Positions 1-64,000 of a stretch of DNA of 64,000 bases are shown here, piece after piece. The first letter of the stretch is position 1; each line of letters starts with the position of its first letter. This DNA comes from Ignavibacteriales bacterium. GTDB lineage: Bacteria; Bacteroidota; Ignavibacteria; Ignavibacteriales; Ignavibacteriaceae. The position numbers and the translations under genes were made by a program. The stretch is from contig CP054182.1 of the NCBI GenBank assembly GCA_015709675.1, forward strand, positions 2,645,448 to 2,709,447, in the 5' to 3' direction. The notes beneath the pieces are model-generated. The model was not told the DNA's origin. It searched no databases and saw only the letters and a list, made by a program, of their open reading frames with translations.

Positions 1-629
1 CTAAACTCGGATTGCCGACCGATAAAGAAGCTGTGTTGCTCATAGAGGTTGACGGCAGGGGAAGCAGTGTAATGGAAGATGCAAATCAGGTTGAGCAGAT
101 TCTCATGAAGAACGGAGGTCAGTATATATCCAAGTCAGAGGATCCCGCGGAGTCATTACGGTTGAAGTCGGCAAGAAGAACTGCATTTTCAGCATTGGCA
201 AGGCAGAGGCCTACTACTATACTTGAAGACGCAACGGTTCCCAGAAGCAAACTTCCGGAGATGCTTGAAAAAATTCAGTACGCGGCTAAGAAGTATGACC
301 TGATTATAGGAAATTTCGGACATGCCGGAGATGGCAATCTGCATCCGACCTGTCTGACGGATGAACGTGATCATAAAGAAATTGAAAGAGTTCATAAGGC
401 ATTTGACTATATATTTGAGCAGGCAGTCGCTCTTGGCGGCACTATTACAGGAGAGCATGGTACCGGACTTGCAAAGAAACAATTCTTTGAAAAAATTGCT
501 TCAAGACCTGCACTTCATGTCATGAATTCCCTTAAACTGGTTCTTGATCCGGATAACATACTAAATCCCGGTAAGATTTTTACCTTTAAGCCAAAATGCG
601 AATCACTGATTTATGGCCGGCAAAGGTAA
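1..629 (+). CDS. glcD: Glycolate oxidase subunit GlcD, C-terminal part (5' end outside window)
   Basis: FAD-linked oxidase that oxidises glycolate or a related 2-hydroxy acid, working with the Fe-S subunit GlcF encoded just downstream. The reading frame is already open at base 3, so only about 209 C-terminal residues are visible and the FAD-binding N-terminal half lies outside. The visible part carries the C-terminal FAD-oxidase hallmarks GHAGDGNLHP and GEHGTGLAKK and ends with the usual LDPDNILNPGKIF. The last 17 bases overlap the next gene. Subunit identity rests on these motifs plus the adjacent glcF; D-lactate dehydrogenase of the same family is the main alternative. Confidence 0.85.
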   Translation, partial: KLGLPTDKEAVLLIEVDGRGSSVMEDANQVEQILMKNGGQYISKSEDPAESLRLKSARRTAFSALARQRPTTILEDATVPRSKLPEMLEKIQYAAKKYDLIIGNFGHAGDGNLHPTCLTDERDHKEIERVHKAFDYIFEQAVALGGTITGEHGTGLAKKQFFEKIASRPALHVMNSLKLVLDPDNILNPGKIFTFKPKCESLIYGRQR

Positions 630-1188
630 TAGAATAACATATATCCAGTTCCTATTTCTCCTGGTGTTTTCAATTGTTCAGGTACAAGGCCAGGAGTGGA
701 AAGAGATATATTCTGATTCAGAATTGCGTAAAGATACAGTTTTGATGACAAGGGACCTCAGAGATAAACAGCCCGTAGCTGATACTCTGGCTAATTATAC
801 AAAAGGGGAATGCACCATATTCATGCTTTACACACCTGAAATCATTCTCACCTTTGAAACTTCTGAGTATACTCTGCTCATGAATAGTAAGAGTGAAAAA
901 TTTGAAGATTATTTATATTTCCTGACTGACAACGATGTGTTGGAATCCCTTTTTATGGTTGTCTACGATAGTTTAATGAATCCTATCCGGATTGACAGGA
1001 TAAGCACCGATATTAATATAAATTTTGGGGAGCATATTTATTCTTATTTCCTTGATTCGCTCGGCAGGGTAACAAATGTACTGGACTGGATCTGTCGCCG
1101 AGATGAAGGTAATGTAATCCTCTACACGATTGCATATGATAGATTTTTTCCAAAAGATATTTCATATTCGATTCATGAACGCAATTAA
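613..1188 (+). CDS. Hypothetical exported protein between glcD and glcF
   Basis: I do not recognise a family. The 191-residue protein has an N-terminal hydrophobic segment (about residues 9-26) ending VQG-QEW, a plausible signal peptidase I site, so it is probably periplasmic. The rest is a soluble, mixed-charge domain without cysteine clusters. It starts inside the end of glcD (17-base overlap) and ends 14 bases into glcF, so it is translationally coupled to both. That supports it being a real gene and not a shadow, but gives no function. Confidence 0.6.
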   Translation: MAGKGNRITYIQFLFLLVFSIVQVQGQEWKEIYSDSELRKDTVLMTRDLRDKQPVADTLANYTKGECTIFMLYTPEIILTFETSEYTLLMNSKSEKFEDYLYFLTDNDVLESLFMVVYDSLMNPIRIDRISTDININFGEHIYSYFLDSLGRVTNVLDWICRRDEGNVILYTIAYDRFFPKDISYSIHERN

Positions 1189-2485
1189 TTCTGGACAGAG
1201 CAGAGAGTTACTCTCTAAGGTCATGCCGCACAGTGATATACTTACTCAGTGTATGCACTGCGGGCTCTGCCTGGCTGTATGTCCGACATATGATATTACA
1301 AAACTTGAGCGTTCATCGCCGAGGGGAAGAATCAGACTTATCAAAGAACTTGCGGAGGGGAAAAGTGAGATTTCTGATACTTTTATTAAGGAAATGAATT
1401 TCTGTCTGGATTGTCAGGCATGTGAAACCGCCTGTCCGGCAGGTGTGAAATACGGCCAGATGGTGGAGGCTGCAAGAAACTATATTACGGAAGTTGAAGC
1501 TGAAAAAGGGTTAAAAAATAGAATAAAAAGATTCTTCTTAAACCGGATACTTGCAAACGCACCGGCCCTTTCAGTTTTCTCATTCTTCATGGCTCTTTAT
1601 AGAAAGAGCGGCTTACAGTGGCTGATAAGAAAAACTTCTATATTAAAAGTACTCCCCGGTAATCTTGCTGAGGTAGAATCGCTTTCACCTGAATTCGAAT
1701 TTTTCCCTCCGAAGTATAGAGAAATTGAAAAGGTGTATGGAGCATCCGCGGCCGGAACCATGGCTTTTCATACCGGCTGTCTGATGAAACACGCTTTTGG
1801 GAATATTAATAATGACACCGTGAAACTTATGCAGATTAACGGCTTTGATGTCCTGATTCCTGAAGACCAGGTATGCTGCGGCTCACTGCATGCTCATAAT
1901 GGGGAAGGAAAGATGGCGATTGAACTGGCAAAAAAGAATATTGACCGTTTTACCGGAAAAGAATATCAGTTTCTCATCTCTAATTCAGCCGGCTGCGGTG
2001 CTTTTATGAAGGAATATGGTCATTTGTTTGAAGATGACCCTGAGTATCGTGAGAAAGCCAGGGTTTTTTCTCAAAAGGTTAAGGATATTTCAGAATTACT
2101 CGCTGAAATCAACTTCGAGCAACATTGCGTCTCCATTGCCGGAGAAGTAACCTATCATGATGCATGCCACTTGTGCCACACCCAAAAAATCACTCAGCAG
2201 CCAAGGCAGGTGATAAAGAGGATTCCGGGCATAGAGTATAAAGAACTTGAAGATTCAACCTGGTGCTGTGGCAGTGCGGGGATCTATAATGTTATGGAAT
2301 ATGAATCCTCAATGAAATTTCTGCAGAAAAAGTTGACAAAAATTCAGGATACAAGAGCGAAAATCGTCCTGACGGGAAATCCGGGCTGTATCGGTCAGAT
2401 TAAAGCAGGATTTCAGCGGGGAACAGAGAAAATAGAGGTATTACACCCTGTCGAGCTGATAATGAGGGCTCATAAAAAGGGCTAA
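1175..2485 (+). CDS. glcF: Glycolate oxidase iron-sulfur subunit GlcF
   Basis: Electron-transfer subunit of glycolate/lactate-type oxidases. The N-terminus carries two [4Fe-4S] motifs, CMHCGLCLAVCP and CLDCQACETACP. Two cysteine-rich CCG domains follow, with CCGSLHAHNG in the first and DACHLCHTQK plus CCGSAGIYN in the second, as expected for the family. I chose ATG 1175 over the upstream ATG at 1130 because family proteins begin close before the first cluster and the upstream stretch lies inside the preceding gene. The length of 436 residues is normal. It is the last gene of the cluster; a 154-base gap separates it from the respiratory operon. Confidence 0.88.
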   Translation: MNAINSGQSRELLSKVMPHSDILTQCMHCGLCLAVCPTYDITKLERSSPRGRIRLIKELAEGKSEISDTFIKEMNFCLDCQACETACPAGVKYGQMVEAARNYITEVEAEKGLKNRIKRFFLNRILANAPALSVFSFFMALYRKSGLQWLIRKTSILKVLPGNLAEVESLSPEFEFFPPKYREIEKVYGASAAGTMAFHTGCLMKHAFGNINNDTVKLMQINGFDVLIPEDQVCCGSLHAHNGEGKMAIELAKKNIDRFTGKEYQFLISNSAGCGAFMKEYGHLFEDDPEYREKARVFSQKVKDISELLAEINFEQHCVSIAGEVTYHDACHLCHTQKITQQPRQVIKRIPGIEYKELEDSTWCCGSAGIYNVMEYESSMKFLQKKLTKIQDTRAKIVLTGNPGCIGQIKAGFQRGTEKIEVLHPVELIMRAHKKG

Positions 2486-2534
2486 TTCAATTAAAAACGG
2501 GGATATTTTGTTTTTTTTTGACTTCTTAATTTTA

Positions 2535-2542
2535 TAAGTTTG
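2535..2542 (+). promoter_or_regulatory. Candidate -7 promoter element for the ACIII operon
   Basis: TAAGTTTG matches the Bacteroidota -7 consensus TAnnTTTG. It would place the transcript start about 90 bases before actA. A clean TTTG at the expected 19-base spacing is not seen because the upstream stretch is a T run (2511-2519). The same octamer occurs before gcdH. Confidence 0.35.
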
Positions 2543-2584
2543 AACCTTATCTTATAAAAGTCTTTAAAGAATTCTTTGTTTCAG

Positions 2585-2606
2585 AAAGGCACTTTTCTGT
2601 GCCTTT
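2585..2606 (+). terminator. Inverted repeat after glcF / before actA (possible terminator or leader hairpin)
   Basis: AAAGGCAC and GTGCCTTT form a perfect 8-bp stem with a 6-base loop. The 3' arm ends in only three T residues followed by AACACC, so it is a weak intrinsic terminator at best. If the TAAGTTTG site upstream is the promoter, this hairpin lies in the actA leader. Confidence 0.35.
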
Positions 2607-2639
2607 AACACCTTACTATTAATAGAAAATTAGGTAAAG

Positions 2640-3209
2640 ATGTCAAACAACTTCCTCGATTACCTGCTTCGAATAAGACTGCCTATCACTGTATTTGTGG
2701 TACTAACCTCGTTTGCAGTGACATACTTCATCTCCAGAGCTGAACGGGATGGGGTAGGCTATACCCCGGATCAACCTGTTGCATTTTCACATGCACTGCA
2801 TGCAGGTCAGATGGGCATAGACTGCCAGTATTGCCACACCAGCGTTGAAAAATCACGACATGCCAGTATCCCTCAGGTAGCTACCTGTATGAACTGCCAT
2901 GCTATAGCCAGAAAAGACCGGCCAGAAATTATAAAACTTACCAATTATTACAATTCCGGTGAAAAGCTCCCCTGGGTTAGAATTCACAAAGTGCCTGATT
3001 ATGCATACTTTAGCCACGCTTCCCACGTAAATAAGGGGATTCAGTGCCAGAGCTGCCATGGTGATGTGGAGTTAATGGACAAAGTAGGACAGGTAAACTC
3101 TTTTACCATGGGTGCTTGTCTGGATTGTCATCGTAATCCGGAAGAGAAGATGCCATATTTGAAATCCGTAAACAAAGGACCTGACTACTGTTGGGCTTGC
3201 CACAGATAG
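2640..3209 (+). CDS. actA: ActA, pentaheme cytochrome c subunit of alternative complex III
   Basis: Membrane-anchored multiheme cytochrome c, the electron-exit module of alternative complex III (menaquinol:cytochrome c/oxidase oxidoreductase). One N-terminal membrane segment (about residues 14-32) is followed by five CXXCH heme sites beginning at residues 62, 83, 136, 160 and 184, the number expected for ActA. The length of 189 residues fits the family. It is the first gene of a co-directional operon that runs to the terminator at 17441. The context (actB, actC, actD and actF in order) makes the call firm. Confidence 0.92.
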   Translation: MSNNFLDYLLRIRLPITVFVVLTSFAVTYFISRAERDGVGYTPDQPVAFSHALHAGQMGIDCQYCHTSVEKSRHASIPQVATCMNCHAIARKDRPEIIKLTNYYNSGEKLPWVRIHKVPDYAYFSHASHVNKGIQCQSCHGDVELMDKVGQVNSFTMGACLDCHRNPEEKMPYLKSVNKGPDYCWACHR

Positions 3210-3220
3210 GAGAGAACAAC

Positions 3221-3439
3221 ATGAAATCTGAACCAACAAATAAGTCACTTCATTCAAGAAAGAAATTCTTCGGACTTCTCAGCGGTGGTGTTATCGGAAC
3301 ATTATTGCTGCAGAACGTTTTTACAGGAAGAGCAATATCATCAGTTTCCAGAGTGGAAAACAACACTAAAATTATAGTAAAGCCAGAACCACTCGCTGTT
3401 CAAAGAAAATCGTCAGGAAAGAATGATGTCAGAGCTTAA
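3221..3439 (+). CDS. Small Tat-like/membrane protein between actA and actB
   Basis: A 72-residue protein of unrecognised family. The ATG at 3221 is preceded by a TAGGAGA ribosome-binding site ending 5 bases upstream; an upstream in-frame TTG (3191) lies inside actA and is less likely. The N-terminus SRKKFFGLLSGGVIGTLLL resembles a degenerate Tat signal/anchor with RK in place of RR. The rest is short, polar and without cysteines. It overlaps actB by 17 bases. It may be an assembly or structural accessory of the ACIII complex; that is inference from position only. Confidence 0.65.
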   Translation: MKSEPTNKSLHSRKKFFGLLSGGVIGTLLLQNVFTGRAISSVSRVENNTKIIVKPEPLAVQRKSSGKNDVRA

Positions 3440-6400
3440 TAAAAATAACGATTCTCAGAAACAACAAAACGACCCCCACTATTGGAGAAGTTTTGAAGAA
3501 CTCCAGAATGATTCTGGATTCAAAAAGATTAAAGAAAATGAATTTTTTGATGGTGTAACCAAGGATTTTGATCCTAACACAGACTTGAGCGGTGTTTCAA
3601 GAAGGAAATTTTTAGCACTGCTCGGTGCATCAGCCGCCTTAGCTGGTGCCGGCTGTTCGGATTATCGTGAGAAGGGTGATATCATTCCTTACAACAAACA
3701 GCCGGAAGAAATTACACTTGGCCGCCCTAATTATTATGCCTCCTCCTGTACAGGTTGTGAACAATCCTGCGGAGTTCTTATCAAGACCAGAGAAGGAAGA
3801 CCGATTAAGGTAACAGGTAACCCTCAGCATCCTGTTAATAAGGGTAAAATTTGTTCAAAAGGGGAAGCATCCATCCTTAATCTTTACGATCCTTCAAGAA
3901 TCCAGGATCCGGCAATGAACTCAACCGGTTTCCTGAATAAGGTTTCATGGAGCGATGCTGATAATGCTGTAGTTTCGGCACTTCTGACTGCCGGTTCAAA
4001 AGAAATTGCCGTTATTACTCATACCATAACTTCGCCGACATTCCTTAAACTCATTAATGATTTTAAGGTAAAATATCCAACTACGAAGGTTTATACAGTA
4101 AATCAGTTTAATGAATCAGTAAGAAAAGCTGCCTGGGAAAAATGTTATCCTGGAAATCAGGTACCACTGATTCAGTGGGATAAAGCAAAAGTTATCGTTG
4201 CACTTGAAGGAGATTTTCTTGGTAAAGAAGGTAATCAGGTTGAGAACAACCGACTCTTTGTAAAAAACCGTAATGTAGATGACCTAAAGAATTTCAGCCG
4301 TCTTTATGCTGTTGAAGGAAATTTTTCACTTACCGGATTAAATGCAGATCATAGATTCAGACTTCGTCCGGATAAGCAGGCGGAATTCGTGCTTTCACTT
4401 TTGCAGTATATTGTTTCCGTAGGTGGTTTGGCAGTTCCTTCTTCATTGAGTGATCTCTCGTCAGTTCTTACAAAATATGACCTTAATAAATTCTGTGATG
4501 AAAACGGTCTTAATTTTACTGACATTGTTAATATGACATCTGATCTGCTGAACAACAGAGGAAGATCAATTGTATATGCCGGAAGTGCATTAAGTGAAAA
4601 AACTCATATAGCTGTAAATCTTCTGAATGAGTTATTAGGCAATTCGGCGTTATATAACACATCTTCCGGTTCAGTTGAACTCACACAGGCTTCTTCAGTT
4701 TCAGAATTGGAAGAACTGGTTAATAAACTTAATGCCGGTAATGTTGCATTGGTAATTACTATTGATGCAAATCCGGTTTACAATCTTCCTGAAGACCTTG
4801 GGTTAAAAGATGCACTAAAAAAGGCAGGACTTGTAGTGTCTTTAACTGAACAGTTAAGCGAAACTACATTTGTCAGTAATTATGTGCTTCCGATAAATCA
4901 CAATTTCGAAAGCTGGGGTGATGCACAGACCAGAACCGGTGTCTATAGCTTAATTCAGCCGGTAATAGCCCCGTTATATAACACCCGCCAGAAAGAATCA
5001 ATATTGCTCAACTGGCTCAGCGGTGATGTTAAAAATTACGATGACCGTAATTATTATAACTATCTTAAGAATGCATGGTCTTCGACAGTATTTCCAAAGT
5101 CAATGTCCCTTGCGTCATTTGAGAAATACTGGCTTGGCTCTTTACATGACGGATATACGGTTCTAAATGAAACTCCTGACTATTCACTTGCCGTGAACTC
5201 AGATGCAGTTAATCAGCTTGCTTCTATTGAGACTGATTATCAGGGATTTGTGGTATTGATAACCGAAGGTCATGCAACCGGTGATGGAAAGTTCGCCGGA
5301 AACGGATGGCTGCAGGAAAATCCTCATCCGGTTTCAAAAGTCGCCTGGGATAACTATGCAGCGGTATCTTACAAAACTTCCAAAGAGCTTAATGTAAAAA
5401 CCGGTGATGTTCTGGAAGTTAAAAGAGATAACAGATCATTAAAAATTCCGGCACTTGTTCAGCCTGGCCTTGCAGATAATTTTATAAGTATTGAAGCCGG
5501 ATATGGCCGAACTAATTCATCAGTAGTTGCTAATGGGATAGGGTTTAACGCAAACACTCTGCTATCCAAAACACAATCCGCAAACCCTCTGATGTTCGGG
5601 TCAGTATCAGTATCCGTGACAGGTGAATATCGTGGTGTTGTATCCACTCAGGACCATCATGCATTTGATGATGACCTTATAGCTGATCAGCATCTGAAGA
5701 GAAATATCATTCGTGAGGCAACAGTTGCCCAGTATATGAAAGATCCCCATGTTATTCATCACGGCGGTCATACGCTTCATACGTTGTATGCTGATCATGA
5801 GTATCCTGATGTAAAATGGGCTATGGCAATTGACTTAAATAAATGCACCGGCTGTGGACAGTGTGTTATTGCCTGCAATTCTGAAAATAATATACCGATA
5901 GTTGGAAAGGATCAGGTTGCAGCCGGCAGAGAAATGCAATGGATAAAAATTGACCGCTATTATTCAGGCAGCCCCGAGAATCCATCAGCTAAATTGCAGC
6001 CGATGCTTTGCCAGCACTGCGACAATGCACCTTGCGAAAATGTCTGCCCCGTAGTCGCTACGACTCACAGTCCGGATGGTCTGAACCAGATGATTTATAA
6101 CAGATGCGTCGGTACCCGTTATTGCTCTAACAACTGTCCTTACAAAGTAAGACGATTCAATTTCTTTAATTTCCGTGATCATTTTGCTAATGGATATCAG
6201 CTGTCACCATCGTTTGAACTGATAGCTAATCCTGAAGTAACTATTCGTTCACGCGGTGTTATGGAAAAATGCACATTTTGTATACAGCGCATATCTGATG
6301 CTAGAATGGTTGCAACGATTGAAGGCAGAAAGCTAAAAGGTGATGATGTGGTTACTGCATGCCAGGAAGCATGCGGCACCGAGGCAATTGTCTTTGGCGA

Positions 6401-6536
6401 TATGAATGATAAAGAATCAAAAGTCTCTAAACTCCGTGAACATAATCTTGGATATCATCTCCTTGAGGAGCTTAATACCAGGCCTAATGTCACTTACATA
6501 GCAAAGCTCACGAATACCTACTCGGAGGAAGTCTAA
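3423..6536 (+). CDS. actB: ActB, molybdopterin-oxidoreductase-like and Fe-S subunit of ACIII
   Basis: Large periplasmic-side subunit of 1037 residues, the usual fused size. A Tat motif SRRKFL at residues 59-64 precedes a hydrophobic segment, indicating folded export. The N-terminal half is a molybdopterin-oxidoreductase-like domain with cysteines at 109, 112, 116 and 144. The C-terminal part is a ferredoxin-like module with CTGCGQCVIACN, CQHCDNAPCENVCP, CVGTRYCSNNCP and CTFC, enough for four Fe-S clusters that pass electrons from quinol to the ActA hemes. By family knowledge the Mo-like domain carries no molybdenum cofactor. actC follows with no gap. Confidence 0.93.
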   Translation: MMSELNKNNDSQKQQNDPHYWRSFEELQNDSGFKKIKENEFFDGVTKDFDPNTDLSGVSRRKFLALLGASAALAGAGCSDYREKGDIIPYNKQPEEITLGRPNYYASSCTGCEQSCGVLIKTREGRPIKVTGNPQHPVNKGKICSKGEASILNLYDPSRIQDPAMNSTGFLNKVSWSDADNAVVSALLTAGSKEIAVITHTITSPTFLKLINDFKVKYPTTKVYTVNQFNESVRKAAWEKCYPGNQVPLIQWDKAKVIVALEGDFLGKEGNQVENNRLFVKNRNVDDLKNFSRLYAVEGNFSLTGLNADHRFRLRPDKQAEFVLSLLQYIVSVGGLAVPSSLSDLSSVLTKYDLNKFCDENGLNFTDIVNMTSDLLNNRGRSIVYAGSALSEKTHIAVNLLNELLGNSALYNTSSGSVELTQASSVSELEELVNKLNAGNVALVITIDANPVYNLPEDLGLKDALKKAGLVVSLTEQLSETTFVSNYVLPINHNFESWGDAQTRTGVYSLIQPVIAPLYNTRQKESILLNWLSGDVKNYDDRNYYNYLKNAWSSTVFPKSMSLASFEKYWLGSLHDGYTVLNETPDYSLAVNSDAVNQLASIETDYQGFVVLITEGHATGDGKFAGNGWLQENPHPVSKVAWDNYAAVSYKTSKELNVKTGDVLEVKRDNRSLKIPALVQPGLADNFISIEAGYGRTNSSVVANGIGFNANTLLSKTQSANPLMFGSVSVSVTGEYRGVVSTQDHHAFDDDLIADQHLKRNIIREATVAQYMKDPHVIHHGGHTLHTLYADHEYPDVKWAMAIDLNKCTGCGQCVIACNSENNIPIVGKDQVAAGREMQWIKIDRYYSGSPENPSAKLQPMLCQHCDNAPCENVCPVVATTHSPDGLNQMIYNRCVGTRYCSNNCPYKVRRFNFFNFRDHFANGYQLSPSFELIANPEVTIRSRGVMEKCTFCIQRISDARMVATIEGRKLKGDDVVTACQEACGTEAIVFGDMNDKESKVSKLREHNLGYHLLEELNTRPNVTYIAKLTNTYSEEV

Positions 6537-7904
6537 GTGAATATAGATTATTCAAAAGAAGAGTCCATAGTAAGCGGCCGGTTAAGTATTGCTCAGATCG
6601 AAGATCTGATCGCAAAACCTCTTGAAACGAAAGTTGACAAGAAGTTTTTTATTGCTTTATCAGTATCTGTTACTGCACTTCTGATTGGAGCGGTTGCGCT
6701 CGGGTTCTCTTTCTTGTATGGCACCGGTCTTTGGGGCAACAATCAGCCGGTAGGCTGGGCCTTTCCGATTGTTAACTTTGTATTTTGGGTTGGTATTGGT
6801 CACGCAGGTACCCTTATTTCTGCAATTCTCTACCTGTTACGCCAGAAATGGAGAAACGGCATAGCCCGCTTTGCTGAAGCAATGACAATCTTCGCAGTTA
6901 TGACAGCCGGAATTTTTCCGGTAATTCATACAGGGCGGCCCTGGTTAGCAGGATATCTTTTTCCTTATCCTAATCAGCATAGTCTCTGGGTTAATTTTAC
7001 CTCCCCTCTTATTTGGGACGTATTTGCGGTTTCAACATATTTTACGGTATCTTTTGTTTTCTGGTATGTTGGACTTATCCCGGATTTTGCTTCAATGCGT
7101 GACAGAACAAAAGAGGGGATCAGAAAAACGATTTATAAAATTTTCAGTTTAGGATGGAGACATTCACACAGGAATTGGCAGCATTATGAAAAAGCATATA
7201 TGCTTTTAGCGGGATTTGCTACCCCATTGGTGCTTTCGGTTCATACCATTGTATCTTTTGACTTTGCAGTTTCCATTATGCCGGGATGGCATACAACTAT
7301 TTTCCCGCCATACTTTGTAGCTGGTGCGATTTTTTCCGGATTTGCAATGGTGGTAACGGTACTGATATTTGTAAGAAAGGTGTTTGATCTGGAACATCTT
7401 ATCACGGTTGATCATCTCGAGAAAATGAATAAAATTATACTGGCTACCGGAATGATGGTTGGATATGCTTATGCAATGGAATTCTTTATTGCATGGTACA
7501 GCGGTAATCAGACTGAAGCTTTTGTATTTGTTAACAGAGCTTTTGGACCATACGCCTGGGCTTACTGGATTATGGTGAGCTGCAATGTAATATTCCCGCA
7601 GTTTTTCTGGGTTAGAAAACTCAGGAGATCAATTCCTGTCATGTTTATAATAGTAATTTTTGTAAATGTTGGTATGTGGTTCGAGCGTTTTGTAATTACG
7701 GTTACCTCGTTGCACAGAGATTTTCTCCCATCAAGCTGGGGTTATTATACTCCGACCATGTATGACTTTGGAATTCTGTTAGGCAGTTTCGGTCTTTTCT
7801 TTACACTTGTAATTTTATTTACGAAGGCACTTCCGGTTGTATCGATTGCAGAAATTAAAGCGGTTGCTGATGATGCACAACCAAGCCATCACGGAGATCA
7901 TTAA
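6537..7904 (+). CDS. actC: ActC, NrfD-like quinol-binding membrane subunit of ACIII
   Basis: Polytopic membrane protein of 455 residues from the NrfD/PsrC family, with about ten hydrophobic helices. In ACIII this type of subunit holds the menaquinol site. The GTG start at 6537 follows the actB stop directly, and GGAGG at 6524-6528 inside the end of actB supplies the ribosome-binding site. The C-terminus is His-rich (SHHGDH). The last base is shared with the actD start (TAATG). Confidence 0.92.
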
Positions 7905-9073
7905 TGGAACGAACTAATAAATTATTCGCGGTTACTGCGTTATTTAATACTCCAAATGAAATCATTTCAGCAGCAGCTAAAACTGCTGAAAAAGGTTACA
8001 CTAAGTTTGATGTTCATACACCATATCCGGTACACGGAATGGACAGAGCTATGCAATTAGAACCATCAAAATTAGGATTTATAACACTTGCATTCGGTTT
8101 ATCAGGTACTGGTCTTGCATTAATGCTGGCATATTGGACCATGAATGTGGATTATCCAATGAATATTGGAGGAAAGCCGCTTTTTGCGTTTCCGGCTTAT
8201 GTGCCTGTTTTATTTGAAGTTACGGTTCTTCTTGCTACGCTTGCCACCGTAATTGGCATGCTTACATTCTTCTTTAAGTTTCCGTCAAACTCGCATCCAG
8301 TTCATGATACTGACTTTATGAAGGCAGTCTCACTGGATAAGTTTGGTGTAATTATCGAAAGTGAAGATCCTCTTTTTAACGAAGAAGATGCTGTTTCATT
8401 TTTGTCCAGTATCGGCGGAACGCACATTGAGAGAATTTATTATCCTGTAAAAGAAACATATCCTGTTCTCGATAAAAAGTTTATCGGACTTCAGTTTACC
8501 ATCGCTTTAGTGGTTTCCGGATTAACATATGTGACACTTAATAAGGTTGTATATCTTGAACCATTTACCTGGATGAGTGCACAGTTTAAGAGTAATGTTC
8601 AGTCTTCAAGCACGTTTTTTGCCGATGGCAGGACAATGAGAACTCCTGTAAGCGGAACAGTAGCACGCGGGTATATGCCCTATGAATTTGCTGGATTAAC
8701 GACCCAGCCTGAGAATCCACTCAGCAATCCTTTTTCACCCTCAAAAGCTTTTTTGGAAAAGGGGAAGAAGAAATATGAAACATTCTGCTCTCCATGCCAT
8801 GGTAATTATGGAGACGGTGACAGCCGTCTGAGAGAGCAGTTCCCGAATCCTCCAAGTCTGCATTCTGAAAAAATACGCACTTGGAAAGACGGAAATATCT
8901 ACCATGTGATAGTGAATGGCCAGAATGTTATGCCATCCTATTCTGCACAATTAAATGACGAGGAACGCTGGGCCATTACATCATACATCCGTGTTCTGCA
9001 GAAAGCTAAAAATTCAACTGAAGATGATGTAAAACTGGTAAGAAAGGAGATCTCCTCTAATGTCGCACAATGA
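7904..9073 (+). CDS. actD: ActD fused to a monoheme cytochrome c (ActD-ActE-like fusion)
   Basis: The N-terminal part (about residues 1-185) is a DUF3341/ActD domain with two membrane helices (about 57-77 and 97-124) and a small soluble domain. A third helix (about 193-212) leads into a C-terminal class I cytochrome c with CSPCHG at residues 295-300 and a likely Met axial ligand in NVMPSY. In the well-known ACIII operons ActD and the monoheme ActE are separate genes, so this is a fusion placing a cytochrome permanently on the complex. It overlaps actF by 14 bases. Confidence 0.88.
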   Translation: MERTNKLFAVTALFNTPNEIISAAAKTAEKGYTKFDVHTPYPVHGMDRAMQLEPSKLGFITLAFGLSGTGLALMLAYWTMNVDYPMNIGGKPLFAFPAYVPVLFEVTVLLATLATVIGMLTFFFKFPSNSHPVHDTDFMKAVSLDKFGVIIESEDPLFNEEDAVSFLSSIGGTHIERIYYPVKETYPVLDKKFIGLQFTIALVVSGLTYVTLNKVVYLEPFTWMSAQFKSNVQSSSTFFADGRTMRTPVSGTVARGYMPYEFAGLTTQPENPLSNPFSPSKAFLEKGKKKYETFCSPCHGNYGDGDSRLREQFPNPPSLHSEKIRTWKDGNIYHVIVNGQNVMPSYSAQLNDEERWAITSYIRVLQKAKNSTEDDVKLVRKEISSNVAQ

Positions 9074-10253
9074 TCATATGTGGGTGAAAAAAGATTTACC
9101 AGTCCGGGTACAGAATCTAGGGTTTATTCTGTTTGGAGTAGGCCTGGCAGCAGGAATTGCCGGTTTGCTTATTGATTCACATAGATTCATGATGAGCTAT
9201 GTTATTGGTTTTATGCTGCTGTTGAGTATTGGAGCAGGAAGTTTATTCATGGTTGCTCTTGAGTATATAGCAGGAGCTGACTGGAGCGTTCCAATCAGAA
9301 GAATAAATGAATTTTATGCTGCTTCTGTTTTGTTTATTATCGTTCTTGCAGTTCCGGTACTTCTTAATTTGGAAAGTGTCTTTCACTGGGCACAGCCTGA
9401 AGCCGTAAATCAGGATAAAATTCTTAAGTGGAAAGCCCCATATCTCGATACTACTTTCTTCATTGTAAGAATTTTGGTGGCGGGCGGCCTATGGAGTTTA
9501 TTTTATGGACTGTTAAGCAGGAATTCGAAAACTCAGGATCTTACGAAAGACCAAAATCTTACCCGTAAGAATATTGTTATCAGTGCGGTTTTTGTTCCTT
9601 TATTCGCAATAACCGTTTCGGTAGTTTCAATTGACTGGCTGATGAGTGTTGAGCCTCACTGGTTCTCAACAATTTTTGGTGTCTATTTCTTCTCCGGAAG
9701 TGTTCTGGCATCTCTTGCAATTGTGACTTACACAACGGTCTGGCTAAAGGAGCACGGCTATCTGCATCCCAAAATGACCAATGATCATCTATACTCACTT
9801 GGCGCTCTGTTGTTTGCCTTTATAAACTTTTGGGCTTACATTGCATTTTCACAATACCTTCTCATATGGTACGCCAATCTTCCGGAAGAAAATTTCTGGT
9901 TTATTCAGCGTTGGGAAGGCGGCTGGATGGTAATGTCGCTATTGCTGATTATCATTCATTTTCTGGTCCCTTATTCTGTTCTTTTATCGCAGCCGGCAAA
10001 GATGGATCCAAAACGTCTTAAATTTGCGAGTCTCTGGATTTTATTTGCACATGTCCTTGATTTATACTGGCTTGTAATGCCAAGCTATCATGGAGAGCAA
10101 AAAGCAGGTTTCCTGACTTATGCTCTTGAGTTTGGATTTCCATTAGCTGCATTGGGTCTGGTTATTCTGATTTTCTATTTTAAGACAAAGAAGAATAATC
10201 TTATACCAATCGGTGATCCAAAACTGGATAAAAGTCTCAACTTCAGATTATAA
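9060..10253 (+). CDS. actF: ActF, NrfD-like membrane subunit of ACIII
   Basis: A 397-residue polytopic membrane protein with about ten hydrophobic segments, the second NrfD-type subunit of ACIII, pseudo-homologous to ActC. The ATG lies inside the end of actD, giving translational coupling. Its place after actD fits the canonical A-B-C-D-E-F order with E fused to D. ActC and ActF pack together in known structures; a role in proton movement is proposed for the family and not shown by this sequence. Confidence 0.9.
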   Translation: MSHNDHMWVKKDLPVRVQNLGFILFGVGLAAGIAGLLIDSHRFMMSYVIGFMLLLSIGAGSLFMVALEYIAGADWSVPIRRINEFYAASVLFIIVLAVPVLLNLESVFHWAQPEAVNQDKILKWKAPYLDTTFFIVRILVAGGLWSLFYGLLSRNSKTQDLTKDQNLTRKNIVISAVFVPLFAITVSVVSIDWLMSVEPHWFSTIFGVYFFSGSVLASLAIVTYTTVWLKEHGYLHPKMTNDHLYSLGALLFAFINFWAYIAFSQYLLIWYANLPEENFWFIQRWEGGWMVMSLLLIIIHFLVPYSVLLSQPAKMDPKRLKFASLWILFAHVLDLYWLVMPSYHGEQKAGFLTYALEFGFPLAALGLVILIFYFKTKKNNLIPIGDPKLDKSLNFRL

Positions 10254-10268
10254 ACATTAGTATTTAAG

Positions 10269-11177
10269 ATGAATATTTTCAATAAGCTTTTTGAGAAACC
10301 GGTCGGTTTGATATCCGCTTTCTATCTGATTGTTTTCCTTTCTGTTCTGGGATTGGGTCTTTTTTACATATCCCACAATAATTCAGTCGTTCAAAATACG
10401 TTTCCGCCTAAGATGACAGATACACTGGGAGTCGTAAAAGAGCTGGATATTCTTGAGCCGATGATCAGCGCAGCTGTTGATATGAGCCTGATAAATAATG
10501 CAGATCAGGCAACTCTTGATAAAGGCAAGCAATTATATACTACAATCTGTGCTTCTTGTCATGGTAATGACGGCAAGGGAGACGGACCAGCGGGTGCTGC
10601 TCTGAATCCCAAGCCCAGAAATTTTCATGAAACCGAAGGCTGGAAAAACGGAAGAAAGTTTACGGAACTTTATAATACACTTCAGAAAGGTATCCTTACC
10701 AGCGGAATGCCTGCTTATGATTATATGCCTGCAATGGACAGGGTAGCTATCATTAGTTATGTTCAGACCTTTATGCCGGAGCCGCCGGTGGACACACCTG
10801 ATGAACTGGCAAAACTGGATCAGACTTATGGACTCTCAGCAGGAACAAAGCAACCTGGTCAGATTCCGCTTGCTTCAGCAATCTCCCTGGTAGTAAATCA
10901 GAACTCTTCCGTTGAAACTAAAATTTTAAATGTACTCGATAAGGTTAGTGATCCGTCACTTGAGAGTCAGTTTACTTTATTCAAATCAGTCACTGATAAC
11001 TATCGTACAGCGTTAACCTCGGTATTAAATACACCAGAGGCATTAGCAAGTGTTGATAGTTTTAAGTCGCTGATTTTTTCTAACGCAGGAAGAAACGGTT
11101 TTAGTGCTTCGGTACTCCGTCTTTCTAATAATGAAATAACATCACTTTACACGCTCTTAAAGACTGTGTTAGCATAA
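10269..11177 (+). CDS. Membrane-anchored monoheme cytochrome c of the ACIII operon
   Basis: A 302-residue protein with one N-terminal anchor (about residues 15-34) and a class I cytochrome c domain with CASCHG at residues 94-99 and a Met ligand candidate in SGMPAYDYM. The 120 or so residues after the heme domain match nothing I know. Because ActE is already fused to ActD here, this is an extra cytochrome. It sits between the complex and the oxidase genes and may shuttle electrons between them. It shares one base with the sco gene (TAATG). Confidence 0.82.
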   Translation: MNIFNKLFEKPVGLISAFYLIVFLSVLGLGLFYISHNNSVVQNTFPPKMTDTLGVVKELDILEPMISAAVDMSLINNADQATLDKGKQLYTTICASCHGNDGKGDGPAGAALNPKPRNFHETEGWKNGRKFTELYNTLQKGILTSGMPAYDYMPAMDRVAIISYVQTFMPEPPVDTPDELAKLDQTYGLSAGTKQPGQIPLASAISLVVNQNSSVETKILNVLDKVSDPSLESQFTLFKSVTDNYRTALTSVLNTPEALASVDSFKSLIFSNAGRNGFSASVLRLSNNEITSLYTLLKTVLA

Positions 11178-11953
11178 TGAAAAGATATTTTTTTCTATTG
11201 GTTTTTCTCCTAAGTTCAGGTGTTCTTACGCCTGAGTCTATGGATGACTTTATAGGCATTAATGAACAGTTAGGCAAGAAGATTCCCCTTAATCTTACTT
11301 TTAAGGATGAGCAGGGAATAGATGTTTCACTTGCCAAACTTGTTGATAAGCCGACTATATTCATGTTCGTTTATTATGAGTGCCCCGGAATTTGCTCTCC
11401 TCTTATGTCAGAAGTTGCTGCAGAGATTGAGCAGGTTGATTTAGTGGCCGGTAAAGATTATCAGTTAGTGGCTATTTCCTTTGATCAAACCGAAGGTCCG
11501 GCACTTGCTTATGCAAAAAAAGTTAATTACATGGATATCTTCAAGAAGCCGATTCCTGAAGATGCCTGGAGGTTTCTGACCGGAGACAGTGCAAGCATAG
11601 CTGCTATTACCGGTTCGGTTGGCTTTGGTTTTAAGAAGGAAGGCGAAGATTTCGTCCATCCTGGCGGTCTGGTAATAGTCTCGAAGGATGGTATTATCAC
11701 CAGATATTTACTCGGAACTGATTTTATGCCATTTGATTTAAAGATGGCTGTTATCGAAGCGTCTGAAGGAAGGGTAACACCAACCATCGCGAAGATGCTG
11801 AAATTTTGTTATAGTTATGACAGAGAAGGCAAGAGATATGCACTTAATATTACCCGTATTGCCGGTATAGTAACGCTGCTGGCTGTTGGAGTATTTGTAT
11901 TAGTGTTCATCAGGAAGCCAAAGAAACAAACTACTGAAAAAGGATCTCAATAG
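11177..11953 (+). CDS. SCO1/SenC-family copper chaperone for cytochrome oxidase
   Basis: Thioredoxin-fold protein that delivers copper to the CuA centre of oxidase subunit II. It has an N-terminal signal/anchor, the copper-binding pair C69-x3-C73 in ECPGIC and the partner His at residue 161 in VHPGG. The C-terminus (about residues 228-246) is a further membrane helix followed by a lysine-rich tail. The length of 258 residues is normal for the group. Its position directly before the oxidase genes supports the CuA role. Confidence 0.9.
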   Translation: MKRYFFLLVFLLSSGVLTPESMDDFIGINEQLGKKIPLNLTFKDEQGIDVSLAKLVDKPTIFMFVYYECPGICSPLMSEVAAEIEQVDLVAGKDYQLVAISFDQTEGPALAYAKKVNYMDIFKKPIPEDAWRFLTGDSASIAAITGSVGFGFKKEGEDFVHPGGLVIVSKDGIITRYLLGTDFMPFDLKMAVIEASEGRVTPTIAKMLKFCYSYDREGKRYALNITRIAGIVTLLAVGVFVLVFIRKPKKQTTEKGSQ

Positions 11954-11954
11954 T

Positions 11955-13613
11955 ATGTCAACACACTCCTCAATGGTAGATAATTCAGTTAGCTATCTTG
12001 AGTATCAAGGTAAACACAAGGGATTGAAGTCCTGGATATTCTCGACCGATCATAAGAGAATAGGCCTGCTTTATCTCATTTCAATGATGTTCTTTTTCTC
12101 AATCGGAGTAACCTTCGGTTTTCTGATGAGGCTGGAACTGTTAACACCCGGCAAGACCATCATTGATCCGCAGACGTATAATTCATTTTTTACGCTGCAT
12201 GGCATTATCATGATATTTCTTTTCATTATTCCCGGATTACCGGCAGTTTTTGGAAACTTTTTTCTGCCTATAATGATAGGAGCGAAAGACGTTTCCTTCC
12301 CGAGAATTAACCTGCTGAGCTGGTGGTTATTTGTCATCGGCGGTATTCTCGCGATTATATCTGTTATAATGCCGGGCGGTGCAGTTGACACAGGATGGAC
12401 CTTTTATGTTCCATACAGCGTAAGAACCGGAACTAATGTGTGGCCTGCTCTTATGGCTGCTTTTATTCTTGGATTTTCTTCAATTCTGACAGGATTAAAT
12501 TTCGTGACGACGGTTCACCGGCTTAAAGCCCCGGGAATGACCTGGTTCAGACTTCCGCTGTTTATCTGGTCACTGTATTCAACTGCATGGATTCAGATTC
12601 TTGCAACTCCGATTATCGGAATCACACTTTTGATGGTGTTCTTTGAAAGAGTTCTCGGCTTTGGTGTGTTTGATCCAACGCTGGGCGGTGACCCGGTACT
12701 GTATCAGCATCTTTTCTGGATATATTCACATCCTGCCGTATATATTATGATTCTTCCGGCAATGGGTGTAATCTCAGAAATTATTCCGGTCTTTTCACGC
12801 AGAACAATATTTGGTTATAAATTTATCGCATTTTCAAGCGTAGCGATTGCATTGTTCGGCTCACTCGTCTGGGCACATCATATGTTCACCGCCGGAATGA
12901 GCTCACCAGCAATGTTTATCTTCTCCTTTTTGACTTTTATCGTCGCAATACCGAGCGCTATAAAAGTTTTCAACTGGGTTTCCACATTGTATAAGGGTTC
13001 AATTCAGACAGATCCGCCTCTGTTGTATGCTCTTGCATTCATCTTTTTATTCTCAATCGGCGGTTTTACCGGACTGATTCAGGGTGCGCTTTCGGTGAAT
13101 ATGCACATTCATGATACTTCATTTATTGTTGCACATTTTCACTATGTAATGTTTGGCGGTACCGGTTTTGGAATTTTTGCTGCTTTGCATTATTGGTTCC
13201 CGAAAATGTTCGGAAGAAAATATAATATAAAAACGGCAAAAGCAGGTTTCTGGACTTTATTTGTCGGCTTCAATGTTCTTTATTTCCCGATGTTTATCAT
13301 GGGCTGGCTTGGAATGCCCCGCAGATATTATGACTATCTGCCTGAGTTCCATATTTATCACAGCATATCTACCTATGGTTCCTGGATTCTGATAACCGGA
13401 CTGATCATTATGTTTGGTAATCTCTATCTAGGATACAAGAGGGGAGAAGTAACTACGGAAGAGAACCCATGGGGAGGAGAAACTTTAGAGTGGCAGACTA
13501 TGACACCTCCGCCTCTTGAGAATTTTGAGGTGATTCCAGAAGTGTCAGGTGATCCTTATGGATACAAACAGAATGATGAAAATGAACCAGTTAAACTAAA
13601 GGAGGCGCATTGA
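11955..13613 (+). CDS. coxA: Cytochrome c oxidase subunit I
   Basis: Catalytic heme-copper subunit of 552 residues with twelve or more membrane helices. Visible ligands are the low-spin heme His in FFTLHG, the CuB His with its cross-linked Tyr in YSHPAVY, the CuB pair in WAHHMF, and the heme a3/heme a His residues in VAHFHYVMF. YSHPAVY in place of GHPEVY marks an A2-type oxidase, which lacks the helix-VI glutamate. Subunit III begins inside its stop codon. Confidence 0.95.
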   Translation: MSTHSSMVDNSVSYLEYQGKHKGLKSWIFSTDHKRIGLLYLISMMFFFSIGVTFGFLMRLELLTPGKTIIDPQTYNSFFTLHGIIMIFLFIIPGLPAVFGNFFLPIMIGAKDVSFPRINLLSWWLFVIGGILAIISVIMPGGAVDTGWTFYVPYSVRTGTNVWPALMAAFILGFSSILTGLNFVTTVHRLKAPGMTWFRLPLFIWSLYSTAWIQILATPIIGITLLMVFFERVLGFGVFDPTLGGDPVLYQHLFWIYSHPAVYIMILPAMGVISEIIPVFSRRTIFGYKFIAFSSVAIALFGSLVWAHHMFTAGMSSPAMFIFSFLTFIVAIPSAIKVFNWVSTLYKGSIQTDPPLLYALAFIFLFSIGGFTGLIQGALSVNMHIHDTSFIVAHFHYVMFGGTGFGIFAALHYWFPKMFGRKYNIKTAKAGFWTLFVGFNVLYFPMFIMGWLGMPRRYYDYLPEFHIYHSISTYGSWILITGLIIMFGNLYLGYKRGEVTTEENPWGGETLEWQTMTPPPLENFEVIPEVSGDPYGYKQNDENEPVKLKEAH

Positions 13614-14236
13614 GTTCCACTGAACACACCGCTGCAGCAGCCCACGTACACCGTGATGATGAAGGTGCACGCCTTGGGATGTGGCTATTCCTTTTTACCG
13701 AATTACTCTTATTCGGAGGTTTGTTTCTTTTATATTCTGTATACCGGTACCTGAATCAGGATGCTTTTCATCTGGCTGCTAAAGAGTTAAACACTCTTTT
13801 CGGTACCTTTAATACGGTCATACTGCTTACGTCGAGTCTTACCATGGCTCTTGCAATAGCTGCAATTCAGAGAGGGAAGAAAACCCTGTCAATAATTCTG
13901 CAGTTTGCAACACTTTTTATGGCTCTGGGATTTCTTGTAAATAAGTATTTTGAATGGTCTGCTAAAATTCATCACGGCATTTTCCCTGGGTCGGAAATTC
14001 TTCTTGAAAAATCATCAGGAGAAATTCTCTTCTTTGGATTATACTATTCAATGACCGGACTTCACGGATTGCACGTTATCATAGGCATGGCTCTGATCGG
14101 TTACATGACCCGTCTTACGATGAACGGAGTAATCAACAAGGACAGTTTTGTAAAACTTGAATCAGCCGGCCTTTACTGGCATCTGGTAGATTTAATCTGG
14201 ATTTTCCTTTTCCCGTTATTTTATTTAATAACCTGA
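13610..14236 (+). CDS. coxC: Cytochrome c oxidase subunit III
   Basis: Core membrane subunit of 208 residues, a five-helix short form. It starts at a TTG overlapping the coxA stop (4 bases), with GGAGG at 13601-13605 as ribosome-binding site. The segment from FFGLYYSMTGLHGLHVIIGM to YWHLVDLIWIFLFPLFYL is the classic subunit III C-terminal signature. The gene order I-III-IV-II is typical of Bacteroidota/Chlorobiota-type caa3/aa3 operons. Confidence 0.92.
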   Translation: MSSTEHTAAAAHVHRDDEGARLGMWLFLFTELLLFGGLFLLYSVYRYLNQDAFHLAAKELNTLFGTFNTVILLTSSLTMALAIAAIQRGKKTLSIILQFATLFMALGFLVNKYFEWSAKIHHGIFPGSEILLEKSSGEILFFGLYYSMTGLHGLHVIIGMALIGYMTRLTMNGVINKDSFVKLESAGLYWHLVDLIWIFLFPLFYLIT

Positions 14237-14243
14237 GTTTATA

Positions 14244-14549
14244 ATGAGTGGCGATCACAATTCACATCATCATGAAGAAAAGCACGTAACCAGCTATTCG
14301 ACCTATTTTTTCGTCTGGTTCGCGCTACTTATGCTTACAGTAATTACTGTTGCGGTTGCTGGAATAAATTTTGGCAATCTGACTGTAGCAACCGCGCTTT
14401 TTGTTGCTTCAGTTAAGTCATATCTGGTGCTGACGATATTCATGCATCTTAAAGCAGAAAGCAAAATCTTTAAGGGTTTTGTGGGCGTTGCCATGTTCTT
14501 TCTGCTAATATCACTTATTCTTTTGTTTTCAGATTACTCTTTTTTATAA
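14244..14549 (+). CDS. Cytochrome c oxidase subunit IV (prokaryotic type)
   Basis: A small 101-residue membrane protein with three hydrophobic helices and a His-rich N-terminus (HNSHHHEEKH). It matches the prokaryotic COX4 family with a YFFVWFALL first helix and a YLVLTIFMHLK second-helix end. The subunit is thought to stabilise subunits I and III. It lies 7 bases after coxC and 15 before coxB. Confidence 0.85.
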   Translation: MSGDHNSHHHEEKHVTSYSTYFFVWFALLMLTVITVAVAGINFGNLTVATALFVASVKSYLVLTIFMHLKAESKIFKGFVGVAMFFLLISLILLFSDYSFL

Positions 14550-14564
14550 AAAGGCAAACAGCAG

Positions 14565-15197
14565 ATGTTTTCAGCTAGTAATTATGTTGATAAAGTAGAT
14601 TTTGCATTTTTCTTTATCACAGCAATATCTTTCGCATTGCTGATTTTAATAACCATTCTGATGATATACTTTGTATTTAAGTATAACAGAAAGAAGGGTG
14701 TAAAACCGGTTAATATACACGGCAATACGACTCTTGAAATTGTGTGGACGGCTATACCGGTTCTGCTGGTTATTCCAATGTTTTATTATGGCTGGGTCGG
14801 CTTCGTCGAGGGAAATAATCCTCCTAAGGATGCTATCCCGGTTAAAGCCACAGCACAGATGTGGAAATGGACCTTTGAATATCCTAACGGAGTTAAAACT
14901 GACACAATGTATGTGCCTCAGAACAGACCGGTTAAGGTAGATCTTGTTTCCATAGATGTAAATCACGCTTTTTTTGTACCGGCATTCAGAATTAAAAGAG
15001 ACGTAGTTCCTAACAGGACAAATATGGTATGGTTCACTTCAGAAAATACCGGTTCTTTTGATGTAGCCTGCGCTGAATACTGCGGGTTGAACCATGCTTA
15101 TATGTACACAAAGGTTGTGGTTCTTAAAGAATCCGATTACGCAGACTGGCTTAAAGTGCAGACTGATAAAATGAATGCCGCGGCAGTAACTCAATAG
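14565..15197 (+). CDS. coxB: Cytochrome c oxidase subunit II (CuA)
   Basis: A 210-residue subunit with two N-terminal membrane helices and a periplasmic cupredoxin domain. The CuA ligands are clear: C169, E171 (backbone), C173, H177 and M180 in CAEYCGLNHAYM. No cytochrome c domain is fused at the C-terminus, so it is an aa3-like and not a classic caa3 subunit II. Electrons would come from the separate tethered cytochromes of the operon. Confidence 0.94.
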   Translation: MFSASNYVDKVDFAFFFITAISFALLILITILMIYFVFKYNRKKGVKPVNIHGNTTLEIVWTAIPVLLVIPMFYYGWVGFVEGNNPPKDAIPVKATAQMWKWTFEYPNGVKTDTMYVPQNRPVKVDLVSIDVNHAFFVPAFRIKRDVVPNRTNMVWFTSENTGSFDVACAEYCGLNHAYMYTKVVVLKESDYADWLKVQTDKMNAAAVTQ

Positions 15198-15208
15198 AAG
15201 CGACTGAA

Positions 15209-16075
15209 TTGAAAAAGAAGATTTCAGCAATACTCGAATTATTCAAAATCCGGATAACCCTTTTTGTGGCTATTACGACCGGTTTTGGATATCTGCTCTT
15301 TAAAGGGAGCTTCGACAGCGGTATGGCTGTTTCTTCTATTGGTATTCTGCTTCTTGCATTCTCTTCTGCAGCCCTGAATCATATTCAGGAACGGAAGACA
15401 GATGCTCTGATGAATCGTACGAAATCGAGGCCCTTGCCGTCAGGGAGACTAAAGACCTGGGAAGCGCTGATATATTCATCAGCTGCATTTATCGCGGGTA
15501 CGGTTTTGCTGCTGCTATATTTTAATCCGCTTGCGTATATAGCCGGGCTTACCTGTCTGATCTGGTATAATCTTATTTATACACCTATGAAAAAGTTAAA
15601 TTCGCTGGCAATCATACCAGGGTCAGTTATTGGTGCTTTGCCGCCGGTGGCAGGCTGGCTTGCGGCAGGGGGCGGAATTCTTGATCCGCAGGTTCTGCTG
15701 ATCGCATTTTTCTTTTTCATCTGGCAGATTCCTCATTTCTGGCTTCTGCTGCTGATTTTTAATAATGATTATGAACAGGCTGGATTTCCAACACTTATAG
15801 GAATGTTTAATGATAAACAGCTTGCCAGAATTACATTTATCTGGACAGCAGTTACTGCATTGACCCTGTTGTTGTTTCCAGTCTTTAAGGTTACGGCAAT
15901 TTCATTTTTTTCATTCACACTGCCTGCACTCGCCATCTGGCTTTTGGTTAGTGCAAGTGCCTTGCTGAAGAATGATCTGAGCCGTCTTTCCTTTAATCTG
16001 ATTTTCCGGAGAATAAATTATTTTGCTCTTCTGGCAATCGTATTTATTTCTATAGATAAAATTTTATTAAGTTAA
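15209..16075 (+). CDS. ctaB: Protoheme IX farnesyltransferase (heme O synthase)
   Basis: UbiA-family membrane prenyltransferase that converts heme B to heme O, precursor of the heme A needed by the oxidase. It has about eight helices, the Asp-rich motif NHIQERKTDALMNRT (NxxxDxxxD-like) and YTPMKK; the second loop NDYEQAGFPTL is also typical. The start is TTG 15209, 11 bases after coxB. The length of 288 residues is normal. No ctaA (heme A synthase) is seen in the window. Confidence 0.92.
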   Translation: MKKKISAILELFKIRITLFVAITTGFGYLLFKGSFDSGMAVSSIGILLLAFSSAALNHIQERKTDALMNRTKSRPLPSGRLKTWEALIYSSAAFIAGTVLLLLYFNPLAYIAGLTCLIWYNLIYTPMKKLNSLAIIPGSVIGALPPVAGWLAAGGGILDPQVLLIAFFFFIWQIPHFWLLLLIFNNDYEQAGFPTLIGMFNDKQLARITFIWTAVTALTLLLFPVFKVTAISFFSFTLPALAIWLLVSASALLKNDLSRLSFNLIFRRINYFALLAIVFISIDKILLS

Positions 16076-16097
16076 TTTGAACAGAGGATAGTCGTAA

Positions 16098-17438
16098 ATG
16101 AATTTTTTCGACAATTTAGTATTACCGCAGTCAACAGAGCATATCATACTTCTGCATTATCTGGCGATTATGCTTCAGTTTTTATTCCTCCCATTCTTCA
16201 GTCTTTTGATTGCTGGTACAGTTCTTTCAATTTATCATAAGAACAAGGCCCGTAAAACAGGAGATGCACGGTATCTCCGTTTTGCCTCTGAAATAATTGA
16301 AATTGCAGCAATGAATAAAAGTATGGGTATTATTCTCGGAATAGTACCTGTTGCCGCATTAATCATGATCTATGCTCAGCTGCTTCATACAATGGAGGTT
16401 GGCACTGTTACATACCTGCTCATTTCTCTGGTTTTTCTGACCTGTGCAGTGATTGCGATTTACTCATATCGTTACGCATTCAAGTACTCAAATCTCTTTG
16501 CAAAGCTTTCTGAATCAGGTGTAAGCGGTGAAGCATCTGATAAACTGAAGGAAGCTGACAGTAATGTAAAAAAACTTAACTCTCAGGCAGGCAAATGGGG
16601 TGTGCTCCTGCTTTTGGCTGGAACTTATTTCCTTACAGCAGCTTTATACATCGCTGGTCATCCTGACTACTGGAATGAAAACAGTAACTGGGTAGCAATT
16701 ATTTCTTCAACCGGAATTTATCTGAAATGGCTGCAGCTTTTAAGTTTTGCTTTTACCATAACTGCAGCTGTCATGTTGTTTGTCTATTTCTTTTGGGAGG
16801 GAGGAAGACTTAAGAATGATGCTGAATATGGTGATTTTGTAAAAGGGAAGCTTTTCAGAATTCTTTTTATCTCCGGCATTTTACAGCCTTTGTTTATTAC
16901 CGGTGTTTTTGTTTCATATCCCGCAAGCGCTCTTTCTAATCTTGTATTTCTGTTTGTGATAATAATGCTTTTTGCATTTTTTGCCGCGTTTCATCTTCTT
17001 TACGATATGTATAAGAACGGACATCTGAAACATACCGTTTCCCTGATGGCTCTGCTCTTTGTATCGCTCTATTCAGGAGCAATTGCTGAACAGTTCTCAG
17101 TAAAAAATTCTACCGTAAAAAACTCAGTTCTGATGAATGTTGTGTTTGAAGAATCAGTAAAAAATCTTGAAAAGCTTACTGCTTCGGCAGCAGGACTGAC
17201 AGGTGAAGAGATTTTTACGCAAAAATGCAGCGCCTGCCACAAGTACGATCAGAAAGTAGTGGGACCGGCATATAATGATGTACTGCCAAAATATGAGGGA
17301 AAAATGGCAGAACTGGTTGAATTTGTAAAGAACCCGGTTAAGGTTGACCCTGCGTATCCGCCAATGCCCAACCAGGGTTTGAAGCCGCAGGAGGCAAAAG
17401 CCATAGCCAAATACATCATGGAAAATTATAAAAAGTAA
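16098..17438 (+). CDS. Polytopic membrane protein with C-terminal cytochrome c domain
   Basis: A 446-residue protein with about ten hydrophobic segments in residues 15-345, followed by a class I cytochrome c. CSACHKY begins at residue 377 and a Met ligand candidate lies in PPMPNQG. The membrane part has no family I can name. As the last gene of the respiratory operon, directly before a terminator, it is likely to donate electrons to the CuA site or act as a quinol- or photosystem-like cytochrome subunit. The heme-binding part is certain; the role is inferred. Confidence 0.75.
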   Translation: MNFFDNLVLPQSTEHIILLHYLAIMLQFLFLPFFSLLIAGTVLSIYHKNKARKTGDARYLRFASEIIEIAAMNKSMGIILGIVPVAALIMIYAQLLHTMEVGTVTYLLISLVFLTCAVIAIYSYRYAFKYSNLFAKLSESGVSGEASDKLKEADSNVKKLNSQAGKWGVLLLLAGTYFLTAALYIAGHPDYWNENSNWVAIISSTGIYLKWLQLLSFAFTITAAVMLFVYFFWEGGRLKNDAEYGDFVKGKLFRILFISGILQPLFITGVFVSYPASALSNLVFLFVIIMLFAFFAAFHLLYDMYKNGHLKHTVSLMALLFVSLYSGAIAEQFSVKNSTVKNSVLMNVVFEESVKNLEKLTASAAGLTGEEIFTQKCSACHKYDQKVVGPAYNDVLPKYEGKMAELVEFVKNPVKVDPAYPPMPNQGLKPQEAKAIAKYIMENYKK

Positions 17439-17440
17439 TC

Positions 17441-17467
17441 AAAAAGCCGTCGAAAGACGGCTTTTTT
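17441..17467 (+). terminator. Rho-independent terminator of the ACIII-oxidase operon
   Basis: AAAAGCCGTC, a GAAA tetraloop and GACGGCTTTT form a perfect stem followed by Ts, three bases after the last operon gene. The A-rich left side could also terminate leftward transcription. Confidence 0.93.
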
Positions 17468-17500
17468 GCAGCTGCTTATGGAGAAAATGTTGGGAGAATC

Positions 17501-17529
17501 TTGATAAAATCCCCCGGATTAGGTATATT
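17501..17529 (+). promoter_or_regulatory. Sigma-70-like promoter of tRNA-Ser
   Basis: TTGATA at 17501-17506 and TATATT at 17524-17529 are separated by exactly 17 bases. The -10 box ends 24 bases before the mature tRNA, a short leader as usual for single tRNA genes. Confidence 0.6.
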
Positions 17530-17553
17530 TAAAGTCTTAAATTTTCAGCTAAC

Positions 17554-17643
17554 GGAGAGATGGGTGAGTGGCTGAAACCAACGGTTTGCTAAACCGTCGT
17601 AGGGTGTAAAGCTCTACCGAGGGTTCGAATCCCTCTCTCTCCG
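17554..17643 (+). tRNA. tRNA-Ser (anticodon GCT)
   Basis: A 90-nt class II tRNA. The acceptor GGAGAGA (17554-17560) pairs with TCTCTCC (17636-17642) with discriminator G. The anticodon stem ACGGT/ACCGT encloses the loop TTGCTAA, giving GCT for AGC/AGU codons. A long variable arm is present, and the T arm is GAGGG-TTCGAAT-CCCTC. The 3' CCA is not encoded. Confidence 0.97.
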
Positions 17644-17651
17644 CACAAATT

Positions 17652-17678
17652 AACCCTGCCTGATCGGCAGGGTTTTTT
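17652..17678 (+). terminator. Terminator after tRNA-Ser
   Basis: AACCCTGCC and GGCAGGGTT form a 9-bp stem around TGATC, followed by a T run, 9 bases after the tRNA. It lies just past the end of the leftward TonB receptor gene (stop near 17703) and could end that transcript too. Confidence 0.92.
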
Positions 17679-17702
17679 GTTTTAAATTAATGAACTGACG
17701 GC

Positions 17703-19898
17703 CTAAAAATAAAGTCTGTATATAAATTTAAGATTAACACCACTCTCCGGTAAAATTACTTTAATTCTTGAGAGGTGATTTCTGTACTCTTTATTGAAGA
17801 TGTTTTCGACATTCAGACTTACATTATGAATAAAATATTCCGAAATCAACGAGTATTGGGTAAAAACATTATGCACACCATAGCCTGCAGTCGGTTGTTC
17901 AAAATTGTCAGTTCTCTTCTGCGCGGTACCAAATTCACTCTGCCATCCGAGAGTAAAATTATTAATTGAGTAATTGACACTCGTTATATTTCTTAACGGG
18001 GGAATAGCCGGTAATGGCGAACCATCAGAAAATTCACCACGGGTATAACTGAAAGAAGAAGAGATCCTTATGTTCTCACTTATATCCAAATCAATTTCAG
18101 ATTCAATTCCGGTTAATAGTGCTTTGGCTCCAGTAGTTTCATAGACGGGAAGGAGAGTTGCAAAATTTAATCTTCCGCTGTTCCGGGGAATGATAAAGTT
18201 ATCATAAGGATTGTAAAAGAGATTCAGACTGAATGAAAATCCGGATAATTTCAGGATTCCAAATAATTCTGCTCCATAACCTAATTCAGCAGTGAGAGCC
18301 GGATTTCCGGTTTCGTAGGAATACGCAGCCAGATGAGGGCCTGCTGAATAAAGTTCTTCAGTTGAAGGGAGACGGGTTGTGCGGCTGAGATTTACACCGA
18401 GAGAAACTTTATTTGTTAATTCTCTTAATAACGAAACTGAAAAACTATATAGATTGAAATTACGGTTTACAATATACCGGTTGTTAAAACTTTGTGTTGA
18501 TTTTCTTGGGAAAAAATCACCATAGGTATATCTTAATGATGCCTCTAAGAAATACTTTCCAAAATCCTTACTTTGATAAAAATACAAAGCAGCATTCCGG
18601 GAAACGGTGTGCGGAGTAAATACAAACCCACCGATATTAAAGTCTCTGTACTCAAACGATATTCCGGCAGATCCATTATCAAAAAAAGAAAAATGATTCA
18701 TAAGCAGATCAAGAGAACCTGTATAATGAAATATGCCAAATTCTGCTCCGGTTAGACCATTTGACTCTTTTTCTGTCTGTGAAAAGTAGTTTCTGCTCAG
18801 GCGGAGGGTCACTGAAGGGAAATGATGTGACGGGAGATCTACATGCAAGAGTCCGGTGTATTCTCTCTTGAACATTCTGATATTTACGCCGTTAGGATGT
18901 GCCCCTGTGAAACCACCTGGTACACCATAATCAAGTGAAAAATTTCTTACGGCAGCACCTGTATATCCATTAGAAAAACGGTAGGAGAGCGAGCCGCTGA
19001 GATTTGATAGTCCCAGTCCGGAATTCTTAAGAACTCCCGTTCGGGTAGAAACGTCACTTGAACTTCTTCTTCCAAACTCGAAGCGCCCTAGAAAATTGCC
19101 ATAGGGAATCTTCAAAACTCCGGCTCCTAAAGCTCCATTATTTACGGTTTCATAATACGATCCCAGAAGACCGCTGATGCTGGAAGGGAAATTATCAGTG
19201 ATTTCATTCCTGACGGCATTAACCACTCCTCCGGTTGCTGATGAACTATGAATTAATACAGATGGTCCTCTTGTTACTTCAATCCTGTCCACAGTAAACG
19301 GATCAAGTGATACCGCATGATCAGCTGAAGTTGCTGAAAGGTCGATCGTGGAAAAGCCGTCAGCTTTGATTACCACTCTGTCACCGCCAAGCCCTCTGAT
19401 AACCGGACGGGAAGGAGCAGGACCCATAGAACGCATTGAAAGTCCCGTTTCATTTTTTAGCGTTGATGCTATGGTTGAACCCATCATTCTTTCTAGCTCT
19501 TTGCCTCGCAAGACTTCAGAGAATGAATGTAGGTCTTCATGAGTTGAATTTTTATGCTGACCGGATACAATAATCGTTTCTGTGTTAAAGGCTGCGGGTG
19601 TCAGATGAATAATTACATTCTTCCTGATACTGTCCGAATGAGCGAAATGCATTTTAACAGGTTTATAACCAATGTGATATACTTCAAACTCACATCCCGG
19701 ACTGGGGAAAACAACTATTGAAAAATGACCATTTTTGTCAGATGTGGTATAAGAATCAGTTGCACTTGCTTTAACGATTGCGTAGGGCACCGGGTAATCA
19801 TTCGTTATATCAAGAATGATTCCGTTTATGGTATCTCTCTGCACCTCAGCCGGGTGCAGAGAGTAAACCGAAATAATTAAGAGACAAAAGAGGAACAA
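17703..19898 (-). CDS. TonB-dependent outer-membrane receptor, ZnuD-like
   Basis: A 731-residue outer-membrane transporter. The order is signal peptide, carboxypeptidase-regulatory-like domain (about residues 22-100: INGIILDI, GYKPVKM), plug (about 110-225) and a 22-strand barrel ending with an aromatic residue (YRLYF). In the plug, VIRGLGGDRVVI, then DHAVSLDP and IEVTRGPS with SATGGVVN resemble the ZnuD-type zinc receptors. The TTG start at 19898 directly follows the stop of the lipoprotein gene. Substrate is inferred (zinc or another metal or small chelate); vitamin B12/siderophore receptors share the fold. Confidence 0.85.
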   Translation of the reverse strand: MFLFCLLIISVYSLHPAEVQRDTINGIILDITNDYPVPYAIVKASATDSYTTSDKNGHFSIVVFPSPGCEFEVYHIGYKPVKMHFAHSDSIRKNVIIHLTPAAFNTETIIVSGQHKNSTHEDLHSFSEVLRGKELERMMGSTIASTLKNETGLSMRSMGPAPSRPVIRGLGGDRVVIKADGFSTIDLSATSADHAVSLDPFTVDRIEVTRGPSVLIHSSSATGGVVNAVRNEITDNFPSSISGLLGSYYETVNNGALGAGVLKIPYGNFLGRFEFGRRSSSDVSTRTGVLKNSGLGLSNLSGSLSYRFSNGYTGAAVRNFSLDYGVPGGFTGAHPNGVNIRMFKREYTGLLHVDLPSHHFPSVTLRLSRNYFSQTEKESNGLTGAEFGIFHYTGSLDLLMNHFSFFDNGSAGISFEYRDFNIGGFVFTPHTVSRNAALYFYQSKDFGKYFLEASLRYTYGDFFPRKSTQSFNNRYIVNRNFNLYSFSVSLLRELTNKVSLGVNLSRTTRLPSTEELYSAGPHLAAYSYETGNPALTAELGYGAELFGILKLSGFSFSLNLFYNPYDNFIIPRNSGRLNFATLLPVYETTGAKALLTGIESEIDLDISENIRISSSFSYTRGEFSDGSPLPAIPPLRNITSVNYSINNFTLGWQSEFGTAQKRTDNFEQPTAGYGVHNVFTQYSLISEYFIHNVSLNVENIFNKEYRNHLSRIKVILPESGVNLKFIYRLYF

Positions 19899-20753
19899 TT
19901 AGTTGACCACAGTCACGGGTAAAGCAGGTGATATATATTCTTCTTCCGAGCCTACGAGTACTTTAAGCCTGAACGAAGTTGCTCCGGCATTTTTTCCGCG
20001 GATTTTTATAACCCATGGCTCACCAGCTTCGGGAAGTACTTCTATTATGTTCCCATCAGTTACGCTTATTCCTAATGTATGTAATGGATGCTCCGGCTGA
20101 AAATACCTTCCGTTTTCATCAACAAATTCAATTTTTATATGTTCGGAAAGAGAATCCTTTCTTATCTCAAACGAACCTGTAACAGCAGCACCTGATGCTG
20201 AGAAAATGATGCCTGATCCATCCTCATAAGAAAGCCTGAGGCCGACCGGTTCTCCATGAGCAGATGTATCCTCAACAACTACAACAGGAATTTTGGGAGT
20301 TTTAACATCAGCATGATTACTGTGCACTACCTGAAGTTCAACGGTAGTAGCGCTGAGTTTTTTACCCTTCAGGTGAAAGGCCCAGTCTGTAGGAGAATCC
20401 TTAACATAACCGGCAACAGAGGTATCAGTTATCACAACTCCTAAAGAATAACCTGTGCCGGACGGCTGATTGATAATCTCCTTATTAGCATTAAGGAATT
20501 TTACGGAATAGTGATCTGACAATGCATTGAGAGGAGCTTTAAATATTGTATCTACAGCTGTTCCGTTCCAGGTACTCTGTATTACACCCTGAAAAACTAC
20601 CAGAACCGGTTTAAGTGTTGCGTCTCTTATCAGCCATCCTTCCGGCTCAAAATGCTCTTCAGGAGGAGTGACAGGGTTGGTTTCATCTGAACATCCATTA
20701 AACAGTGCTGCACTTAATAACAGAAAGAGTAATATAAATTTATTGAATTTCAT
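19899..20753 (-). CDS. Lipoprotein upstream of the TonB receptor, two repeated beta domains
   Basis: A 284-residue lipoprotein: the signal peptide ends in LFNGCS with the lipobox Cys. The body contains two related halves, each ending in a ...IPVVVVE / ...LPVTVVN strand. The motif HSNHADVKTPKIPV in the first half, with two closely spaced His, suggests metal contact. AGGAAAG sits 7 bases before the ATG. It is co-transcribed with the TonB receptor and probably serves as a surface or periplasmic partner. I do not recognise a named family. Confidence 0.75.
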   Translation of the reverse strand: MKFNKFILLFLLLSAALFNGCSDETNPVTPPEEHFEPEGWLIRDATLKPVLVVFQGVIQSTWNGTAVDTIFKAPLNALSDHYSVKFLNANKEIINQPSGTGYSLGVVITDTSVAGYVKDSPTDWAFHLKGKKLSATTVELQVVHSNHADVKTPKIPVVVVEDTSAHGEPVGLRLSYEDGSGIIFSASGAAVTGSFEIRKDSLSEHIKIEFVDENGRYFQPEHPLHTLGISVTDGNIIEVLPEAGEPWVIKIRGKNAGATSFRLKVLVGSEEEYISPALPVTVVN

Positions 20754-20775
20754 AAGGTGACTTTCCTAAAATTAT

Positions 20776-20798
20776 AAATAATATTAATAGTATTATTT
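20776..20798 (-). promoter_or_regulatory. Candidate operator (inverted repeat) before the lipoprotein-TonB operon
   Basis: AAATAATA and TATTATTT form a perfect 8-bp inverted repeat around a 7-base centre, ending 23 bases before the lipoprotein start. AT-rich dyads of this size are typical of Fur/Zur-type operators, which fits a metal-uptake operon. No regulator gene is in the window. Confidence 0.4.
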
Positions 20799-20845
20799 GC
20801 CGGACGGTTTAGCCGCTGGCAAAAGTAAATAATAATTAAATGATT

Positions 20846-21190
20846 TTAAGAAAGAGCAGGGGGAGCCCGGAGTGAGACGGACGTTAGATTCGGAAATAAA
20901 AATGTCTGTGACGGATATTCAAAAACCTGATTTTCTGCTGGGAAAAGAGGAGCAACCGGAATACCCTGACTGGAATAATATACTGACAGATTCTGGCTGA
21001 CACGGGGCAGCTGACAATTGCTTAAATCAGAATATGAACCATGACTGCCTGATTCATTTTTTTCATAAAACGCCGCAGTAGCATGAATATTAATGCTGTG
21101 AAAATGGAGCGCACTAAAGGAAAGCAGAAGTGCATGTCCAATCAGCAGAATATAAATGACCGGGGTTTTACTCAGTTTTTGAAAATTCAT
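20846..21190 (-). CDS. Small exported His-containing protein
   Basis: A 114-residue protein from the ATG at 21190. An in-frame GTG at 21250 would add 20 residues, but the ATG puts the hydrophobic segment VIYILLIGHALLLSFSALHFHS at the normal signal-peptide position. Several His lie around the membrane segment end, and the C-terminus ends LRAPPALS. Short proteins of this style often sit beside metal-related TonB receptors, but I cannot name the family. It heads the leftward metal-uptake cluster, 92 bases before the lipoprotein gene. Confidence 0.55.
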   Translation of the reverse strand: MNFQKLSKTPVIYILLIGHALLLSFSALHFHSINIHATAAFYEKNESGSHGSYSDLSNCQLPRVSQNLSVYYSSQGIPVAPLFPAENQVFEYPSQTFLFPNLTSVSLRAPPALS

Positions 21191-21283
21191 CCCGCAAATA
21201 TCGGTAAGCGCAGTAAACCTGACAAGGTAAAATAAAAAATCCTGTTTCACCCCCGTTATCGTCGTTTTACCCCCTGCTTACCG

Positions 21284-21315
21284 GTTGTTTATCAGTCCCC
21301 AGAATGATAAGTTTG
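21284..21315 (+). promoter_or_regulatory. Candidate Bacteroidota-type promoter for gcdH operon
   Basis: GTTG at 21284-21287, a 20-base spacer and TAAGTTTG at 21308-21315 fit the TTTG-N19-TAnnTTTG pattern. It ends 24 bases before the gcdH start, leaving room for the GGAG ribosome-binding site at 21331-21334. Confidence 0.5.
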
Positions 21316-21339
21316 GAGATTAAAATTTTTGGAGCTTGA

Positions 21340-22509
21340 ATGCAGAATTATACGGGTGTTGATTATTTCAACATGGATGAGTTACTTTCAGAAGATGAAA
21401 TTATGGTCAGAGATTCGGTCAGGGATTTTGTTTCTGCCGAGGTTATCCCCATCATTGAAGAATACAACAGAGAATCAAAATTTCCGCACCACCTTATCCC
21501 CAAAATGGCCGAATTAGGTCTCTTTGGTATTACACTGCCACAGAAATACGGCTGTGCAGGTATGAACAGTGTAGTCTACGGACTTGCTATGCAGGAACTG
21601 GAAAGAGGGGATAGCGGCATCAGAAGTTTTGTATCGGTACAAAGTTCTTTAGTAATGTATCCGATCTATACCTTCGGCAGCGAGGAACAGAAGGATTTCT
21701 GGCTTCCGAAACTGGCTACCGGTGAGAAAATCGGCTGTTTTGGGCTTACCGAGCCGGATTTTGGCTCAAACCCTGGCGGAATGATAACCAAAGCTGAAAA
21801 AGTTGACGGCGGCTATCTGTTAAACGGCGCCAAAATGTGGATTACCAACGGTACTATTGCCGATGTTGCCGTTGTCTGGGCAAAACTTGACGGCAAAGTT
21901 AAAGGATTCCTTGTCGAAAAAGGGACAAAGGGATTTACCGCCCCTGAGATGAAAGGTAAACACTCCCTTCGCGCTTCTGTAACCTCAGAATTGATTTTTG
22001 ATAATGTTTTTATCCCTGAAAGCAACCTGCTTCCGAATAGTGACGGACTTAAAAGCCCCCTCATGTGCCTGAACCAGGCGCGTTACGGCATTGCATGGGG
22101 TGTGGTTGGTTCTATGATGGCTTGTTATGACTCAGCCCTGAACTACGCAAAAAGCCGGGTTCAGTTCGGTAAACCGATTGCCGGATTCCAGATGACCCAG
22201 GAAAAACTGGTATTCTTCCTTACTGAAATCACCAAAGCACAGCTTCTTAACCTTCAGTTAGGACGGCTGAAAGACAGCGGAAAACTGAGATTCCAGCATG
22301 TGAGTATGGCAAAAAGAAATAACTGTGAAATGGCTTTAACCATCGCAAGAATGTCCCGTGAAATACTTGGTGCAAACGGAATTCTTGATGAGTATCCGGT
22401 AATGAGACATGCGGCTAATCTTGAGTCAGTAAAAACCTACGAAGGTACTCATGAGATGCATACGCTCATCATCGGAGAAGATATAACCGGAATGCCGGCT
22501 TTTAACTGA
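21340..22509 (+). CDS. gcdH: Glutaryl-CoA dehydrogenase
   Basis: FAD acyl-CoA dehydrogenase that oxidises and decarboxylates glutaryl-CoA to crotonyl-CoA in lysine/tryptophan/benzoate-type catabolism. The 389 residues carry the GCDH signatures SVQSSLVMYPIY, CFGLTEPDFGSNPGG, QARYGIAWGV and TYEGTHEMHTLI, with the catalytic base E368. These match human GCDH far better than generic acyl-CoA dehydrogenases. A GGAG ribosome-binding site precedes the ATG. It leads an operon with guaB 18 bases downstream. Confidence 0.9.
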   Translation: MQNYTGVDYFNMDELLSEDEIMVRDSVRDFVSAEVIPIIEEYNRESKFPHHLIPKMAELGLFGITLPQKYGCAGMNSVVYGLAMQELERGDSGIRSFVSVQSSLVMYPIYTFGSEEQKDFWLPKLATGEKIGCFGLTEPDFGSNPGGMITKAEKVDGGYLLNGAKMWITNGTIADVAVVWAKLDGKVKGFLVEKGTKGFTAPEMKGKHSLRASVTSELIFDNVFIPESNLLPNSDGLKSPLMCLNQARYGIAWGVVGSMMACYDSALNYAKSRVQFGKPIAGFQMTQEKLVFFLTEITKAQLLNLQLGRLKDSGKLRFQHVSMAKRNNCEMALTIARMSREILGANGILDEYPVMRHAANLESVKTYEGTHEMHTLIIGEDITGMPAFN

Positions 22510-22527
22510 TAAGAAAGATTAATTTCC

Positions 22528-24003
22528 GTGAAAAGCAAAAAGCAAGACAAAATACTTTACGAAGGTATAACCTTTGATGATATACTACTACTGCCGGGCA
22601 AGTCATCCGTGCTCCCGAGGGAAACGGATATATCAACCCGCTTTTCACGGAATATCCGGATAAACTCACCATTTATCTCTGCTGCCATGGATACGGTAAC
22701 TGAATCCTCGATGGCGATTGCAATGGCGCGTGAAGGCGGTATTGGTATTCTTCATAAAAACATGAGCATAGAAAATCAGCGCTCTGAGGTTGATAAGGTT
22801 AAACGTTCTGAAAGCGGAATGATACTTAACCCGGTCACGCTAAAAGGTGATGATACAATAGGTTATGCACTTGAGCTTATGAGGAAATATACCATTTCTG
22901 GCATTCCTGTTATTGATGATCAGAATACACTGATTGGTATTCTTACCAACAGAGACCTCAGATTCAAACCGGATTTGAGCAGAAAAGTTTATGAGTTAAT
23001 GACTTCTCAAAATCTTATTACTGCTCCGGTTGGTACTACCCTGGAGGGAGCAGAAGAGATATTACAGGAGCACAAAATTGAAAAGCTCCCTGTTGTTGAC
23101 CGTAACTTAAAACTTAAAGGGTTAATCACTTTTAAAGATATACAAAAAAAGAAGCGGTTCCCTTATGCATCAAAGGATGGCCACGGTCGTCTGAGAGTGG
23201 GAGCAGCAGTGGGTATTACTGCTGATACTGTTGACCGTGTAAATGCATTGGTTGAAGTAGGTGTTGATGCAATTGTGGTGGACACTGCTCACGGACACAG
23301 TGAGGGCGTTCTTAAAATGGTAAAACACCTGCGCAAAAAGTTTAAGGATATAGACCTGATTGCAGGAAATATCGCAACCTACGAGGCAGCGGTTGACCTC
23401 ATTAAATGTGGGGTTGATGCGGTAAAAGTTGGTATTGGCCCTGGTTCGATTTGCACCACCAGAATCATTGCAGGAATTGGCGTTCCGCAGATTTCAGCAA
23501 TCATGGAAGTAAGAAAAGCCACTGAAAAAAAGGATATACCGCTCATTGCAGACGGCGGAATTAAATTCACCGGTGATGTTGCTAAAGCCATTGCCGCCGG
23601 TGCCGACTCAGTTATGATTGGCGGCCTCTTTGCCGGAGTAGATGAAAGTCCGGGTGAGAAAATTCTCTATGAAGGACGCAGCTTTAAACTCTACCGCGGC
23701 ATGGGCTCCATGGAAGCAATGAAAAGCGGAAGCAAAGACCGCTATTTTCAGGACGCGGAAGATGACATAGCAAAACTGGTTCCTGAAGGCGTTGAAGGAA
23801 GAGTGCCTTATAAAGGACCACTTTCAGAAACCATATATCAACTGCAGGGAGGTCTGCGTGCCGCAATGGGATACTGCGGCGCAAAAAATATAAAAGAGCT
23901 TCAGACAAAAACATCTTTTGTTAAGATTACAGCAGCAGGACTTAAAGAGTCTCACCCGCATGATGTTTTTATAACCAAAGAAGCTCCCAACTATCATCTC
24001 TGA
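22528..24003 (+). CDS. guaB: IMP dehydrogenase
   Basis: Converts IMP to XMP, the committed step of GTP synthesis. The TIM barrel is interrupted by two CBS domains (about residues 95-205), which sense nucleotides. The catalytic loop GPGSICTTR contains C309, and the flap region GSKDRYFQ and the YKGPLSE motif follow. The length of 491 residues is standard and the start is GTG. The last base is shared with the downstream peptidase start (TGATG). Confidence 0.97.
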
Positions 24004-25055
24004 TGAACGCTGAATATTTTCTTGACAGGGGAAAGGAATTAGTACGCCTGCTTAAAAGCAGAAAAGTGCATTCTTTTCTCTCAAAAAACCCTTCATTAAT
24101 TTTTCACCTTACCGGTCTGCATGAAACCCCTGGCTATCTGCTTGTATTAAATGGTGAAGTAAGGTTCGTAACTGATCGCAGATTCCAGAAGGAAGCTGCG
24201 GAAATTAAACATTTTATTTCTTCTGACATATTCACCAATTCAATAGTTACCTATCTGAAGCCGCTCAGAAAGGAATTTAAACAGCCAGCTATCGAATACG
24301 GAAGAGTAACTCATGCTGAGTATCTCAGTTTATCTGAAAGTTTAAAATGCACGTTTACTGATGCGGGGGATGCGGTTAATCAATTCCTCTCTGTAACTGA
24401 CGGACTTCAGCTTGATTCATTTATACGCGCGGCAGATGTAACAAGTGAGTTGTTCAATTATTGCAAGAAGGTATTTGATGAAAACCTGGCAATTACTGAA
24501 AAAGAACTTGCCTATGAGCTACAAAGCATACTTGTCAGGAATGCCGCGCAAAAATATTCATTTGAGCCGATTATAGCTGCTGATGAAAATTCTGCAAAGC
24601 CGCATCATACTCCTTCTGACAGAAATATACAAGACTGCAAAGTGCTTCTTGTTGATCTCGGTGTGATTTATTCCGGTATATGTTCAGATGTAACCAGAAC
24701 GTATATAAGAAACCATCCTAAAGCCGGACGAATAGAAAAAATAGTTCACAACGGCTTTAAGCGTGTTTTGGGCAAAGTAAATGCAGGCGTTAAGGTAAGT
24801 GAACTTGCACAGATGTGGAAAGCAGAACTTGAGAAAGTGAATATGACACATAACTTTACCCATGCCCTGGGGCACGGTCTTGGATATGAAGTTCACCAGA
24901 TTCCACGAATCAGTGAATATTCTAAAGAAACTTTAAAAGAAAACCAGATCATTACCCTTGAACCCGCGTTGTATTTCGAAAATGAATTCGGCTACCGCTA
25001 TGAGTGTGATATTCTGGTTACAAAAGATTCAGGGATAAATTTAACAGTATTCTGA
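24003..25055 (+). CDS. M24 family Xaa-Pro aminopeptidase
   Basis: Creatinase-fold metallopeptidase of 350 residues. The N-terminal creatinase-like domain is followed by a pita-bread catalytic domain with the five dinuclear-metal ligands visible: D in LLVDLGVIYSG, D in CSDVTRT, H in HALGHGLG, E in TLEPAL and E in RYECDIL. Family members remove N-terminal residues before proline. It overlaps guaB and the next gene by one base each. Confidence 0.88.
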   Translation: MNAEYFLDRGKELVRLLKSRKVHSFLSKNPSLIFHLTGLHETPGYLLVLNGEVRFVTDRRFQKEAAEIKHFISSDIFTNSIVTYLKPLRKEFKQPAIEYGRVTHAEYLSLSESLKCTFTDAGDAVNQFLSVTDGLQLDSFIRAADVTSELFNYCKKVFDENLAITEKELAYELQSILVRNAAQKYSFEPIIAADENSAKPHHTPSDRNIQDCKVLLVDLGVIYSGICSDVTRTYIRNHPKAGRIEKIVHNGFKRVLGKVNAGVKVSELAQMWKAELEKVNMTHNFTHALGHGLGYEVHQIPRISEYSKETLKENQIITLEPALYFENEFGYRYECDILVTKDSGINLTVF

Positions 25056-26335
25056 TGTTTAATGTATTAGTACTAGCATATTATTTTCCGCCGCTTGGTT
25101 TAAGCGGGGTTCAAAGAACTCTCAAGTTCGTGAAATATCTTCCGGTAAATGGCTGGAAACCGACAGTGGTAACCTGCGAACCGGGAGCTTATTATGCGTT
25201 TGATGAGACCCTGCTTGATGATCTTAAAGAGAAGGATGTGGAAATCCACAGGGTAAAAGGGAAAGAGATAAATTCCCGTATGAGAAAAAAGGGGGTGGTA
25301 GAAATGCCTCCTGAATTTATCAGAAAGACCCTCAAGTTTATCAGCAGTATATTTTATGTGACTGATAATAAAAAATCCTGGTCGGTGCAGGCATATCAAT
25401 ACTGCCGTAAAATGATGTCAGAGTATAAATATGACCTGATATTCATCAGCGGTCCGCCGTTTTCCATGTTTGAGTATGCCGCTCTGCTTAAAACCGAGTT
25501 TGATGTTCCGCTGATCATTGATTACCGTGACCTCTGGCTTGGCAACCACTTTGCTATATATCCAACTCCGCTTCATAAATCGCTTAACAGGAAAAAGGAA
25601 TATGAAGTGTTGAAATCAGCGGATAAGATTATTGTGACGAACAGAAAAATAAAAGAACGGCTGATGGAATACTATCAGTTTCTTAAGTTTCCTGATGTTA
25701 CCATATTGCCTCACGGTTATGATCCTGAGGATTTTAATAATAACCCGCAGAATATAACTCTTGAAAAAGGGTATTTCCATCTGACATATTCCGGCATATT
25801 TTACGAACATATCACGCCGAAATATTTTCTTGAAGCATTCCGGATGATTGCGGATGAAAAACCGGAAGCAGCTAAAAAAATGAAGCTTCATTTCGCCGGA
25901 ATACTCCGTAAAGAAAACCGCAAATTGATAACCAGACTTGGCCTGAGTGAATATGTTGTTGAGCATGGCTATCTGAACCATACTGACGCAGTCGGGATTC
26001 TTAAATCAAGTTCAGCACTCTGGTTCATGGTTGGGGAAGGCAAAAACAGTGATACTATTTCAAGCGGAAAAATGTTTGAATATATCGGTTCCGGAAAACC
26101 AATTCTTGCATGTCTGGCTGATGGTGCATTAAAATCAACGTTACAGGAGTATAATGCTGCTGTGATCGTACCGCCGGCTGATGTGCTGGCTATTAAAAAT
26201 GCAATTCTATCATTGTACGCTGATTTCCAGAAATCATCGCTGTCTGAGGGAAGCACAGAGTTCCGTGATAAGTTTCGAAGAGATTACCTCACTGATATAT
26301 TAGCAAAGGAGTTTAATGCAGCATTACGAGTCTGA
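25055..26335 (+). CDS. Glycosyltransferase, GT4-like (GT-B fold)
   Basis: A 426-residue GT-B enzyme. The N-terminus LAYYFPPLGLSGVQRTLKF is the typical glycine-rich acceptor-side loop, and IDYRDLW is often seen in this group. The C-terminal half has the donor-sugar E-x7-E-like region EYIGSGKPILACL. It probably adds a sugar to a cell-surface polysaccharide or lipid; substrates cannot be read from the sequence. It is embedded in the purine operon and overlaps purD by 20 bases. Confidence 0.8.
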   Translation: MFNVLVLAYYFPPLGLSGVQRTLKFVKYLPVNGWKPTVVTCEPGAYYAFDETLLDDLKEKDVEIHRVKGKEINSRMRKKGVVEMPPEFIRKTLKFISSIFYVTDNKKSWSVQAYQYCRKMMSEYKYDLIFISGPPFSMFEYAALLKTEFDVPLIIDYRDLWLGNHFAIYPTPLHKSLNRKKEYEVLKSADKIIVTNRKIKERLMEYYQFLKFPDVTILPHGYDPEDFNNNPQNITLEKGYFHLTYSGIFYEHITPKYFLEAFRMIADEKPEAAKKMKLHFAGILRKENRKLITRLGLSEYVVEHGYLNHTDAVGILKSSSALWFMVGEGKNSDTISSGKMFEYIGSGKPILACLADGALKSTLQEYNAAVIVPPADVLAIKNAILSLYADFQKSSLSEGSTEFRDKFRRDYLTDILAKEFNAALRV

Positions 26336-27626
26336 AAGCGCAATACTCATCATTGGCTCTGGAGCGCGTGAGCATGCATTAGCCAGAAGGATTAAAGAGG
26401 GTAAGCCGGAAAGAATAATCTATTTCCTCCCCGGTAACGGCGGTACTGAAGACACAGGCACCAATTTAACCAGCATCTCTTCCTCTGATTTTAACGCAAT
26501 TCATCAGTTCATCATTGATAAAAAGATTGAACTTGTTGTAATAGGACCTGAAAAGCCGCTGGTGGACGGGCTTTCAGACTTTCTCCGTGAAAAAGGAATT
26601 CCCGTTTTTGGTCCTTCAAAAGAAGCCGCAAAAATAGAATCTGATAAAAGTTTTGCTAAAAAACTGATGATACGGGCCGGTGTTCCGACTGCTTTCTTCA
26701 GAGAGTTCACCCGGTCTGAATGGAAAGAAGCAGAGGAATATATAGGACAACATTCCATGCCTGTGGTGATCAAGGCATCAGGTCTTGCAGCAGGCAAGGG
26801 TGTAATTATTGCAGAAACAACAGCAGAAGCAAATGCGGCTATTAAAGATATATTTGAGAAGAACATCTTTGGTAAGGCCGGTGATACGATTGTTATCGAA
26901 GAGTTTATGGAGGGGGAAGAAGCATCAGTTTTCGCTATTACTGATGGTCAGTCATTTGTATTACTCCCGCCCGCTCAGGATCATAAAAGAATCGGGGATA
27001 ATGATACCGGTAAAAATACCGGCGGTATGGGTGCTTATGCTCCGGCACCGCTCGTTAATGATTCAATGATGCAGATTATTGGTGAAAAAATTATCAAACC
27101 CGTGCTGTATCAGATGCTTATTGAAGGTTATCCTTTCAGCGGTTGTCTTTATGCTGGTCTGATGCTTACGGAGAGCGGTCCCAAAGTTGTTGAATTTAAC
27201 TGTCGTTTTGGTGACCCTGAAACCCAGGCGGTAATGGAAGTTATAGAAGGGGATTTTCTTAAACTCCTGAGTGATTCAGCCAAGGGTAAGGTTGAGCAAG
27301 AAACCGTCCGGCATAACGGAAAATGTGCGGTGACGGTTGTAACTGGCTCTGCAGGATATCCTGACTCATTTGAAACTGGTTTTGAAATCTCGGGGCTGAA
27401 CGAAATTCCTGACAAAGTATCAATATATCACGCCGGTACGAAATCTGCTGATGGTAAAATTATCACCAGCGGAGGCAGAGTCTTAAGCGTGACCGGAGTT
27501 TCTGAAAAGGGCTCTCTGGCCGAAGCTATATACACAGCATATTCAGCAGTTCAGAAAATATCCTATCAAAACATCTATTATCGTAAGGATATCGGGGGAA
27601 AAGGATTGAAATACAGCGGGGATTAA
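26316..27626 (+). CDS. purD: Phosphoribosylamine-glycine ligase
   Basis: ATP-grasp enzyme making GAR from phosphoribosylamine, glycine and ATP in purine synthesis. GSGAREHALARRI at the N-terminus, GPEKPLVDGL, the ATP-grasp segment PVVIKASGLAAGKGV, the catalytic block QDHKRIGDNDTGKNTGGMGAY and FNCRFGDPETQ are all present. The length of 436 residues is normal. The ATG lies inside the end of the glycosyltransferase gene. The DnaE-like gene starts directly after the stop. Confidence 0.96.
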   Translation: MQHYESESAILIIGSGAREHALARRIKEGKPERIIYFLPGNGGTEDTGTNLTSISSSDFNAIHQFIIDKKIELVVIGPEKPLVDGLSDFLREKGIPVFGPSKEAAKIESDKSFAKKLMIRAGVPTAFFREFTRSEWKEAEEYIGQHSMPVVIKASGLAAGKGVIIAETTAEANAAIKDIFEKNIFGKAGDTIVIEEFMEGEEASVFAITDGQSFVLLPPAQDHKRIGDNDTGKNTGGMGAYAPAPLVNDSMMQIIGEKIIKPVLYQMLIEGYPFSGCLYAGLMLTESGPKVVEFNCRFGDPETQAVMEVIEGDFLKLLSDSAKGKVEQETVRHNGKCAVTVVTGSAGYPDSFETGFEISGLNEIPDKVSIYHAGTKSADGKIITSGGRVLSVTGVSEKGSLAEAIYTAYSAVQKISYQNIYYRKDIGGKGLKYSGD

Positions 27627-29222
27627 ATGATACCGCTCAGGATACACACCCACCACTCTCTGCTGCGCTCCGCGGTAGCAGTAAAATCACTTGTTGAAAA
27701 GGCAGCGGAATATAAACTTTCCGCGCTTGCAATTACTGATTATAATTCCATGGCCGGCTTTGTTCAGTTGGCCAAGGCCTGCAAAGAAAACAACATCAAG
27801 CCGATTTACGGAGTATATCTTGATGACCCGCAGAAACCGGAGCAGTATATCTGCCTGCTTGCCAAAAACAGGGAAGGGTATAATGATATATGCCGCCTGA
27901 TTACCTCCAGAAAACTGCAGACAGATTTTTCACTTGGTGCATCAATCAGGGGGCTCTCTTCTAACCTTTTTGCGTTCAGTGCTTCTCCTGAAATAGTTGA
28001 AAGCCAGAATAATAATCCCTTTTTTTTTGTTGAGCTGATTGATTCTGTCTATTATAAAAAGCAGAACAAAATTCTGTTTGATTATTGCGAAAAACATCAG
28101 CTCAGATATATTGTTTCACCTTCAGTATATTTTTTGCGGAAAGATGATTTTATTCTCTACCAGGTTCTTAATGCAATGCGCATCAAAGGTACGGTTGAAA
28201 ATCTTGAACCGGAATATCAGCATAATGATCTCTGGCTGAAAAATCCTTCTGATGTTGAGAAACGGTGGCAGAAGATAACAGGTGCATCTGAAAATACTGA
28301 ACTGATAGCAGAGCAGTGTTCTGTTGATATAGAACTGGGGAAATATAAATTCCCGGAATTTCAGCTTCCCGATGGGGAAGATGCCTATTCAAAACTTTAT
28401 GGCATTTGTTCAGCCGGACTGAGCAAAAGAAAAACCATTGACCGCCAGAAGGCAAATGAACGGCTGCTTTATGAACTGAGTGTAATAAAAGACCTGAAAT
28501 TTCTTGATTATTTTCTTGTTGTTTGGGATATCATTGAGTCGGCCAAAAAGCGCGGAATGTATTTTATTGGCCGTGGTTCTGCGGCTAACAGTATCGTTTC
28601 TTATGCTATGGGGCTTACAGGAGTTGACCCTCTTGAGCATGATCTTTATTTTGAAAGGTTTCTTAATAGGGGTCGGCTCTCTCCGCCTGATATAGATATT
28701 GATTTTTCCTGGAAGGAGCGGGATGAAATCATAAAGTATGTATTTAAGAAGTACGGGTACGAAAAAACCGCGATGATCTGCACTACGGTTACATTCCGCG
28801 GCCGTTCAGCATTCCGTGAAGTTGCAAAGGTATATGGATTTTCTGACAGGGAAATCTCAAAATTCAGTAAATTTATACCCTGGACTTCAGCCGCTAATTT
28901 ACCAGAGATTCATAACTTGTATCCCGAATCAAGAAATCTTCCATTTGACAAAGAACCCTGGAAATCAATCGTTCTGCTTGCCTCGCAGCTTGGCGGTTAC
29001 CCGAGGCATTTAAGCATACATCCGGGGGGTATTGTTATTGCGCCTGACAGAATTACCAATCATGTTGCGCTCGACTACGCACAGAATAAAGGACTGGGGC
29101 TTGTTGTTACGCAGACTGATATGTACAGCATTGAAGATCTCGGACTGGTAAAAATTGACCTTCTCAGCCAGCGCTCACTCGGCGTGCTTAAAACAACACT
29201 GACTATGCTTAACGAAGAATAA
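27627..29222 (+). CDS. Half-length DnaE-like protein: degenerate PHP domain and truncated PolIII-alpha palm
   Basis: A 531-residue protein homologous to the N-terminal half of bacterial DNA polymerase III alpha (about 1000-1200 residues). A PHP domain (about 1-225) is followed by the catalytic core with GRGSAANSIVSYAMGLTGVD and PDIDIDF. The three catalytic aspartates are present: D357, D359 and D511 (KIDLL). The protein stops 20 residues after D511, so the fingers, HhH, clamp-binding and OB parts are absent. The PHP metal site is degraded (TDY for TDH). dinB starts 6 bases later, so no lost 3' half is hidden downstream. Confidence 0.85.
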   Translation: MIPLRIHTHHSLLRSAVAVKSLVEKAAEYKLSALAITDYNSMAGFVQLAKACKENNIKPIYGVYLDDPQKPEQYICLLAKNREGYNDICRLITSRKLQTDFSLGASIRGLSSNLFAFSASPEIVESQNNNPFFFVELIDSVYYKKQNKILFDYCEKHQLRYIVSPSVYFLRKDDFILYQVLNAMRIKGTVENLEPEYQHNDLWLKNPSDVEKRWQKITGASENTELIAEQCSVDIELGKYKFPEFQLPDGEDAYSKLYGICSAGLSKRKTIDRQKANERLLYELSVIKDLKFLDYFLVVWDIIESAKKRGMYFIGRGSAANSIVSYAMGLTGVDPLEHDLYFERFLNRGRLSPPDIDIDFSWKERDEIIKYVFKKYGYEKTAMICTTVTFRGRSAFREVAKVYGFSDREISKFSKFIPWTSAANLPEIHNLYPESRNLPFDKEPWKSIVLLASQLGGYPRHLSIHPGGIVIAPDRITNHVALDYAQNKGLGLVVTQTDMYSIEDLGLVKIDLLSQRSLGVLKTTLTMLNEE

Positions 29223-29228
29223 CGCTGA

Positions 29229-30401
29229 ATGATATTTCATCTTGACCTTGATGCGTTTTTTGTTTCCGTTGAAAGGATACTTGACCCATCACTTAATGAC
29301 AAACCGGTGATCGTGGGCGGAGACCCTCACGGCCGGGGAGTGGTTGCCGCCTGTTCGTATGAAGCACGGAAGTTCGGACTCCACTCTGCCATGCCAATCC
29401 GCCAGGCCTACAGGTTATGCCCTCAGGGGATATATATCCACGGGCATCACGAAGAATACAGCAGGTATTCCGGTCTGGTTAAGGAAATTCTTCAGAGATA
29501 TGCACCCATACTTGAACAGGCATCTGTGGATGAGTTTTATATGGATTTCAGCGGCTGCGGAAAAATCTATGGCTCCCTTTTTAAACTGGCTACTGAACTT
29601 CAGGCCGTCATAAAAAAAGAAACCGGTTTGCCTTGTTCCATTGGAATAGGAGCAAATAAAACCATTGCAAAAATTGCCTCTGATTTTAATAAACCTGCCG
29701 GAATTACTTTTGTGATTAAAGGAAGAGAAAAAGAATTTCTTCATCCGCTTCCTGTTGAGGTAATACCGGGTGTCGGCAAAAAATTCCTGGCACAGCTTAA
29801 CGCAAGAGCGATATATAAGATTGGCGATGTGCTTAAACTTCCGCTTGATTTTATTACCTCTTCATTCGGTAAAGCGGGGATGGATTTATGGGAAAAAGCA
29901 CAGGGTAGGGGGAATACCATACTCACCGTTGAGCGTGAGCAAAAAAGTATTTCAAAAGAAGTTACCTTATCAAATGATTCATCGGACAAAAAAGAACTGA
30001 TAAAAGTGCTGTTTATGCTGACCGGAAGAGTCTGCCAGACGCTGCGTGATCAGTATTCGCTTGCATCAACCATCTCAGTAAAGATCAGGTATTCAGATTT
30101 TGAAACGGTACTCCGCTCCCACACCATAAAATCAACTGACGATGATCAGACGGTATTTGAAACCGCAAAAGAGTTGTTTGAAAATGCGTATCAGAGAAGA
30201 GTTGCGCTGCGCCTGATTGGAATAAAATTATCCAACTTTACTTCCTCAGGCCGTCAGGAGCAGTTATTTGAAGAAGTGCAGGAAAAGCGGGATAAACTCA
30301 TTGAAGCAGTGAATGTCCTGCGGGAAAAATACGGCTATTCCGCCCTGAAACTGGGAATTACGACAGATTCTGAGATAACGAAAAGATTTAACAAGGATTG
30401 A
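29229..30401 (+). CDS. dinB: Y-family DNA polymerase IV (DinB)
   Basis: Translesion polymerase of 390 residues. Catalytic carboxylates D6/D8 (FHLDLDAFF) and D101-E102 (SVDEFYMD) are intact, with the SYEARKFGL fingers motif and a phenylalanine steric gate. The helix-hairpin-helix VIPGVGKKFLAQL and the little-finger domain follow. QEQLF near residue 340 is a good beta-clamp-binding motif, so it should act at forks. It forms a two-gene unit with the short DnaE-like protein, recalling ImuB-DnaE2 mutasomes. No LexA-type box was found by eye. Confidence 0.93.
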   Translation: MIFHLDLDAFFVSVERILDPSLNDKPVIVGGDPHGRGVVAACSYEARKFGLHSAMPIRQAYRLCPQGIYIHGHHEEYSRYSGLVKEILQRYAPILEQASVDEFYMDFSGCGKIYGSLFKLATELQAVIKKETGLPCSIGIGANKTIAKIASDFNKPAGITFVIKGREKEFLHPLPVEVIPGVGKKFLAQLNARAIYKIGDVLKLPLDFITSSFGKAGMDLWEKAQGRGNTILTVEREQKSISKEVTLSNDSSDKKELIKVLFMLTGRVCQTLRDQYSLASTISVKIRYSDFETVLRSHTIKSTDDDQTVFETAKELFENAYQRRVALRLIGIKLSNFTSSGRQEQLFEEVQEKRDKLIEAVNVLREKYGYSALKLGITTDSEITKRFNKD

Positions 30402-30610
30402 ATGGGGAGATAAATCTCAGCTAAACAACAGCGATAGTATTTTTAAGAAGGAAAGTGAGGGGAAATGTATTGCAGATTATATTTGTGATTTATCTCACAC
30501 CTCTGCTCCTGAGAACAGAATTTTCTTGTACTAATTTTCTGACTTTGCTAATTTAGAGCAAATAATCATCAAAACAGGCGGAAACTTCCAATGCTTAAAA
30601 GAATTATCCA
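30402..30610 (+). other. Intergenic region at the border of the Rhs island
   Basis: About 209 bases with no convincing gene. An ATG at 30591 opens only a seven-codon frame (MLKRIIQ), which could be the stump of an original Rhs start. No terminator is visible after dinB. Confidence 0.4.
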
Positions 30611-31945
30611 ATGAAGAACGAACTCCCACTTGCATATCTTCTTGTTTACCCTCTCTCTATTGGTAATAAACTGAGTAATGATGATAATATGGGGTATTAT
30701 GAGGCGAACTACTCCACCGACAGCCGGGGCAACATAACCGCAGACGAATACCGTTCAACTTCTAACATTACCTATGACAACAGGAATTTGCCCTTGCAGT
30801 TCAGCGCAAACGGAACAACGGTCAAGTATTCATACGATGACAACGGCAACCGTATATATAAAGAATTTGGTACAACTAAGGAGTTTTACCTTCGTGATCA
30901 TACTGGTCAGGAACTTGCAATATTCAAAGTTAGCGGGAGTTCAGATACGCTCATGTTTTATAACATTTACGGTCTTGGCTTGGAAGGCAGAGCAGAGCAA
31001 ACCTGGAGTTGGAACTATGAAACCGAACCACCGCAGATTGAACGGAGTGAGGAGCCGATATTTTATATCAAAGACCATCTGGGCACCATACGGGTGACCA
31101 TAAATAAACAAGGCACCATTCTATTTGCAGCAGACTACTGGCCTTACGGCGAAAAAATGGCAGAATATAACTCAGGAACCGGAACCGTACAGAGGTATAT
31201 ATTTACCGAAAAGGAACGCGATACCGAAACCGGCTACGATTATTTTGGAGCGCGGTTTTATGACAGTGACCTGGGCAGATGGATGACGGTTGACCCGCTG
31301 ATGGATAAATACCCCGGCTGGAGCCCTTATAATTATGTGATGGGGAACCCGCTGAGGTTGGTGGATCCGGATGGGATGAAGGTGAACGATGGCGATGAAG
31401 ATAAAAAGGATAAAGAGAAAAAAAATATAAATCTGTTGCAGGCTTTGTCAGATGCATGGTATGAACTTCAAATAACATTTACAGGTAGTGTTGTGAATCC
31501 AAGCGGAGGGAGTGAAATATCAAATCAAGCCGAGATAAGAAAGATCGTTTCAAGTGGAACAAAAGCAAAAGCAGTTAAGAAAAAAGTTGAAGAATCTGCC
31601 TATAAAGGATTGGAAGAAGTGGAAAATTATTCTGCCGAAACCTCAAGAATTGCAGGAGGAATTGCTTTATTTACGGTCTGGGCTCCACCAGTATCGGGTA
31701 CATTTTTTACTATCTCAAATATTTCAGGGAATATTAGTATGACAGCGGGAGTATTAAAGGCAGGTATATCACAATCATCATCTGATGGAATTAATGCAAG
31801 TGTAGATGCGGGAGTCTATTTCTTTGGGGCATTTATCGATCGAAAGATAGGAGCATCAAAAATTCTCTCCGATCAAGAAATAAAATTGACCAAGAATGTT
31901 TTTGGGAGTAGTTATAATGTGATAACTAATTCTTTAGGATTTTGA
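30611..31945 (+). CDS. Rhs-family protein, 5'-truncated, cassette A (hydrophobic C-terminal domain)
   Basis: A 444-residue protein with only the end of an Rhs shell: YD-type repeats (about residues 33-85), then KDHLGTIRVT, GYDYFGARFYDSDLGRWM and the core end NPLRLVDPDG near residue 256. After this junction comes a unique C-terminal domain of about 190 residues with a Gly/Ala-rich hydrophobic stretch (ETSRIAGGIALFT onward), possibly membrane-active. There is no signal peptide or N-terminal Rhs region, so it looks like an orphan 3' cassette. A two-helix membrane protein follows after one base and may be its immunity protein. Confidence 0.7.
   Translation: MKNELPLAYLLVYPLSIGNKLSNDDNMGYYEANYSTDSRGNITADEYRSTSNITYDNRNLPLQFSANGTTVKYSYDDNGNRIYKEFGTTKEFYLRDHTGQELAIFKVSGSSDTLMFYNIYGLGLEGRAEQTWSWNYETEPPQIERSEEPIFYIKDHLGTIRVTINKQGTILFAADYWPYGEKMAEYNSGTGTVQRYIFTEKERDTETGYDYFGARFYDSDLGRWMTVDPLMDKYPGWSPYNYVMGNPLRLVDPDGMKVNDGDEDKKDKEKKNINLLQALSDAWYELQITFTGSVVNPSGGSEISNQAEIRKIVSSGTKAKAVKKKVEESAYKGLEEVENYSAETSRIAGGIALFTVWAPPVSGTFFTISNISGNISMTAGVLKAGISQSSSDGINASVDAGVYFFGAFIDRKIGASKILSDQEIKLTKNVFGSSYNVITNSLGF
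31070..31170 (+). repeat. Rhs core repeat 1, copy A
   Basis: DNA encoding KDHLGTIRVT...YWPYGEKMAEY. Closely similar segments lie at about 34037-34136 and 35492-35590. The copies differ mostly at third codon positions. Confidence 0.8.
31232..31375 (+). repeat. Rhs core repeat 2, copy A
   Basis: DNA encoding GYDYFGAR...DPDG. It recurs at 32495-32640 and 34199-34340 with high identity, and homology stops just after DPDG in all three, the usual Rhs core/tip boundary. Confidence 0.85.
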
Positions 31946-31946
31946 T

Positions 31947-32153
31947 ATGTTGGTTGCAGATATAATTATTGGTTTTGTACTTTTAGGATCGCTCTATCTG
32001 GAATTTAAGGATCCAACTGCTGGGGTTGACGAAAAAGATTCTAATACTGATCTTGTATCCCGCATGGCTCAGTTTTCCATTAGAATAAAAACTATAAGTT
32101 TAATAGTAATAGGAATTATATATTTTATTATGCGATTATATACAATTTGGTGA
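31947..32153 (+). CDS. Small membrane protein, putative immunity of Rhs cassette A
   Basis: A 68-residue protein with two hydrophobic helices (about residues 3-18 and 49-65) and an acidic middle. It starts one base after the stop of Rhs cassette A. By analogy with Rhs-CT modules, a small gene directly after the toxin tip is the expected immunity gene, and a membrane protein would suit a membrane-active toxin. The family is unknown and the function is inference from position. Confidence 0.5.
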   Translation: MLVADIIIGFVLLGSLYLEFKDPTAGVDEKDSNTDLVSRMAQFSIRIKTISLIVIGIIYFIMRLYTIW

Positions 32154-32160
32154 TAACAAC

Positions 32161-32352
32161 CTGATTCTAGATTTAATTAACTTATTATTACTGGGATTAT
32201 GGATAATAGTTGCATATTATCTTGAACCTTTTAGAGAAGCAAAGCATTGGTCAGAGAAATTAAGATTCAGTTTAATTTGGTTTCAGATAGTAATGCTTTC
32301 TCTTAACTACATTGCTAAAGCCCTAAAATTGACAATACCAATGGATCAATAA
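32161..32352 (+). CDS. Possible small membrane ORF without a canonical start
   Basis: An open frame encoding about 63 residues with a hydrophobic N-terminus (LINLLLLGLWIIVAYYL) and a second hydrophobic segment. No in-frame ATG, GTG or TTG lies upstream of the coding stretch; CTG at 32161 or ATT at 32164 would be needed. It may be a decayed immunity or orphan gene. The alternative is chance AT-rich reading frame. Confidence 0.3.
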   Translation: MILDLINLLLLGLWIIVAYYLEPFREAKHWSEKLRFSLIWFQIVMLSLNYIAKALKLTIPMDQ

Positions 32353-32405
32353 CAAAATAGTCAGTTTTATAAAAGAATGTAAAAAATAGTGATTAATATA
32401 CCTAG

Positions 32406-33194
32406 ATGTTAATAGAAATATTGAAAGCATTAGCAATGAAGAATTTTGAGAAGAAACTCTCAACTTTCAATTCTCAACTTTCAACTTGTTCCGGCGGCTA
32501 CGATTATTTTGGAGCAAGGTTTTATGACTCTGACCTTGCCAGGTGGATGAGTGTTGATCCCATGGCAGATAAATACCCTGGCTGGAGCCCGTATAATTAT
32601 GTGATGGGTAATCCGTTGAATAGTATTGATCCAGATGGCAAGGAGGTACGACTAAATAACAGAAAGGATGCTGAAAGATTAGCGAAAGAGATAAACAAAG
32701 TACTTGGGGGAGAACACGTCTTTATTGTAGAAATCAAAATTAATGATGGGGATAATAATCAACACTATTTTAGGATTGATGCAAATGAAAGTAGTTTAGA
32801 TTGGGGAAAGGACAAATACTTATCCGCAGCTTATGATGTTTTTGCTTCTACAGAACACATTTACAATGTTGTGTTCTCAGAAACCGCTGATAATAGAGGC
32901 GGAGGGTATTATAGATCGGATGGTGAAAGCATAATTGGCCAAATCAACCGAAACGAGAATAATCATGATGTAGTGCTTTCAAAGAGTGAAGCCCAATACA
33001 AGAATGGGACAGTTGGGGTAGTATTTTTTCATGAAGCAGTTGGACACGGACACCCAGTTACAGGGAGTGAGTTTAATGGTAATGCAACCAAAATAAGTGA
33101 ATATTTTGGGTATAACAAGCATTTGTTTCACAAAGGATATGTTAAGGAAACTGGGTGGAAAAGTAGTCAGTTGAATCTTTGGCGAAGGAAATGA
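32406..33194 (+). CDS. Rhs-family fragment, cassette B (putative metallopeptidase-like C-terminal domain)
   Basis: A 262-residue protein holding only the last Rhs core segment (about residues 31-78, GGYDYFGARF to DPDG). A distinct C-terminal domain contains FFHEAVGHGHPV, with H209, E210, H214 and H216, near a HExxH zinc motif but with one extra residue between. The first 30 residues are translated from a TCAACTTTCAA-type repeat (32456-32487) joined directly to the Rhs core, so the native 5' end was replaced by recombination. The ATG at 32406 is formal; expression is doubtful. A membrane protein gene follows by one base. Confidence 0.6.
   Translation: MLIEILKALAMKNFEKKLSTFNSQLSTCSGGYDYFGARFYDSDLARWMSVDPMADKYPGWSPYNYVMGNPLNSIDPDGKEVRLNNRKDAERLAKEINKVLGGEHVFIVEIKINDGDNNQHYFRIDANESSLDWGKDKYLSAAYDVFASTEHIYNVVFSETADNRGGGYYRSDGESIIGQINRNENNHDVVLSKSEAQYKNGTVGVVFFHEAVGHGHPVTGSEFNGNATKISEYFGYNKHLFHKGYVKETGWKSSQLNLWRRK
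32456..32487 (+). repeat. S23-element-type repeat at the 5' junction of Rhs cassette B
   Basis: Two units of the CTCAACTTTCAA type. The same sequence family and orientation is seen at 36015-36044, right of the four-helix-bundle gene. Here it abuts the Rhs core directly. Confidence 0.7.
32495..32640 (+). repeat. Rhs core repeat 2, copy B
   Basis: Second copy of the GYDYFGAR...DPDG-coding segment; see 31232-31375 and 34199-34340. Confidence 0.85.
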
Positions 33195-33195
33195 A

Positions 33196-33915
33196 ATGAA
33201 AGAGCAAATTCAGTATTTTTTCTTATCAGCCGTAGTAATTCTAATAATAGTTCTTAACTATATCTATTTTAAAATTAGTCCTTCCGGAGAAATAGTTCAT
33301 TTAGTAGATGGATATTCAACATTCTTCGGAACAAGTAATGGTCTTGGAATTGATGGAATGTTTACTAAAGACTATGCAATATTTGGATTCTCTCCTTCAA
33401 TACTATTTATTATAGTTACAACAATATTTTTACAGAATAGCAAACTTCAGGAGAAAATAAGCAAATCAAATAGTGAGAATATTCAATTAAGCTCAATACT
33501 TGTAATTTCTTTAACTATTTTAACGATCTCGATACTTTGTAGCCCATATTTTGTAAGTATGAGATTTTTTGAAAATCCTTATTATTTTATCGTTATTGGA
33601 GTATTCTTCTGTTTTGTACTTACAAATATATTTAATATGAAAGATATTCTTGAGGGAGATGGTAATAGAATTATAAAGATTGGAATCACGAGTTTTTTAA
33701 TTGGGTGTTCATTAGCTATTGAAACTTCAAATTATTTTGATTTTTTTCATAATGAAGGAACAAATATTCACCGTGATATCAATGGTGCAATCATTGTACC
33801 TTATAATTTTATGTCTCATTTAAATTTACCTGGATATTTTTTATGGCGTGGATTATTATATTTTAATATTATAACCTTATTCTACCAATTATGCAGGATG
33901 TATAGCAAACGTTAA
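33196..33915 (+). CDS. Polytopic membrane protein, putative immunity of Rhs cassette B
   Basis: A 239-residue protein with about six hydrophobic segments and no recognised family. It starts one base after cassette B, the position expected for an immunity gene, although six-helix immunity proteins are less common for soluble peptidase tips. The gene is markedly AT-rich compared with the flanking housekeeping genes, which supports acquisition by transfer. Function is unknown. Confidence 0.5.
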   Translation: MKEQIQYFFLSAVVILIIVLNYIYFKISPSGEIVHLVDGYSTFFGTSNGLGIDGMFTKDYAIFGFSPSILFIIVTTIFLQNSKLQEKISKSNSENIQLSSILVISLTILTISILCSPYFVSMRFFENPYYFIVIGVFFCFVLTNIFNMKDILEGDGNRIIKIGITSFLIGCSLAIETSNYFDFFHNEGTNIHRDINGAIIVPYNFMSHLNLPGYFLWRGLLYFNIITLFYQLCRMYSKR

Positions 33916-33966
33916 GGAATATATAAACTTGAAATATAACGATTAAGGATAAAAATATTTTTTACG

Positions 33967-34899
33967 ATGTGCTGCGATAAAACCCGGATAGATTCTATTT
34001 TGATCGAGCGGAGTGATGAACCATATTACTACATCAAAGACCATCTGGGTACCATACGAGTTACTTTGAATAAGCAGGGTACGGTGGTGTTTGCCGCAGA
34101 TTACTGGCCGTACGGAGAAAAAATGGCAGAGTATGTTTCCGGAGGTACCGCCGCGCAGAAATATGTGTTTACAGAAAAAGAAAGAGATATTGAAACCGGT
34201 TACGATTATTTTGGCGCAAGGTATTATGACTCAGATCTGGGCAGGTGGATGACCGTTGACCCTTTGGCTGATAAATACCCCGGCTGGAGCCCGTATAATT
34301 ATGTGATGGGCAATCCGCTGAATAGTTATGACCCGGATGGACGGGATGTTATTGTATTGCTTGCGCCAAAAGGGGCTAATAGAGCCGGGCACTCTGCAAT
34401 ACTTATCGGGAATAGTAAAACAGGTTGGACTTATATATCCAAAAACGGTACACTGGAGGGAGAAAAAGATTTATATGGGAAGTCAGATTTTACTTATTTA
34501 GTACAAGAAGAAGGAGAAACTTTTAATCAATTCCTTGCAGAAGTTGAGGACAGGGATAGGCAAGATTATGAGGTGGGTTATTGGATGATTTCCGATACAG
34601 ACGAAGATAGAAAAATGATTAATGCAGCCTTAACAAATGCTAAGGAACTTTATAAATTGCTCACAAACAACTGCATGGATGTTGTTACAAAAGCTCTTGA
34701 GTCTATAGCATTACACGGTGGCCATGTCAACATGCCCATGAATGGGAATGGAATTAGTAGTGGTGTTACCTATAAAGACTATAATGCGATACCAAATATT
34801 CGATATGAAATTATAAAAGCTAATAATGTGGGATTTGAGTTAATCTTATCAAATGATACGGTTTATAAGAGAAAAAAAGCCGAAGCAGGGTTAGAATAA
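33967..34899 (+). CDS. Rhs-family fragment, cassette C (papain-like C-terminal domain)
   Basis: A 310-residue protein with Rhs core segments at about residues 24-56 and 78-125 ending DPDG. The C-terminal tip has GHSAILIG with H142, followed by GWTYISKNG, and later NNCMDVV with C236. A His followed much later by a Cys is the order of circularly permuted NlpC/P60-papain-like enzymes, so the tip is probably a peptidase, amidase or acyltransferase toxin. There is no signal peptide or Rhs N-terminus. A membrane-anchored protein follows 19 bases later. Confidence 0.65.
   Translation: MCCDKTRIDSILIERSDEPYYYIKDHLGTIRVTLNKQGTVVFAADYWPYGEKMAEYVSGGTAAQKYVFTEKERDIETGYDYFGARYYDSDLGRWMTVDPLADKYPGWSPYNYVMGNPLNSYDPDGRDVIVLLAPKGANRAGHSAILIGNSKTGWTYISKNGTLEGEKDLYGKSDFTYLVQEEGETFNQFLAEVEDRDRQDYEVGYWMISDTDEDRKMINAALTNAKELYKLLTNNCMDVVTKALESIALHGGHVNMPMNGNGISSGVTYKDYNAIPNIRYEIIKANNVGFELILSNDTVYKRKKAEAGLE
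34037..34136 (+). repeat. Rhs core repeat 1, copy C
   Basis: Copy of the KDHLGTIRVT...GEKMAEY-coding segment also found at 31070-31170 and 35492-35590. Confidence 0.8.
34199..34340 (+). repeat. Rhs core repeat 2, copy C
   Basis: Third copy of the GYDYFGAR...DPDG-coding segment; see 31232-31375. Confidence 0.85.
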
Positions 34900-34918
34900 T
34901 ATAAAATGCATATTTTAC

Positions 34919-35476
34919 ATGAAGTTAAAATCTTATTTGTTGGGCACGTTTATTTTTGCCGTAATACTTATAACTATTTATGTAATTGTGAATATTTATA
35001 CTTCTTATTTTGACTATGGTGGAGCAGGTTTATCAGATGATATTGAATTTTCAAAACGGCTCGGTGTATTTAGTTATGAGTATGTTGTTGAACCTGAAAT
35101 ATTAAAAATTGACAGCACTTTCACTCTTCGATTCGGAGAGGCATGGGCTGAAAAAAGTTGGGTTCACGGCAACTATTTTAAACCTGTAAAGGAACCTTCA
35201 CGTGATGAATGGAAGGGGTACACACTGTACATCGAAATAATAGAAACCGTGGACTTTTCAATAGAATTCTATAAAAAATATTCAGTGCATACGATAGACA
35301 ATGACTCTACAAAAAATAGTTTTGCCATGACATATGTAGGCGGCGAAAAAAGTTTTCTGAGAAGCTCTTTTCGGAAACTTGATAAAAATGAAATTATCAT
35401 TCATATAAAAGAAAGAAAGACGGACAGCACTAAAGCCGATAGGCGAACTGCTTTTTTCACCATACGAAAAAAATAA
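34919..35476 (+). CDS. Membrane-anchored protein, putative immunity of Rhs cassette C
   Basis: A 185-residue protein with one N-terminal membrane helix (about residues 6-27) and an exported beta-rich domain that includes a SFRKLDKNEIIIHI strand region. No family is recognised. It follows cassette C by 19 bases. A periplasmic anchored immunity protein would fit a cell-wall- or periplasm-acting papain-like tip, but this is inference from gene order. Confidence 0.5.
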   Translation: MKLKSYLLGTFIFAVILITIYVIVNIYTSYFDYGGAGLSDDIEFSKRLGVFSYEYVVEPEILKIDSTFTLRFGEAWAEKSWVHGNYFKPVKEPSRDEWKGYTLYIEIIETVDFSIEFYKKYSVHTIDNDSTKNSFAMTYVGGEKSFLRSSFRKLDKNEIIIHIKERKTDSTKADRRTAFFTIRKK

Positions 35477-35491
35477 CTATATTATTATATA

Positions 35492-35593
35492 ATGGATCAC
35501 TTTGGTACGATACGGGTAACTCTGAATAAGCAGGGGACGCTTGTGTTCGCAGCAGACTACTGGCCTTACGGTGAGAAGATAGCCGAGTATTAG
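35492..35593 (+). pseudogene. Rhs core remnant D (33 codons)
   Basis: Encodes DHFGTIRVTLNKQGT...YWPYGEKIAEY and then a TAG. This is a fourth copy of core repeat 1 that breaks off just where the AATTGAGA repeats (35601-35636) begin. The rest of the core, tip and immunity genes are missing, so it is a dead fragment truncated at the edge of the S23 element. Confidence 0.8.
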
Positions 35594-35600
35594 ATAGTTT

Positions 35601-35636
35601 AGAATTGAGAATTGAGAATTGAGAACTGATAATTTT
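35601..35636 (+). repeat. Left flanking repeat of the S23 gene
   Basis: Three tandem AATTGAG(A) units followed by AACTGATAATTTT. It is in inverted orientation to the repeat at 36015-36044, so the pair brackets the four-helix-bundle gene. Confidence 0.75.
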
Positions 35637-35653
35637 AAGCGGAATTAAAATCC

Positions 35654-36010
35654 ATGATTGAATCCATTATTAGAGAAAAATCGTTTAATTTTGCGGTAAG
35701 AATAATAAAATTATCTCAGTACTTACAAAAACAAGGCGAGTTTATTCTTGCTCGTCAATTGCTGCGATCTGGTACTTCGATTGGTGCAAATGTCCGGGAA
35801 GCGAAACACGCTGAGTCAAGAGCTGACTTTATTCACAAAATGAACATAGCTTTAAAAGAGTCAGAGGAAACCGGATATTGGCTTGATTTATTATTAGCTG
35901 GTGGGATTTTAAAAACTGAAGAACATCAATCAATAAAGCAAGACGCAGATGAGTTGACTAAAATATTGCATTCCATTGTGAAAACATCAAAAAAGAAGAA
36001 ATTTGAATAA
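35654..36010 (+). CDS. Four-helix-bundle protein, S23 / 23S rRNA intervening-sequence family
   Basis: A 118-residue helical protein with the family signatures FNFAVRIIKL, ARQLLRSGTSIGANVREA and DFIHKMNIALKESEETGYWL. The family was first seen inside 23S rRNA intervening sequences and also includes the Avd protein of diversity-generating retroelements; the molecular role is unknown. Here it stands outside rRNA, flanked by inverted AATTGAGA-type repeats, between an Rhs remnant and the HIT gene. No reverse transcriptase is nearby. Confidence 0.88.
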   Translation: MIESIIREKSFNFAVRIIKLSQYLQKQGEFILARQLLRSGTSIGANVREAKHAESRADFIHKMNIALKESEETGYWLDLLLAGGILKTEEHQSIKQDADELTKILHSIVKTSKKKKFE

Positions 36011-36014
36011 TAAA

Positions 36015-36044
36015 TTCTCAACTTTCAATTTTCAACTCTCAACT
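36015..36044 (+). repeat. Right flanking repeat of the S23 gene
   Basis: TTCTCAACTTTCAATT plus TTCAACTCTCAACTA, the approximate reverse complement of the left repeat and the same family as 32456-32487. It ends 7 bases before the HIT gene stop codon. Confidence 0.75.
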
Positions 36045-36051
36045 AATTCCC

Positions 36052-36399
36052 TCATCCCGGGGGCCAGTTCATTTTTCTGCCGCCAAGCAGGTGCAGGTGA
36101 AGGTGATATACTTCCTGTCCGCCGTTTTTGTCGCAGTTTATTACTAATCTGAATCCGTCTTCTTTTATGCCTTCCTGTTCTGCAATGGTGTTTGCTGCAG
36201 CAATAAGCTCACCCAGCAATGTGGTGTGGTCAGGCAGCCGGATTTCGCGTATGGTGGGTATTTCTAATTTAGGAATTATCAGTATATGTACCGGTGCCTG
36301 CGGGTTGATATCCCTGAAGGCAAGTACCGAATCTGTTTCATAAACGATATTTGCCGGGATTTCTTTTCTGATAATTTTTGAAAAAATTGTTTCTGCCAT
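36052..36399 (-). CDS. HIT-family nucleotide-binding hydrolase (HINT-like)
   Basis: A 115-residue protein of the histidine-triad family: FSKIIRKEIPANIVYE at the start and HLHLHLLGGR at the active site, with the catalytic middle His. HINT proteins cleave nucleoside phosphoramidates and AMP-lysine. It is the last gene of the leftward operon, 4 bases after the response regulator. The S23 right repeat lies immediately beyond its stop. Confidence 0.93.
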   Translation of the reverse strand: MAETIFSKIIRKEIPANIVYETDSVLAFRDINPQAPVHILIIPKLEIPTIREIRLPDHTTLLGELIAAANTIAEQEGIKEDGFRLVINCDKNGGQEVYHLHLHLLGGRKMNWPPG

Positions 36400-36403
36400 A
36401 GCA

Positions 36404-37759
36404 CTATTCTCCTTTTTCTATGCCATATTTTTTCATTTTGTTGTAGAGGTGGCTCCGCTGAATCTCAAGCAGCTCTGCTGTTTTTGAAACATTCCATCCG
36501 TTTGCCTCAAGCTGCTTCAGGATAAATGCTTTTTCGGCTTTTTCCTTAAAATCCTGGAACGAGTTGCTCTGGTCAATTAAATCATTGATGGACTGTTTTT
36601 CATAAGGGAGCAGACTTTCCAGGTCACTTTTCTGAATCACCGGTTTGTCAATAATGATGATGATCCGCTCAACAATGTTTCTCAATTCACGGATGTTTCC
36701 TTTCCAGGGGAGCTGCTTCATCAGCTCGATGGCATCGTTTGAAAAATGTTTGGTTTTCTTTTTATACTTTTCTGAAATTCTTTCCGTGAAAGCTTTTACC
36801 AGAATGGGTATATCCTCAGTCCTTTCCCTGAGCGGGGGGATTACGATGGGGATTACATTCAGCCGGTGGAATAAATCTTCCCTGAAGTTGCCTTTTTCAA
36901 TTTCTTCTTTCAGATTTTTATTCGTTGCGCTTATGATCCTCACATCAACTTCGGTTTTTTTATTTCCCCCTACTTTTTCAACTTTTCCTTCTTCTATGAT
37001 GCGTAAAACCTTTGCCTGTGCCTGAAGTGACATATCTCCAATTTCATCAAGGAATAGCGTGCCTTTATGGGCAAGTTCAAATTTACCGGTTTTATTTTGT
37101 ATTGCACCGGTGAAGGCGCCTTTTTCGTGCCCAAAAAGTTCTGACTCAATCAGCTCATTTGGTATGGCTGCACAATTAATGTCAACATAGGGGGAGTTTT
37201 TCCTCTGGCTCATTTCATGAATTGCCTTGGCAACCAGCTCCTTGCCGGTACCATTTTCGCCGGTAATAAATACTCGCACATCGGTTTCGGCAACTTTGGC
37301 TATAAGGTCTAATACCTTTTTTATGGCAGAGCTTTCCCCCAGGATTTTTGTGTCAGAAAGAGATTCAATCCTAAGACGTTCATTTTCCCGCGCCAGATTA
37401 ATCTGAGAAAGAGCATTGCGGACCGTTATAAGAAGTTTGTCGCGGTCAATCGGTTTTTCGAGGAAGTCAAAAGCCCCAAGCCGGGTTGCCTGCACTGCAT
37501 TCTGAATATTTCCGTATGCTGAGATCATTACCACCGGCAGGGCAGGGTGAACTGCTTTAATCTGCTGCAGGATTTCAAATCCGTTTGAGTTGCCCATCTG
37601 GATATCCAGCAGCACCATATCGTAAGCTTCTTCACTCAGAACTGAAGGCGCCAGATTGCCGTCATTGATATATCCGGCGGTGTAATCTTCAAATTCAAGA
37701 ATCAGCTTTATGCTTTCGCAGATTTCTTTTTCGTCGTCAACTATCAGGATTCGGTTCAT
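36404..37759 (-). CDS. Sigma-54-dependent response regulator (NtrC family)
   Basis: A 451-residue regulator with three domains. The receiver (about 1-120) has the phospho-acceptor D52 and acidic pair D8/D9. The AAA+ domain has Walker A GENGTGKE, the sigma-54 contact loop GAFTGA and Walker [10 protein letters not shown] Fis-type helix-turn-helix lies at the C-terminus ([19 protein letters not shown]). It activates sigma-54 promoters on phosphorylation. No histidine kinase gene is near. It overlaps the exported-protein gene by 4 bases. Confidence 0.94.
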
Positions 37760-38409
37760 AGATAAAAAAACAGATGATAAATATTATAACCGGTTATAAA
37801 TACCGAGGGCACGGTCTTTTGTGAGAGCAGATGCCAGCCATAACGCACGCCAAGTTCGTTTATGTTTACATCACGCAAATCAATATCGGCTTCGGTATTA
37901 AAGTTTTTTTCGAATAACTCTACAAAGTTACCAAAAAAGCGTACAACGCTGTTACTTCGCATCCGGTAAGCAGCCGAAGCATTTCCAAAAAAATGGGCTA
38001 ATTTGTCAGCATCTCCAAAATGATCGGCGGGGGAGTCAAAAAGAAATCGCCGGGGGATGTTTCTGTTTTTTGCGTCATACGTGGTCAGATCAGCAGCAGG
38101 AAGCGGATAACGGAGGGTACCCAGCCCGAAGGGAAGCTCCATGGGAACCTCCCGGTAGGGTATAAGTGTAAAACAGAGAACCAGGAGCGCTTCAGCGGCG
38201 TCATCAGGATACATAGTATCCGCTTTTATAAAGAGGGAGTCAATAAGTTCAAGTTCGGTCAGGCCCGGGTTACTCACCGTGTCAACTCCTGCCAGATATT
38301 CTGAAAGCCGGTCTATGCTAAGACCAAGCTGGCTTCTGTTTTGCGGTTCTGCCGTGTCCTGTAAAAGCAGGAGAAGCTGGCAGAAAATAAAAAAGGTGAG
38401 TGACCTTAT
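37756..38409 (-). CDS. Hypothetical exported protein, likely non-canonical (AUA) start
   Basis: The frame runs open from just after the carboxylase stop and gives about 217 residues. A GTG at 38277 is the first ordinary start, but it would discard an obvious signal peptide (FFIFCQLLLLLQDTA) encoded in frame upstream. No ATG, GTG or TTG precedes that peptide. ATA at 38409 overlaps the upstream TAA (ATAA) and has GGAG 10 bases before it; ATT at 38388 is another option. The mature protein is unrecognised; it contains DKLAHFFGNASAAY and ends in an aromatic-rich tail. It is coupled to the regulator gene by a 4-base overlap. Confidence 0.6.
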   Translation of the reverse strand: MRSLTFFIFCQLLLLLQDTAEPQNRSQLGLSIDRLSEYLAGVDTVSNPGLTELELIDSLFIKADTMYPDDAAEALLVLCFTLIPYREVPMELPFGLGTLRYPLPAADLTTYDAKNRNIPRRFLFDSPADHFGDADKLAHFFGNASAAYRMRSNSVVRFFGNFVELFEKNFNTEADIDLRDVNINELGVRYGWHLLSQKTVPSVFITGYNIYHLFFYL

Positions 38410-40067
38410 GTTTGAATCACTCCGGTCCTGAAGGAATCAAACTCCGGATTATTATCCGCTATCTGAATACACCTGCTGACAAATTCACGGGTCTGAGCCG
38501 GGTCAATAATCTCATCAATCCACAATCTTGCCGCTGCGTAAAGAGGAGTGCTGTGCTTCTCATAAAGATGCAGTATTTCCGTTTTAAGCTTGTTTTTGTC
38601 TTCATCAGAGAGCACTTTACCGGTTTTTTCAAGCTGTTTCACTTTAATATCCGTCAGCACAGATGATGCCTGGTTGCCTCCCATAACGGAGATCTTAGCC
38701 GAAGGGTATGCTGCAATAAAACGCGGGTCATAAGCTTTGCCGCACATTGCATAGTTGCCAGCACCAAAGCTGTTTCCGGTGATGATGGTGATTTTTGGTA
38801 CAACTGAGTTTGCAACTGCATTCACCATTTTAGCGCCATCCTTGATAATGCCGCCGTGCTCCGCCCGTTTGCCCACCATAAATCCGGTAACATCCTGAAG
38901 AAAAAGCAGCGGAATTTTTTTCTGATTGCAATTCAGAATGAATCGTGTTGCTTTATCCGCGCTGTCAGAATAGATAACGCCCCCCACCTGCATCTCGCCG
39001 GCAGCGCTTTTAATAACCTCTCTCTGGTTTGCCACAATGCCCACCGACCAACCCTCAATGCGGGCGTAAGCAGTTATTAAACTTTTTCCGTATCCGGCTT
39101 TGTATTCATCTATTTCAGAATTATCGGTAATGCGCGCAATCAGTTCGTAGGTGTCGTATGGCTTTATAATTTCATCAGGAAGAACGCCATAAATCTCTTT
39201 ATTGCTGAACTTAGGGGGTTTCGGCTGAATACGGTTGAAACCGGCTTTGTCTCCTGTTTTAATTTTTGAGATAAGATTTCTTAAGAGCTGCAAACACTCA
39301 GCATCATTCTCTGCGATATAATCAGTCACGCCTGATATATTGGACTGCACCTGTGCTCCTCCCAAAGACTCATTATCAATCACTTCACCGATTGCGGCTT
39401 TCACCAGATGCGACCCGGCAAGAAAAACTGAGCCCTGGTTTCTCACGATAATCGTTTCATCACTCATGATAGGGAGATATGCTCCGCCGGCAACACATGC
39501 TCCCATAATTGCGGCCAATTGCGGAATACCCTTTGCTGAAAGCCGTGCGTTATTGCGGAAGATTCTGCCGAAGTGTTCTTTATCAGGAAAAATTTCTTCC
39601 TGCAAAGGGAGAAACACTCCCGCACTGTCAACCAGATATATGATAGGTATGTTATTCTCTAAGGCAATCTCCTGAGCGCGGAGATTCTTTTTGCAGGTAA
39701 TGGGGAACCAGGCACCAGCTTTCACGGAAGCATCATTTGAAACGATGACGCACTCCTGGTTATAAATTTTGCCAATGCCGAAGATGGTACCGGAAGAAGG
39801 GGCTCCGCCATACTCCATATACATATCGTATGCGGCAAAAGTATTCAGTTCAAAGAATTGGGTTCCGGGATCAAGCAGACCGGCAATTCTTTCACGTGCG
39901 GTTAGCCGGCCTTTTGCACGGTGTTTTTCGAGTGCATCCTTGCCTCCGCCGAGTTTAACCTTTTCACGCTCCGCTTCAATTTTACGGAGTTTCTCCTTAT
40001 TTGCATCCTCACGGATGTGAAAATCAGGAAGCTGTTCAGCCGGTTTTCCAATTAATCCCATAAGCAT
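38406..40067 (-). CDS. Acyl-CoA carboxylase, carboxyltransferase (beta) subunit, methylcrotonyl-CoA type
   Basis: Biotin-dependent carboxyltransferase of about 553 residues. EKHRAKGRLTARERI, the N-terminal crotonase-fold block IFPDKEHFGRIFRNNARL with ACVAGGAYLPIMSDE, and GSHLVKAAIGE match methylcrotonyl-CoA carboxylase beta more closely than propionyl-CoA carboxylase. The GTG at 40070, ATG at 40067 and ATG at 40061 are all possible starts; the last has the best spacing to CAGGAG. No biotin carboxylase/BCCP gene is in the window. It is coupled to the acyl-CoA dehydrogenase gene. Confidence 0.88.
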   Translation of the reverse strand: MLMGLIGKPAEQLPDFHIREDANKEKLRKIEAEREKVKLGGGKDALEKHRAKGRLTARERIAGLLDPGTQFFELNTFAAYDMYMEYGGAPSSGTIFGIGKIYNQECVIVSNDASVKAGAWFPITCKKNLRAQEIALENNIPIIYLVDSAGVFLPLQEEIFPDKEHFGRIFRNNARLSAKGIPQLAAIMGACVAGGAYLPIMSDETIIVRNQGSVFLAGSHLVKAAIGEVIDNESLGGAQVQSNISGVTDYIAENDAECLQLLRNLISKIKTGDKAGFNRIQPKPPKFSNKEIYGVLPDEIIKPYDTYELIARITDNSEIDEYKAGYGKSLITAYARIEGWSVGIVANQREVIKSAAGEMQVGGVIYSDSADKATRFILNCNQKKIPLLFLQDVTGFMVGKRAEHGGIIKDGAKMVNAVANSVVPKITIITGNSFGAGNYAMCGKAYDPRFIAAYPSAKISVMGGNQASSVLTDIKVKQLEKTGKVLSDEDKNKLKTEILHLYEKHSTPLYAAARLWIDEIIDPAQTREFVSRCIQIADNNPEFDSFRTGVIQT

Positions 40068-41230
40068 CACTCCTGCAGAAATTTTCTGGCTATTACTAAT
40101 CTTTGTACCTCGCTTGTGCCTTCACCAATGGTAAGCAGTTTCACATCACGGTAAAACTTTTCAACCGGGTAGTCTTTGGTAAATCCATAACCGCCGAATA
40201 TCTGCACTGCCTCAATCGCACATTTTTCCGCCGTTTCAGAGGAGAAAAGTTTTGCGATTGCTGCATCATGCATGATTGGTTTCTGGTTATCCTTAAGCCA
40301 TGCTGCTTTATAGGTAAGCAATCTGGATGCTTCAATCCCGACAGCCATATCAGCAAGTTTAAACTGAATCGCCTGAAAACTATTTATTGGCTTTCCGAAC
40401 TGCTGGCGTTCACCTGAGTATTTCACTGAATTAAGCAATGCACCTTCAGCAAGCCCGACACTAAGAGCAGCGATTGAAATTCTGCCCCCTTCAAGTATTT
40501 TCATCGTCTGTATGAAACCTTCACCTTCTGTGCCGATAAGGTTTTCTGCGGGAACTGAGCAATTATCAAAAATCAATTGTGCTGTGTCTGATGCTCTCAT
40601 TCCCAGTTTGTTTTCTTTTTTTCCTGTGCTGAATCCGGACATTCCTTTTTCAAGGATAAAAGCGGAAATTCCTTTTTTTCCTTTCGAAGCATCAGAGACT
40701 GCCATTACCACAGCAGTCTGGCCGACTGAAGCATGGGTGATAAAATTTTTGCTTCCGTTCAGTATATACTTGTCTGCTTCTTTTTTGGCAGTGGTTCTCA
40801 TTGCAGCAGCGTCACTGCCGGAGAATGATTCAGTAAGCCCCCACATCCCGATTTTTTTTCCGGTTGCAAGATCCGGCAGATATTTTTTCTTTTGTGCTTC
40901 ACTTCCGTTTACGAGTATATGATTTGTGCACAGGCCGTTATGAGCAGCAACGGAAAGGGCAAGTGAAGGGTCAACTTTCGCCAGTTCTTCAACCACAATC
41001 ACAAATTCCGTATATCCGAGTCCTGAGCCGCCATATTCCTGAGGAACAAGGATGCCCAGATATCCCATCTCGCCAAGCTCTCTCATTAAGTCGTGCTGGA
41101 ACTCCTGTTTTTCATCAAACTCCATTACAACCGGCTGCACTTTTTGTTCAGCAAAGTCACGGATATTTTCCTGAATCATTAATTGTTCCTCTGTAAAAGA
41201 CAGCAGGAAGTTTCCTGAAGAACTGCTCAT
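40067..41230 (-). CDS. Acyl-CoA dehydrogenase (short/branched-chain type)
   Basis: FAD enzyme of 387 residues that introduces the alpha-beta double bond in acyl-CoA. GLTESFSGSDAAAM and the FITHAS block bind FAD and substrate, QQFGKPINSFQAIQFKLADM and QIFGGYGFTKDYPVEKFYRD are family signatures, and IGEGTSEVQR holds the catalytic Glu. With the methylcrotonyl-type carboxylase and meaB next to it, isovaleryl- or butyryl-CoA is the likely substrate. It overlaps meaB by 4 bases. Confidence 0.9.
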   Translation of the reverse strand: MSSSSGNFLLSFTEEQLMIQENIRDFAEQKVQPVVMEFDEKQEFQHDLMRELGEMGYLGILVPQEYGGSGLGYTEFVIVVEELAKVDPSLALSVAAHNGLCTNHILVNGSEAQKKKYLPDLATGKKIGMWGLTESFSGSDAAAMRTTAKKEADKYILNGSKNFITHASVGQTAVVMAVSDASKGKKGISAFILEKGMSGFSTGKKENKLGMRASDTAQLIFDNCSVPAENLIGTEGEGFIQTMKILEGGRISIAALSVGLAEGALLNSVKYSGERQQFGKPINSFQAIQFKLADMAVGIEASRLLTYKAAWLKDNQKPIMHDAAIAKLFSSETAEKCAIEAVQIFGGYGFTKDYPVEKFYRDVKLLTIGEGTSEVQRLVIARKFLQE

Positions 41231-42204
41231 GTGTTTTCCTCTTTTGTGAAATTATCTTTGAACTCCTGCAGAAGCAACTCTGCTATATGATAAGGGGAGT
41301 CTGATTTGCTTTTTTCCGAAGCTGAAGCTGCAACGGTGTCAATGGAGTGGTTACCCCATAAGTAAGAAAGTATTCTTGTTTCTACAATGCCTTTTATCCG
41401 GTCGTTTCTGCGTTCCATCCGTTTTTTCAGGAAACTGCCTGATTCATCCAGATATTTGTGGTGTCTTGCTATTTCTTCCGCAATTTCTTTAGTGCCTTTA
41501 TTTTCAGAAGCAACTGCTTTAATGATATCAGGCATCCATGAGTGTTCGTCATGGTCTCTCAGCCCCAGTATTGTTCTGATTGCTGAAACTGCCTGCTCAG
41601 AGCCGGGGCGGTCAGATTTATTAACTATATATGAGTCAGCAATTTCCATCAGTCCGGCTTTCATTGCCTGAACTGCATCACCAGACTCCGGCACGAGCAC
41701 TACGAGCGTGGTATCTGCTGCTTTTACGATATCAAGTTCAGACTGTCCTACGCCAACCGTTTCGAACAATATATAATCATAACCTGCTGCATCAAGCACG
41801 TCTGCTGCATCAATTGCTTTTTTACTTAAGCCGCCTAAGCTCCCTCTGGTTGCCATACTCCGTATGAAGATGCCGTCAAGATTACCTGTTTCAGCCATAC
41901 GGACACGGTCACCAAGCAGCGCACCGCCTGAGAAGGGGGAAGTAGGATCAACAGCAATAATACCGACTTTTTTACCCTGACTAAGATAAAACTTTGCAAG
42001 CTGATTGGTCAGAGTGCTTTTACCTGCGCCGGGAGGTCCGGTAATTCCGATTCGGTATGCACTGCCGGTGTGTTTATATAACATGGCAATAAGTTCTTCT
42101 GAAAGGGGAGACTCTGATTCAATCAGGGAAATAACCCGCGCGACAGCCCGTTTTTCATTACGGATAACCCGTTCAAATAACGTTTCGGTATGATTCTGAC
42201 TCAT
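41227..42204 (-). CDS. meaB: MeaB/ArgK GTPase, methylmalonyl-CoA mutase chaperone
   Basis: G3E-family P-loop GTPase of 325 residues that loads and protects the B12 cofactor of methylmalonyl-CoA mutase. Walker A is GPPGAGKST, DPTSPFSGGALLGDRVRM is the family signature, ETVGVGQSE is switch II, and NKSD is the base-recognition motif. The mutase genes are not in the window. Its linkage to acyl-CoA oxidation and carboxylation genes fits a branched-chain amino acid/propionate degradation operon. Confidence 0.93.
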   Translation of the reverse strand: MSQNHTETLFERVIRNEKRAVARVISLIESESPLSEELIAMLYKHTGSAYRIGITGPPGAGKSTLTNQLAKFYLSQGKKVGIIAVDPTSPFSGGALLGDRVRMAETGNLDGIFIRSMATRGSLGGLSKKAIDAADVLDAAGYDYILFETVGVGQSELDIVKAADTTLVVLVPESGDAVQAMKAGLMEIADSYIVNKSDRPGSEQAVSAIRTILGLRDHDEHSWMPDIIKAVASENKGTKEIAEEIARHHKYLDESGSFLKKRMERRNDRIKGIVETRILSYLWGNHSIDTVAASASEKSKSDSPYHIAELLLQEFKDNFTKEENT

Positions 42205-42782
42205 AGATACAAATTGTTCGTTTTTATATATTCCTCAACCGCAGGGGGGATGAGAAATGAAACAGGCAGGTGGTTCTGAATTCTCTCTCTGATAAACGTG
42301 CTGCTTATTTCAATAAAGGGGGTATTAATCTGAATTACCTTTCCGGTTGAGTGATATTCAGAGTATTCCGTATCAATAAAACTTCTTTTGAGTACCACCA
42401 CATCGCAGGTATTTAATATACCTTCCGGATCCTTAAATGAATGAAAACCGGCAAAAGTATCCTGACCGAGAATTAATTCGATATTGCCGTATTCTTCCCT
42501 GAAGTATTTAACGGTATCAATGGTGTAGGATACACCTCCGCGGGAAACTTCATAATCTGACACGGAAAAAAGCGGGAAATCCTTTACCGCCAGTTTTGTC
42601 ATATTCATTCTGTGTTCAGTTGAAGGAACATCCACTCCGACCTTAAAAGGGGAGATACTGTTCGGCACGAATACAACTCTTTCATATTTACGCGCTTCCG
42701 CTGCAAACATGAGTGGAATAAGATGACCGTAATGAATGGGATTAAAGGTGCCTCCAAAAATCCCGGTTTTTTTTCGTTTCAA
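42201..42782 (-). CDS. nadD: Nicotinate-nucleotide adenylyltransferase
   Basis: NAD biosynthesis enzyme of 193 residues that adenylates nicotinate mononucleotide. The nucleotidyltransferase motif GGTFNPIHYGHL and the C-terminal ISSTFIRERI are diagnostic. It is the first gene of the leftward seven-gene operon, overlapping meaB by 4 bases. A 131-base AT-rich gap separates it from prsW upstream. Confidence 0.95.
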   Translation of the reverse strand: MKRKKTGIFGGTFNPIHYGHLIPLMFAAEARKYERVVFVPNSISPFKVGVDVPSTEHRMNMTKLAVKDFPLFSVSDYEVSRGGVSYTIDTVKYFREEYGNIELILGQDTFAGFHSFKDPEGILNTCDVVVLKRSFIDTEYSEYHSTGKVIQINTPFIEISSTFIRERIQNHLPVSFLIPPAVEEYIKTNNLYL

Positions 42783-42913
42783 ACCAGTTTTGCCGGAAAA
42801 ATATTAATCAGAAAATTTTACTTAGGAATTCAACTTTTAAGAAATTGATTATTAAAGAATTGAATATTGTTCAAAATTAAAACTATTTATTTTTGAAATA
42901 TACAACATGTGAA

Positions 42914-43924
42914 TCATAGTGCCGATTTTTCTTCCTTCAGCCCGGCGCTCTCCTCAGGAGGGAAAGTTTCTAAAAACCACTTCCTCAGATCTCCTATTTC
43001 AGCCAGTTGTTGTTCGGCTGCTTTACCCTGTGAAAATTTTATCTGCTCTTTCCTGAACGCAAGCTTTACGCCATTCTGTTTCAGGCCTTTGGCAGTCTCC
43101 GCATCAAGGGAAAAATACGAAGCCGGTTTTTCCAGCAGGACTACGGGGAGTAAAAAGGCAGGGAAGTACCCAAGTGCTGATTCTTCCTGAAGCTCACGGT
43201 TGATCAGCTTATACTCCTGATTAATTGAGTACCGGAATAGCGCCCTGAACAGGTATACTGACCCGATCATGAAAAGTGGTCCAAGCCATACGGATTCTTC
43301 CACAACCACCGCTGAGTTCCAGGTAAAATGAATAAGGATAGCAAGAAGATACCCGGTCATGGCCAGAGTGTATTTAAGCGAACTGCCCTTAAATTTTGAT
43401 ATTCCCAGGAATGCACCAAAAACCGCTGTGCTGATAAAATGCATTACGCACGAAAAAAGGGTACGGGTAATAACCAGGAAGACCCATTCCGCACCGCTTG
43501 AGGCCCCTAAAAAATAGAGGAAATTTTCTGTCATCCCGAATCCCAGACCTATGGCACCCCCATAAACCAGTCCGTCGGTCATATTATCAAAATCACGTTT
43601 ACCAATAGTCGAAAAGAGAAAAACTCCTTTCATGAATTCTTCCACTACCGGAGCCACAAAAACGGTATCAGCCAGATCGGAAACCGCTTCACTGGCTATA
43701 AAACCGGAGAGAAAAGAACTGACCAGCGCACTGCCAATGAGGGTGAAAAATACCGCTCCGAGAGAACCCCAGGCAAAATTCTTCAGGTAGAGCCGGACAG
43801 GTTCTTTATCGTATTTGTCGGCTTTTCTTAACCAGATCAGGTAGAGCGAAACGGGTATAACCGCCGCAAGTAATGAAATAATAACCATTAAGTAATATAA
43901 TGCCCCCGGCTTTCCGCAGGACAA
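42914..43924 (-). CDS. PrsW-family intramembrane metalloprotease
   Basis: A 336-residue membrane protein with about eight helices and the family motif VVEEFMKG (EExxK), plus later conserved His residues (VMHFISTAVFGAF and ILIHFTW). PrsW proteases cleave anti-sigma factors in some bacteria. The C-terminal 80 residues are soluble and unusual. It is transcribed divergently from yceD across a 122-base gap. The substrate is unknown; no anti-sigma gene is adjacent. Confidence 0.88.
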   Translation of the reverse strand: MSCGKPGALYYLMVIISLLAAVIPVSLYLIWLRKADKYDKEPVRLYLKNFAWGSLGAVFFTLIGSALVSSFLSGFIASEAVSDLADTVFVAPVVEEFMKGVFLFSTIGKRDFDNMTDGLVYGGAIGLGFGMTENFLYFLGASSGAEWVFLVITRTLFSCVMHFISTAVFGAFLGISKFKGSSLKYTLAMTGYLLAILIHFTWNSAVVVEESVWLGPLFMIGSVYLFRALFRYSINQEYKLINRELQEESALGYFPAFLLPVVLLEKPASYFSLDAETAKGLKQNGVKLAFRKEQIKFSQGKAAEQQLAEIGDLRKWFLETFPPEESAGLKEEKSAL

Positions 43925-44046
43925 TCAGGGGAGGCCGGCAGGGTAATTTTAATAATGTTCTATAAAATTATGATGATTTTTCGTAAATTTAGCGTTTGCT
44001 TAGCAGAAATTGTAGAAAATTGCAGTTTCGACGTATGAGTTAACTG

Positions 44047-44574
44047 ATGCAGGATTTGGCAATGAGTATGATTATAAAACTGAATACCTTATCTGCCGGT
44101 AAAAATCAGCTTGAATTTCCGTTCAAATTATCAGAGGCCGGACTTCAGGAGCCGTTCACCGGAGAAGGTTTTGCAAAGTTTACGTTTGAGAAGACTCACC
44201 ACCAGCTTTTAATGCATTGTGAACTCACTACTGAAATTCAGACAGTCTGTGACCGGTGTAGTTCACCGATTCAGAGGAAACTTCAGAACAATTTTGATTT
44301 TGTCTATCTGTTTGAGGTTCCTGAGGAGGAAGATGACAGTTTTAACGTCCGTTACCTCGCTCCTGAAACTGACCGGGTTGATATAACTCAGGAAATATTT
44401 GATTATGCAAATCTCAGCATTCCGCTGAAGATTTTATGTGATGAAGAATGCAAAGGGCTCTGCCCGCACTGCGGATGCAACCTGAACGAAACATCATGTT
44501 CCTGTGCTGATTCCCAGAAGGGAACGCTTTATGATAAGCTGCAGGATATTAAGAAGAAATTAGAAAACAAATAA
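44047..44574 (+). CDS. YceD/DUF177 family protein
   Basis: A 175-residue protein of the DUF177 family (YceD), linked to large-subunit rRNA accumulation and almost always placed before rpmF, as here. A CDRCSSP pair in the middle and the C-terminal CDEECKGLCPHCGCN with CSC form a likely zinc site. The ATG at 44047 or the internal ATGs at 44062 and 44068 are all possible starts; MSMIIKL reads like a family N-terminus. Confidence 0.88.
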   Translation: MQDLAMSMIIKLNTLSAGKNQLEFPFKLSEAGLQEPFTGEGFAKFTFEKTHHQLLMHCELTTEIQTVCDRCSSPIQRKLQNNFDFVYLFEVPEEEDDSFNVRYLAPETDRVDITQEIFDYANLSIPLKILCDEECKGLCPHCGCNLNETSCSCADSQKGTLYDKLQDIKKKLENK

Positions 44575-44591
44575 TAAATAAAGGTTAGATC

Positions 44592-44771
44592 ATGCCAAAT
44601 CCAAAACGTAAAATGTCGAAGACCAGACGCGATAAAAGGCGTACACATTATAAAGCTACCGCTTCAACTCTGGGTAAATGCAGCAATTGTAACGAACTGA
44701 AACTTGCCCATCATGCATGCCCCTCATGCGGCTATTATGACGGAAAATCAGTACTTCTTCCCGGTAAATAA
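44592..44771 (+). CDS. rpmF: Ribosomal protein L32
   Basis: A 59-residue ribosomal protein beginning MPNPKRKMSKTRRDKRRTH. It carries the zinc-ribbon pairs CSNC and CPSC, and ends PGK. It lies 17 bases after yceD and 14 before plsX, the standard yceD-rpmF-plsX order. L32 of this type keeps all four zinc cysteines. Confidence 0.97.
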   Translation: MPNPKRKMSKTRRDKRRTHYKATASTLGKCSNCNELKLAHHACPSCGYYDGKSVLLPGK

Positions 44772-44785
44772 TTAAGAAAGCTCAA

Positions 44786-45820
44786 ATGGGTTCAGCTAAC
44801 CCGTCTAAGTATAGGATTGTTCTTGATGCGATGGGAGGGGATTTTTCGCCTGTCAATGAGGTAATCGCTGCAGGTGAAATTGTCAAAAATCATCCGGAAA
44901 TTGATTTAATCCTGACCGGGGATAAACAGGCAATTCAAAAGGTTATGGCTGAGAAGGGAATATCATTTCCCGAGGCAAATATTATACATGCTTCGCAAAA
45001 AATTGATATGTCCGACTCACCGGTGGCAGCTCTTAAAAAGAAGCCTGATTCTTCAATCTCAGTTGGCTGTAAATATGTCGCTGAGGGGAATGCTCAGGCG
45101 TTCGTGAGTGCCGGTAATACCGGCGCGGTTGTTACTGCCTCAACCTTTATTCTTGGAAGGATTAGCGGAATAGAGCGCCCCACCATGGGTACCTTCTTTC
45201 CTAATGAAGCCGGTGTAAGCACAATATTTGACGTTGGGGCTTTTGTTGATTCAAAGCCCCAGCATCTGCTTGGTTATGCCAGAATGAGCACTATTTATGT
45301 CAGGGAAATCTATAACATGCCTGCTCCCAAAATCGGGCTGCTCACCGTAGGTGAGGAATCCGAAAAAGGGGGAAAAACCATTAAAGAAACACACGGACTG
45401 CTTAAAGACTCAGGACTTAACTTTTTTGGAAACATCGAAGGAAGAGATATCCTTAAAGGAACAGTGAATATCGTCCTTTGTGACGGATTTGTCGGAAATA
45501 TCGTCCTTAAATTTGGCGAAAGTGTGCCCAAGTTCCTCAAAACTCTCCTGAAGGATTACGCTTCAAAAAGTATCTGGAATAAACTGAAAGTACTGATCGT
45601 TAGAAATGTACTCCGCGAGGCACTTAAGCCGTTGGATTATCAGTATTACGGAGGAGTTTTATTACTGGGTGTAAAAAGTGTAAGCATCATCGGACATGGT
45701 TCAAGCACTCCGCTCGCTATTACCAATATGGTGCTCCGCGCTAAGGATTGTATTGAAAAAGAGGTTGTGAAAAAAATAGAAGCTGCTATAGCTGAATCAC
45801 CTATGAAGGAAACTGAATGA
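44786..45820 (+). CDS. plsX: Phosphate acyltransferase PlsX
   Basis: Makes acyl-phosphate from acyl-ACP, the first step of phospholipid synthesis with PlsY. The N-terminus RIVLDAMGGDFSP, the block SVGCKYVAEGNAQAFVSAGNTGA and GFVGNIVLK are family signatures. The length of 344 residues is normal. It overlaps fabH by 4 bases (ATGA), linking fatty-acid and phospholipid synthesis. Confidence 0.95.
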   Translation: MGSANPSKYRIVLDAMGGDFSPVNEVIAAGEIVKNHPEIDLILTGDKQAIQKVMAEKGISFPEANIIHASQKIDMSDSPVAALKKKPDSSISVGCKYVAEGNAQAFVSAGNTGAVVTASTFILGRISGIERPTMGTFFPNEAGVSTIFDVGAFVDSKPQHLLGYARMSTIYVREIYNMPAPKIGLLTVGEESEKGGKTIKETHGLLKDSGLNFFGNIEGRDILKGTVNIVLCDGFVGNIVLKFGESVPKFLKTLLKDYASKSIWNKLKVLIVRNVLREALKPLDYQYYGGVLLLGVKSVSIIGHGSSTPLAITNMVLRAKDCIEKEVVKKIEAAIAESPMKETE

Positions 45821-46815
45821 GAAAAAGATTGAATGCCCAGATTACCGGTGTTGGAATGTACGTTCCTGATGAAGTGCTGGACAATAAATTTTTTGAGAAT
45901 ATTTTAGAAACTAATGACGAATGGATCCGGACGCGTACCGGAATTCAGGAGAGAAGAAGATTACAGAAAGGTGCAACCAGTGATTTGGCCGCAGAAGCAG
46001 CAAAGGATCTCATGGAAAAGCACAAGTTAAACCCTGAAGAAATTGATGCTATTATTGTTGCGACGGTAACACCGGATATGTTTTTCCCGGCTACCGCCTG
46101 CCTTGTTCAGGAAAAAATCGGCGCCAAAAACGCATGGGGATATGATCTTTCGGCTGCCTGTTCAGGATTTCTCTTTGCACTGCAGTCCGGCGCCTCACTC
46201 ATTGAAAGCGGAAACTATAAAAAAGTGCTGGTAATCGGCGCTGATAAAATGAGCGCCATCGTTGATTATTCTGACCGCAATACAGCTATTCTTTTTGGAG
46301 ATGGTGCATCAGCGGTCCTGCTCGAACCCACCGAAGATGAATCGCTGGGTATGCAGGATTCTATCCTCCGTACAGACGGAAGCGGAAAAGAATTTTTATA
46401 CATGAAAGGGGGAGGAAGTCTTAACCCCCCGACACATCAGACTATTGACGATAAAATGCATGTACTGTATCAGGACGGCAAGGCAGTATTTAAGGTTGCT
46501 GTAAAAGGCATGGCAGACGTTTCTTATGAACTTATGCAGAAAAATAACCTCAAATCTGAGGATATAGCGTATCTGGTGCCTCATCAGGCAAATTTAAGAA
46601 TAATTGATGCCACCGCAGACCGTATGGGTGTAACCCGTGATAAGGTGATGATAAACATCAATAAATATGGAAATACAACCGCTGCGACTATTCCGCTCTG
46701 TCTGACAGAATACTACCGCGAGGGTAAGATTAAAAAAGGGGATAAACTGATTCTGGCTGCTTTTGGTGCAGGTTTTACCTGGGGAGCATCATATCTGGTG
46801 TGGAGTCTTGACTGA
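45817..46815 (+). CDS. fabH: 3-oxoacyl-ACP synthase III
   Basis: Starts fatty acid chains by condensing acyl-CoA with malonyl-ACP. The catalytic Cys is in DLSAACSGF, His in VPHQANLRI and Asn in NKYGNTTAA. The length is 332 residues. It shares one base with fabD (TGATG). Confidence 0.96.
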   Translation: MRKRLNAQITGVGMYVPDEVLDNKFFENILETNDEWIRTRTGIQERRRLQKGATSDLAAEAAKDLMEKHKLNPEEIDAIIVATVTPDMFFPATACLVQEKIGAKNAWGYDLSAACSGFLFALQSGASLIESGNYKKVLVIGADKMSAIVDYSDRNTAILFGDGASAVLLEPTEDESLGMQDSILRTDGSGKEFLYMKGGGSLNPPTHQTIDDKMHVLYQDGKAVFKVAVKGMADVSYELMQKNNLKSEDIAYLVPHQANLRIIDATADRMGVTRDKVMININKYGNTTAATIPLCLTEYYREGKIKKGDKLILAAFGAGFTWGASYLVWSLD

Positions 46816-47729
46816 TGGGTAAAAGAGCATTTTTATTTCCCGGTCAGGGTTCTCAGTATGTAGGAATGGCCAAGGATCTGTATGAGAATTCTGTTGAAGC
46901 TAGGGAAATGGTTAAAACAGCCGATGGTGTTTTAGGTATTCCTCTTTCCTATATCATGTTTAACGGGCCTGAAGAAGAGCTCAAACAGACTGAAATTACG
47001 CAGCCGGCCATTTTTCTGCACAGTGTTATTGTCGCATCACTGATCAGAACACTGGATAAAGACGCCACTGCCGGACACTCTCTCGGTGAATATTCAGCAT
47101 TGGTAAGTGCCGGCGCTCTGCAGTTCTATGAAGCCATACAGCTTGTCCGTTTCCGTGGGCAGGGAATGCAGGTTTCTGGTGTGGAAAATCCCGGAACCAT
47201 GGCAGCAGTCGTTGGTCTTGACGGTGAAACGCTTACAAAAGTTTGTGAAGAGTCATCAGCCGAAGGAATTGTACAGTGTGCAAATTTCAACTCTCCGGGC
47301 CAGATTGTGATCTCCGGAAGCGTTTCAGGAGTTAAAAAAGCCATGGAACTGGCAAAGGCCCATAAAGCTAAACTGGTTAAGGAACTGGTTGTAAGCGGAG
47401 CTTTCCACTCGCCGCTAATGCAGAGCGCTAAAGACAAACTGCAAGGGGAGCTTGATAAATACAATTTTTATGATTCACGGGTACCTGTTTATGTGAATGT
47501 TACCGGTGAACCAGTTGTCAGAAAAGAAGAATTTAAAGTAATGCTGCACCGTCAGGTGACCGAACCTGTTCTCTGGGAACAGACTATCAGAAGTATGGTC
47601 CGTGATGGGTTTGATGAGTTTTATGAAATCGGGCCGGGAAAAGTGCTTCAGGGACTGGTCAAGAGGATAAGTCCGGAATCAAAATGCTCCGGAATTGATA
47701 CCTTTAAGGATTTGGAGCCGTTTCTTTGA
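46815..47729 (+). CDS. fabD: Malonyl-CoA:ACP transacylase
   Basis: Transfers malonyl from CoA to ACP. The nucleophile Ser is in AGHSLGEYSAL, the partner His is in AFHSPLM, and FPGQGSQYVGM marks the N-terminus. The length is 304 residues. It overlaps the DUF3109 gene by 4 bases. Confidence 0.96.
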   Translation: MGKRAFLFPGQGSQYVGMAKDLYENSVEAREMVKTADGVLGIPLSYIMFNGPEEELKQTEITQPAIFLHSVIVASLIRTLDKDATAGHSLGEYSALVSAGALQFYEAIQLVRFRGQGMQVSGVENPGTMAAVVGLDGETLTKVCEESSAEGIVQCANFNSPGQIVISGSVSGVKKAMELAKAHKAKLVKELVVSGAFHSPLMQSAKDKLQGELDKYNFYDSRVPVYVNVTGEPVVRKEEFKVMLHRQVTEPVLWEQTIRSMVRDGFDEFYEIGPGKVLQGLVKRISPESKCSGIDTFKDLEPFL

Positions 47730-48307
47730 GTACCCCTGAAACTCCAAAAAAAATGATCAAAGGTTTGTATATTGATCCTTTGATTTTCAGTTTCCCCTTC
47801 GGATGCCGGTGTTCAGGCGAATGCTGCCATTACGGAGTTTATATGGATAAGGCCGAGTATCTGAATACCCTTACCCTTAAAGATGAGCTGCTGGAAATTT
47901 TTGACGAATCCCAGACCAAGGATATTTCCAAATGGTTTGAGCCCGAGGAGGAAGATAAAGATTTTCCTTCCGGAATTGCAGTAGGAACTGAATTACATAA
48001 CGGCAAATGTGTTTTCCTGGATAAAGAAGGACTTTGTTCAATACAAAAGCTTTCGATGATGAAGGGTGAACCCAAATGGAAGAACAAGCCGCTCTATTGT
48101 GTTCTCTTTCCTCTCACAATCTATGAGAACACTCTGACGATTGATACCGATCATATTGACCGTCTTAAAACCTGCAATAAGGATGGTGCTTCGATGAGTA
48201 TATATGATGCATGCTCGGAGGAGATTTTGCATTTGTTTGGTTCTGATGGATTTGAAGAATTGAAGACGTATAAAAAAGAATTTGAGTCAGCAAATAAAAC
48301 TGCATGA
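47726..48307 (+). CDS. DUF3109 cysteine-rich protein inside the fab operon
   Basis: A 193-residue protein of the DUF3109 family, related to YkgJ-type putative zinc/iron-chelating proteins. The metal-site cysteines C27, C29, C33 and C34 (CRCSGECC) are followed by GKCVFLDKEGLCSI, LYCVLFPL and KTCNK. The TTG start overlaps fabD and the end overlaps fabG by 4 bases, so it is fully integrated in the operon. Role is unknown; the cysteine layout suggests an Fe-S or zinc protein. Confidence 0.82.
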   Translation: MSTPETPKKMIKGLYIDPLIFSFPFGCRCSGECCHYGVYMDKAEYLNTLTLKDELLEIFDESQTKDISKWFEPEEEDKDFPSGIAVGTELHNGKCVFLDKEGLCSIQKLSMMKGEPKWKNKPLYCVLFPLTIYENTLTIDTDHIDRLKTCNKDGASMSIYDACSEEILHLFGSDGFEELKTYKKEFESANKTA

Positions 48308-49056
48308 GTGATTTAATGATGAATGGAAAAACCGCACTCGTTACCGGAGGCAGCAGAGGGATTGGAAGAGCTATTCTCGACAGCCTGGCAAGAAATGGCT
48401 GTCAGGTTGTATTTACCTACCTCAGTTCACAGGAAACCGCCCAAAAGATAGAAGAAGAATATACCTCGCAGGGAATGAAAGTCTACGGGGTTAAAGCTGA
48501 CGGTTCAAAAGCCGAAGAAGTTGAAGCATCTGTCAGGTTCGCTGTTGAAAAAACCGGGTCTGTTGATATACTTATTAATAACGCAGGAATTACAAAAGAT
48601 ACTCTGCTGATGCGTATGACAGCTCAGGATTTTGAAGCAGTTCTTTCTGCAAATCTTAACAGTGTGTTTTATTATACTAAAGCTGCTACTAAAATAATGA
48701 TGCAGAAGCGGTGGGGGAGAATCATCAATATTACTTCAGTTGTGGGATTAATGGGGAATGCCGGCCAAAGCAACTATGCTGCTTCAAAAGCCGGTGTGAT
48801 CGGGTTTACAAAGTCAATCGCCAAAGAACTTGCTTCCCGTAATATAACAGCAAACTGCATAGCCCCCGGATTTATTGAGACAGATATGACAGCAAAACTG
48901 AAAGACGAGCAGAAAGATGCTCTGCTGAATCTTATCCCTCTCAGGAAATTTGGCCAGGCAGATGATATCGCAAAAGTCACAGCGTTTCTGTGTTCTGATG
49001 CAGCCGGATATATAACCGGCCAGACCATTGCCGTTGACGGCGGAATGACAATGTAA
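48304..49056 (+). CDS. fabG: 3-oxoacyl-ACP reductase
   Basis: NADPH-dependent short-chain dehydrogenase of 250 residues. GGSRGIGRA is the cofactor loop, NNAGIT the structural motif, and the catalytic triad is Ser in ITSVVG with Tyr and Lys in YAASK. The C-terminus ITGQTIAVDGGMTM is classic FabG. acpP follows after 39 bases. Confidence 0.96.
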   Translation: MSDLMMNGKTALVTGGSRGIGRAILDSLARNGCQVVFTYLSSQETAQKIEEEYTSQGMKVYGVKADGSKAEEVEASVRFAVEKTGSVDILINNAGITKDTLLMRMTAQDFEAVLSANLNSVFYYTKAATKIMMQKRWGRIINITSVVGLMGNAGQSNYAASKAGVIGFTKSIAKELASRNITANCIAPGFIETDMTAKLKDEQKDALLNLIPLRKFGQADDIAKVTAFLCSDAAGYITGQTIAVDGGMTM

Positions 49057-49095
49057 TTTTTCACTAACAACAAAAACAACTATAGGAGTACAACA

Positions 49096-49332
49096 ATGGA
49101 TGTCGAAGCAAGAGTAAAAGAAATCATCATGGATAAGTTAGGAGTTGAGGAGTCAGCAATTACCCCGACAGCATCTTTCCAGCATGATCTCGGTGCAGAT
49201 TCCCTTGATACCGTAGAACTGATTATGGGTTTTGAAACCGCTTTCAACATTCAGATTCCGGATGATGAAGCTGAAAAAATCACCACAGTCGGTGATGCAG
49301 TTACTTATCTGAAATCAAAAGCAGCCAACTAA
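49096..49332 (+). CDS. acpP: Acyl carrier protein
   Basis: A 78-residue acidic carrier. S36 in [12 protein letters not shown] is the phosphopantetheine site, to be modified by the AcpS encoded at 61561. AGGAG at 49084-49088 precedes the ATG. A strong hairpin lies after the gene, before fabF. Confidence 0.97.
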
Positions 49333-49354
49333 CGATTACGTTTTAAAGTGGAAA

Positions 49355-49391
49355 TCAGCAGGGGGTGAAAAAATACTTCATCCCTTGCTGA
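49355..49391 (+). promoter_or_regulatory. 15-bp intercistronic hairpin between acpP and fabF
   Basis: TCAGCAGGGGGTGAA pairs with TTCATCCCTTGCTGA around a 7-base loop (two G-T wobbles). There is no following T run and fabF's GGAGG comes 8 bases later, so it is not an intrinsic terminator. It may be an mRNA stabiliser or processing site that raises acpP over fabF. Confidence 0.6.
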
Positions 49392-49409
49392 AAACTGCAG
49401 GAGGTTTCT

Positions 49410-50654
49410 GTGCGTAAAAGAGTAGTCGTTACAGGTCTTGGTACGGTCAATCCGGTTGGATTAGATACTAACGCTTTCTGGGAATCTCTTGTATCCGCCA
49501 GAAACGGAATCGGTCTAATCTCCCGTTTTGATACTTCGAAATTCGATACAAAGTTTGCCGCTGAAGTTAAGAATTTCGACCCTTCCCTTTACCTTGATAA
49601 AAAGGCAGTAAGACGTCTCGATCTTTTTTCGCAATTTGCCATTGCCTCTTCTGATCAGGCACTTAAAGATGCAGCCATTACCAAGAACGGCTTTGACCCC
49701 GATCGTATCGGAATAGTTTTTGGCAGCGGTATCGGTGGTGTTCAGACCATGCAGGAGCAGCACCGGGTATATTTCGATGGCCTTGACCCCTCAAAGATAT
49801 CTCCTTTTTTTATAACCATGATGATAGCTGATATAGCCGCCGGACATATATCAATCCGTCATGGCTTTAAGGGACCTAACTATTCAACCACGTCTGCCTG
49901 CGCAACATCATCTCATTCCATTGCCGATGCTTTCATGATAATTCAGCGCGGCAGTGCTGATATTATGCTTTGCGGCGGGAGCGAAGCATCAATTACTGAA
50001 ATTGCAATCGGCGGTTTTAACGCAATGCGGGCACTTTCGGTTGATAATGAAAATTATCAGACTGCCTCAAAACCATTTGATCTTAACCGCAGTGGTTTTG
50101 TTATGGGAGAAGGAGCAGGAACACTTGTCCTTGAAGAACTGGAACATGCACGTAAAAGAGGGGCAAGAATATACGCGGAACTTAAAGGAATCGGCCTGAC
50201 CGCTGATGCCTACCATATGACTCAGCCTCATCCTGACGGTGATGGTGCGGTTCGTTCAATGAAACTTTCAATAAAAGATGCCGGGATATCTGAAGAGGAA
50301 ATTGACTATATAAACGCACACGGTACGTCAACTCCGTTCAATGATGTCACTGAAACCAAAGCAATAAAAACCGTCTTTGGTCAGCATGCTTACAATCTCC
50401 ATATCTCTTCCATTAAATCCATGACCGGACATCTCCTTGGCGCAGCCGGAGCGATAGAAGCGATTGCCACTGTTTTGGCAGTACACCATGATACCATCCC
50501 GCCAACAATAAATTATAAAACTCCCGATCCTGATTGTGATCTCAATTACACACCGAATAAAGCAGTTCAAAAGAAGGTCAGAAATGCGATAAGCAACACC
50601 TTCGGTTTTGGTGGTCACAATGCTTCACTTTTGTTCAGTAAATTTATCAACTGA
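49410..50654 (+). CDS. fabF: 3-oxoacyl-ACP synthase II
   Basis: Elongating condensing enzyme of 414 residues. The catalytic Cys is in TTSACATSSH, the His pair is in INAHGTSTPFND and SMTGHLLGAAG, and GFGGHNASLLF is the C-terminal signature. The GTG start has CAGGAGG at 49398-49404. rnc follows after 2 bases. Confidence 0.96.
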   Translation: MRKRVVVTGLGTVNPVGLDTNAFWESLVSARNGIGLISRFDTSKFDTKFAAEVKNFDPSLYLDKKAVRRLDLFSQFAIASSDQALKDAAITKNGFDPDRIGIVFGSGIGGVQTMQEQHRVYFDGLDPSKISPFFITMMIADIAAGHISIRHGFKGPNYSTTSACATSSHSIADAFMIIQRGSADIMLCGGSEASITEIAIGGFNAMRALSVDNENYQTASKPFDLNRSGFVMGEGAGTLVLEELEHARKRGARIYAELKGIGLTADAYHMTQPHPDGDGAVRSMKLSIKDAGISEEEIDYINAHGTSTPFNDVTETKAIKTVFGQHAYNLHISSIKSMTGHLLGAAGAIEAIATVLAVHHDTIPPTINYKTPDPDCDLNYTPNKAVQKKVRNAISNTFGFGGHNASLLFSKFIN

Positions 50655-50656
50655 GT

Positions 50657-51421
50657 ATGATAGGGCTTTTAAGAAATTTTTTACGAAGATCCCGTAATAA
50701 AAAGATCCTGTCCAGAGACAGAATAAAAAAAATTGAAGCATTGACAGGAGAGGAAATAACTCAGCCTGAAATCTTTATGGAAGCACTGACACACCGCTCC
50801 CATCTTGATAATAAAAAATTTATCGTTTCCAACGAACGGCTTGAGTTTTTGGGAGATGCGCTTCTTGGATTTGTGGTAGCTGAGGTGTTATCATCACATT
50901 TTAATGATAAGGACGAAGGTTTCTTAACGCGTGTAAGAGCAAACTTTGTAAATAAGCAGACTCTTTTTTCCGTGGCTTATAAGATCGGTATTCATGACCT
51001 GCTTTTTATGAGTGATGAAATCAAACTTTCAGAGGGGAGTCCTGGTTTTCAAACCATTCTTGCGGATGCATTTGAGGCATTTATCGGGGCAATTTATATA
51101 AATCACGGTCTTCCCACAGCAAAAGAGTTTATTACTCAGAAACTTATCCGCCCCAATCTTGATTCCGGTCTGCATTTGGTAGATAATAATTACAAAAGCC
51201 GGCTTTTAGAGCTTATTCAGTCTCTAAAACTGGAAATTCCCAAGTACAGAGTAGTTAAAGAGGAAGGCCCCGAACATGACAGGGTTTTCACCGTTCAGGC
51301 TCTGGTAGGAGAAAGAGTACTCGGTCTTGGAGCCGGGAAGAATAAAAAGGCAGCTGAGCAGGAAGCCGCAAAAGTAGCTTACCTGAATCTGACGACCGCG
51401 AGTAATCTGACAGAGAACTGA
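50657..51421 (+). CDS. rnc: Ribonuclease III
   Basis: Double-strand-specific RNase for rRNA and mRNA processing. The catalytic signature is NERLEFLGDALLGF, and DAFEAFIGAIY holds the second acidic pair. A double-stranded RNA-binding domain (about residues 185-250) ends with KNKKAAEQEAAKVAYLNL. The 254 residues include a short basic N-terminal extension. Its place after fabF is conserved in many bacteria. Confidence 0.95.
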   Translation: MIGLLRNFLRRSRNKKILSRDRIKKIEALTGEEITQPEIFMEALTHRSHLDNKKFIVSNERLEFLGDALLGFVVAEVLSSHFNDKDEGFLTRVRANFVNKQTLFSVAYKIGIHDLLFMSDEIKLSEGSPGFQTILADAFEAFIGAIYINHGLPTAKEFITQKLIRPNLDSGLHLVDNNYKSRLLELIQSLKLEIPKYRVVKEEGPEHDRVFTVQALVGERVLGLGAGKNKKAAEQEAAKVAYLNLTTASNLTEN

Positions 51422-51497
51422 TTTTCATGCTTTACTGTTTATACGATTAAATCATCTTTATATTTGTTTATTATTTTTTTCATTCTATGCACTCACG

Positions 51498-54377
51498 ATG
51501 AATAATTCCATTTTTGATACAGATATATTTAAGAACCGCCATAACGGACCCTCAGCAGATGAAACCACAGCCATGCTCAAAACGATTGGTGTGGATTCAC
51601 TTGATACTCTGATAAATGAAACCGTACCTGAAAAAATAAGACTGAAACATGAGCTTAAGTTAGGCAGGGGAGTTTCTGAGTTTGAGTACCTTAATCATCT
51701 CAGAGAGCTTTCTGCCAGAAATAAGGTGAGTAACTCATTTATTGGAATGGGTTATTATCCTACAATCACTCCACCGGTCATTCAGCGTAACATATTTGAA
51801 AATCCGGGCTGGTACACACAGTATACACCCTATCAGGCAGAGATTGCCCAGGGGCGGCTTGAAGCTCTTGTGAATTATCAGACAATGGTGAGTGATCTGA
51901 CCGGATTGCCCATTGCCAATGCCTCATTGCTTGATGAGGGAACTGCAGCTGCGGAGGCAATGCAGCTTCTTCACGCATATACACGTGCAGCCAAAAAGGA
52001 CTGCCACAAGTTCTTTGTTGCGAGTGATATATTCCCGCAGACTAAAGATGTAATAATCACCCGTGCTGAGCCACTGGATATTGAAATAATTGAGGGAGAA
52101 CCGGAAGACGCTCTTAAACATGAGGGATTATTCGGAGTTTTGTTCGGTTATCCTGACGGTTATGGAAAAGTACGCAATCTTGAACCTCTTATTCAGCAGT
52201 TAGCATCCGCTAAGATATACAGTGTTATTGCATCCGATCTTCTTGCTTTGGCATTGCTCAGACCTCCCGGTGAGTTTGGTGCTGATATCGTTATTGGTAC
52301 CAGTCAGCGTTTCGGGGTCCCGATGGGATTTGGAGGTCCTCATGCAGCTTTCTTTGCAACAAAAGACGAATATAAAAGACTGATCCCAGGAAGAATTATC
52401 GGGGCATCCATAGACGCGGAAGGCAATAATGCTTACCGCATGGCTCTGCAAACCAGAGAGCAGCATATCCGCAGAGAGAAGGCGACAAGCAATATCTGTA
52501 CGGCACAGGTTCTCCTTTCCGTTATGGCGGGAATGTATGCAGTATATCATGGTTCGCAGGGTATACGGCGGATTTCCGTTAAAGTGCATTCTCTTGCTTC
52601 AAAGTTTAATGAAATACTTGCACATGCCGGTTATAAGCAGGTAAACACTGATTTCTTTGATACACTGAGAATTCAGACTGGTGCCTCAACCAAGATGATT
52701 TATAACAAAGCAATTGATAAAGGATTTAATCTCAGATTAATTTCAGATAGTGAAATTGGCATCTCGATGCATGAAGCTGTCTCCGTCACGGATTTTAATG
52801 AACTGGCAAAGATCTTTACTGATGCGGCGAATAAACAATTTACTCTGTTTAGCGAAAAGGATTTTAGTTATTCACCTTCCTTTGATTCTGCTTTCATAAG
52901 AACATCTGAGTATCTCACTCATCCGGTATTTAACAGCTACTACTCAGAGCATGAATTTTTAAGGTATGTCAAAAAGCTTGAGAGTAAAGATTTATCGCTT
53001 ACTTCTTCAATGATACCGCTTGGTTCATGCACCATGAAACTGAATGCTGCCGCAGAGATGTTGGGTGTAAGTTACCCGGGATTTTCATCCATTCATCCTT
53101 TTGTTCCTAAGGATCAGGTACCCGGATATATTGACCTTATTTCCGAACTTGAATCTGCGCTTAAAGAAATTACTGGTTTTGCCGGAGTTTCGCTTCAGCC
53201 AAATTCCGGTGCCCAGGGTGAATATGCAGGATTGATGGTAATCCGCAAATATCATCATGCACGCAAAGACTTTCAGAGGAAAGTGATCCTAATACCTTCT
53301 TCAGCACACGGAACCAATCCTGCAAGCGCGGTCATGGCTGGATTGCAGGTTGTGGTAGTTGAGTGCGATGATCGCGGCAATATTAATGTGGAAGACCTTG
53401 CCTCAAAAGCAAAGAAACATAACAATGAATTAGCCGGATTGATGGTAACGTATCCATCTACTCACGGTGTATTTGAGGAATCCATTACGGAGATTTGTGA
53501 TATTATTCATAAGAACGGCGGACTCGTTTATATGGATGGCGCAAATATGAATGCTCAGGTTGGTCTGACCAGTCCTGCGGCTATCGGCGCTGACGTATGT
53601 CATCTGAATCTGCATAAGACCTTTGCAATACCGCACGGCGGCGGCGGGCCTGGCATGGGACCAATTTGTGTTGCGGCACATCTTGTTGATTATTTGCCCG
53701 GGCATACCGTAGTTGAAACCGGAGGCAAAGAAGGTATTTCAGCAGTCTCATCAGCACCGTACGGCAGTGCAAGCATTCTGGTAATCTCCTTGGGATATAT
53801 TAAAATGCTTGGTGCAAGGGGTGTTACTGAAGCCACGAAGTATGCAATTCTGAACGCAAATTATATCAAGGCAAGACTCGAAAACTATTATAAAGTTCTG
53901 TATACGGGTACAAAAGGCCGTGCAGCGCATGAACTGATTTTCGACATGAGAGACTTTAAGAAAACCGCCGGCATAGAAGTTGAAGATATTGCAAAGAGAC
54001 TGATGGATTATGGTTTCCATGCTCCGACGGTTTCTTTCCCGGTGGCGGGAACACTTATGGTTGAACCAACTGAAAGTGAATCAAAAGCTGAACTCGACCG
54101 TTTCTGTGACGCAATGATAAGTATACGGCAGGAAATTGCAGAAATTGAAACCGGACAGTTCAACCAGGCAGATAATGTTCTTAAAAACTCACCCCATACA
54201 ATGAGTGCTGTTATGAGCAGTGATTGGCAGCGGCCCTATTCCCGTGAAAAAGCTGCTTTCCCTCTGCCGTATGTAAAAGATAAAAAATTCTGGCCGTCTT
54301 CAGCCAGAATCAATAATGCTTACGGCGACAGAAATCTGGTATGTACCTGTCTGCCTGTCAGCGAATATACGCATTAA
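51498..54377 (+). CDS. gcvP: Glycine dehydrogenase (decarboxylating), P protein
   Basis: PLP enzyme of the glycine cleavage system, 959 residues as a single chain (not the split GcvPA/GcvPB form). The PLP lysine is K707 in NLHKTFAIPHGGGGPGMGP. The N-terminal half is a catalytically silent homologous domain (RHNGPSADETTAML, FIGMGYYPT). The gcvT and gcvH genes are not nearby, and the 76-base upstream gap is too short for a glycine riboswitch. Confidence 0.96.
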   Translation: MNNSIFDTDIFKNRHNGPSADETTAMLKTIGVDSLDTLINETVPEKIRLKHELKLGRGVSEFEYLNHLRELSARNKVSNSFIGMGYYPTITPPVIQRNIFENPGWYTQYTPYQAEIAQGRLEALVNYQTMVSDLTGLPIANASLLDEGTAAAEAMQLLHAYTRAAKKDCHKFFVASDIFPQTKDVIITRAEPLDIEIIEGEPEDALKHEGLFGVLFGYPDGYGKVRNLEPLIQQLASAKIYSVIASDLLALALLRPPGEFGADIVIGTSQRFGVPMGFGGPHAAFFATKDEYKRLIPGRIIGASIDAEGNNAYRMALQTREQHIRREKATSNICTAQVLLSVMAGMYAVYHGSQGIRRISVKVHSLASKFNEILAHAGYKQVNTDFFDTLRIQTGASTKMIYNKAIDKGFNLRLISDSEIGISMHEAVSVTDFNELAKIFTDAANKQFTLFSEKDFSYSPSFDSAFIRTSEYLTHPVFNSYYSEHEFLRYVKKLESKDLSLTSSMIPLGSCTMKLNAAAEMLGVSYPGFSSIHPFVPKDQVPGYIDLISELESALKEITGFAGVSLQPNSGAQGEYAGLMVIRKYHHARKDFQRKVILIPSSAHGTNPASAVMAGLQVVVVECDDRGNINVEDLASKAKKHNNELAGLMVTYPSTHGVFEESITEICDIIHKNGGLVYMDGANMNAQVGLTSPAAIGADVCHLNLHKTFAIPHGGGGPGMGPICVAAHLVDYLPGHTVVETGGKEGISAVSSAPYGSASILVISLGYIKMLGARGVTEATKYAILNANYIKARLENYYKVLYTGTKGRAAHELIFDMRDFKKTAGIEVEDIAKRLMDYGFHAPTVSFPVAGTLMVEPTESESKAELDRFCDAMISIRQEIAEIETGQFNQADNVLKNSPHTMSAVMSSDWQRPYSREKAAFPLPYVKDKKFWPSSARINNAYGDRNLVCTCLPVSEYTH

Positions 54378-54405
54378 CCAATTTTTAGAGAAGCACACAA
54401 ATACC

Positions 54406-54819
54406 ATGTTAGCTGATTACTGCAAAATTTTGTCTGATGTTAAATCAATAGCCGTTGTTGGCATTTCTGACAAGCCTGAAAGAGACAGCGGTGCAATTGC
54501 AAAAATGCTTAAGGAAAAAGGATTTACGATCTACGGTGTTCATCCGGTACTTAAGGAAGTGTTTGGCATTCCTGTATATCCATCACTTGCGGAATTACCA
54601 GAAAAAGTTGACCTGGTTGATGTATTTCTTTCATCTGATAAAGTACCTGCCATTCTTAAAGGAGTTCAAAAATCAGGAGCTAGGTATCTCTGGCTCCAGC
54701 TGGGAGTATCAAGTAACGAAGCTGAACAGTTTTGTTCTTCTGAAAAAATAGGTTTCGTACAGAACCGTTGCATAGCGGTTGAATACAGAAACTGTAATGC
54801 ACTCAAAGGACTTCTCTGA
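54406..54819 (+). CDS. CoA-binding protein (YccU-like)
   Basis: A 137-residue Rossmann-fold protein of the CoA_binding_2 family: IAVVGISDKPERDSG binds the nucleotide, then GVHPVLKE, DLVDVFLSSDKVP, LWLQLGV and FVQNRCIAVEY. I chose ATG 54406 because an upstream in-frame start lies within gcvP. Homologues bind acyl-CoA or CoA but have no settled role. It is coupled to the next gene (TGATA). Confidence 0.88.
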   Translation: MLADYCKILSDVKSIAVVGISDKPERDSGAIAKMLKEKGFTIYGVHPVLKEVFGIPVYPSLAELPEKVDLVDVFLSSDKVPAILKGVQKSGARYLWLQLGVSSNEAEQFCSSEKIGFVQNRCIAVEYRNCNALKGLL

Positions 54820-56162
54820 TAAGAACCTTTGTACTCTTACTTTTCTTATTATGTTGCAGCTTTTCCCGGAGCAATGCAGACACTGTAGTTGAGAATAAAA
54901 CTCCCCCGGCAGACTCTCTCAATTCCGGTTATACGGTTATTGATTCAATATTCATAAGCGGGAATGATATAACCATTGAAGAAATCATTCTTAAGGAACT
55001 TCCGTTTACTACAGGGGATACAATTCAGGTAAACCGGCTCTTCTTTTTTGAAGAAAGAGTTTTCAGTCTTGGTATATTCAATGACGTAAAAATGCGTCTC
55101 AAGAAATCAGAGACAAAGACCATTCTGCATATTCATGTTGATGAAAGCTGGTATATCTATCCTCTCCCTTTTGTTGATTTCAAGGAAAATGACTGGAGCA
55201 AGATTTCTTACGGAATGAATATTCTCATCAAAAACTTCCGGGGAAGAAACGAGGATTTATCATTTTCATTCGGACTTGGGTATGATCCGTTTTATTCCGC
55301 TACTTATATAAAACCCTATCTGGTACGCAGCCAGAATATCAGTCTTTATTTTTATTCGCAGTATGCAACCGTATCAAATAAAAGTCTGCAGGCTGAAGCT
55401 ATTGCAGGTACTAAATTCGATAATACTGTTTTTACATTTGATATTGGTTTAGGTAAAAGGTTCGATATTTATAATAAACTTGAAGTTTTTACCAGTTACC
55501 GGATGATAAAATCACCATTTGCCATAAAAGGAATTACGGCATCGGGGAAAGAGACAGATATCGTGCCAGCCTTGGCGTTCCAGTATTCACACGATTCCCG
55601 CGATCTGAAGCAATTCCCTGACAGGGGATTGTTTTATTCCGTTTCTTCTTTCTACTATGGTTTCAACATTGATGATGTTAGTTATACTGCCTTTAACAGC
55701 GATTTCAGATACTACTTTCCGCTGATCTCCTCTTTTACTGGAAAAATAAGATTAGCTACCCGTCAGAGATATGGTAAAAATATTCCTTATTATAACTACG
55801 CTTTTATCGGACTGGATGATGAGGTCAGGGGACATATCACTGACAGAGCTGAAGGGAAAAAAAGCTATGTAGGGTCATTTGAAATAAAATACCCGATCAT
55901 TCCGATGTTTGATTTGTTCCTGGATCTTCCGCTGATTCCCAGACAGCTTCAGCAGGCAAAAACTGCACTCTATCTTACGCTTTTTGCTGATGCCGGATTT
56001 GTCCAGAATGATGGTATTTCTGTAAACTGGGCCAGTGTTTATTCAGGTTATGGGGTAGGAATTGCCATTCCCGCGCTCCCATTTAATTTGGGCAGGATCG
56101 AATATGCAATCAATAAATTTGGAAAAGGAGAACTGATACTTGATCTCGGCATCTCCTTCTGA
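54819..56162 (+). CDS. Omp85/BamA-like outer-membrane protein with one POTRA domain, AUA start likely
   Basis: The frame encodes about 447 residues: signal peptide (IRTFVLLLFLLCCSFS), one POTRA-like domain (about 42-105, SIFISGNDITIEEIILKEL to GIFNDVKMRL) and a 16-strand-type barrel ending in Phe (DLGISF). The first in-frame ATG is 55092, which would cut off the signal peptide and most of the POTRA. No ATG, GTG or TTG precedes the signal peptide. ATA at 54819 overlaps the upstream TGA exactly where a coupled ATG is expected, with AAAGGA about 8 bases before; CTG at 54816 is the alternative. It may insert or secrete outer-membrane proteins. Confidence 0.75.
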   Translation: MRTFVLLLFLLCCSFSRSNADTVVENKTPPADSLNSGYTVIDSIFISGNDITIEEIILKELPFTTGDTIQVNRLFFFEERVFSLGIFNDVKMRLKKSETKTILHIHVDESWYIYPLPFVDFKENDWSKISYGMNILIKNFRGRNEDLSFSFGLGYDPFYSATYIKPYLVRSQNISLYFYSQYATVSNKSLQAEAIAGTKFDNTVFTFDIGLGKRFDIYNKLEVFTSYRMIKSPFAIKGITASGKETDIVPALAFQYSHDSRDLKQFPDRGLFYSVSSFYYGFNIDDVSYTAFNSDFRYYFPLISSFTGKIRLATRQRYGKNIPYYNYAFIGLDDEVRGHITDRAEGKKSYVGSFEIKYPIIPMFDLFLDLPLIPRQLQQAKTALYLTLFADAGFVQNDGISVNWASVYSGYGVGIAIPALPFNLGRIEYAINKFGKGELILDLGISF

Positions 56163-56862
56163 TACAGGATTATTCTATTTCCCCGATTGTAGATTTGAAG
56201 AAGAGTGCCTGATTACTGAAGGGGAGGAAGAACTTAATCATCTGCTCCGGGTGATGAGAAAACAGGCAGGGGATCAGATATTTGTGACCGATGGAAAAGG
56301 ACAATTAATCTTTGGGGAAATCGTCAGCATAGCAAAAAAAATACTGACATTAAAGATTATCCAAAAATCTCAGAAAATGAACCCTTATGGACGGTTCACG
56401 GTTTTTCTTCCGATCCTTAAAAATCCGGACAGGTTTGAATTTGCACTCGAAAAATCAGTCGAATTAGGGTTTACAGACTTCCTGGCAGTCAGATACCACC
56501 ATTCCATTAAACCAAAAGTTAATCTGGAGAGACTTCAGCTCAAAGCAGTTTCGGCTATGAAGCAATCTCTCAGAACTTTTTTACCCTCCGTAGGGTATGT
56601 TGATTCTCTTGAATCAGGTCTGCAGAGGGGCATGGTTCCGCTTTGGTTTGACCAAAATGCAGAAAAAGGGCTGATAAAGGATTTTTTAGACACCGGAGGC
56701 AATTATTCGCTGGTTGTAGGTCCGGAGGGAGGATTTTCTGCACAGGAACTTGACCAGCTCAGGAATTGGGAATGTTTCAGGACGTCCGATGGAAGGCTCA
56801 GAGCTGAAACTGCTGTTATAACCGCTGCTTCTTTACTTGCATATAAGATAGAATTTCAATAA
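56140..56862 (+). CDS. rsmE: 16S rRNA m3U1498 methyltransferase
   Basis: SPOUT-class methyltransferase of 240 residues. LNHLLRVMRKQAGD is in the PUA-like N-terminus, and the knotted SAM site has LVVGPEGGFSAQEL and LRAETAV. The TTG start at 56140 lies inside the upstream gene with GGAG about 9 bases before, supporting it. No better start exists in frame near FYFPDC. Confidence 0.93.
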   Translation: MISASPSDTGLFYFPDCRFEEECLITEGEEELNHLLRVMRKQAGDQIFVTDGKGQLIFGEIVSIAKKILTLKIIQKSQKMNPYGRFTVFLPILKNPDRFEFALEKSVELGFTDFLAVRYHHSIKPKVNLERLQLKAVSAMKQSLRTFLPSVGYVDSLESGLQRGMVPLWFDQNAEKGLIKDFLDTGGNYSLVVGPEGGFSAQELDQLRNWECFRTSDGRLRAETAVITAASLLAYKIEFQ

Positions 56863-56864
56863 AA

Positions 56865-56892
56865 TTGATAGTTAAAAAACACAATCTATCAA
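56865..56892 (+). promoter_or_regulatory. Inverted repeat before ssb
   Basis: TTGATAG and CTATCAA are perfect 7-bp arms with a 14-base spacer, in the 48-base gap before ssb and just ahead of its GGGAGGA ribosome-binding site. It could be an operator or a leader hairpin; no regulator is indicated. Confidence 0.3.
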
Positions 56893-56910
56893 CTTTTCCG
56901 GGAGGAATAC

Positions 56911-57345
56911 ATGGCCTTCAGTTTAAATAAAATTCAGCTTATTGGTAATCTTGGACAGGATGCTGAAACAAGAACTACTACAACACAGGTTGCAGTGACT
57001 AATTTCAGTGTAGCTACTGAAAATAGTTATAAAAACAAGGATGGCGAATGGGTTCGTGAAACCACATGGCATCGGGTGACCTATTTTAATGCATCAGATT
57101 TTCTCAGAGAGAATCTTCGAAAAGGTTCTAAGGTATATGTCGAAGGCCGTTACCGTTCAAGAGAGTATACTGATAAAGATAACATAAAGAAGACTGCATG
57201 GGAAGTAATCGCCGAGCAGATAATTCCTTTATCAGCCAGAGGAAATCGTCCGGAAGAACCTTCTGCCGAATATAATGCAGGTGGCGTTTCTTCTGCACCT
57301 CCTGCTGCGGACGCACCTCCTGCTGATGCAGACCTCCCGTTTTAA
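56911..57345 (+). CDS. ssb: Single-stranded DNA-binding protein
   Basis: A 144-residue OB-fold protein (residues 1-110: NKIQLIGNLGQDAE, WHRVTYF, VYVEGRYRSREY) with a Pro/Ala-rich linker and the acidic tip DADLPF that recruits DNA-repair partners. GGGAGGA precedes the ATG. Confidence 0.96.
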   Translation: MAFSLNKIQLIGNLGQDAETRTTTTQVAVTNFSVATENSYKNKDGEWVRETTWHRVTYFNASDFLRENLRKGSKVYVEGRYRSREYTDKDNIKKTAWEVIAEQIIPLSARGNRPEEPSAEYNAGGVSSAPPAADAPPADADLPF

Positions 57346-57353
57346 TAAAAACA

Positions 57354-58631
57354 TTGGACACTGAATTACTTTTACAGACCGGAGCACTCATACTTTTGTT
57401 TGGGTGCTCTGCTTTTTTTTCATCATCTGAGGTTGCTCTCTTTTCATTAAAAAAGAATAAGCTGTCAACAGTGTATTCCAGGCATCCGATGGCACTCAGA
57501 TATATTGAATTTCTTCTTCAGTATCAGAAAAACCTGCTTGTAACTATTCTTGTAGGTAACACTGCCGTAAATGTTGCGGCATCAATTCTCTCGGTTTCCA
57601 TCATTCTGGAACTTGCTGAGCAGTTCAGCATAGCACCTCATATTGCTCTTACTTTTGAAATAGTTGTCCTAACATTTCTGATATTAATCTTTGGTGAAAT
57701 TCTTCCGAAGGTTGCTGCAAGAAAAAATCCTGAAAAGATTGCAAGGATTTTTTCATATCCTCTCTACTGGATAAATGCACTTCTTTTTCCGCTGGCTGAG
57801 TTTCTGACACAGTTGTTATCAGCCGTCTTTTCAAAATTGCGGATTTCTGATACTGTAGGTGTTTTGTCACAAAAGGATATCAAAAACATTACAGAACTTG
57901 GAAAAACAAAAGGCGGCCTGGTTGATGATGAACATGACCTGATTCAGAGTGTTTTGGAGTCCAGAGAACTTACAGTCGAAGAAATAATGACACCCAGAGT
58001 GGATGTTATTGCAGTTCAGGAAAACACGAATCTTCTGGAATTTGTATCACTCTCCCTTTCTTCATCGCATAGCAGGATTCCGGTATACCGGAACAGCATT
58101 GATACAATCATTGGTCTTGTTTATGGAAAAGACATCATACCTTTGATGGGGGATATTAAAAGTTTTGAACAATATTCAATCTCACGTTTTATAAGACCCG
58201 CGATCTTTGTTCCTGCACAGAAAAAAATACGTGAGATGTTCAGAGATTTTCAGGAAAAGAAAATTCATTTTGCTGTAGTAGTAGATGAATTCGGCGGCAC
58301 TCTTGGGGTAATTACACTTGAGGATGTAATTCAGGTACTTATCGGAGAGGATGATGCAGAAGTAGAAAGAGGTGATACGCTCATTCTCAAACTGCGTGAA
58401 GGCGTCTACGAGGTTGATGCAAGGGCAAGACTTTCAGTAATTTTTGAGTATTTAAAAATTCCTTTTGTTGAATCAGAATACGAGGCCGATACCGTCGGAG
58501 GACTTATACTTGAAAGGGCAGGGAGAATTCCTCAAAAAGGGTTTTCAATCGAGTGCAGTAATTTCCGTCTGACTGTTCTTGAGAGGTCTCAAAATCGTCT
58601 TACAAAAATTCAATTTTATAAAACCAAATGA
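57354..58631 (+). CDS. CorC/HlyC-type membrane protein with CNNM and CBS domains
   Basis: A 425-residue protein with a DUF21/CNNM membrane domain (four hydrophobic helices, residues 1-190), two CBS domains (MTPRVDVIAVQ onward; FAVVVDEFGGTLGVITLEDVI) and a CorC_HlyC C-terminal domain. Family members take part in magnesium/cobalt efflux or export. The start is TTG 57354 with no clear ribosome-binding site, 8 bases after ssb. It overlaps the next gene by 4 bases. Confidence 0.9.
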   Translation: MDTELLLQTGALILLFGCSAFFSSSEVALFSLKKNKLSTVYSRHPMALRYIEFLLQYQKNLLVTILVGNTAVNVAASILSVSIILELAEQFSIAPHIALTFEIVVLTFLILIFGEILPKVAARKNPEKIARIFSYPLYWINALLFPLAEFLTQLLSAVFSKLRISDTVGVLSQKDIKNITELGKTKGGLVDDEHDLIQSVLESRELTVEEIMTPRVDVIAVQENTNLLEFVSLSLSSSHSRIPVYRNSIDTIIGLVYGKDIIPLMGDIKSFEQYSISRFIRPAIFVPAQKKIREMFRDFQEKKIHFAVVVDEFGGTLGVITLEDVIQVLIGEDDAEVERGDTLILKLREGVYEVDARARLSVIFEYLKIPFVESEYEADTVGGLILERAGRIPQKGFSIECSNFRLTVLERSQNRLTKIQFYKTK

Positions 58632-58996
58632 AAACAGGCTGTTTTCTTAAAGGATTTATCTTCGCAACTATTCTGCTTGCGGCTGCACTTTATATCCTGA
58701 TGAATAAATTTGATGATTATATTGCAAAACCGGCAAAGGAATATCTTGTATCCGCGGCTAAGACTGAGTTTCTGGAGCAGCTTGACAGCATTACCATCGA
58801 GGTACCTAAGGATTCATTAGCTGCACTGCTTAATACTGCAGGTGAGACAATTATTGCCTTGCCCGGCTTTGGGAATGAAAAGATTACAGTTTTTGCAGAT
58901 TCATTAAGCAGGTTTTTTACCGACAAGGTAATTTCACAAAAAGAGTTTAACAGTTTACAATATTTACTAAAAGAGATGAAAACCAATGAAAAATGA
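58628..58996 (+). CDS. Hypothetical membrane-anchored protein before mlaD
   Basis: A 122-residue protein with a single N-terminal helix (about residues 9-24) and an exported, mostly helical and polar domain. I recognise no family. It overlaps both the CorC-type gene (4 bases) and the MCE gene (11 bases), so it is part of the same transcript. A partner role for the MCE protein is only a guess from position. Confidence 0.65.
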   Translation: MKTGCFLKGFIFATILLAAALYILMNKFDDYIAKPAKEYLVSAAKTEFLEQLDSITIEVPKDSLAALLNTAGETIIALPGFGNEKITVFADSLSRFFTDKVISQKEFNSLQYLLKEMKTNEK

Positions 58997-59900
58997 CAGA
59001 AAGACAGAATTAAAGGTTGGGATTACTGTTACAGTTGCGATATTGTTCTTTTTGTGGGTTTTTGGATGGGCTAAAAATTATTCATTAGCTGATTCAAGAA
59101 AAGAAGTCTCGGTTCTATTTGATAATGTTGCCGGTCTTGAGATAGGTGATCAGGCAACGGTTAATGGAGTCAGAAAGGGCTTTGTTGAATCGGTAACGAT
59201 TCATAATGACGGCGTGCATGTCATTCTTTCTTTTGATTCAGATACAAAACTGCAATCAGATGCTTCATTCTCAGTAACGATGCTTGATCTGATGGGAGGA
59301 AAGCGGGTTGAAGTTTATCCTGGTCTGGCTTCCAGTGAACTTGATTATACTAAAACTCATCAGGGGCAGTTTGTTGCAGATATCCCAAAGGTTATGGAAT
59401 TGGTTGGGAATTTCAGCGGTTCCATTCCTTCCATAATGAATAAAGTTGATTCATCATTGACCGCACTGAACAATCTGGTTTCAGATATTCAGATGCAAAA
59501 CAGTATAAAGAACTCAGTCAGCAATCTTGAAGATATTTCTGTTAAGCTGAATGCCATGATTAATGAAAACAGGAATGGCATAAAAACTCTTGTGCAAAAT
59601 TCTGTTGACCTTACTAATGAAACAAAGGTTTTGATTGGTGACAATAAAGAGCTGATTAATTCAACACTTCGTGATGTAAATACTCTTCTGCAGACTACTG
59701 ACAGAGTAGTAAAAGAAATTGAAGGACTGCTTACTGAAACTAAAAATAAGAATAATTCACTCGGCAAAGCCCTTTACGATGAAAAACTCATAAGCGATTT
59801 GCAGGAAACTCTTACCACTGTGAAAGAGTTAACAAAAGTACTGGTTGATCAGCTTAAAGGTGAAGGAGTGAACGTTAATGCTAAGATTGACTTATTCTAA
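58986..59900 (+). CDS. MCE/MlaD-family lipid-transport protein
   Basis: A 304-residue protein with an N-terminal anchor (about residues 9-28), one MCE domain (about 38-120: VSVLFDNVAGLEIGDQATVNGVRKG, SVTMLDLMGGKRVEVYPG) and a long helical coiled-coil tail. MCE proteins form hexamers that carry phospholipids between membranes. The usual MlaE/MlaF permease and ATPase genes are not adjacent. It overlaps ggt by 23 bases. Confidence 0.88.
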   Translation: MKNDRKTELKVGITVTVAILFFLWVFGWAKNYSLADSRKEVSVLFDNVAGLEIGDQATVNGVRKGFVESVTIHNDGVHVILSFDSDTKLQSDASFSVTMLDLMGGKRVEVYPGLASSELDYTKTHQGQFVADIPKVMELVGNFSGSIPSIMNKVDSSLTALNNLVSDIQMQNSIKNSVSNLEDISVKLNAMINENRNGIKTLVQNSVDLTNETKVLIGDNKELINSTLRDVNTLLQTTDRVVKEIEGLLTETKNKNNSLGKALYDEKLISDLQETLTTVKELTKVLVDQLKGEGVNVNAKIDLF

Positions 59901-61560
59901 ATTTTTTCTTCTTCTACTTTTACTTGTAACCACTGCTTTTCCGCAGAACGGCCCGTTAATCCGTTCTGAAAACGGAATGGTTGTTTCAGCTGAGAAACTT
60001 GCTTCCAAAGTAGGGATTACCATATTAAGGCAGGGGGGAAATGCTATAGATGCAGCCGTTGCGGTTGGATTTGCTCTTTCTGTAACATATCCGGTCGCAG
60101 GCAATATCGGCGGCGGAGGATATATGGTTATTGTATTTCCTGACGGGAAAAGCACAACGATAGATTACAGAGAAACTGCGCCGTTTTTGGCGACAAGAGA
60201 TATGTATCTGGATGAGAAAGGGGAATTTCTACCGAATCTTAGCCAGAAAGGTGCTCTTTCCGCTGGTGTTCCGGGGTCAGTTGCCGGTCTTATTTACGCA
60301 CATCAAAAGTATGGAAAACTTCCATTTGCAAAAGTCATTCAGCCGGCCATAAATCTTGCATCAGACGGTTTTCCGCTCCCTTATGAAACTGCTGAGTCAT
60401 TTCAGAATAATCAGAATTCATTCAAAGAGTTTTCTTCCACAATGAAAATTTTCAGCAGGGGAGGAGAACTATACAAGCGCGGTGATATTTTCAGACAACA
60501 GGAACTTGCAAAAACACTGACAAGAATAAAAGAAGCCGGCTTTTCTGGTTTTTATGAAGGTGAAACTGCCGATTTAATAGTTGCCTGCATGAAGAATAAC
60601 GGCGGCATAATAACTCACGATGATTTGCGCCGTTATAAGCCTGTTGAACGCGAAGCTCTGCGGAGTACTTTTCATGATTATGAAATAATCTCCATGGGAC
60701 CATCAAGTTCCGGTGGTGTTACTCTGATAAACATGCTAAATATTCTTGAGAATTTCAAGATTGAAAAAAATGAATGGGGAAGCAGTCGTTACATGCATTT
60801 ATTAACCGAAACCATGAAACTGGCTTACGCAGACAGGGCAGAACATCTTGGTGATCCTGACTTTTTTCCTGTCCCGACCGGAGGATTAATTTCCAAAGAA
60901 TATGCTCAATCCAGATCTAAACTCATTGGCGAAAATGCGGTTAGATCATCAGGTGTTACTTTTGGCAAACCGGAAAGTGAACAGACTACTCACTACTCTG
61001 TTCTTGATAAAAACGGAATTGCGGTAAGTGTGACAACAACAATTAATTCTGGTTACGGGTCCAAACTGGTTGTTGATGGTGCAGGATTTCTGCTGAATAA
61101 TGAAATGGATGATTTTTCAGCAAAACCTGGTGTACCCAATCAGTTTGGGTTGGTCGGAAATGAAGCAAACTCTATCCAACCCTTCAAACGGATGCTCAGT
61201 TCAATGACTCCGACTGTTGTCTTGAAGAATAAAAGACCATTTTTGGTAATAGGCACACCCGGAGGTTCTACAATTATTACCGGGGTACTTCAGGTAGTAG
61301 TGAATGCTGCTGTATTTGGAATGGATCTGCGTCAGGCAATCGATATGCCAAGAATTCATCATCAATGGCTGCCAGACCAGATTTTGCATGAGAAATATGC
61401 ACTCAGCCGGGATGTCCTTGAGAATTTAAAGAAACGGGGTCATTTGATTGGTCCGGAGCGTCAGCTGAATCTAATGGAAGGGATACTGATTGATCAGGAA
61501 AAAGGCATTATTTGGGGTTATAGCGATTCACGAGGCAGCGGTTCTGCCGAGGGTTATTAG
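59878..61560 (+). CDS. ggt: Gamma-glutamyltransferase
   Basis: N-terminal nucleophile hydrolase of 560 residues that cleaves glutathione and other gamma-glutamyl compounds. The signal peptide (about residues 1-21) is followed by the large subunit (QGGNAIDAAVAVGFAL, NIGGGGYMV). Autocleavage and catalysis occur at the first Thr of TTHYSVLDKNGIA, and the small subunit has GSKLVVDGAGFLLNNEMDDFS and GTPGGSTI. It is exported to the periplasm. acpS starts right after the stop. Confidence 0.94.
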   Translation: MLRLTYSKFFLLLLLLVTTAFPQNGPLIRSENGMVVSAEKLASKVGITILRQGGNAIDAAVAVGFALSVTYPVAGNIGGGGYMVIVFPDGKSTTIDYRETAPFLATRDMYLDEKGEFLPNLSQKGALSAGVPGSVAGLIYAHQKYGKLPFAKVIQPAINLASDGFPLPYETAESFQNNQNSFKEFSSTMKIFSRGGELYKRGDIFRQQELAKTLTRIKEAGFSGFYEGETADLIVACMKNNGGIITHDDLRRYKPVEREALRSTFHDYEIISMGPSSSGGVTLINMLNILENFKIEKNEWGSSRYMHLLTETMKLAYADRAEHLGDPDFFPVPTGGLISKEYAQSRSKLIGENAVRSSGVTFGKPESEQTTHYSVLDKNGIAVSVTTTINSGYGSKLVVDGAGFLLNNEMDDFSAKPGVPNQFGLVGNEANSIQPFKRMLSSMTPTVVLKNKRPFLVIGTPGGSTIITGVLQVVVNAAVFGMDLRQAIDMPRIHHQWLPDQILHEKYALSRDVLENLKKRGHLIGPERQLNLMEGILIDQEKGIIWGYSDSRGSGSAEGY

Positions 61561-61935
61561 TTGATCGTCGGAATCGGAACAGACGTTATTGAGATCGCCC
61601 GGATACGGGAGAGCATCGGGAAATTCGGGGATCGTTTTATCAGTAAAATCTTTACGGATGCCGAAATTGCTTATTGTAAGTCAAAAGCCGACCCTCCTCT
61701 TCACTATTCAGGAAGGTTTGCGGCAAAAGAGGCAGTAGTAAAGGCCTTGTCACACATTTATAAAGGGGCTTTTTCCTTTCCGGAAATTGAAATATTGAAT
61801 GAAAGTGACGGAATACCGAAAGTATACCTTAGGGGAAGATTAGTCCATGTTTTGCCCCCAGATCTGGTTATTCACGTGTCTCTAAGCCATTCGATCACGG
61901 TTGCCTCAGGATTGGCAGTTATCAGCCGCGGCTGA
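61561..61935 (+). CDS. acpS: Holo-ACP synthase
   Basis: Transfers 4'-phosphopantetheine from CoA to S36 of the AcpP encoded at 49096. GIGTDVIEIARI and GRFAAKEAVVKAL are the metal- and CoA-binding motifs. The length of 124 residues is normal. The start is TTG directly after ggt. Confidence 0.94.
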   Translation: MIVGIGTDVIEIARIRESIGKFGDRFISKIFTDAEIAYCKSKADPPLHYSGRFAAKEAVVKALSHIYKGAFSFPEIEILNESDGIPKVYLRGRLVHVLPPDLVIHVSLSHSITVASGLAVISRG

Positions 61936-62097
61936 ACGCCAAACTCTCGCAAAAATACTTATAGCAGAAATTTGCCTTAGAATGGCACCTCCAATTTTAA
62001 TATATTTAAAGTTTGGGTAGGCAAAAATATCCCAAAAATAGCTAAAAAACGTACAAACAGAGCACTGTAATAATCCGGCGATAACCATAAAAGTGAG
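61936..62097 (+). other. Intergenic region between acpS and the HNH gene
   Basis: About 162 AT-rich bases. I see no small gene and no clear terminator; the leader of the HNH gene lies here. Confidence 0.5.
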
Positions 62098-62637
62098 GTG
62101 GTCTTCGAAGCAAGAGAAAAAAAATTCGGTTCGCTCAATGCTAAGGTTCTGGTTCTTAACCAGAGCTATGAGCCTCTTACGCTTTGTACGGTTAAAAAAG
62201 CAATTGTTTTGCTTCTGCTCGGTAAAGCTGAATATGTTATAAAAGACTCCCGCAAACAGATAAATTCTGTAAGCCGGGCTCTTGAATATCCGAGCGTGAT
62301 AAGACTGAAGCGTTATATTCATATGCCTTATAAAAAGGTTGTACTTACAAGAAAAAACATACTTCGCCGTGATGGCTACCGATGCGGGTACTGCGGACGA
62401 GGTGATCTTCCTCTCACAGTTGATCACATTGTTCCGAAAGCCAGAAATGGTGCCGATTCATGGGAAAATCTGGTCTGTGCCTGTACCTCCTGTAACAATA
62501 GAAAAGGAGACCGTACACCGGCGGAGGCTAATATGAAGCTGCTCATTCGTCCTACTGTACCCAGTCACATATTGTTCATTAAAAACAGTATGGGAAGGAT
62601 AGAAGATGCCTGGAAACCTTACTTATATTTAAGCTGA
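62098..62637 (+). CDS. HNH endonuclease family protein
   Basis: A 179-residue protein. The N-terminal domain (VLVLNQSYEPLTLCTVKKAIVLLLLGKAEYV) is a recognised partner of an HNH nuclease domain with CGYCG, LTVDHIVPKARNGADSWENLVCACTSCNNRKGDR. Both zinc Cys pairs and the catalytic His in VDHIVP are present. Close relatives are single-copy and chromosomal in Bacteroidota/Chlorobiota, so it is not obviously a mobile or restriction enzyme. The GTG start at 62098 is uncertain. Confidence 0.88.
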   Translation: MVFEAREKKFGSLNAKVLVLNQSYEPLTLCTVKKAIVLLLLGKAEYVIKDSRKQINSVSRALEYPSVIRLKRYIHMPYKKVVLTRKNILRRDGYRCGYCGRGDLPLTVDHIVPKARNGADSWENLVCACTSCNNRKGDRTPAEANMKLLIRPTVPSHILFIKNSMGRIEDAWKPYLYLS

Positions 62638-62652
62638 ATTATTAATAGCACG

Positions 62653-63633
62653 ATGAATAAAAAGAGAATCCTCAGCGGAATGCGTCCGACAGGAAAACTT
62701 CACCTTGGCCATTATGTCGGAGCCCTTGAGAACTGGATATCACTCCAAAACGAATATGATAATTTCCATTTGATTGCGGATTATCATGTTCTGACTACCC
62801 GTCTTGAAACAGAGGGAATTTATCAGGATTCCATTGACATGCTTATAGACTGGCTTGCAGCAGGACTTGATCCTGAAAAGAGCCCGATGTTCCGTCAGTC
62901 ACAAATAAAGGAACACGCCGAACTCCACCTGATCTTTTCGATGCTCATCGCAGAAAGCAGATTAAAAAGAAATCCCTCTCTGAAAGATCAGATCAGGGAT
63001 CTTCATATTGAAAATGTATCATATGGTCATCTTGGATATCCTGTTTTGCAGGCGGCTGATATTTTGCTGTATAAAGGTGATTTAGTACCGGTCGGTGAGG
63101 ACCAGCTTCCGCATATTGAGATTACCCGCGAAATATCCCGTTCATTTAACAGGACATATGGGGAAGTATTTCCTGAACCTGAACCGAAATTGTCAGTATT
63201 TGCACGTCTCACGGGGCTTGATGGCAATGCAAAAATGAGTAAATCGCTTAATAACAGCATTTTACTTTCGGATGAACCTGCTGTTGTGGAAGCAAAAATA
63301 AAAAAAGCAGTTACTGATACTCAAAAAATAAGAAAAGGTGATCCGGGAAGACCTGAGATATGTACAATATTCTCGTATCACAAGAAATTCAATCCTGCTG
63401 AAGTACCGGATATAGACACCAATTGCAGGAGCGGCGCGCTGGGTTGTGTGGATTGCAAAAAGAAATGCATATCTTCAATAAATGGTTTTCTGGAACCATT
63501 TATCGCGAAAAGAAAAGAAATTGAGGCAAAACCCGATCATGTTCTCAATATCCTTCACGACGGAGAGACGAAGGCAAGAAAAGTGGCTTCTGATACCATG
63601 CAGCAGGTCCGTCAGGTAATGAGGATAGGCTGA
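62653..63633 (+). CDS. trpS: Tryptophanyl-tRNA synthetase with predicted Fe-S/Zn cysteine motif
   Basis: Class Ic synthetase of 326 residues: HIGH-type TGKLHLGHYVGALENW and KMSKS at residues near 196-200. In the C-terminal anticodon-binding part C237, C258, C265 and C268 (plus C272) follow the spacing C-x20-C-x6-C-x2-C, close to the [4Fe-4S] motif of the Thermotoga enzyme. It lies 15 bases after the HNH gene. scpA starts immediately after the stop. Confidence 0.95.
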   Translation: MNKKRILSGMRPTGKLHLGHYVGALENWISLQNEYDNFHLIADYHVLTTRLETEGIYQDSIDMLIDWLAAGLDPEKSPMFRQSQIKEHAELHLIFSMLIAESRLKRNPSLKDQIRDLHIENVSYGHLGYPVLQAADILLYKGDLVPVGEDQLPHIEITREISRSFNRTYGEVFPEPEPKLSVFARLTGLDGNAKMSKSLNNSILLSDEPAVVEAKIKKAVTDTQKIRKGDPGRPEICTIFSYHKKFNPAEVPDIDTNCRSGALGCVDCKKKCISSINGFLEPFIAKRKEIEAKPDHVLNILHDGETKARKVASDTMQQVRQVMRIG

Positions 63634-64000
63634 TTGTATAAAGTACGGTTGGACCTGTTTGAAGGTCCGCTCGATCTTCTTCTGTTTTTTATCAAGCGTG
63701 ATGAGATTGATATATACGATATACCCATTGCCAGGATAACCGGTGAGTTTCTTGAATATGTAAATCTTATTCAAATGCTGGATCTTGAAACGGCAGGGGA
63801 TTTTATCCTTATGGCTTCGATGCTGATGCATATTAAAGTAAGAATGCTTCTGCCAAGAGAGGTTAATGAGAAAGGGGAGGAGATAGATCCCCGTGCGGAA
63901 CTGGTCGCGCGTCTGCTGGAATATAAAAGATATAAGGAAATGTCTGAAGATCTTGGTTTTATGGAATCAGCAGCCAGGAAAATTTCTTTCCGCGGCTATT
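63634..64000 (+). CDS. scpA: Segregation and condensation protein A, 5' part (runs off the window)
   Basis: Kleisin subunit of the SMC-ScpAB condensin. The first 122 residues are visible from a TTG start directly after trpS: LDLFEGPLDLLLFFIKRDEIDIYDI at the N-terminus is diagnostic, then LETAGDFILMASMLMHIKVRMLLP. The C-terminal winged-helix part lies beyond the window. scpB is expected downstream. Confidence 0.93.
   Translation, partial: MYKVRLDLFEGPLDLLLFFIKRDEIDIYDIPIARITGEFLEYVNLIQMLDLETAGDFILMASMLMHIKVRMLLPREVNEKGEEIDPRAELVARLLEYKRYKEMSEDLGFMESAARKISFRGY

Follow-up and report, generated by a model that had tools for sequence, protein, structure and literature searches.

DnaE2B-PolY-RecA putative mutasomes have been proposed in Bacteroidetes (Timinskas et al. 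2026, PMC12926913), and they are the closest described relatives of the system that we present here. The two have in common a degenerate PHP metal site, an active DinB with clamp and RecA-NT-like motifs, and no ImuB, and our trees place the polymerase described below beside full-length enzymes of that type. The difference is that here the polymerase is encoded by two genes, often far apart, with an SOS box on the C-terminal half only. The main text of that paper mentions neither Ignavibacteria nor a split DnaE2; its passages on "split" refer to tree partitions or to a split ImuB. The ImuA-ImuB-DnaE2 mutasome is similar in combining a LexA-controlled DnaE2-type polymerase with a Y-family protein. 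In our case, however, an active DinB replaces the inactive ImuB, there is no ImuB or ImuA candidate, the polymerase has two chains, and it belongs to a different DnaE2 clade.

Polymerases encoded by two genes have precedents. In cyanobacteria, the C-family DnaE comes from two separate genes joined by an intein (PMC6390638, PMC3919608); that enzyme is replicative and spliced to one chain, whereas in our case the replicative DnaE is intact and there is no intein. The B-family polymerase of Methanothermobacter (Kelman et al. 1999, as cited in PMC3984812) also consists of two polypeptides from separate genes without an intein, the contrast being that ours is a C-family enzyme. A natural two-chain, intein-free C-family polymerase was not found in the literature we searched, and searches for split DnaE2, ImuC or Ignavibacteria dnaE returned only inteins and unrelated papers. 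As for earlier surveys, a 2013 polymerase survey assigns DnaE1 and DnaE2 to one Ignavibacteria genome and describes fragmented sequences as rejoined or removed; it could have seen the split without discussing it.

Half of a polymerase next to dinB

The window, by which we mean the whole 64-kb stretch of DNA that was analyzed, corresponds to G000:C1:2645448-2709447 in a genome of a single 4.21-Mb contig (G000). An earlier note on this DNA had described a half-length PHP-PolIII-alpha reading frame ending 20 residues after its third catalytic Asp, with D357, D359 and D511 present, and an intact dinB 6 bp downstream with a clamp motif, and we confirm all of it. The first gene, the N-half (27627..29222, plus strand, 531 aa), is the front half of the split DnaE2B-type polymerase and includes a PHP domain with a degenerate metal site, the thumb and the palm. 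Its Pfam domains are PHP (residues 4-98) and DNA_pol3_alpha (257-513), with no Pfam match beyond residue 513. The second gene, dinB (29229..30401, plus strand, 390 aa), encodes a Y-family polymerase with IMS and IMS_C domains, the clamp motif QEQLFEE and a RecA-NT-like tail. Upstream, and given for context only, the stop codon of purD (26316..27626, plus strand) abuts the start of the N-half.

An AlphaFold2 model of the N-half (pLDDT 89, pTM 0.88) has E. coli DnaE as its best match (2hnh, Z 33.3), with residues 1-531 aligned to DnaE residues 6-575. Because the model aligns with DnaE only to residue 575, the N-half stops at the palm/fingers boundary. As the earlier note had stated, the 64-kb window encodes no fingers, HhH or OB regions of this polymerase.

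The other half of the polymerase

The missing part is encoded elsewhere in the same genome. The C-half (G000:C1:3463467-3465146, minus strand) is a complete separate gene of 559 aa, 0.79 Mb from the N-half and outside the window, with fingers at residues 39-183, HhH at 261-345 and OB at 437-496. In a whole-genome search, we find exactly two palm cores, those of a 1158-aa replicative DnaE and of the N-half, and exactly two finger domains, those of the same replicative DnaE and of the C-half. The replicative DnaE is intact, and a search for a full-length copy elsewhere in the genome finds this enzyme alone.

The two halves are complementary. While the N-half covers E. coli DnaE up to residue 575, the C-half aligns with residues 589-1054, and their models match complementary parts of DnaE (C-half: pLDDT 80, pTM 0.74; best match DnaE 7pu7, Z 18.4). 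The finger-domain motifs are among the most conserved columns of the C-half. After the HhH region there is a QPGLF motif with conserved L368-F369, which we read as a putative internal clamp motif. The C-half may lack the replicative C-terminal (tau-binding) domain: none is seen, the protein ends about 45 residues past the OB fold, and this tail is of low confidence in the model. As in C-family DnaE2(B) enzymes, we find three catalytic Asp, a degenerate PHP and a grouping with DnaE2-type polymerases; palm and fingers are not in one polypeptide.

Conservation and co-occurrence of the halves

The half-length gene is not peculiar to this genome. We find the N-half reading frame in about 65 of 97 related genomes, at about 46-55% identity in general and 84% within the same genus, the nearest named relative being Ignavibacteriaceae bacterium SJ115 (84%). 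Both halves are present in 61 of the 97 genomes, the N-half only in 4, the C-half only in 5, and neither in 27 (Fisher 6e-15); for genomes at least 98% complete the counts are 39, 2, 3 and 18 (Fisher 1e-10), and both p-values overstate independence because the genomes share ancestry. Those at least 98% complete with a single half (N only, G024 and G031; C only, G003, G077 and G084) are all draft assemblies. In agreement with the co-occurrence, the both-or-neither contrast is also seen within genera, as in g37, where G090 has both halves and G069, G076, G079 and G083 have neither. The correlation between N-half and C-half pairwise distances is only moderate (r = 0.57, ragged ends included), and we do not use it as support.

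Complete halves have constant lengths in 55 genomes, 528-586 aa for the N-half and 549-591 aa for the C-half. Their arrangement is anything but constant. The N-half precedes the C-half in G034 (with overlapping stop and start), G025 and G074, and follows it in G018 and G086. The halves diverge around dinB in G056, G082, G090, G048 and G070, converge in G081 and G087, and are unlinked in the one-contig genomes G000, G002, G019 and G026. Because order, orientation and linkage all vary, each half is an independent gene. A deletion or an assembly error, with a full-length gene in the relatives, is ruled out by the constant half-lengths in the ~65 relatives together with the unlinked halves in the four one-contig genomes.

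Regarding the catalytic site, D357, D359 and GRGS are each invariant (55 of 55 N-halves), as is D511 (54 of 54). The PHP metal-site positions 39 (Y/T) and 64, on the other hand, are not H or E in nearly all split members. Between G000 and G001, dN/dS is 0.067 for the N-half, with changes mainly within its first 290 residues, 0.041 for the C-half and 0.027 for dinB.

Origin of the split

Within the class, the polymerase is split in the order of the window's genome, Ignavibacteriales (families f1-f3), and in family f59. In other families (f56, f13 and f62) it is a single reading frame of about 1028-1068 aa, 30-34% identical to the N-half and 40-46% identical to the C-half. We built separate trees for the N and C parts, by a quick search without bootstrap. 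In both, all split members form one clade (support 99), which joins full-length Bacteroidota enzymes (96-97), apart from DnaE1 and from the ImuC-type DnaE2A. In the C tree, the closest enzymes are the full-length ones of the same class (92). The split form has one origin, and a single split event would be the simplest reading of these trees. An example of the full-length neighbor form, dinB followed by dnaE, is found on an Emticicia plasmid.

The cut falls in a linker, past the helix that follows the third Asp and ahead of the first conserved finger block. The N-half continues for about 20 residues after its last conserved motif (up to about 60 in f59), and the C-half has an extra, variable N-terminus of 40-50 residues that closes with a conserved FDI-D segment. 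A full-length relative in family f61 (L174, G496:C70, minus strand, ~2579-2606) has one in-frame TAG in the palm/fingers linker, at the same place as the cut; the TAG could stem from early fission, from decay or from a sequence error.

A LexA-type box on the fingers half

A LexA-type palindrome, TAGTGNNCANATGNNCACTA, occurs near the start codon of the C-half in 45 of the 51 members of the order, allowing up to 2 mismatches. At that threshold, there are 46 sites over 868 kb of loci vs. 1 for a reversed control. In G000 there are just 3 such matches, two of them in the lexA promoter and the third right before the start codon of the C-half, and in 13 genomes every site with at most 1 mismatch is at lexA or at the C-half and none elsewhere. 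Since the same palindrome is found at lexA, we take TAGTGNNCANATGNNCACTA to be a putative LexA-binding site. As a side observation, recA (L220, G000:C1:2807948-2808733) has no close match to the box, and the LexA regulon of this genome may therefore be unusually small.

The N-half is different. Upstream of it in the window there is no box with up to 2 mismatches, and elsewhere in the window there is one chance-level match with 3. Within 2.2 kb (for some loci the flank is 1.5 kb only), a box is present solely at N-halves that are linked to a C-half. N-halves of family f1 mostly follow purD, and in about 20 related genomes purD keeps this upstream position, with no dinB adjacent to the N-half; N-half transcription is thus probably housekeeping. 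Given this distribution of the box and the position of most f1 N-halves after purD, the putative LexA-type control is on the fingers half and not on the palm half.

The box is absent at the C-halves of family f59 and of G003, G009, G025 and G034. A diverged palindrome before the C-half of G009, TACCATACAAATGTATGGTA, was rejected, as 8 of 300 random windows reach an equal score. Full-length relatives have no box of the TAGTGNNCANATGNNCACTA type, and SOS control may therefore have arisen with or after the split.

DinB and RecA

G000 has one Y-family gene, the dinB of the window, one RecA-family match, and no ImuB or ImuA candidate in the whole genome. DinB tails keep a QxxLF clamp motif and the segment AxxKIRxKyGxxxIxxG, which looks like the RecA N-terminus, a likeness judged by eye and without a statistic. 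In G000, the RecA N-terminus reads IGVIEKAHGKGAIMKMG and the DinB segment VNVLREKYGYSALKLG. This tail segment fits the RecA-NT motif described in PMC6511836.

The earlier note had suggested a possible two-gene mutasome, a count that is too low. At least three genes are involved (N-half, C-half and dinB), probably with RecA. Moreover, the N-half adjoins dinB in about 17 related genomes, and the ~20 genomes with the N-half after purD lack that adjacency.

A proposed two-subunit polymerase and its alternatives

We are confident that the N-half and the C-half form a two-subunit, intein-free translesion polymerase of the DnaE2B type acting with DinB, with SOS control on the fingers half only. We infer both its assembly and its activity. 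The N-half would contribute the PHP scaffold, the thumb and the catalytic palm, with three Asp for two-metal chemistry. The C-half would contribute the fingers, which grip the incoming nucleotide, together with the HhH and OB domains for DNA binding and the clamp-like motif. The halves would associate non-covalently across the palm/fingers boundary, and the assembled enzyme would cooperate at damaged forks with RecA and with DinB, whose tail has the clamp and RecA-NT-like motifs, as proposed for the Bacteroidetes DnaE2B-PolY-RecA mutasome.

The earlier note had left two readings side by side, a split polymerase with its other half elsewhere, and a non-catalytic or nuclease-like DnaE core that partners DinB on its own. 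The former is now strongly supported by the C-half itself, its co-occurrence with the N-half, their same single origin and the LexA-type control. The latter has in its favor that the N-half is without fingers and adjacent to dinB, both in the window and in the ~17 genomes, but a core of that kind does not explain why the catalytic Asp and GRGS are invariant while PHP positions 39 and 64 are not kept, nor why the C-half is conserved alongside, and the ~20 N-halves next to purD have no adjacent dinB; we find it improbable. One can also reverse the roles: SOS would induce the C-half to dock on the replicative DnaE1, or on the clamp of DnaE1, and so slow or modify replication, and the N-half would have a separate role. 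Genomes with only a C-half do occur, and taken alone the C-half is a putatively damage-regulated gene with clamp-like and OB modules. Yet its most conserved columns include the finger motifs, which have a meaning only in combination with a palm, the N-half has the same distribution and origin, and in G025, G034, G018 and G086 the two are neighboring genes on one strand, so that we hold this reading to be quite improbable.

Two further explanations deserve hardly any credence. The cyanobacterial precedent invites the idea that a split intein links the two chains once they are translated, but the N-half tail past the last conserved motif is too short for the N-part of an intein, neither half matches an intein family, and the N-terminal extensions of the C-half are variable and without a conserved HN-C/S/T splice junction. 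Nor can we give any real weight to a decaying duplicate, in which gene decay or an assembly break left two fragments. Both halves are indeed fragments of a normally full-length family, and the G496 relative has a single TAG at the same linker; they are nonetheless intact and under strong purifying selection, and dozens of genera have kept them, with closed genomes carrying them at unlinked loci.

Returning to the two-subunit polymerase, we lean, with a good deal of reserve, towards a damage-gated enzyme, in which the catalytic half is made constantly from the purine-synthesis locus and SOS makes only the fingers/clamp half, assembly of the split C-family polymerase being the switch. A damage response would make the missing C-half and so turn the enzyme on. 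The suggestion follows from the C-half having its own LexA-type box while the N-half, with dinB, has none. To our knowledge, SOS control of one half has no counterpart in the split B-family polymerase of Methanothermobacter.

A natural two-chain, intein-free C-family polymerase would mean that the bacterial Pol III fold can withstand being cut precisely between palm and fingers; it would supply a ready-made split polymerase for biochemistry, and it would offer a control of error-prone synthesis unlike UmuD cleavage or the co-transcription of a whole mutasome. For annotation, the N-half and C-half genes would be lost or masked in surveys that demand a complete polymerase region or that merge fragments.

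Other genes near the halves

Some loci contain additional genes. In three genomes, we observe small toxin-antitoxin-like genes between the halves (L122:7012-7535, L128:4943-5466 and L109:3611-4075; RelB/YafQ-like pairs and a PIN-like gene on the opposite strand). Between dinB and the full-length dnaE, genomes of family f13 have a gene of 233-308 aa (L171:3068-3994, L172:8677-9378) that could be a further mutasome part. In the window itself, 3′ of dinB (30611-34899), at least 3 reading frames repeat an RHS-type core (YDYFGARFYDSDLGRWMTVDPL..DKYPGWSPYNYVMGNPL..DPDG) with C-terminal tips that differ, an arrangement that resembles an RHS cassette array.

Follow-up and report, generated by a model that had tools for sequence, protein, structure and literature searches.

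The locus

Where does translation begin in a gene whose N-terminus is translated and which has no ATG, GTG or TTG to start it? This question is raised by an Omp85-like gene in the 4.21 Mb single-contig genome (G000) of an Ignavibacteriales bacterium. The gene lies at 54816-56162 on the plus strand of the window, by which we mean the whole stretch of 64,000 nucleotides analysed (genome positions 2645448-2709447). The comparisons described here suggest that it is probably translated from the CTG at 54816-54818, with the ATA at 54819-54821 read as codon 2 (Ile).

The closest relative found, the MAG Ignavibacteriaceae bacterium SJ115 (L002/G001; hereafter the sister species), is collinear with positions 35615-64000 of the window, where nucleotide identity is 78%, and shares 76% amino acid identity in the Omp85-like protein. 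It was the only other member of the genus returned by the searches, and the genus is sampled here by these two genomes. The gene order at the locus is gcvP, a CoA_binding_2 protein gene (PF13380; 54406-54819, plus strand), the Omp85-like gene, an RsmE-like methyltransferase gene and SSB. For the CoA-binding gene, a start at 54406 was preferred over 54316 by a by-eye comparison with the sister sequence; its stop codon, TGA at 54817-54819, shares bases with the start proposed for the Omp85-like gene.

The Omp85-like product is a single-POTRA outer-membrane protein of 448 aa. Its match to the POTRA model PF07244 is above the cut-off (E 4.7e-06, residues 40-109 counted from the ATA), while the barrel is matched by two models below their cut-offs, the BamA model TIGR03303 (E 3.3e-21, residues 41-417, 75.3 bits against a cut-off of 297.15) and the Omp85_fam model NF047779 (E 5e-09). 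These matches place the protein in the Omp85/BamA superfamily, at a TIGR03303 score short of that required of a BamA equivalog. Like the BamA/Omp85 outer-membrane assembly proteins, it has a POTRA and a C-terminal region matching the BamA model; unlike them, it has one matched POTRA, is 448 aa in length and lies under the equivalog cut-off.

The start codon of the Omp85-like gene

No stop interrupts the reading frame between 54798 and the terminal stop codon, whose last base is 56162, and the first in-frame ATG, GTG or TTG is the ATG at 55092-55094 (codon offset 98). A signal-peptide-like stretch and most of the POTRA match lie upstream of this ATG, which is residue 92 in the numbering of the match. 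The first-pass annotation had correctly described this arrangement: CTG 54816 and ATA 54819 as the only start-like codons, the POTRA and signal peptide encoded 5' of the first ATG, a TGA/ATA overlap, and AAAGGA about 8 bases before the ATA. The Shine-Dalgarno-like AAAGGA occupies 54805-54810, within the 3' end of the CoA-binding gene, at spacings of 8 nt to the ATA and 5 nt to the CTG; the sister species reads AAGGGA at the aligned position.

The same annotation took the ATA as the apparent start; CTG is the better fit to orthologue N-termini, to the constant GTG of another genus, to gene overlaps and to other apparent CTG starts in this genome. A family match was found in 139 of the 146 genomes searched, about half of which were read, giving 70 orthologue loci (30, including this gene and that of the sister species, and 40 further). 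A fixed rule assigned ATG to 45 of these, TTG to 10 and GTG to 7, left 6 with no start and found no anchor in 2; it misplaced some starts, as in L020, where it chose a TTG farther downstream despite the presence of GTG-ATA. Four distant orthologues (L021, L069, L071 and L073) have no ATG, GTG or TTG before the signal peptide and may use CTG, ATT or ATC. In the 62 proteins with an assigned start, residue 2 is Ile in 19 and residues 2-3 are Ile-Lys/Arg in 15, as compared with Arg at residue 2 in 7 and Arg-Thr or Arg-Ile at residues 2-3 in 3. In the Omp85-like gene the two residues following CTG are Ile-Arg and those following ATA are Arg-Thr; for this gene and its sister-species counterpart, initiation at ATA would yield Arg-Thr or Arg-Ile as the second and third residues. 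Across the orthologues ATA falls at the position of residue 2 more frequently than at that of residue 1. The rows are related rather than independent (L016 and L017 hardly differ), and the N-terminus argument would favour CTG modestly, by a small factor only.

Genus g26 has GTG at the matching place in 5/5 genomes read, codon 2 being ATA in L019, L020 and L027 and TTA or CTA in L089 and L091. Since this genus keeps the NTG and varies codon 2, CTG is again favoured, modestly. The CTGA at 54816 also fits the 4-nt overlap pattern of the genome: among 607 sampled genes, and with coincidental frames included, ATG, GTG or TTG stands at a 4-nt overlap in 58 and ATG at a 1-nt overlap in 25. From these comparisons we infer that CTG is to be preferred over ATA, against two considerations. 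A distance of 8 nt from AAAGGA, as for the ATA, is no less usual than the 5 nt found for the CTG, and CUG initiates poorly in E. coli, with 0.86% of the output of AUG, and is rare in bacteria, making up 0.024% of starts, according to the accessible part of PMC11497404; both figures count against the CTG reading.

The alternative that fares best, although we consider it unlikely, is that ATA 54819 is the start, in a 1-nt overlap (TGATA) giving fMet-Arg-Thr-Phe, and that the genus initiates several genes at AUA, AUU or AUC under IF3 control. The spacing of 8 nt and the conservation of the ATA in the sister species agree with it, as do three genes discussed below: a minus-strand gene whose ATA at 38409 has no better competitor, a hydrolase whose ATA (L136:47) is replaced by ATT in the sister species, with GGAG 7 nt ahead of either codon, and infC, which begins with ATC in both species. 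AUA starts are, in addition, documented in Staphylococcus aureus in the part of PMC13009471 available. A start at the ATA is opposed by the residues that would follow it, Arg-Thr or Arg-Ile in 3/62 orthologues against Ile-Lys/Arg in 15, by the constant GTG and variable codon 2 of genus g26, and by the apparent CTG starts elsewhere in the genome.

It is very improbable that the product starts at ATG 55092 and that the upstream part is untranslated. This ATG is the first usual start in frame, and the signal-peptide part before it is poorly conserved (13/37 residues identical to the sister species), but the POTRA part upstream of it is identical at 40/52 residues, and a protein begun there would be without its signal peptide and the greater part of the POTRA. 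Over the 89 aligned codons upstream of 55092, differences from the sister species number 29/25/55 at codon positions 1/2/3, a third-position bias with a binomial p of 1.6e-4 for the whole upstream stretch and 1.1e-4 for the POTRA part. By this comparison, with its clustering of differences at third codon positions, the codons before 55092 are translated. The coding signal 5' of the first ATG, GTG or TTG ranks first among the 607 sampled gene-like ORFs (51.5).

At the junction the sister species reads TTCTGATAAGAA, with the same CTGATA; neither candidate codon is disrupted in either species, and the rare codon is conserved in 2/2 genomes of the genus. The run CTGATAAGAA is identical in the two despite a difference (CTC/TTC) in the last sense codon of the upstream gene; at 11 bases this identity is unremarkable alone, because longer identical runs occur elsewhere in the Omp85-like gene. 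A single base separates either CTG or ATA from ATG, and a mutated or miscalled ATG had been put forward, but that the real codon is an ATG at 54816 or 54819, miscalled or recently mutated, is hardly credible given the identical CTGATA in a separately assembled genome with 76% amino acid identity.

Apparent ATA, ATT and ATC starts elsewhere

The first-pass annotation had counted two independent genes with ATA starts and had suggested that the organism tolerates AUA initiation. Its other gene is most likely the minus-strand ORF 38436-37756, an exported-looking protein without a Pfam or NCBIfam match at E 0.01. The ATA at 38409-38407 overlaps a TAA at 38408-38406, and the ATA and its flanks are identical in the sister species. 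A start at this ATA (gene 37756-38409, minus strand) yields a signal peptide similar in length to that of relatives starting with ATG (L096, L099, L100). The ATAA derives from the Thr-stop end of the upstream carboxyltransferase gene (PF01039), and the overlap alone therefore proves little; ATA 38409 nevertheless survives as the apparent best start of this gene.

An alpha/beta hydrolase gene (L136:35-934, from about 2220035) has no usual start near its N-terminus. In the alignment an ATA of this genome is matched by ATT in the sister species, and in both a GGAG precedes the codon at a distance of 7 nt; a nearby CTG is not conserved, and the ATC immediately 5' of the ATA could also be the start. 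As judged by reading the sequences, infC apparently begins with ATC in this genome and in 10/12 Ignavibacteria-type genomes overall (L001, L115-L125). L124 looks to have ATT and L118 is unclear, and L125, one of the ten with ATC, has a TTG two codons earlier.

The count of two independent ATA genes overstates the evidence, the Omp85-like gene being better read from CTG, and this gene is not evidence for an AUA-start organism. The suggestion of AUA tolerance draws some support from the ATA at 38409, from the hydrolase and from infC.

The initiation machinery

A change in IF3 had been named as something to look for. At the one position compared, which we take to be E. coli Arg99, none particular to the genus was seen, the residue being His in 12/12 Ignavibacteria-type proteins read. 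An altered initiator tRNA was not seen either, the intact copy having the GGG/CCC anticodon stem and a CAT anticodon. Decayed-looking partial copies adjoin the intact initiator tRNA (L153, G000:C1:3620137-3620504), and the sister genome G001 has a second initiator tRNA copy (L154) with an insertion in the D-arm region that is otherwise complete-looking.

A proposed mechanism and known systems

Re-initiation at an overlapping stop and start with a nearby Shine-Dalgarno sequence is ordinary translational coupling. We propose that ribosomes finishing the CoA-binding gene would be held by AAAGGA and would re-initiate on the CTG with fMet-tRNA at low efficiency, giving a product that begins fMet-Ile-Arg-Thr-Phe and carries the signal peptide. 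With so weak a codon, output would be expected to stay low and to be subject to IF3 discrimination; coupling, low output and IF3 sensitivity of the Omp85-like gene are thus predictions from its sequence.

Repression of non-canonical starts by IF3 is described in the accessible part of PMC5472188, where the tested cases are sigR of Streptomyces (GTC) and infC, the latter starting with ATT in E. coli and ATC in Streptomyces with IF3 autoregulation. As far as that part of the source goes, sigR resembles the Omp85-like gene in having a weak start in a translationally coupled pair, with low output expected, and differs in being a sigma factor gene with an experimentally shown GTC, whereas here CTG is assigned to an envelope gene by sequence comparison. 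The weak infC starts described there are likewise shared by relatives, and infC apparently begins with ATC in this genome also; they are tied to IF3 autoregulation, while an action of IF3 on the Omp85-like gene would be an extrapolation. In S. aureus, the available portion of PMC13009471 reports conserved AUU/AUA starts in cvfC1, ccpN and infC with about 10-30% of AUG output. These are also conserved non-NTG starts before otherwise ordinary genes, but in that portion they come with extended Shine-Dalgarno sequences, ribosome profiling and reporter data, in contrast to the shorter AAAGGA and the CTG here. A literature search combining Ignavibacteri* with start codon returned no title on non-canonical starts. 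Non-canonical starts are already published for Streptomyces, E. coli and Staphylococcus, and the locus is most likely a moderately unusual case, a putative conserved CTG start.

Other apparent CTG starts in the genome

Further CTG starts in this genome appear well supported by comparison with relatives. A YacP-type NYN gene (NYN_YacP, L042:16771) has CTG where the sister species has ATG, and MurJ (L047, minus strand, 11210) has CTG in both species and ATG in G008 and G026. A glycosyltransferase gene (PF13439, L037:17466) reads CTG-AAA-AAA-GTT here, CTG-AAC-AAA-GTT in the sister species and ATG-AAA-AAA-GTT at the matching place in G008, G009 and G026. Its CTG follows GGAG and overlaps the upstream stop as CTGA; the case is not clean, because five codons before this CTG the present genome has an in-frame TTG, a codon that reads CTG in the sister species.

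A scan for ORFs with coding signal 5' of their first usual start found three CTG genes (Omp85, MurJ and NYN) among the 607 genes sampled from this genome. Applied to 400 kb each of G026 (322 genes) and G009 (301 genes), it gave no recognised CTG start among the hits listed; hit L188 in G026 and genes L200 and L203 in G009 were left without an assigned start. The glycosyltransferase came from an overlap listing rather than from the scan. A tally of overlaps gave 17 seeming CTG starts, 15 of which have ATG or GTG within 1-4 codons, leaving the Omp85-like gene and the glycosyltransferase. A Fisher test on 4/607 against 0/623 gives 0.059; this value leans towards a difference and is not to be used, because the fourth gene came from a listing run on this genome only. 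An excess of CTG starts in this genus over G026 and G009 is suggestive only.

It is possible, if doubtful, that the genus has a standing set of genes started at CUG or at AUA/AUU, about 0.5-1% of its genes, with low, IF3-dependent output and several of them acting in the envelope (Omp85, MurJ, the glycosyltransferase and the exported-looking protein). Such a frequency would clearly exceed the 0.024% that CUG is reported to contribute to bacterial starts. The use of rare start codons to hold protein output down is known, and if the weak starts were regulatory, they would provide a natural set of CUG/AUA-started genes with which to test why CUG is avoided elsewhere, in a background of ordinary-looking IF3 and initiator tRNA. 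Gene finders that accept ATG, GTG and TTG only would cut the signal peptide and most of the POTRA from the Omp85-like protein, and would also mis-start other genes of the genus.

Several scan hits fell outside these groups. An RmlD-family gene in G009 (PF04321, L198:17748-18644) has ATC, which is not a usual start, before its N-terminus KILVTGVGGFLGQ. In this genome, two other strong hits, L144 (DUF218/ElyC-like) and L131, were set aside, and L035 and L041, short ORFs of 84 and 80 codons, may be spurious. Two minus-strand hits, L036:9039-8455 and L040:19406-18957, combine an upstream coding signal with truncated-looking N-termini and are perhaps frameshifted genes.
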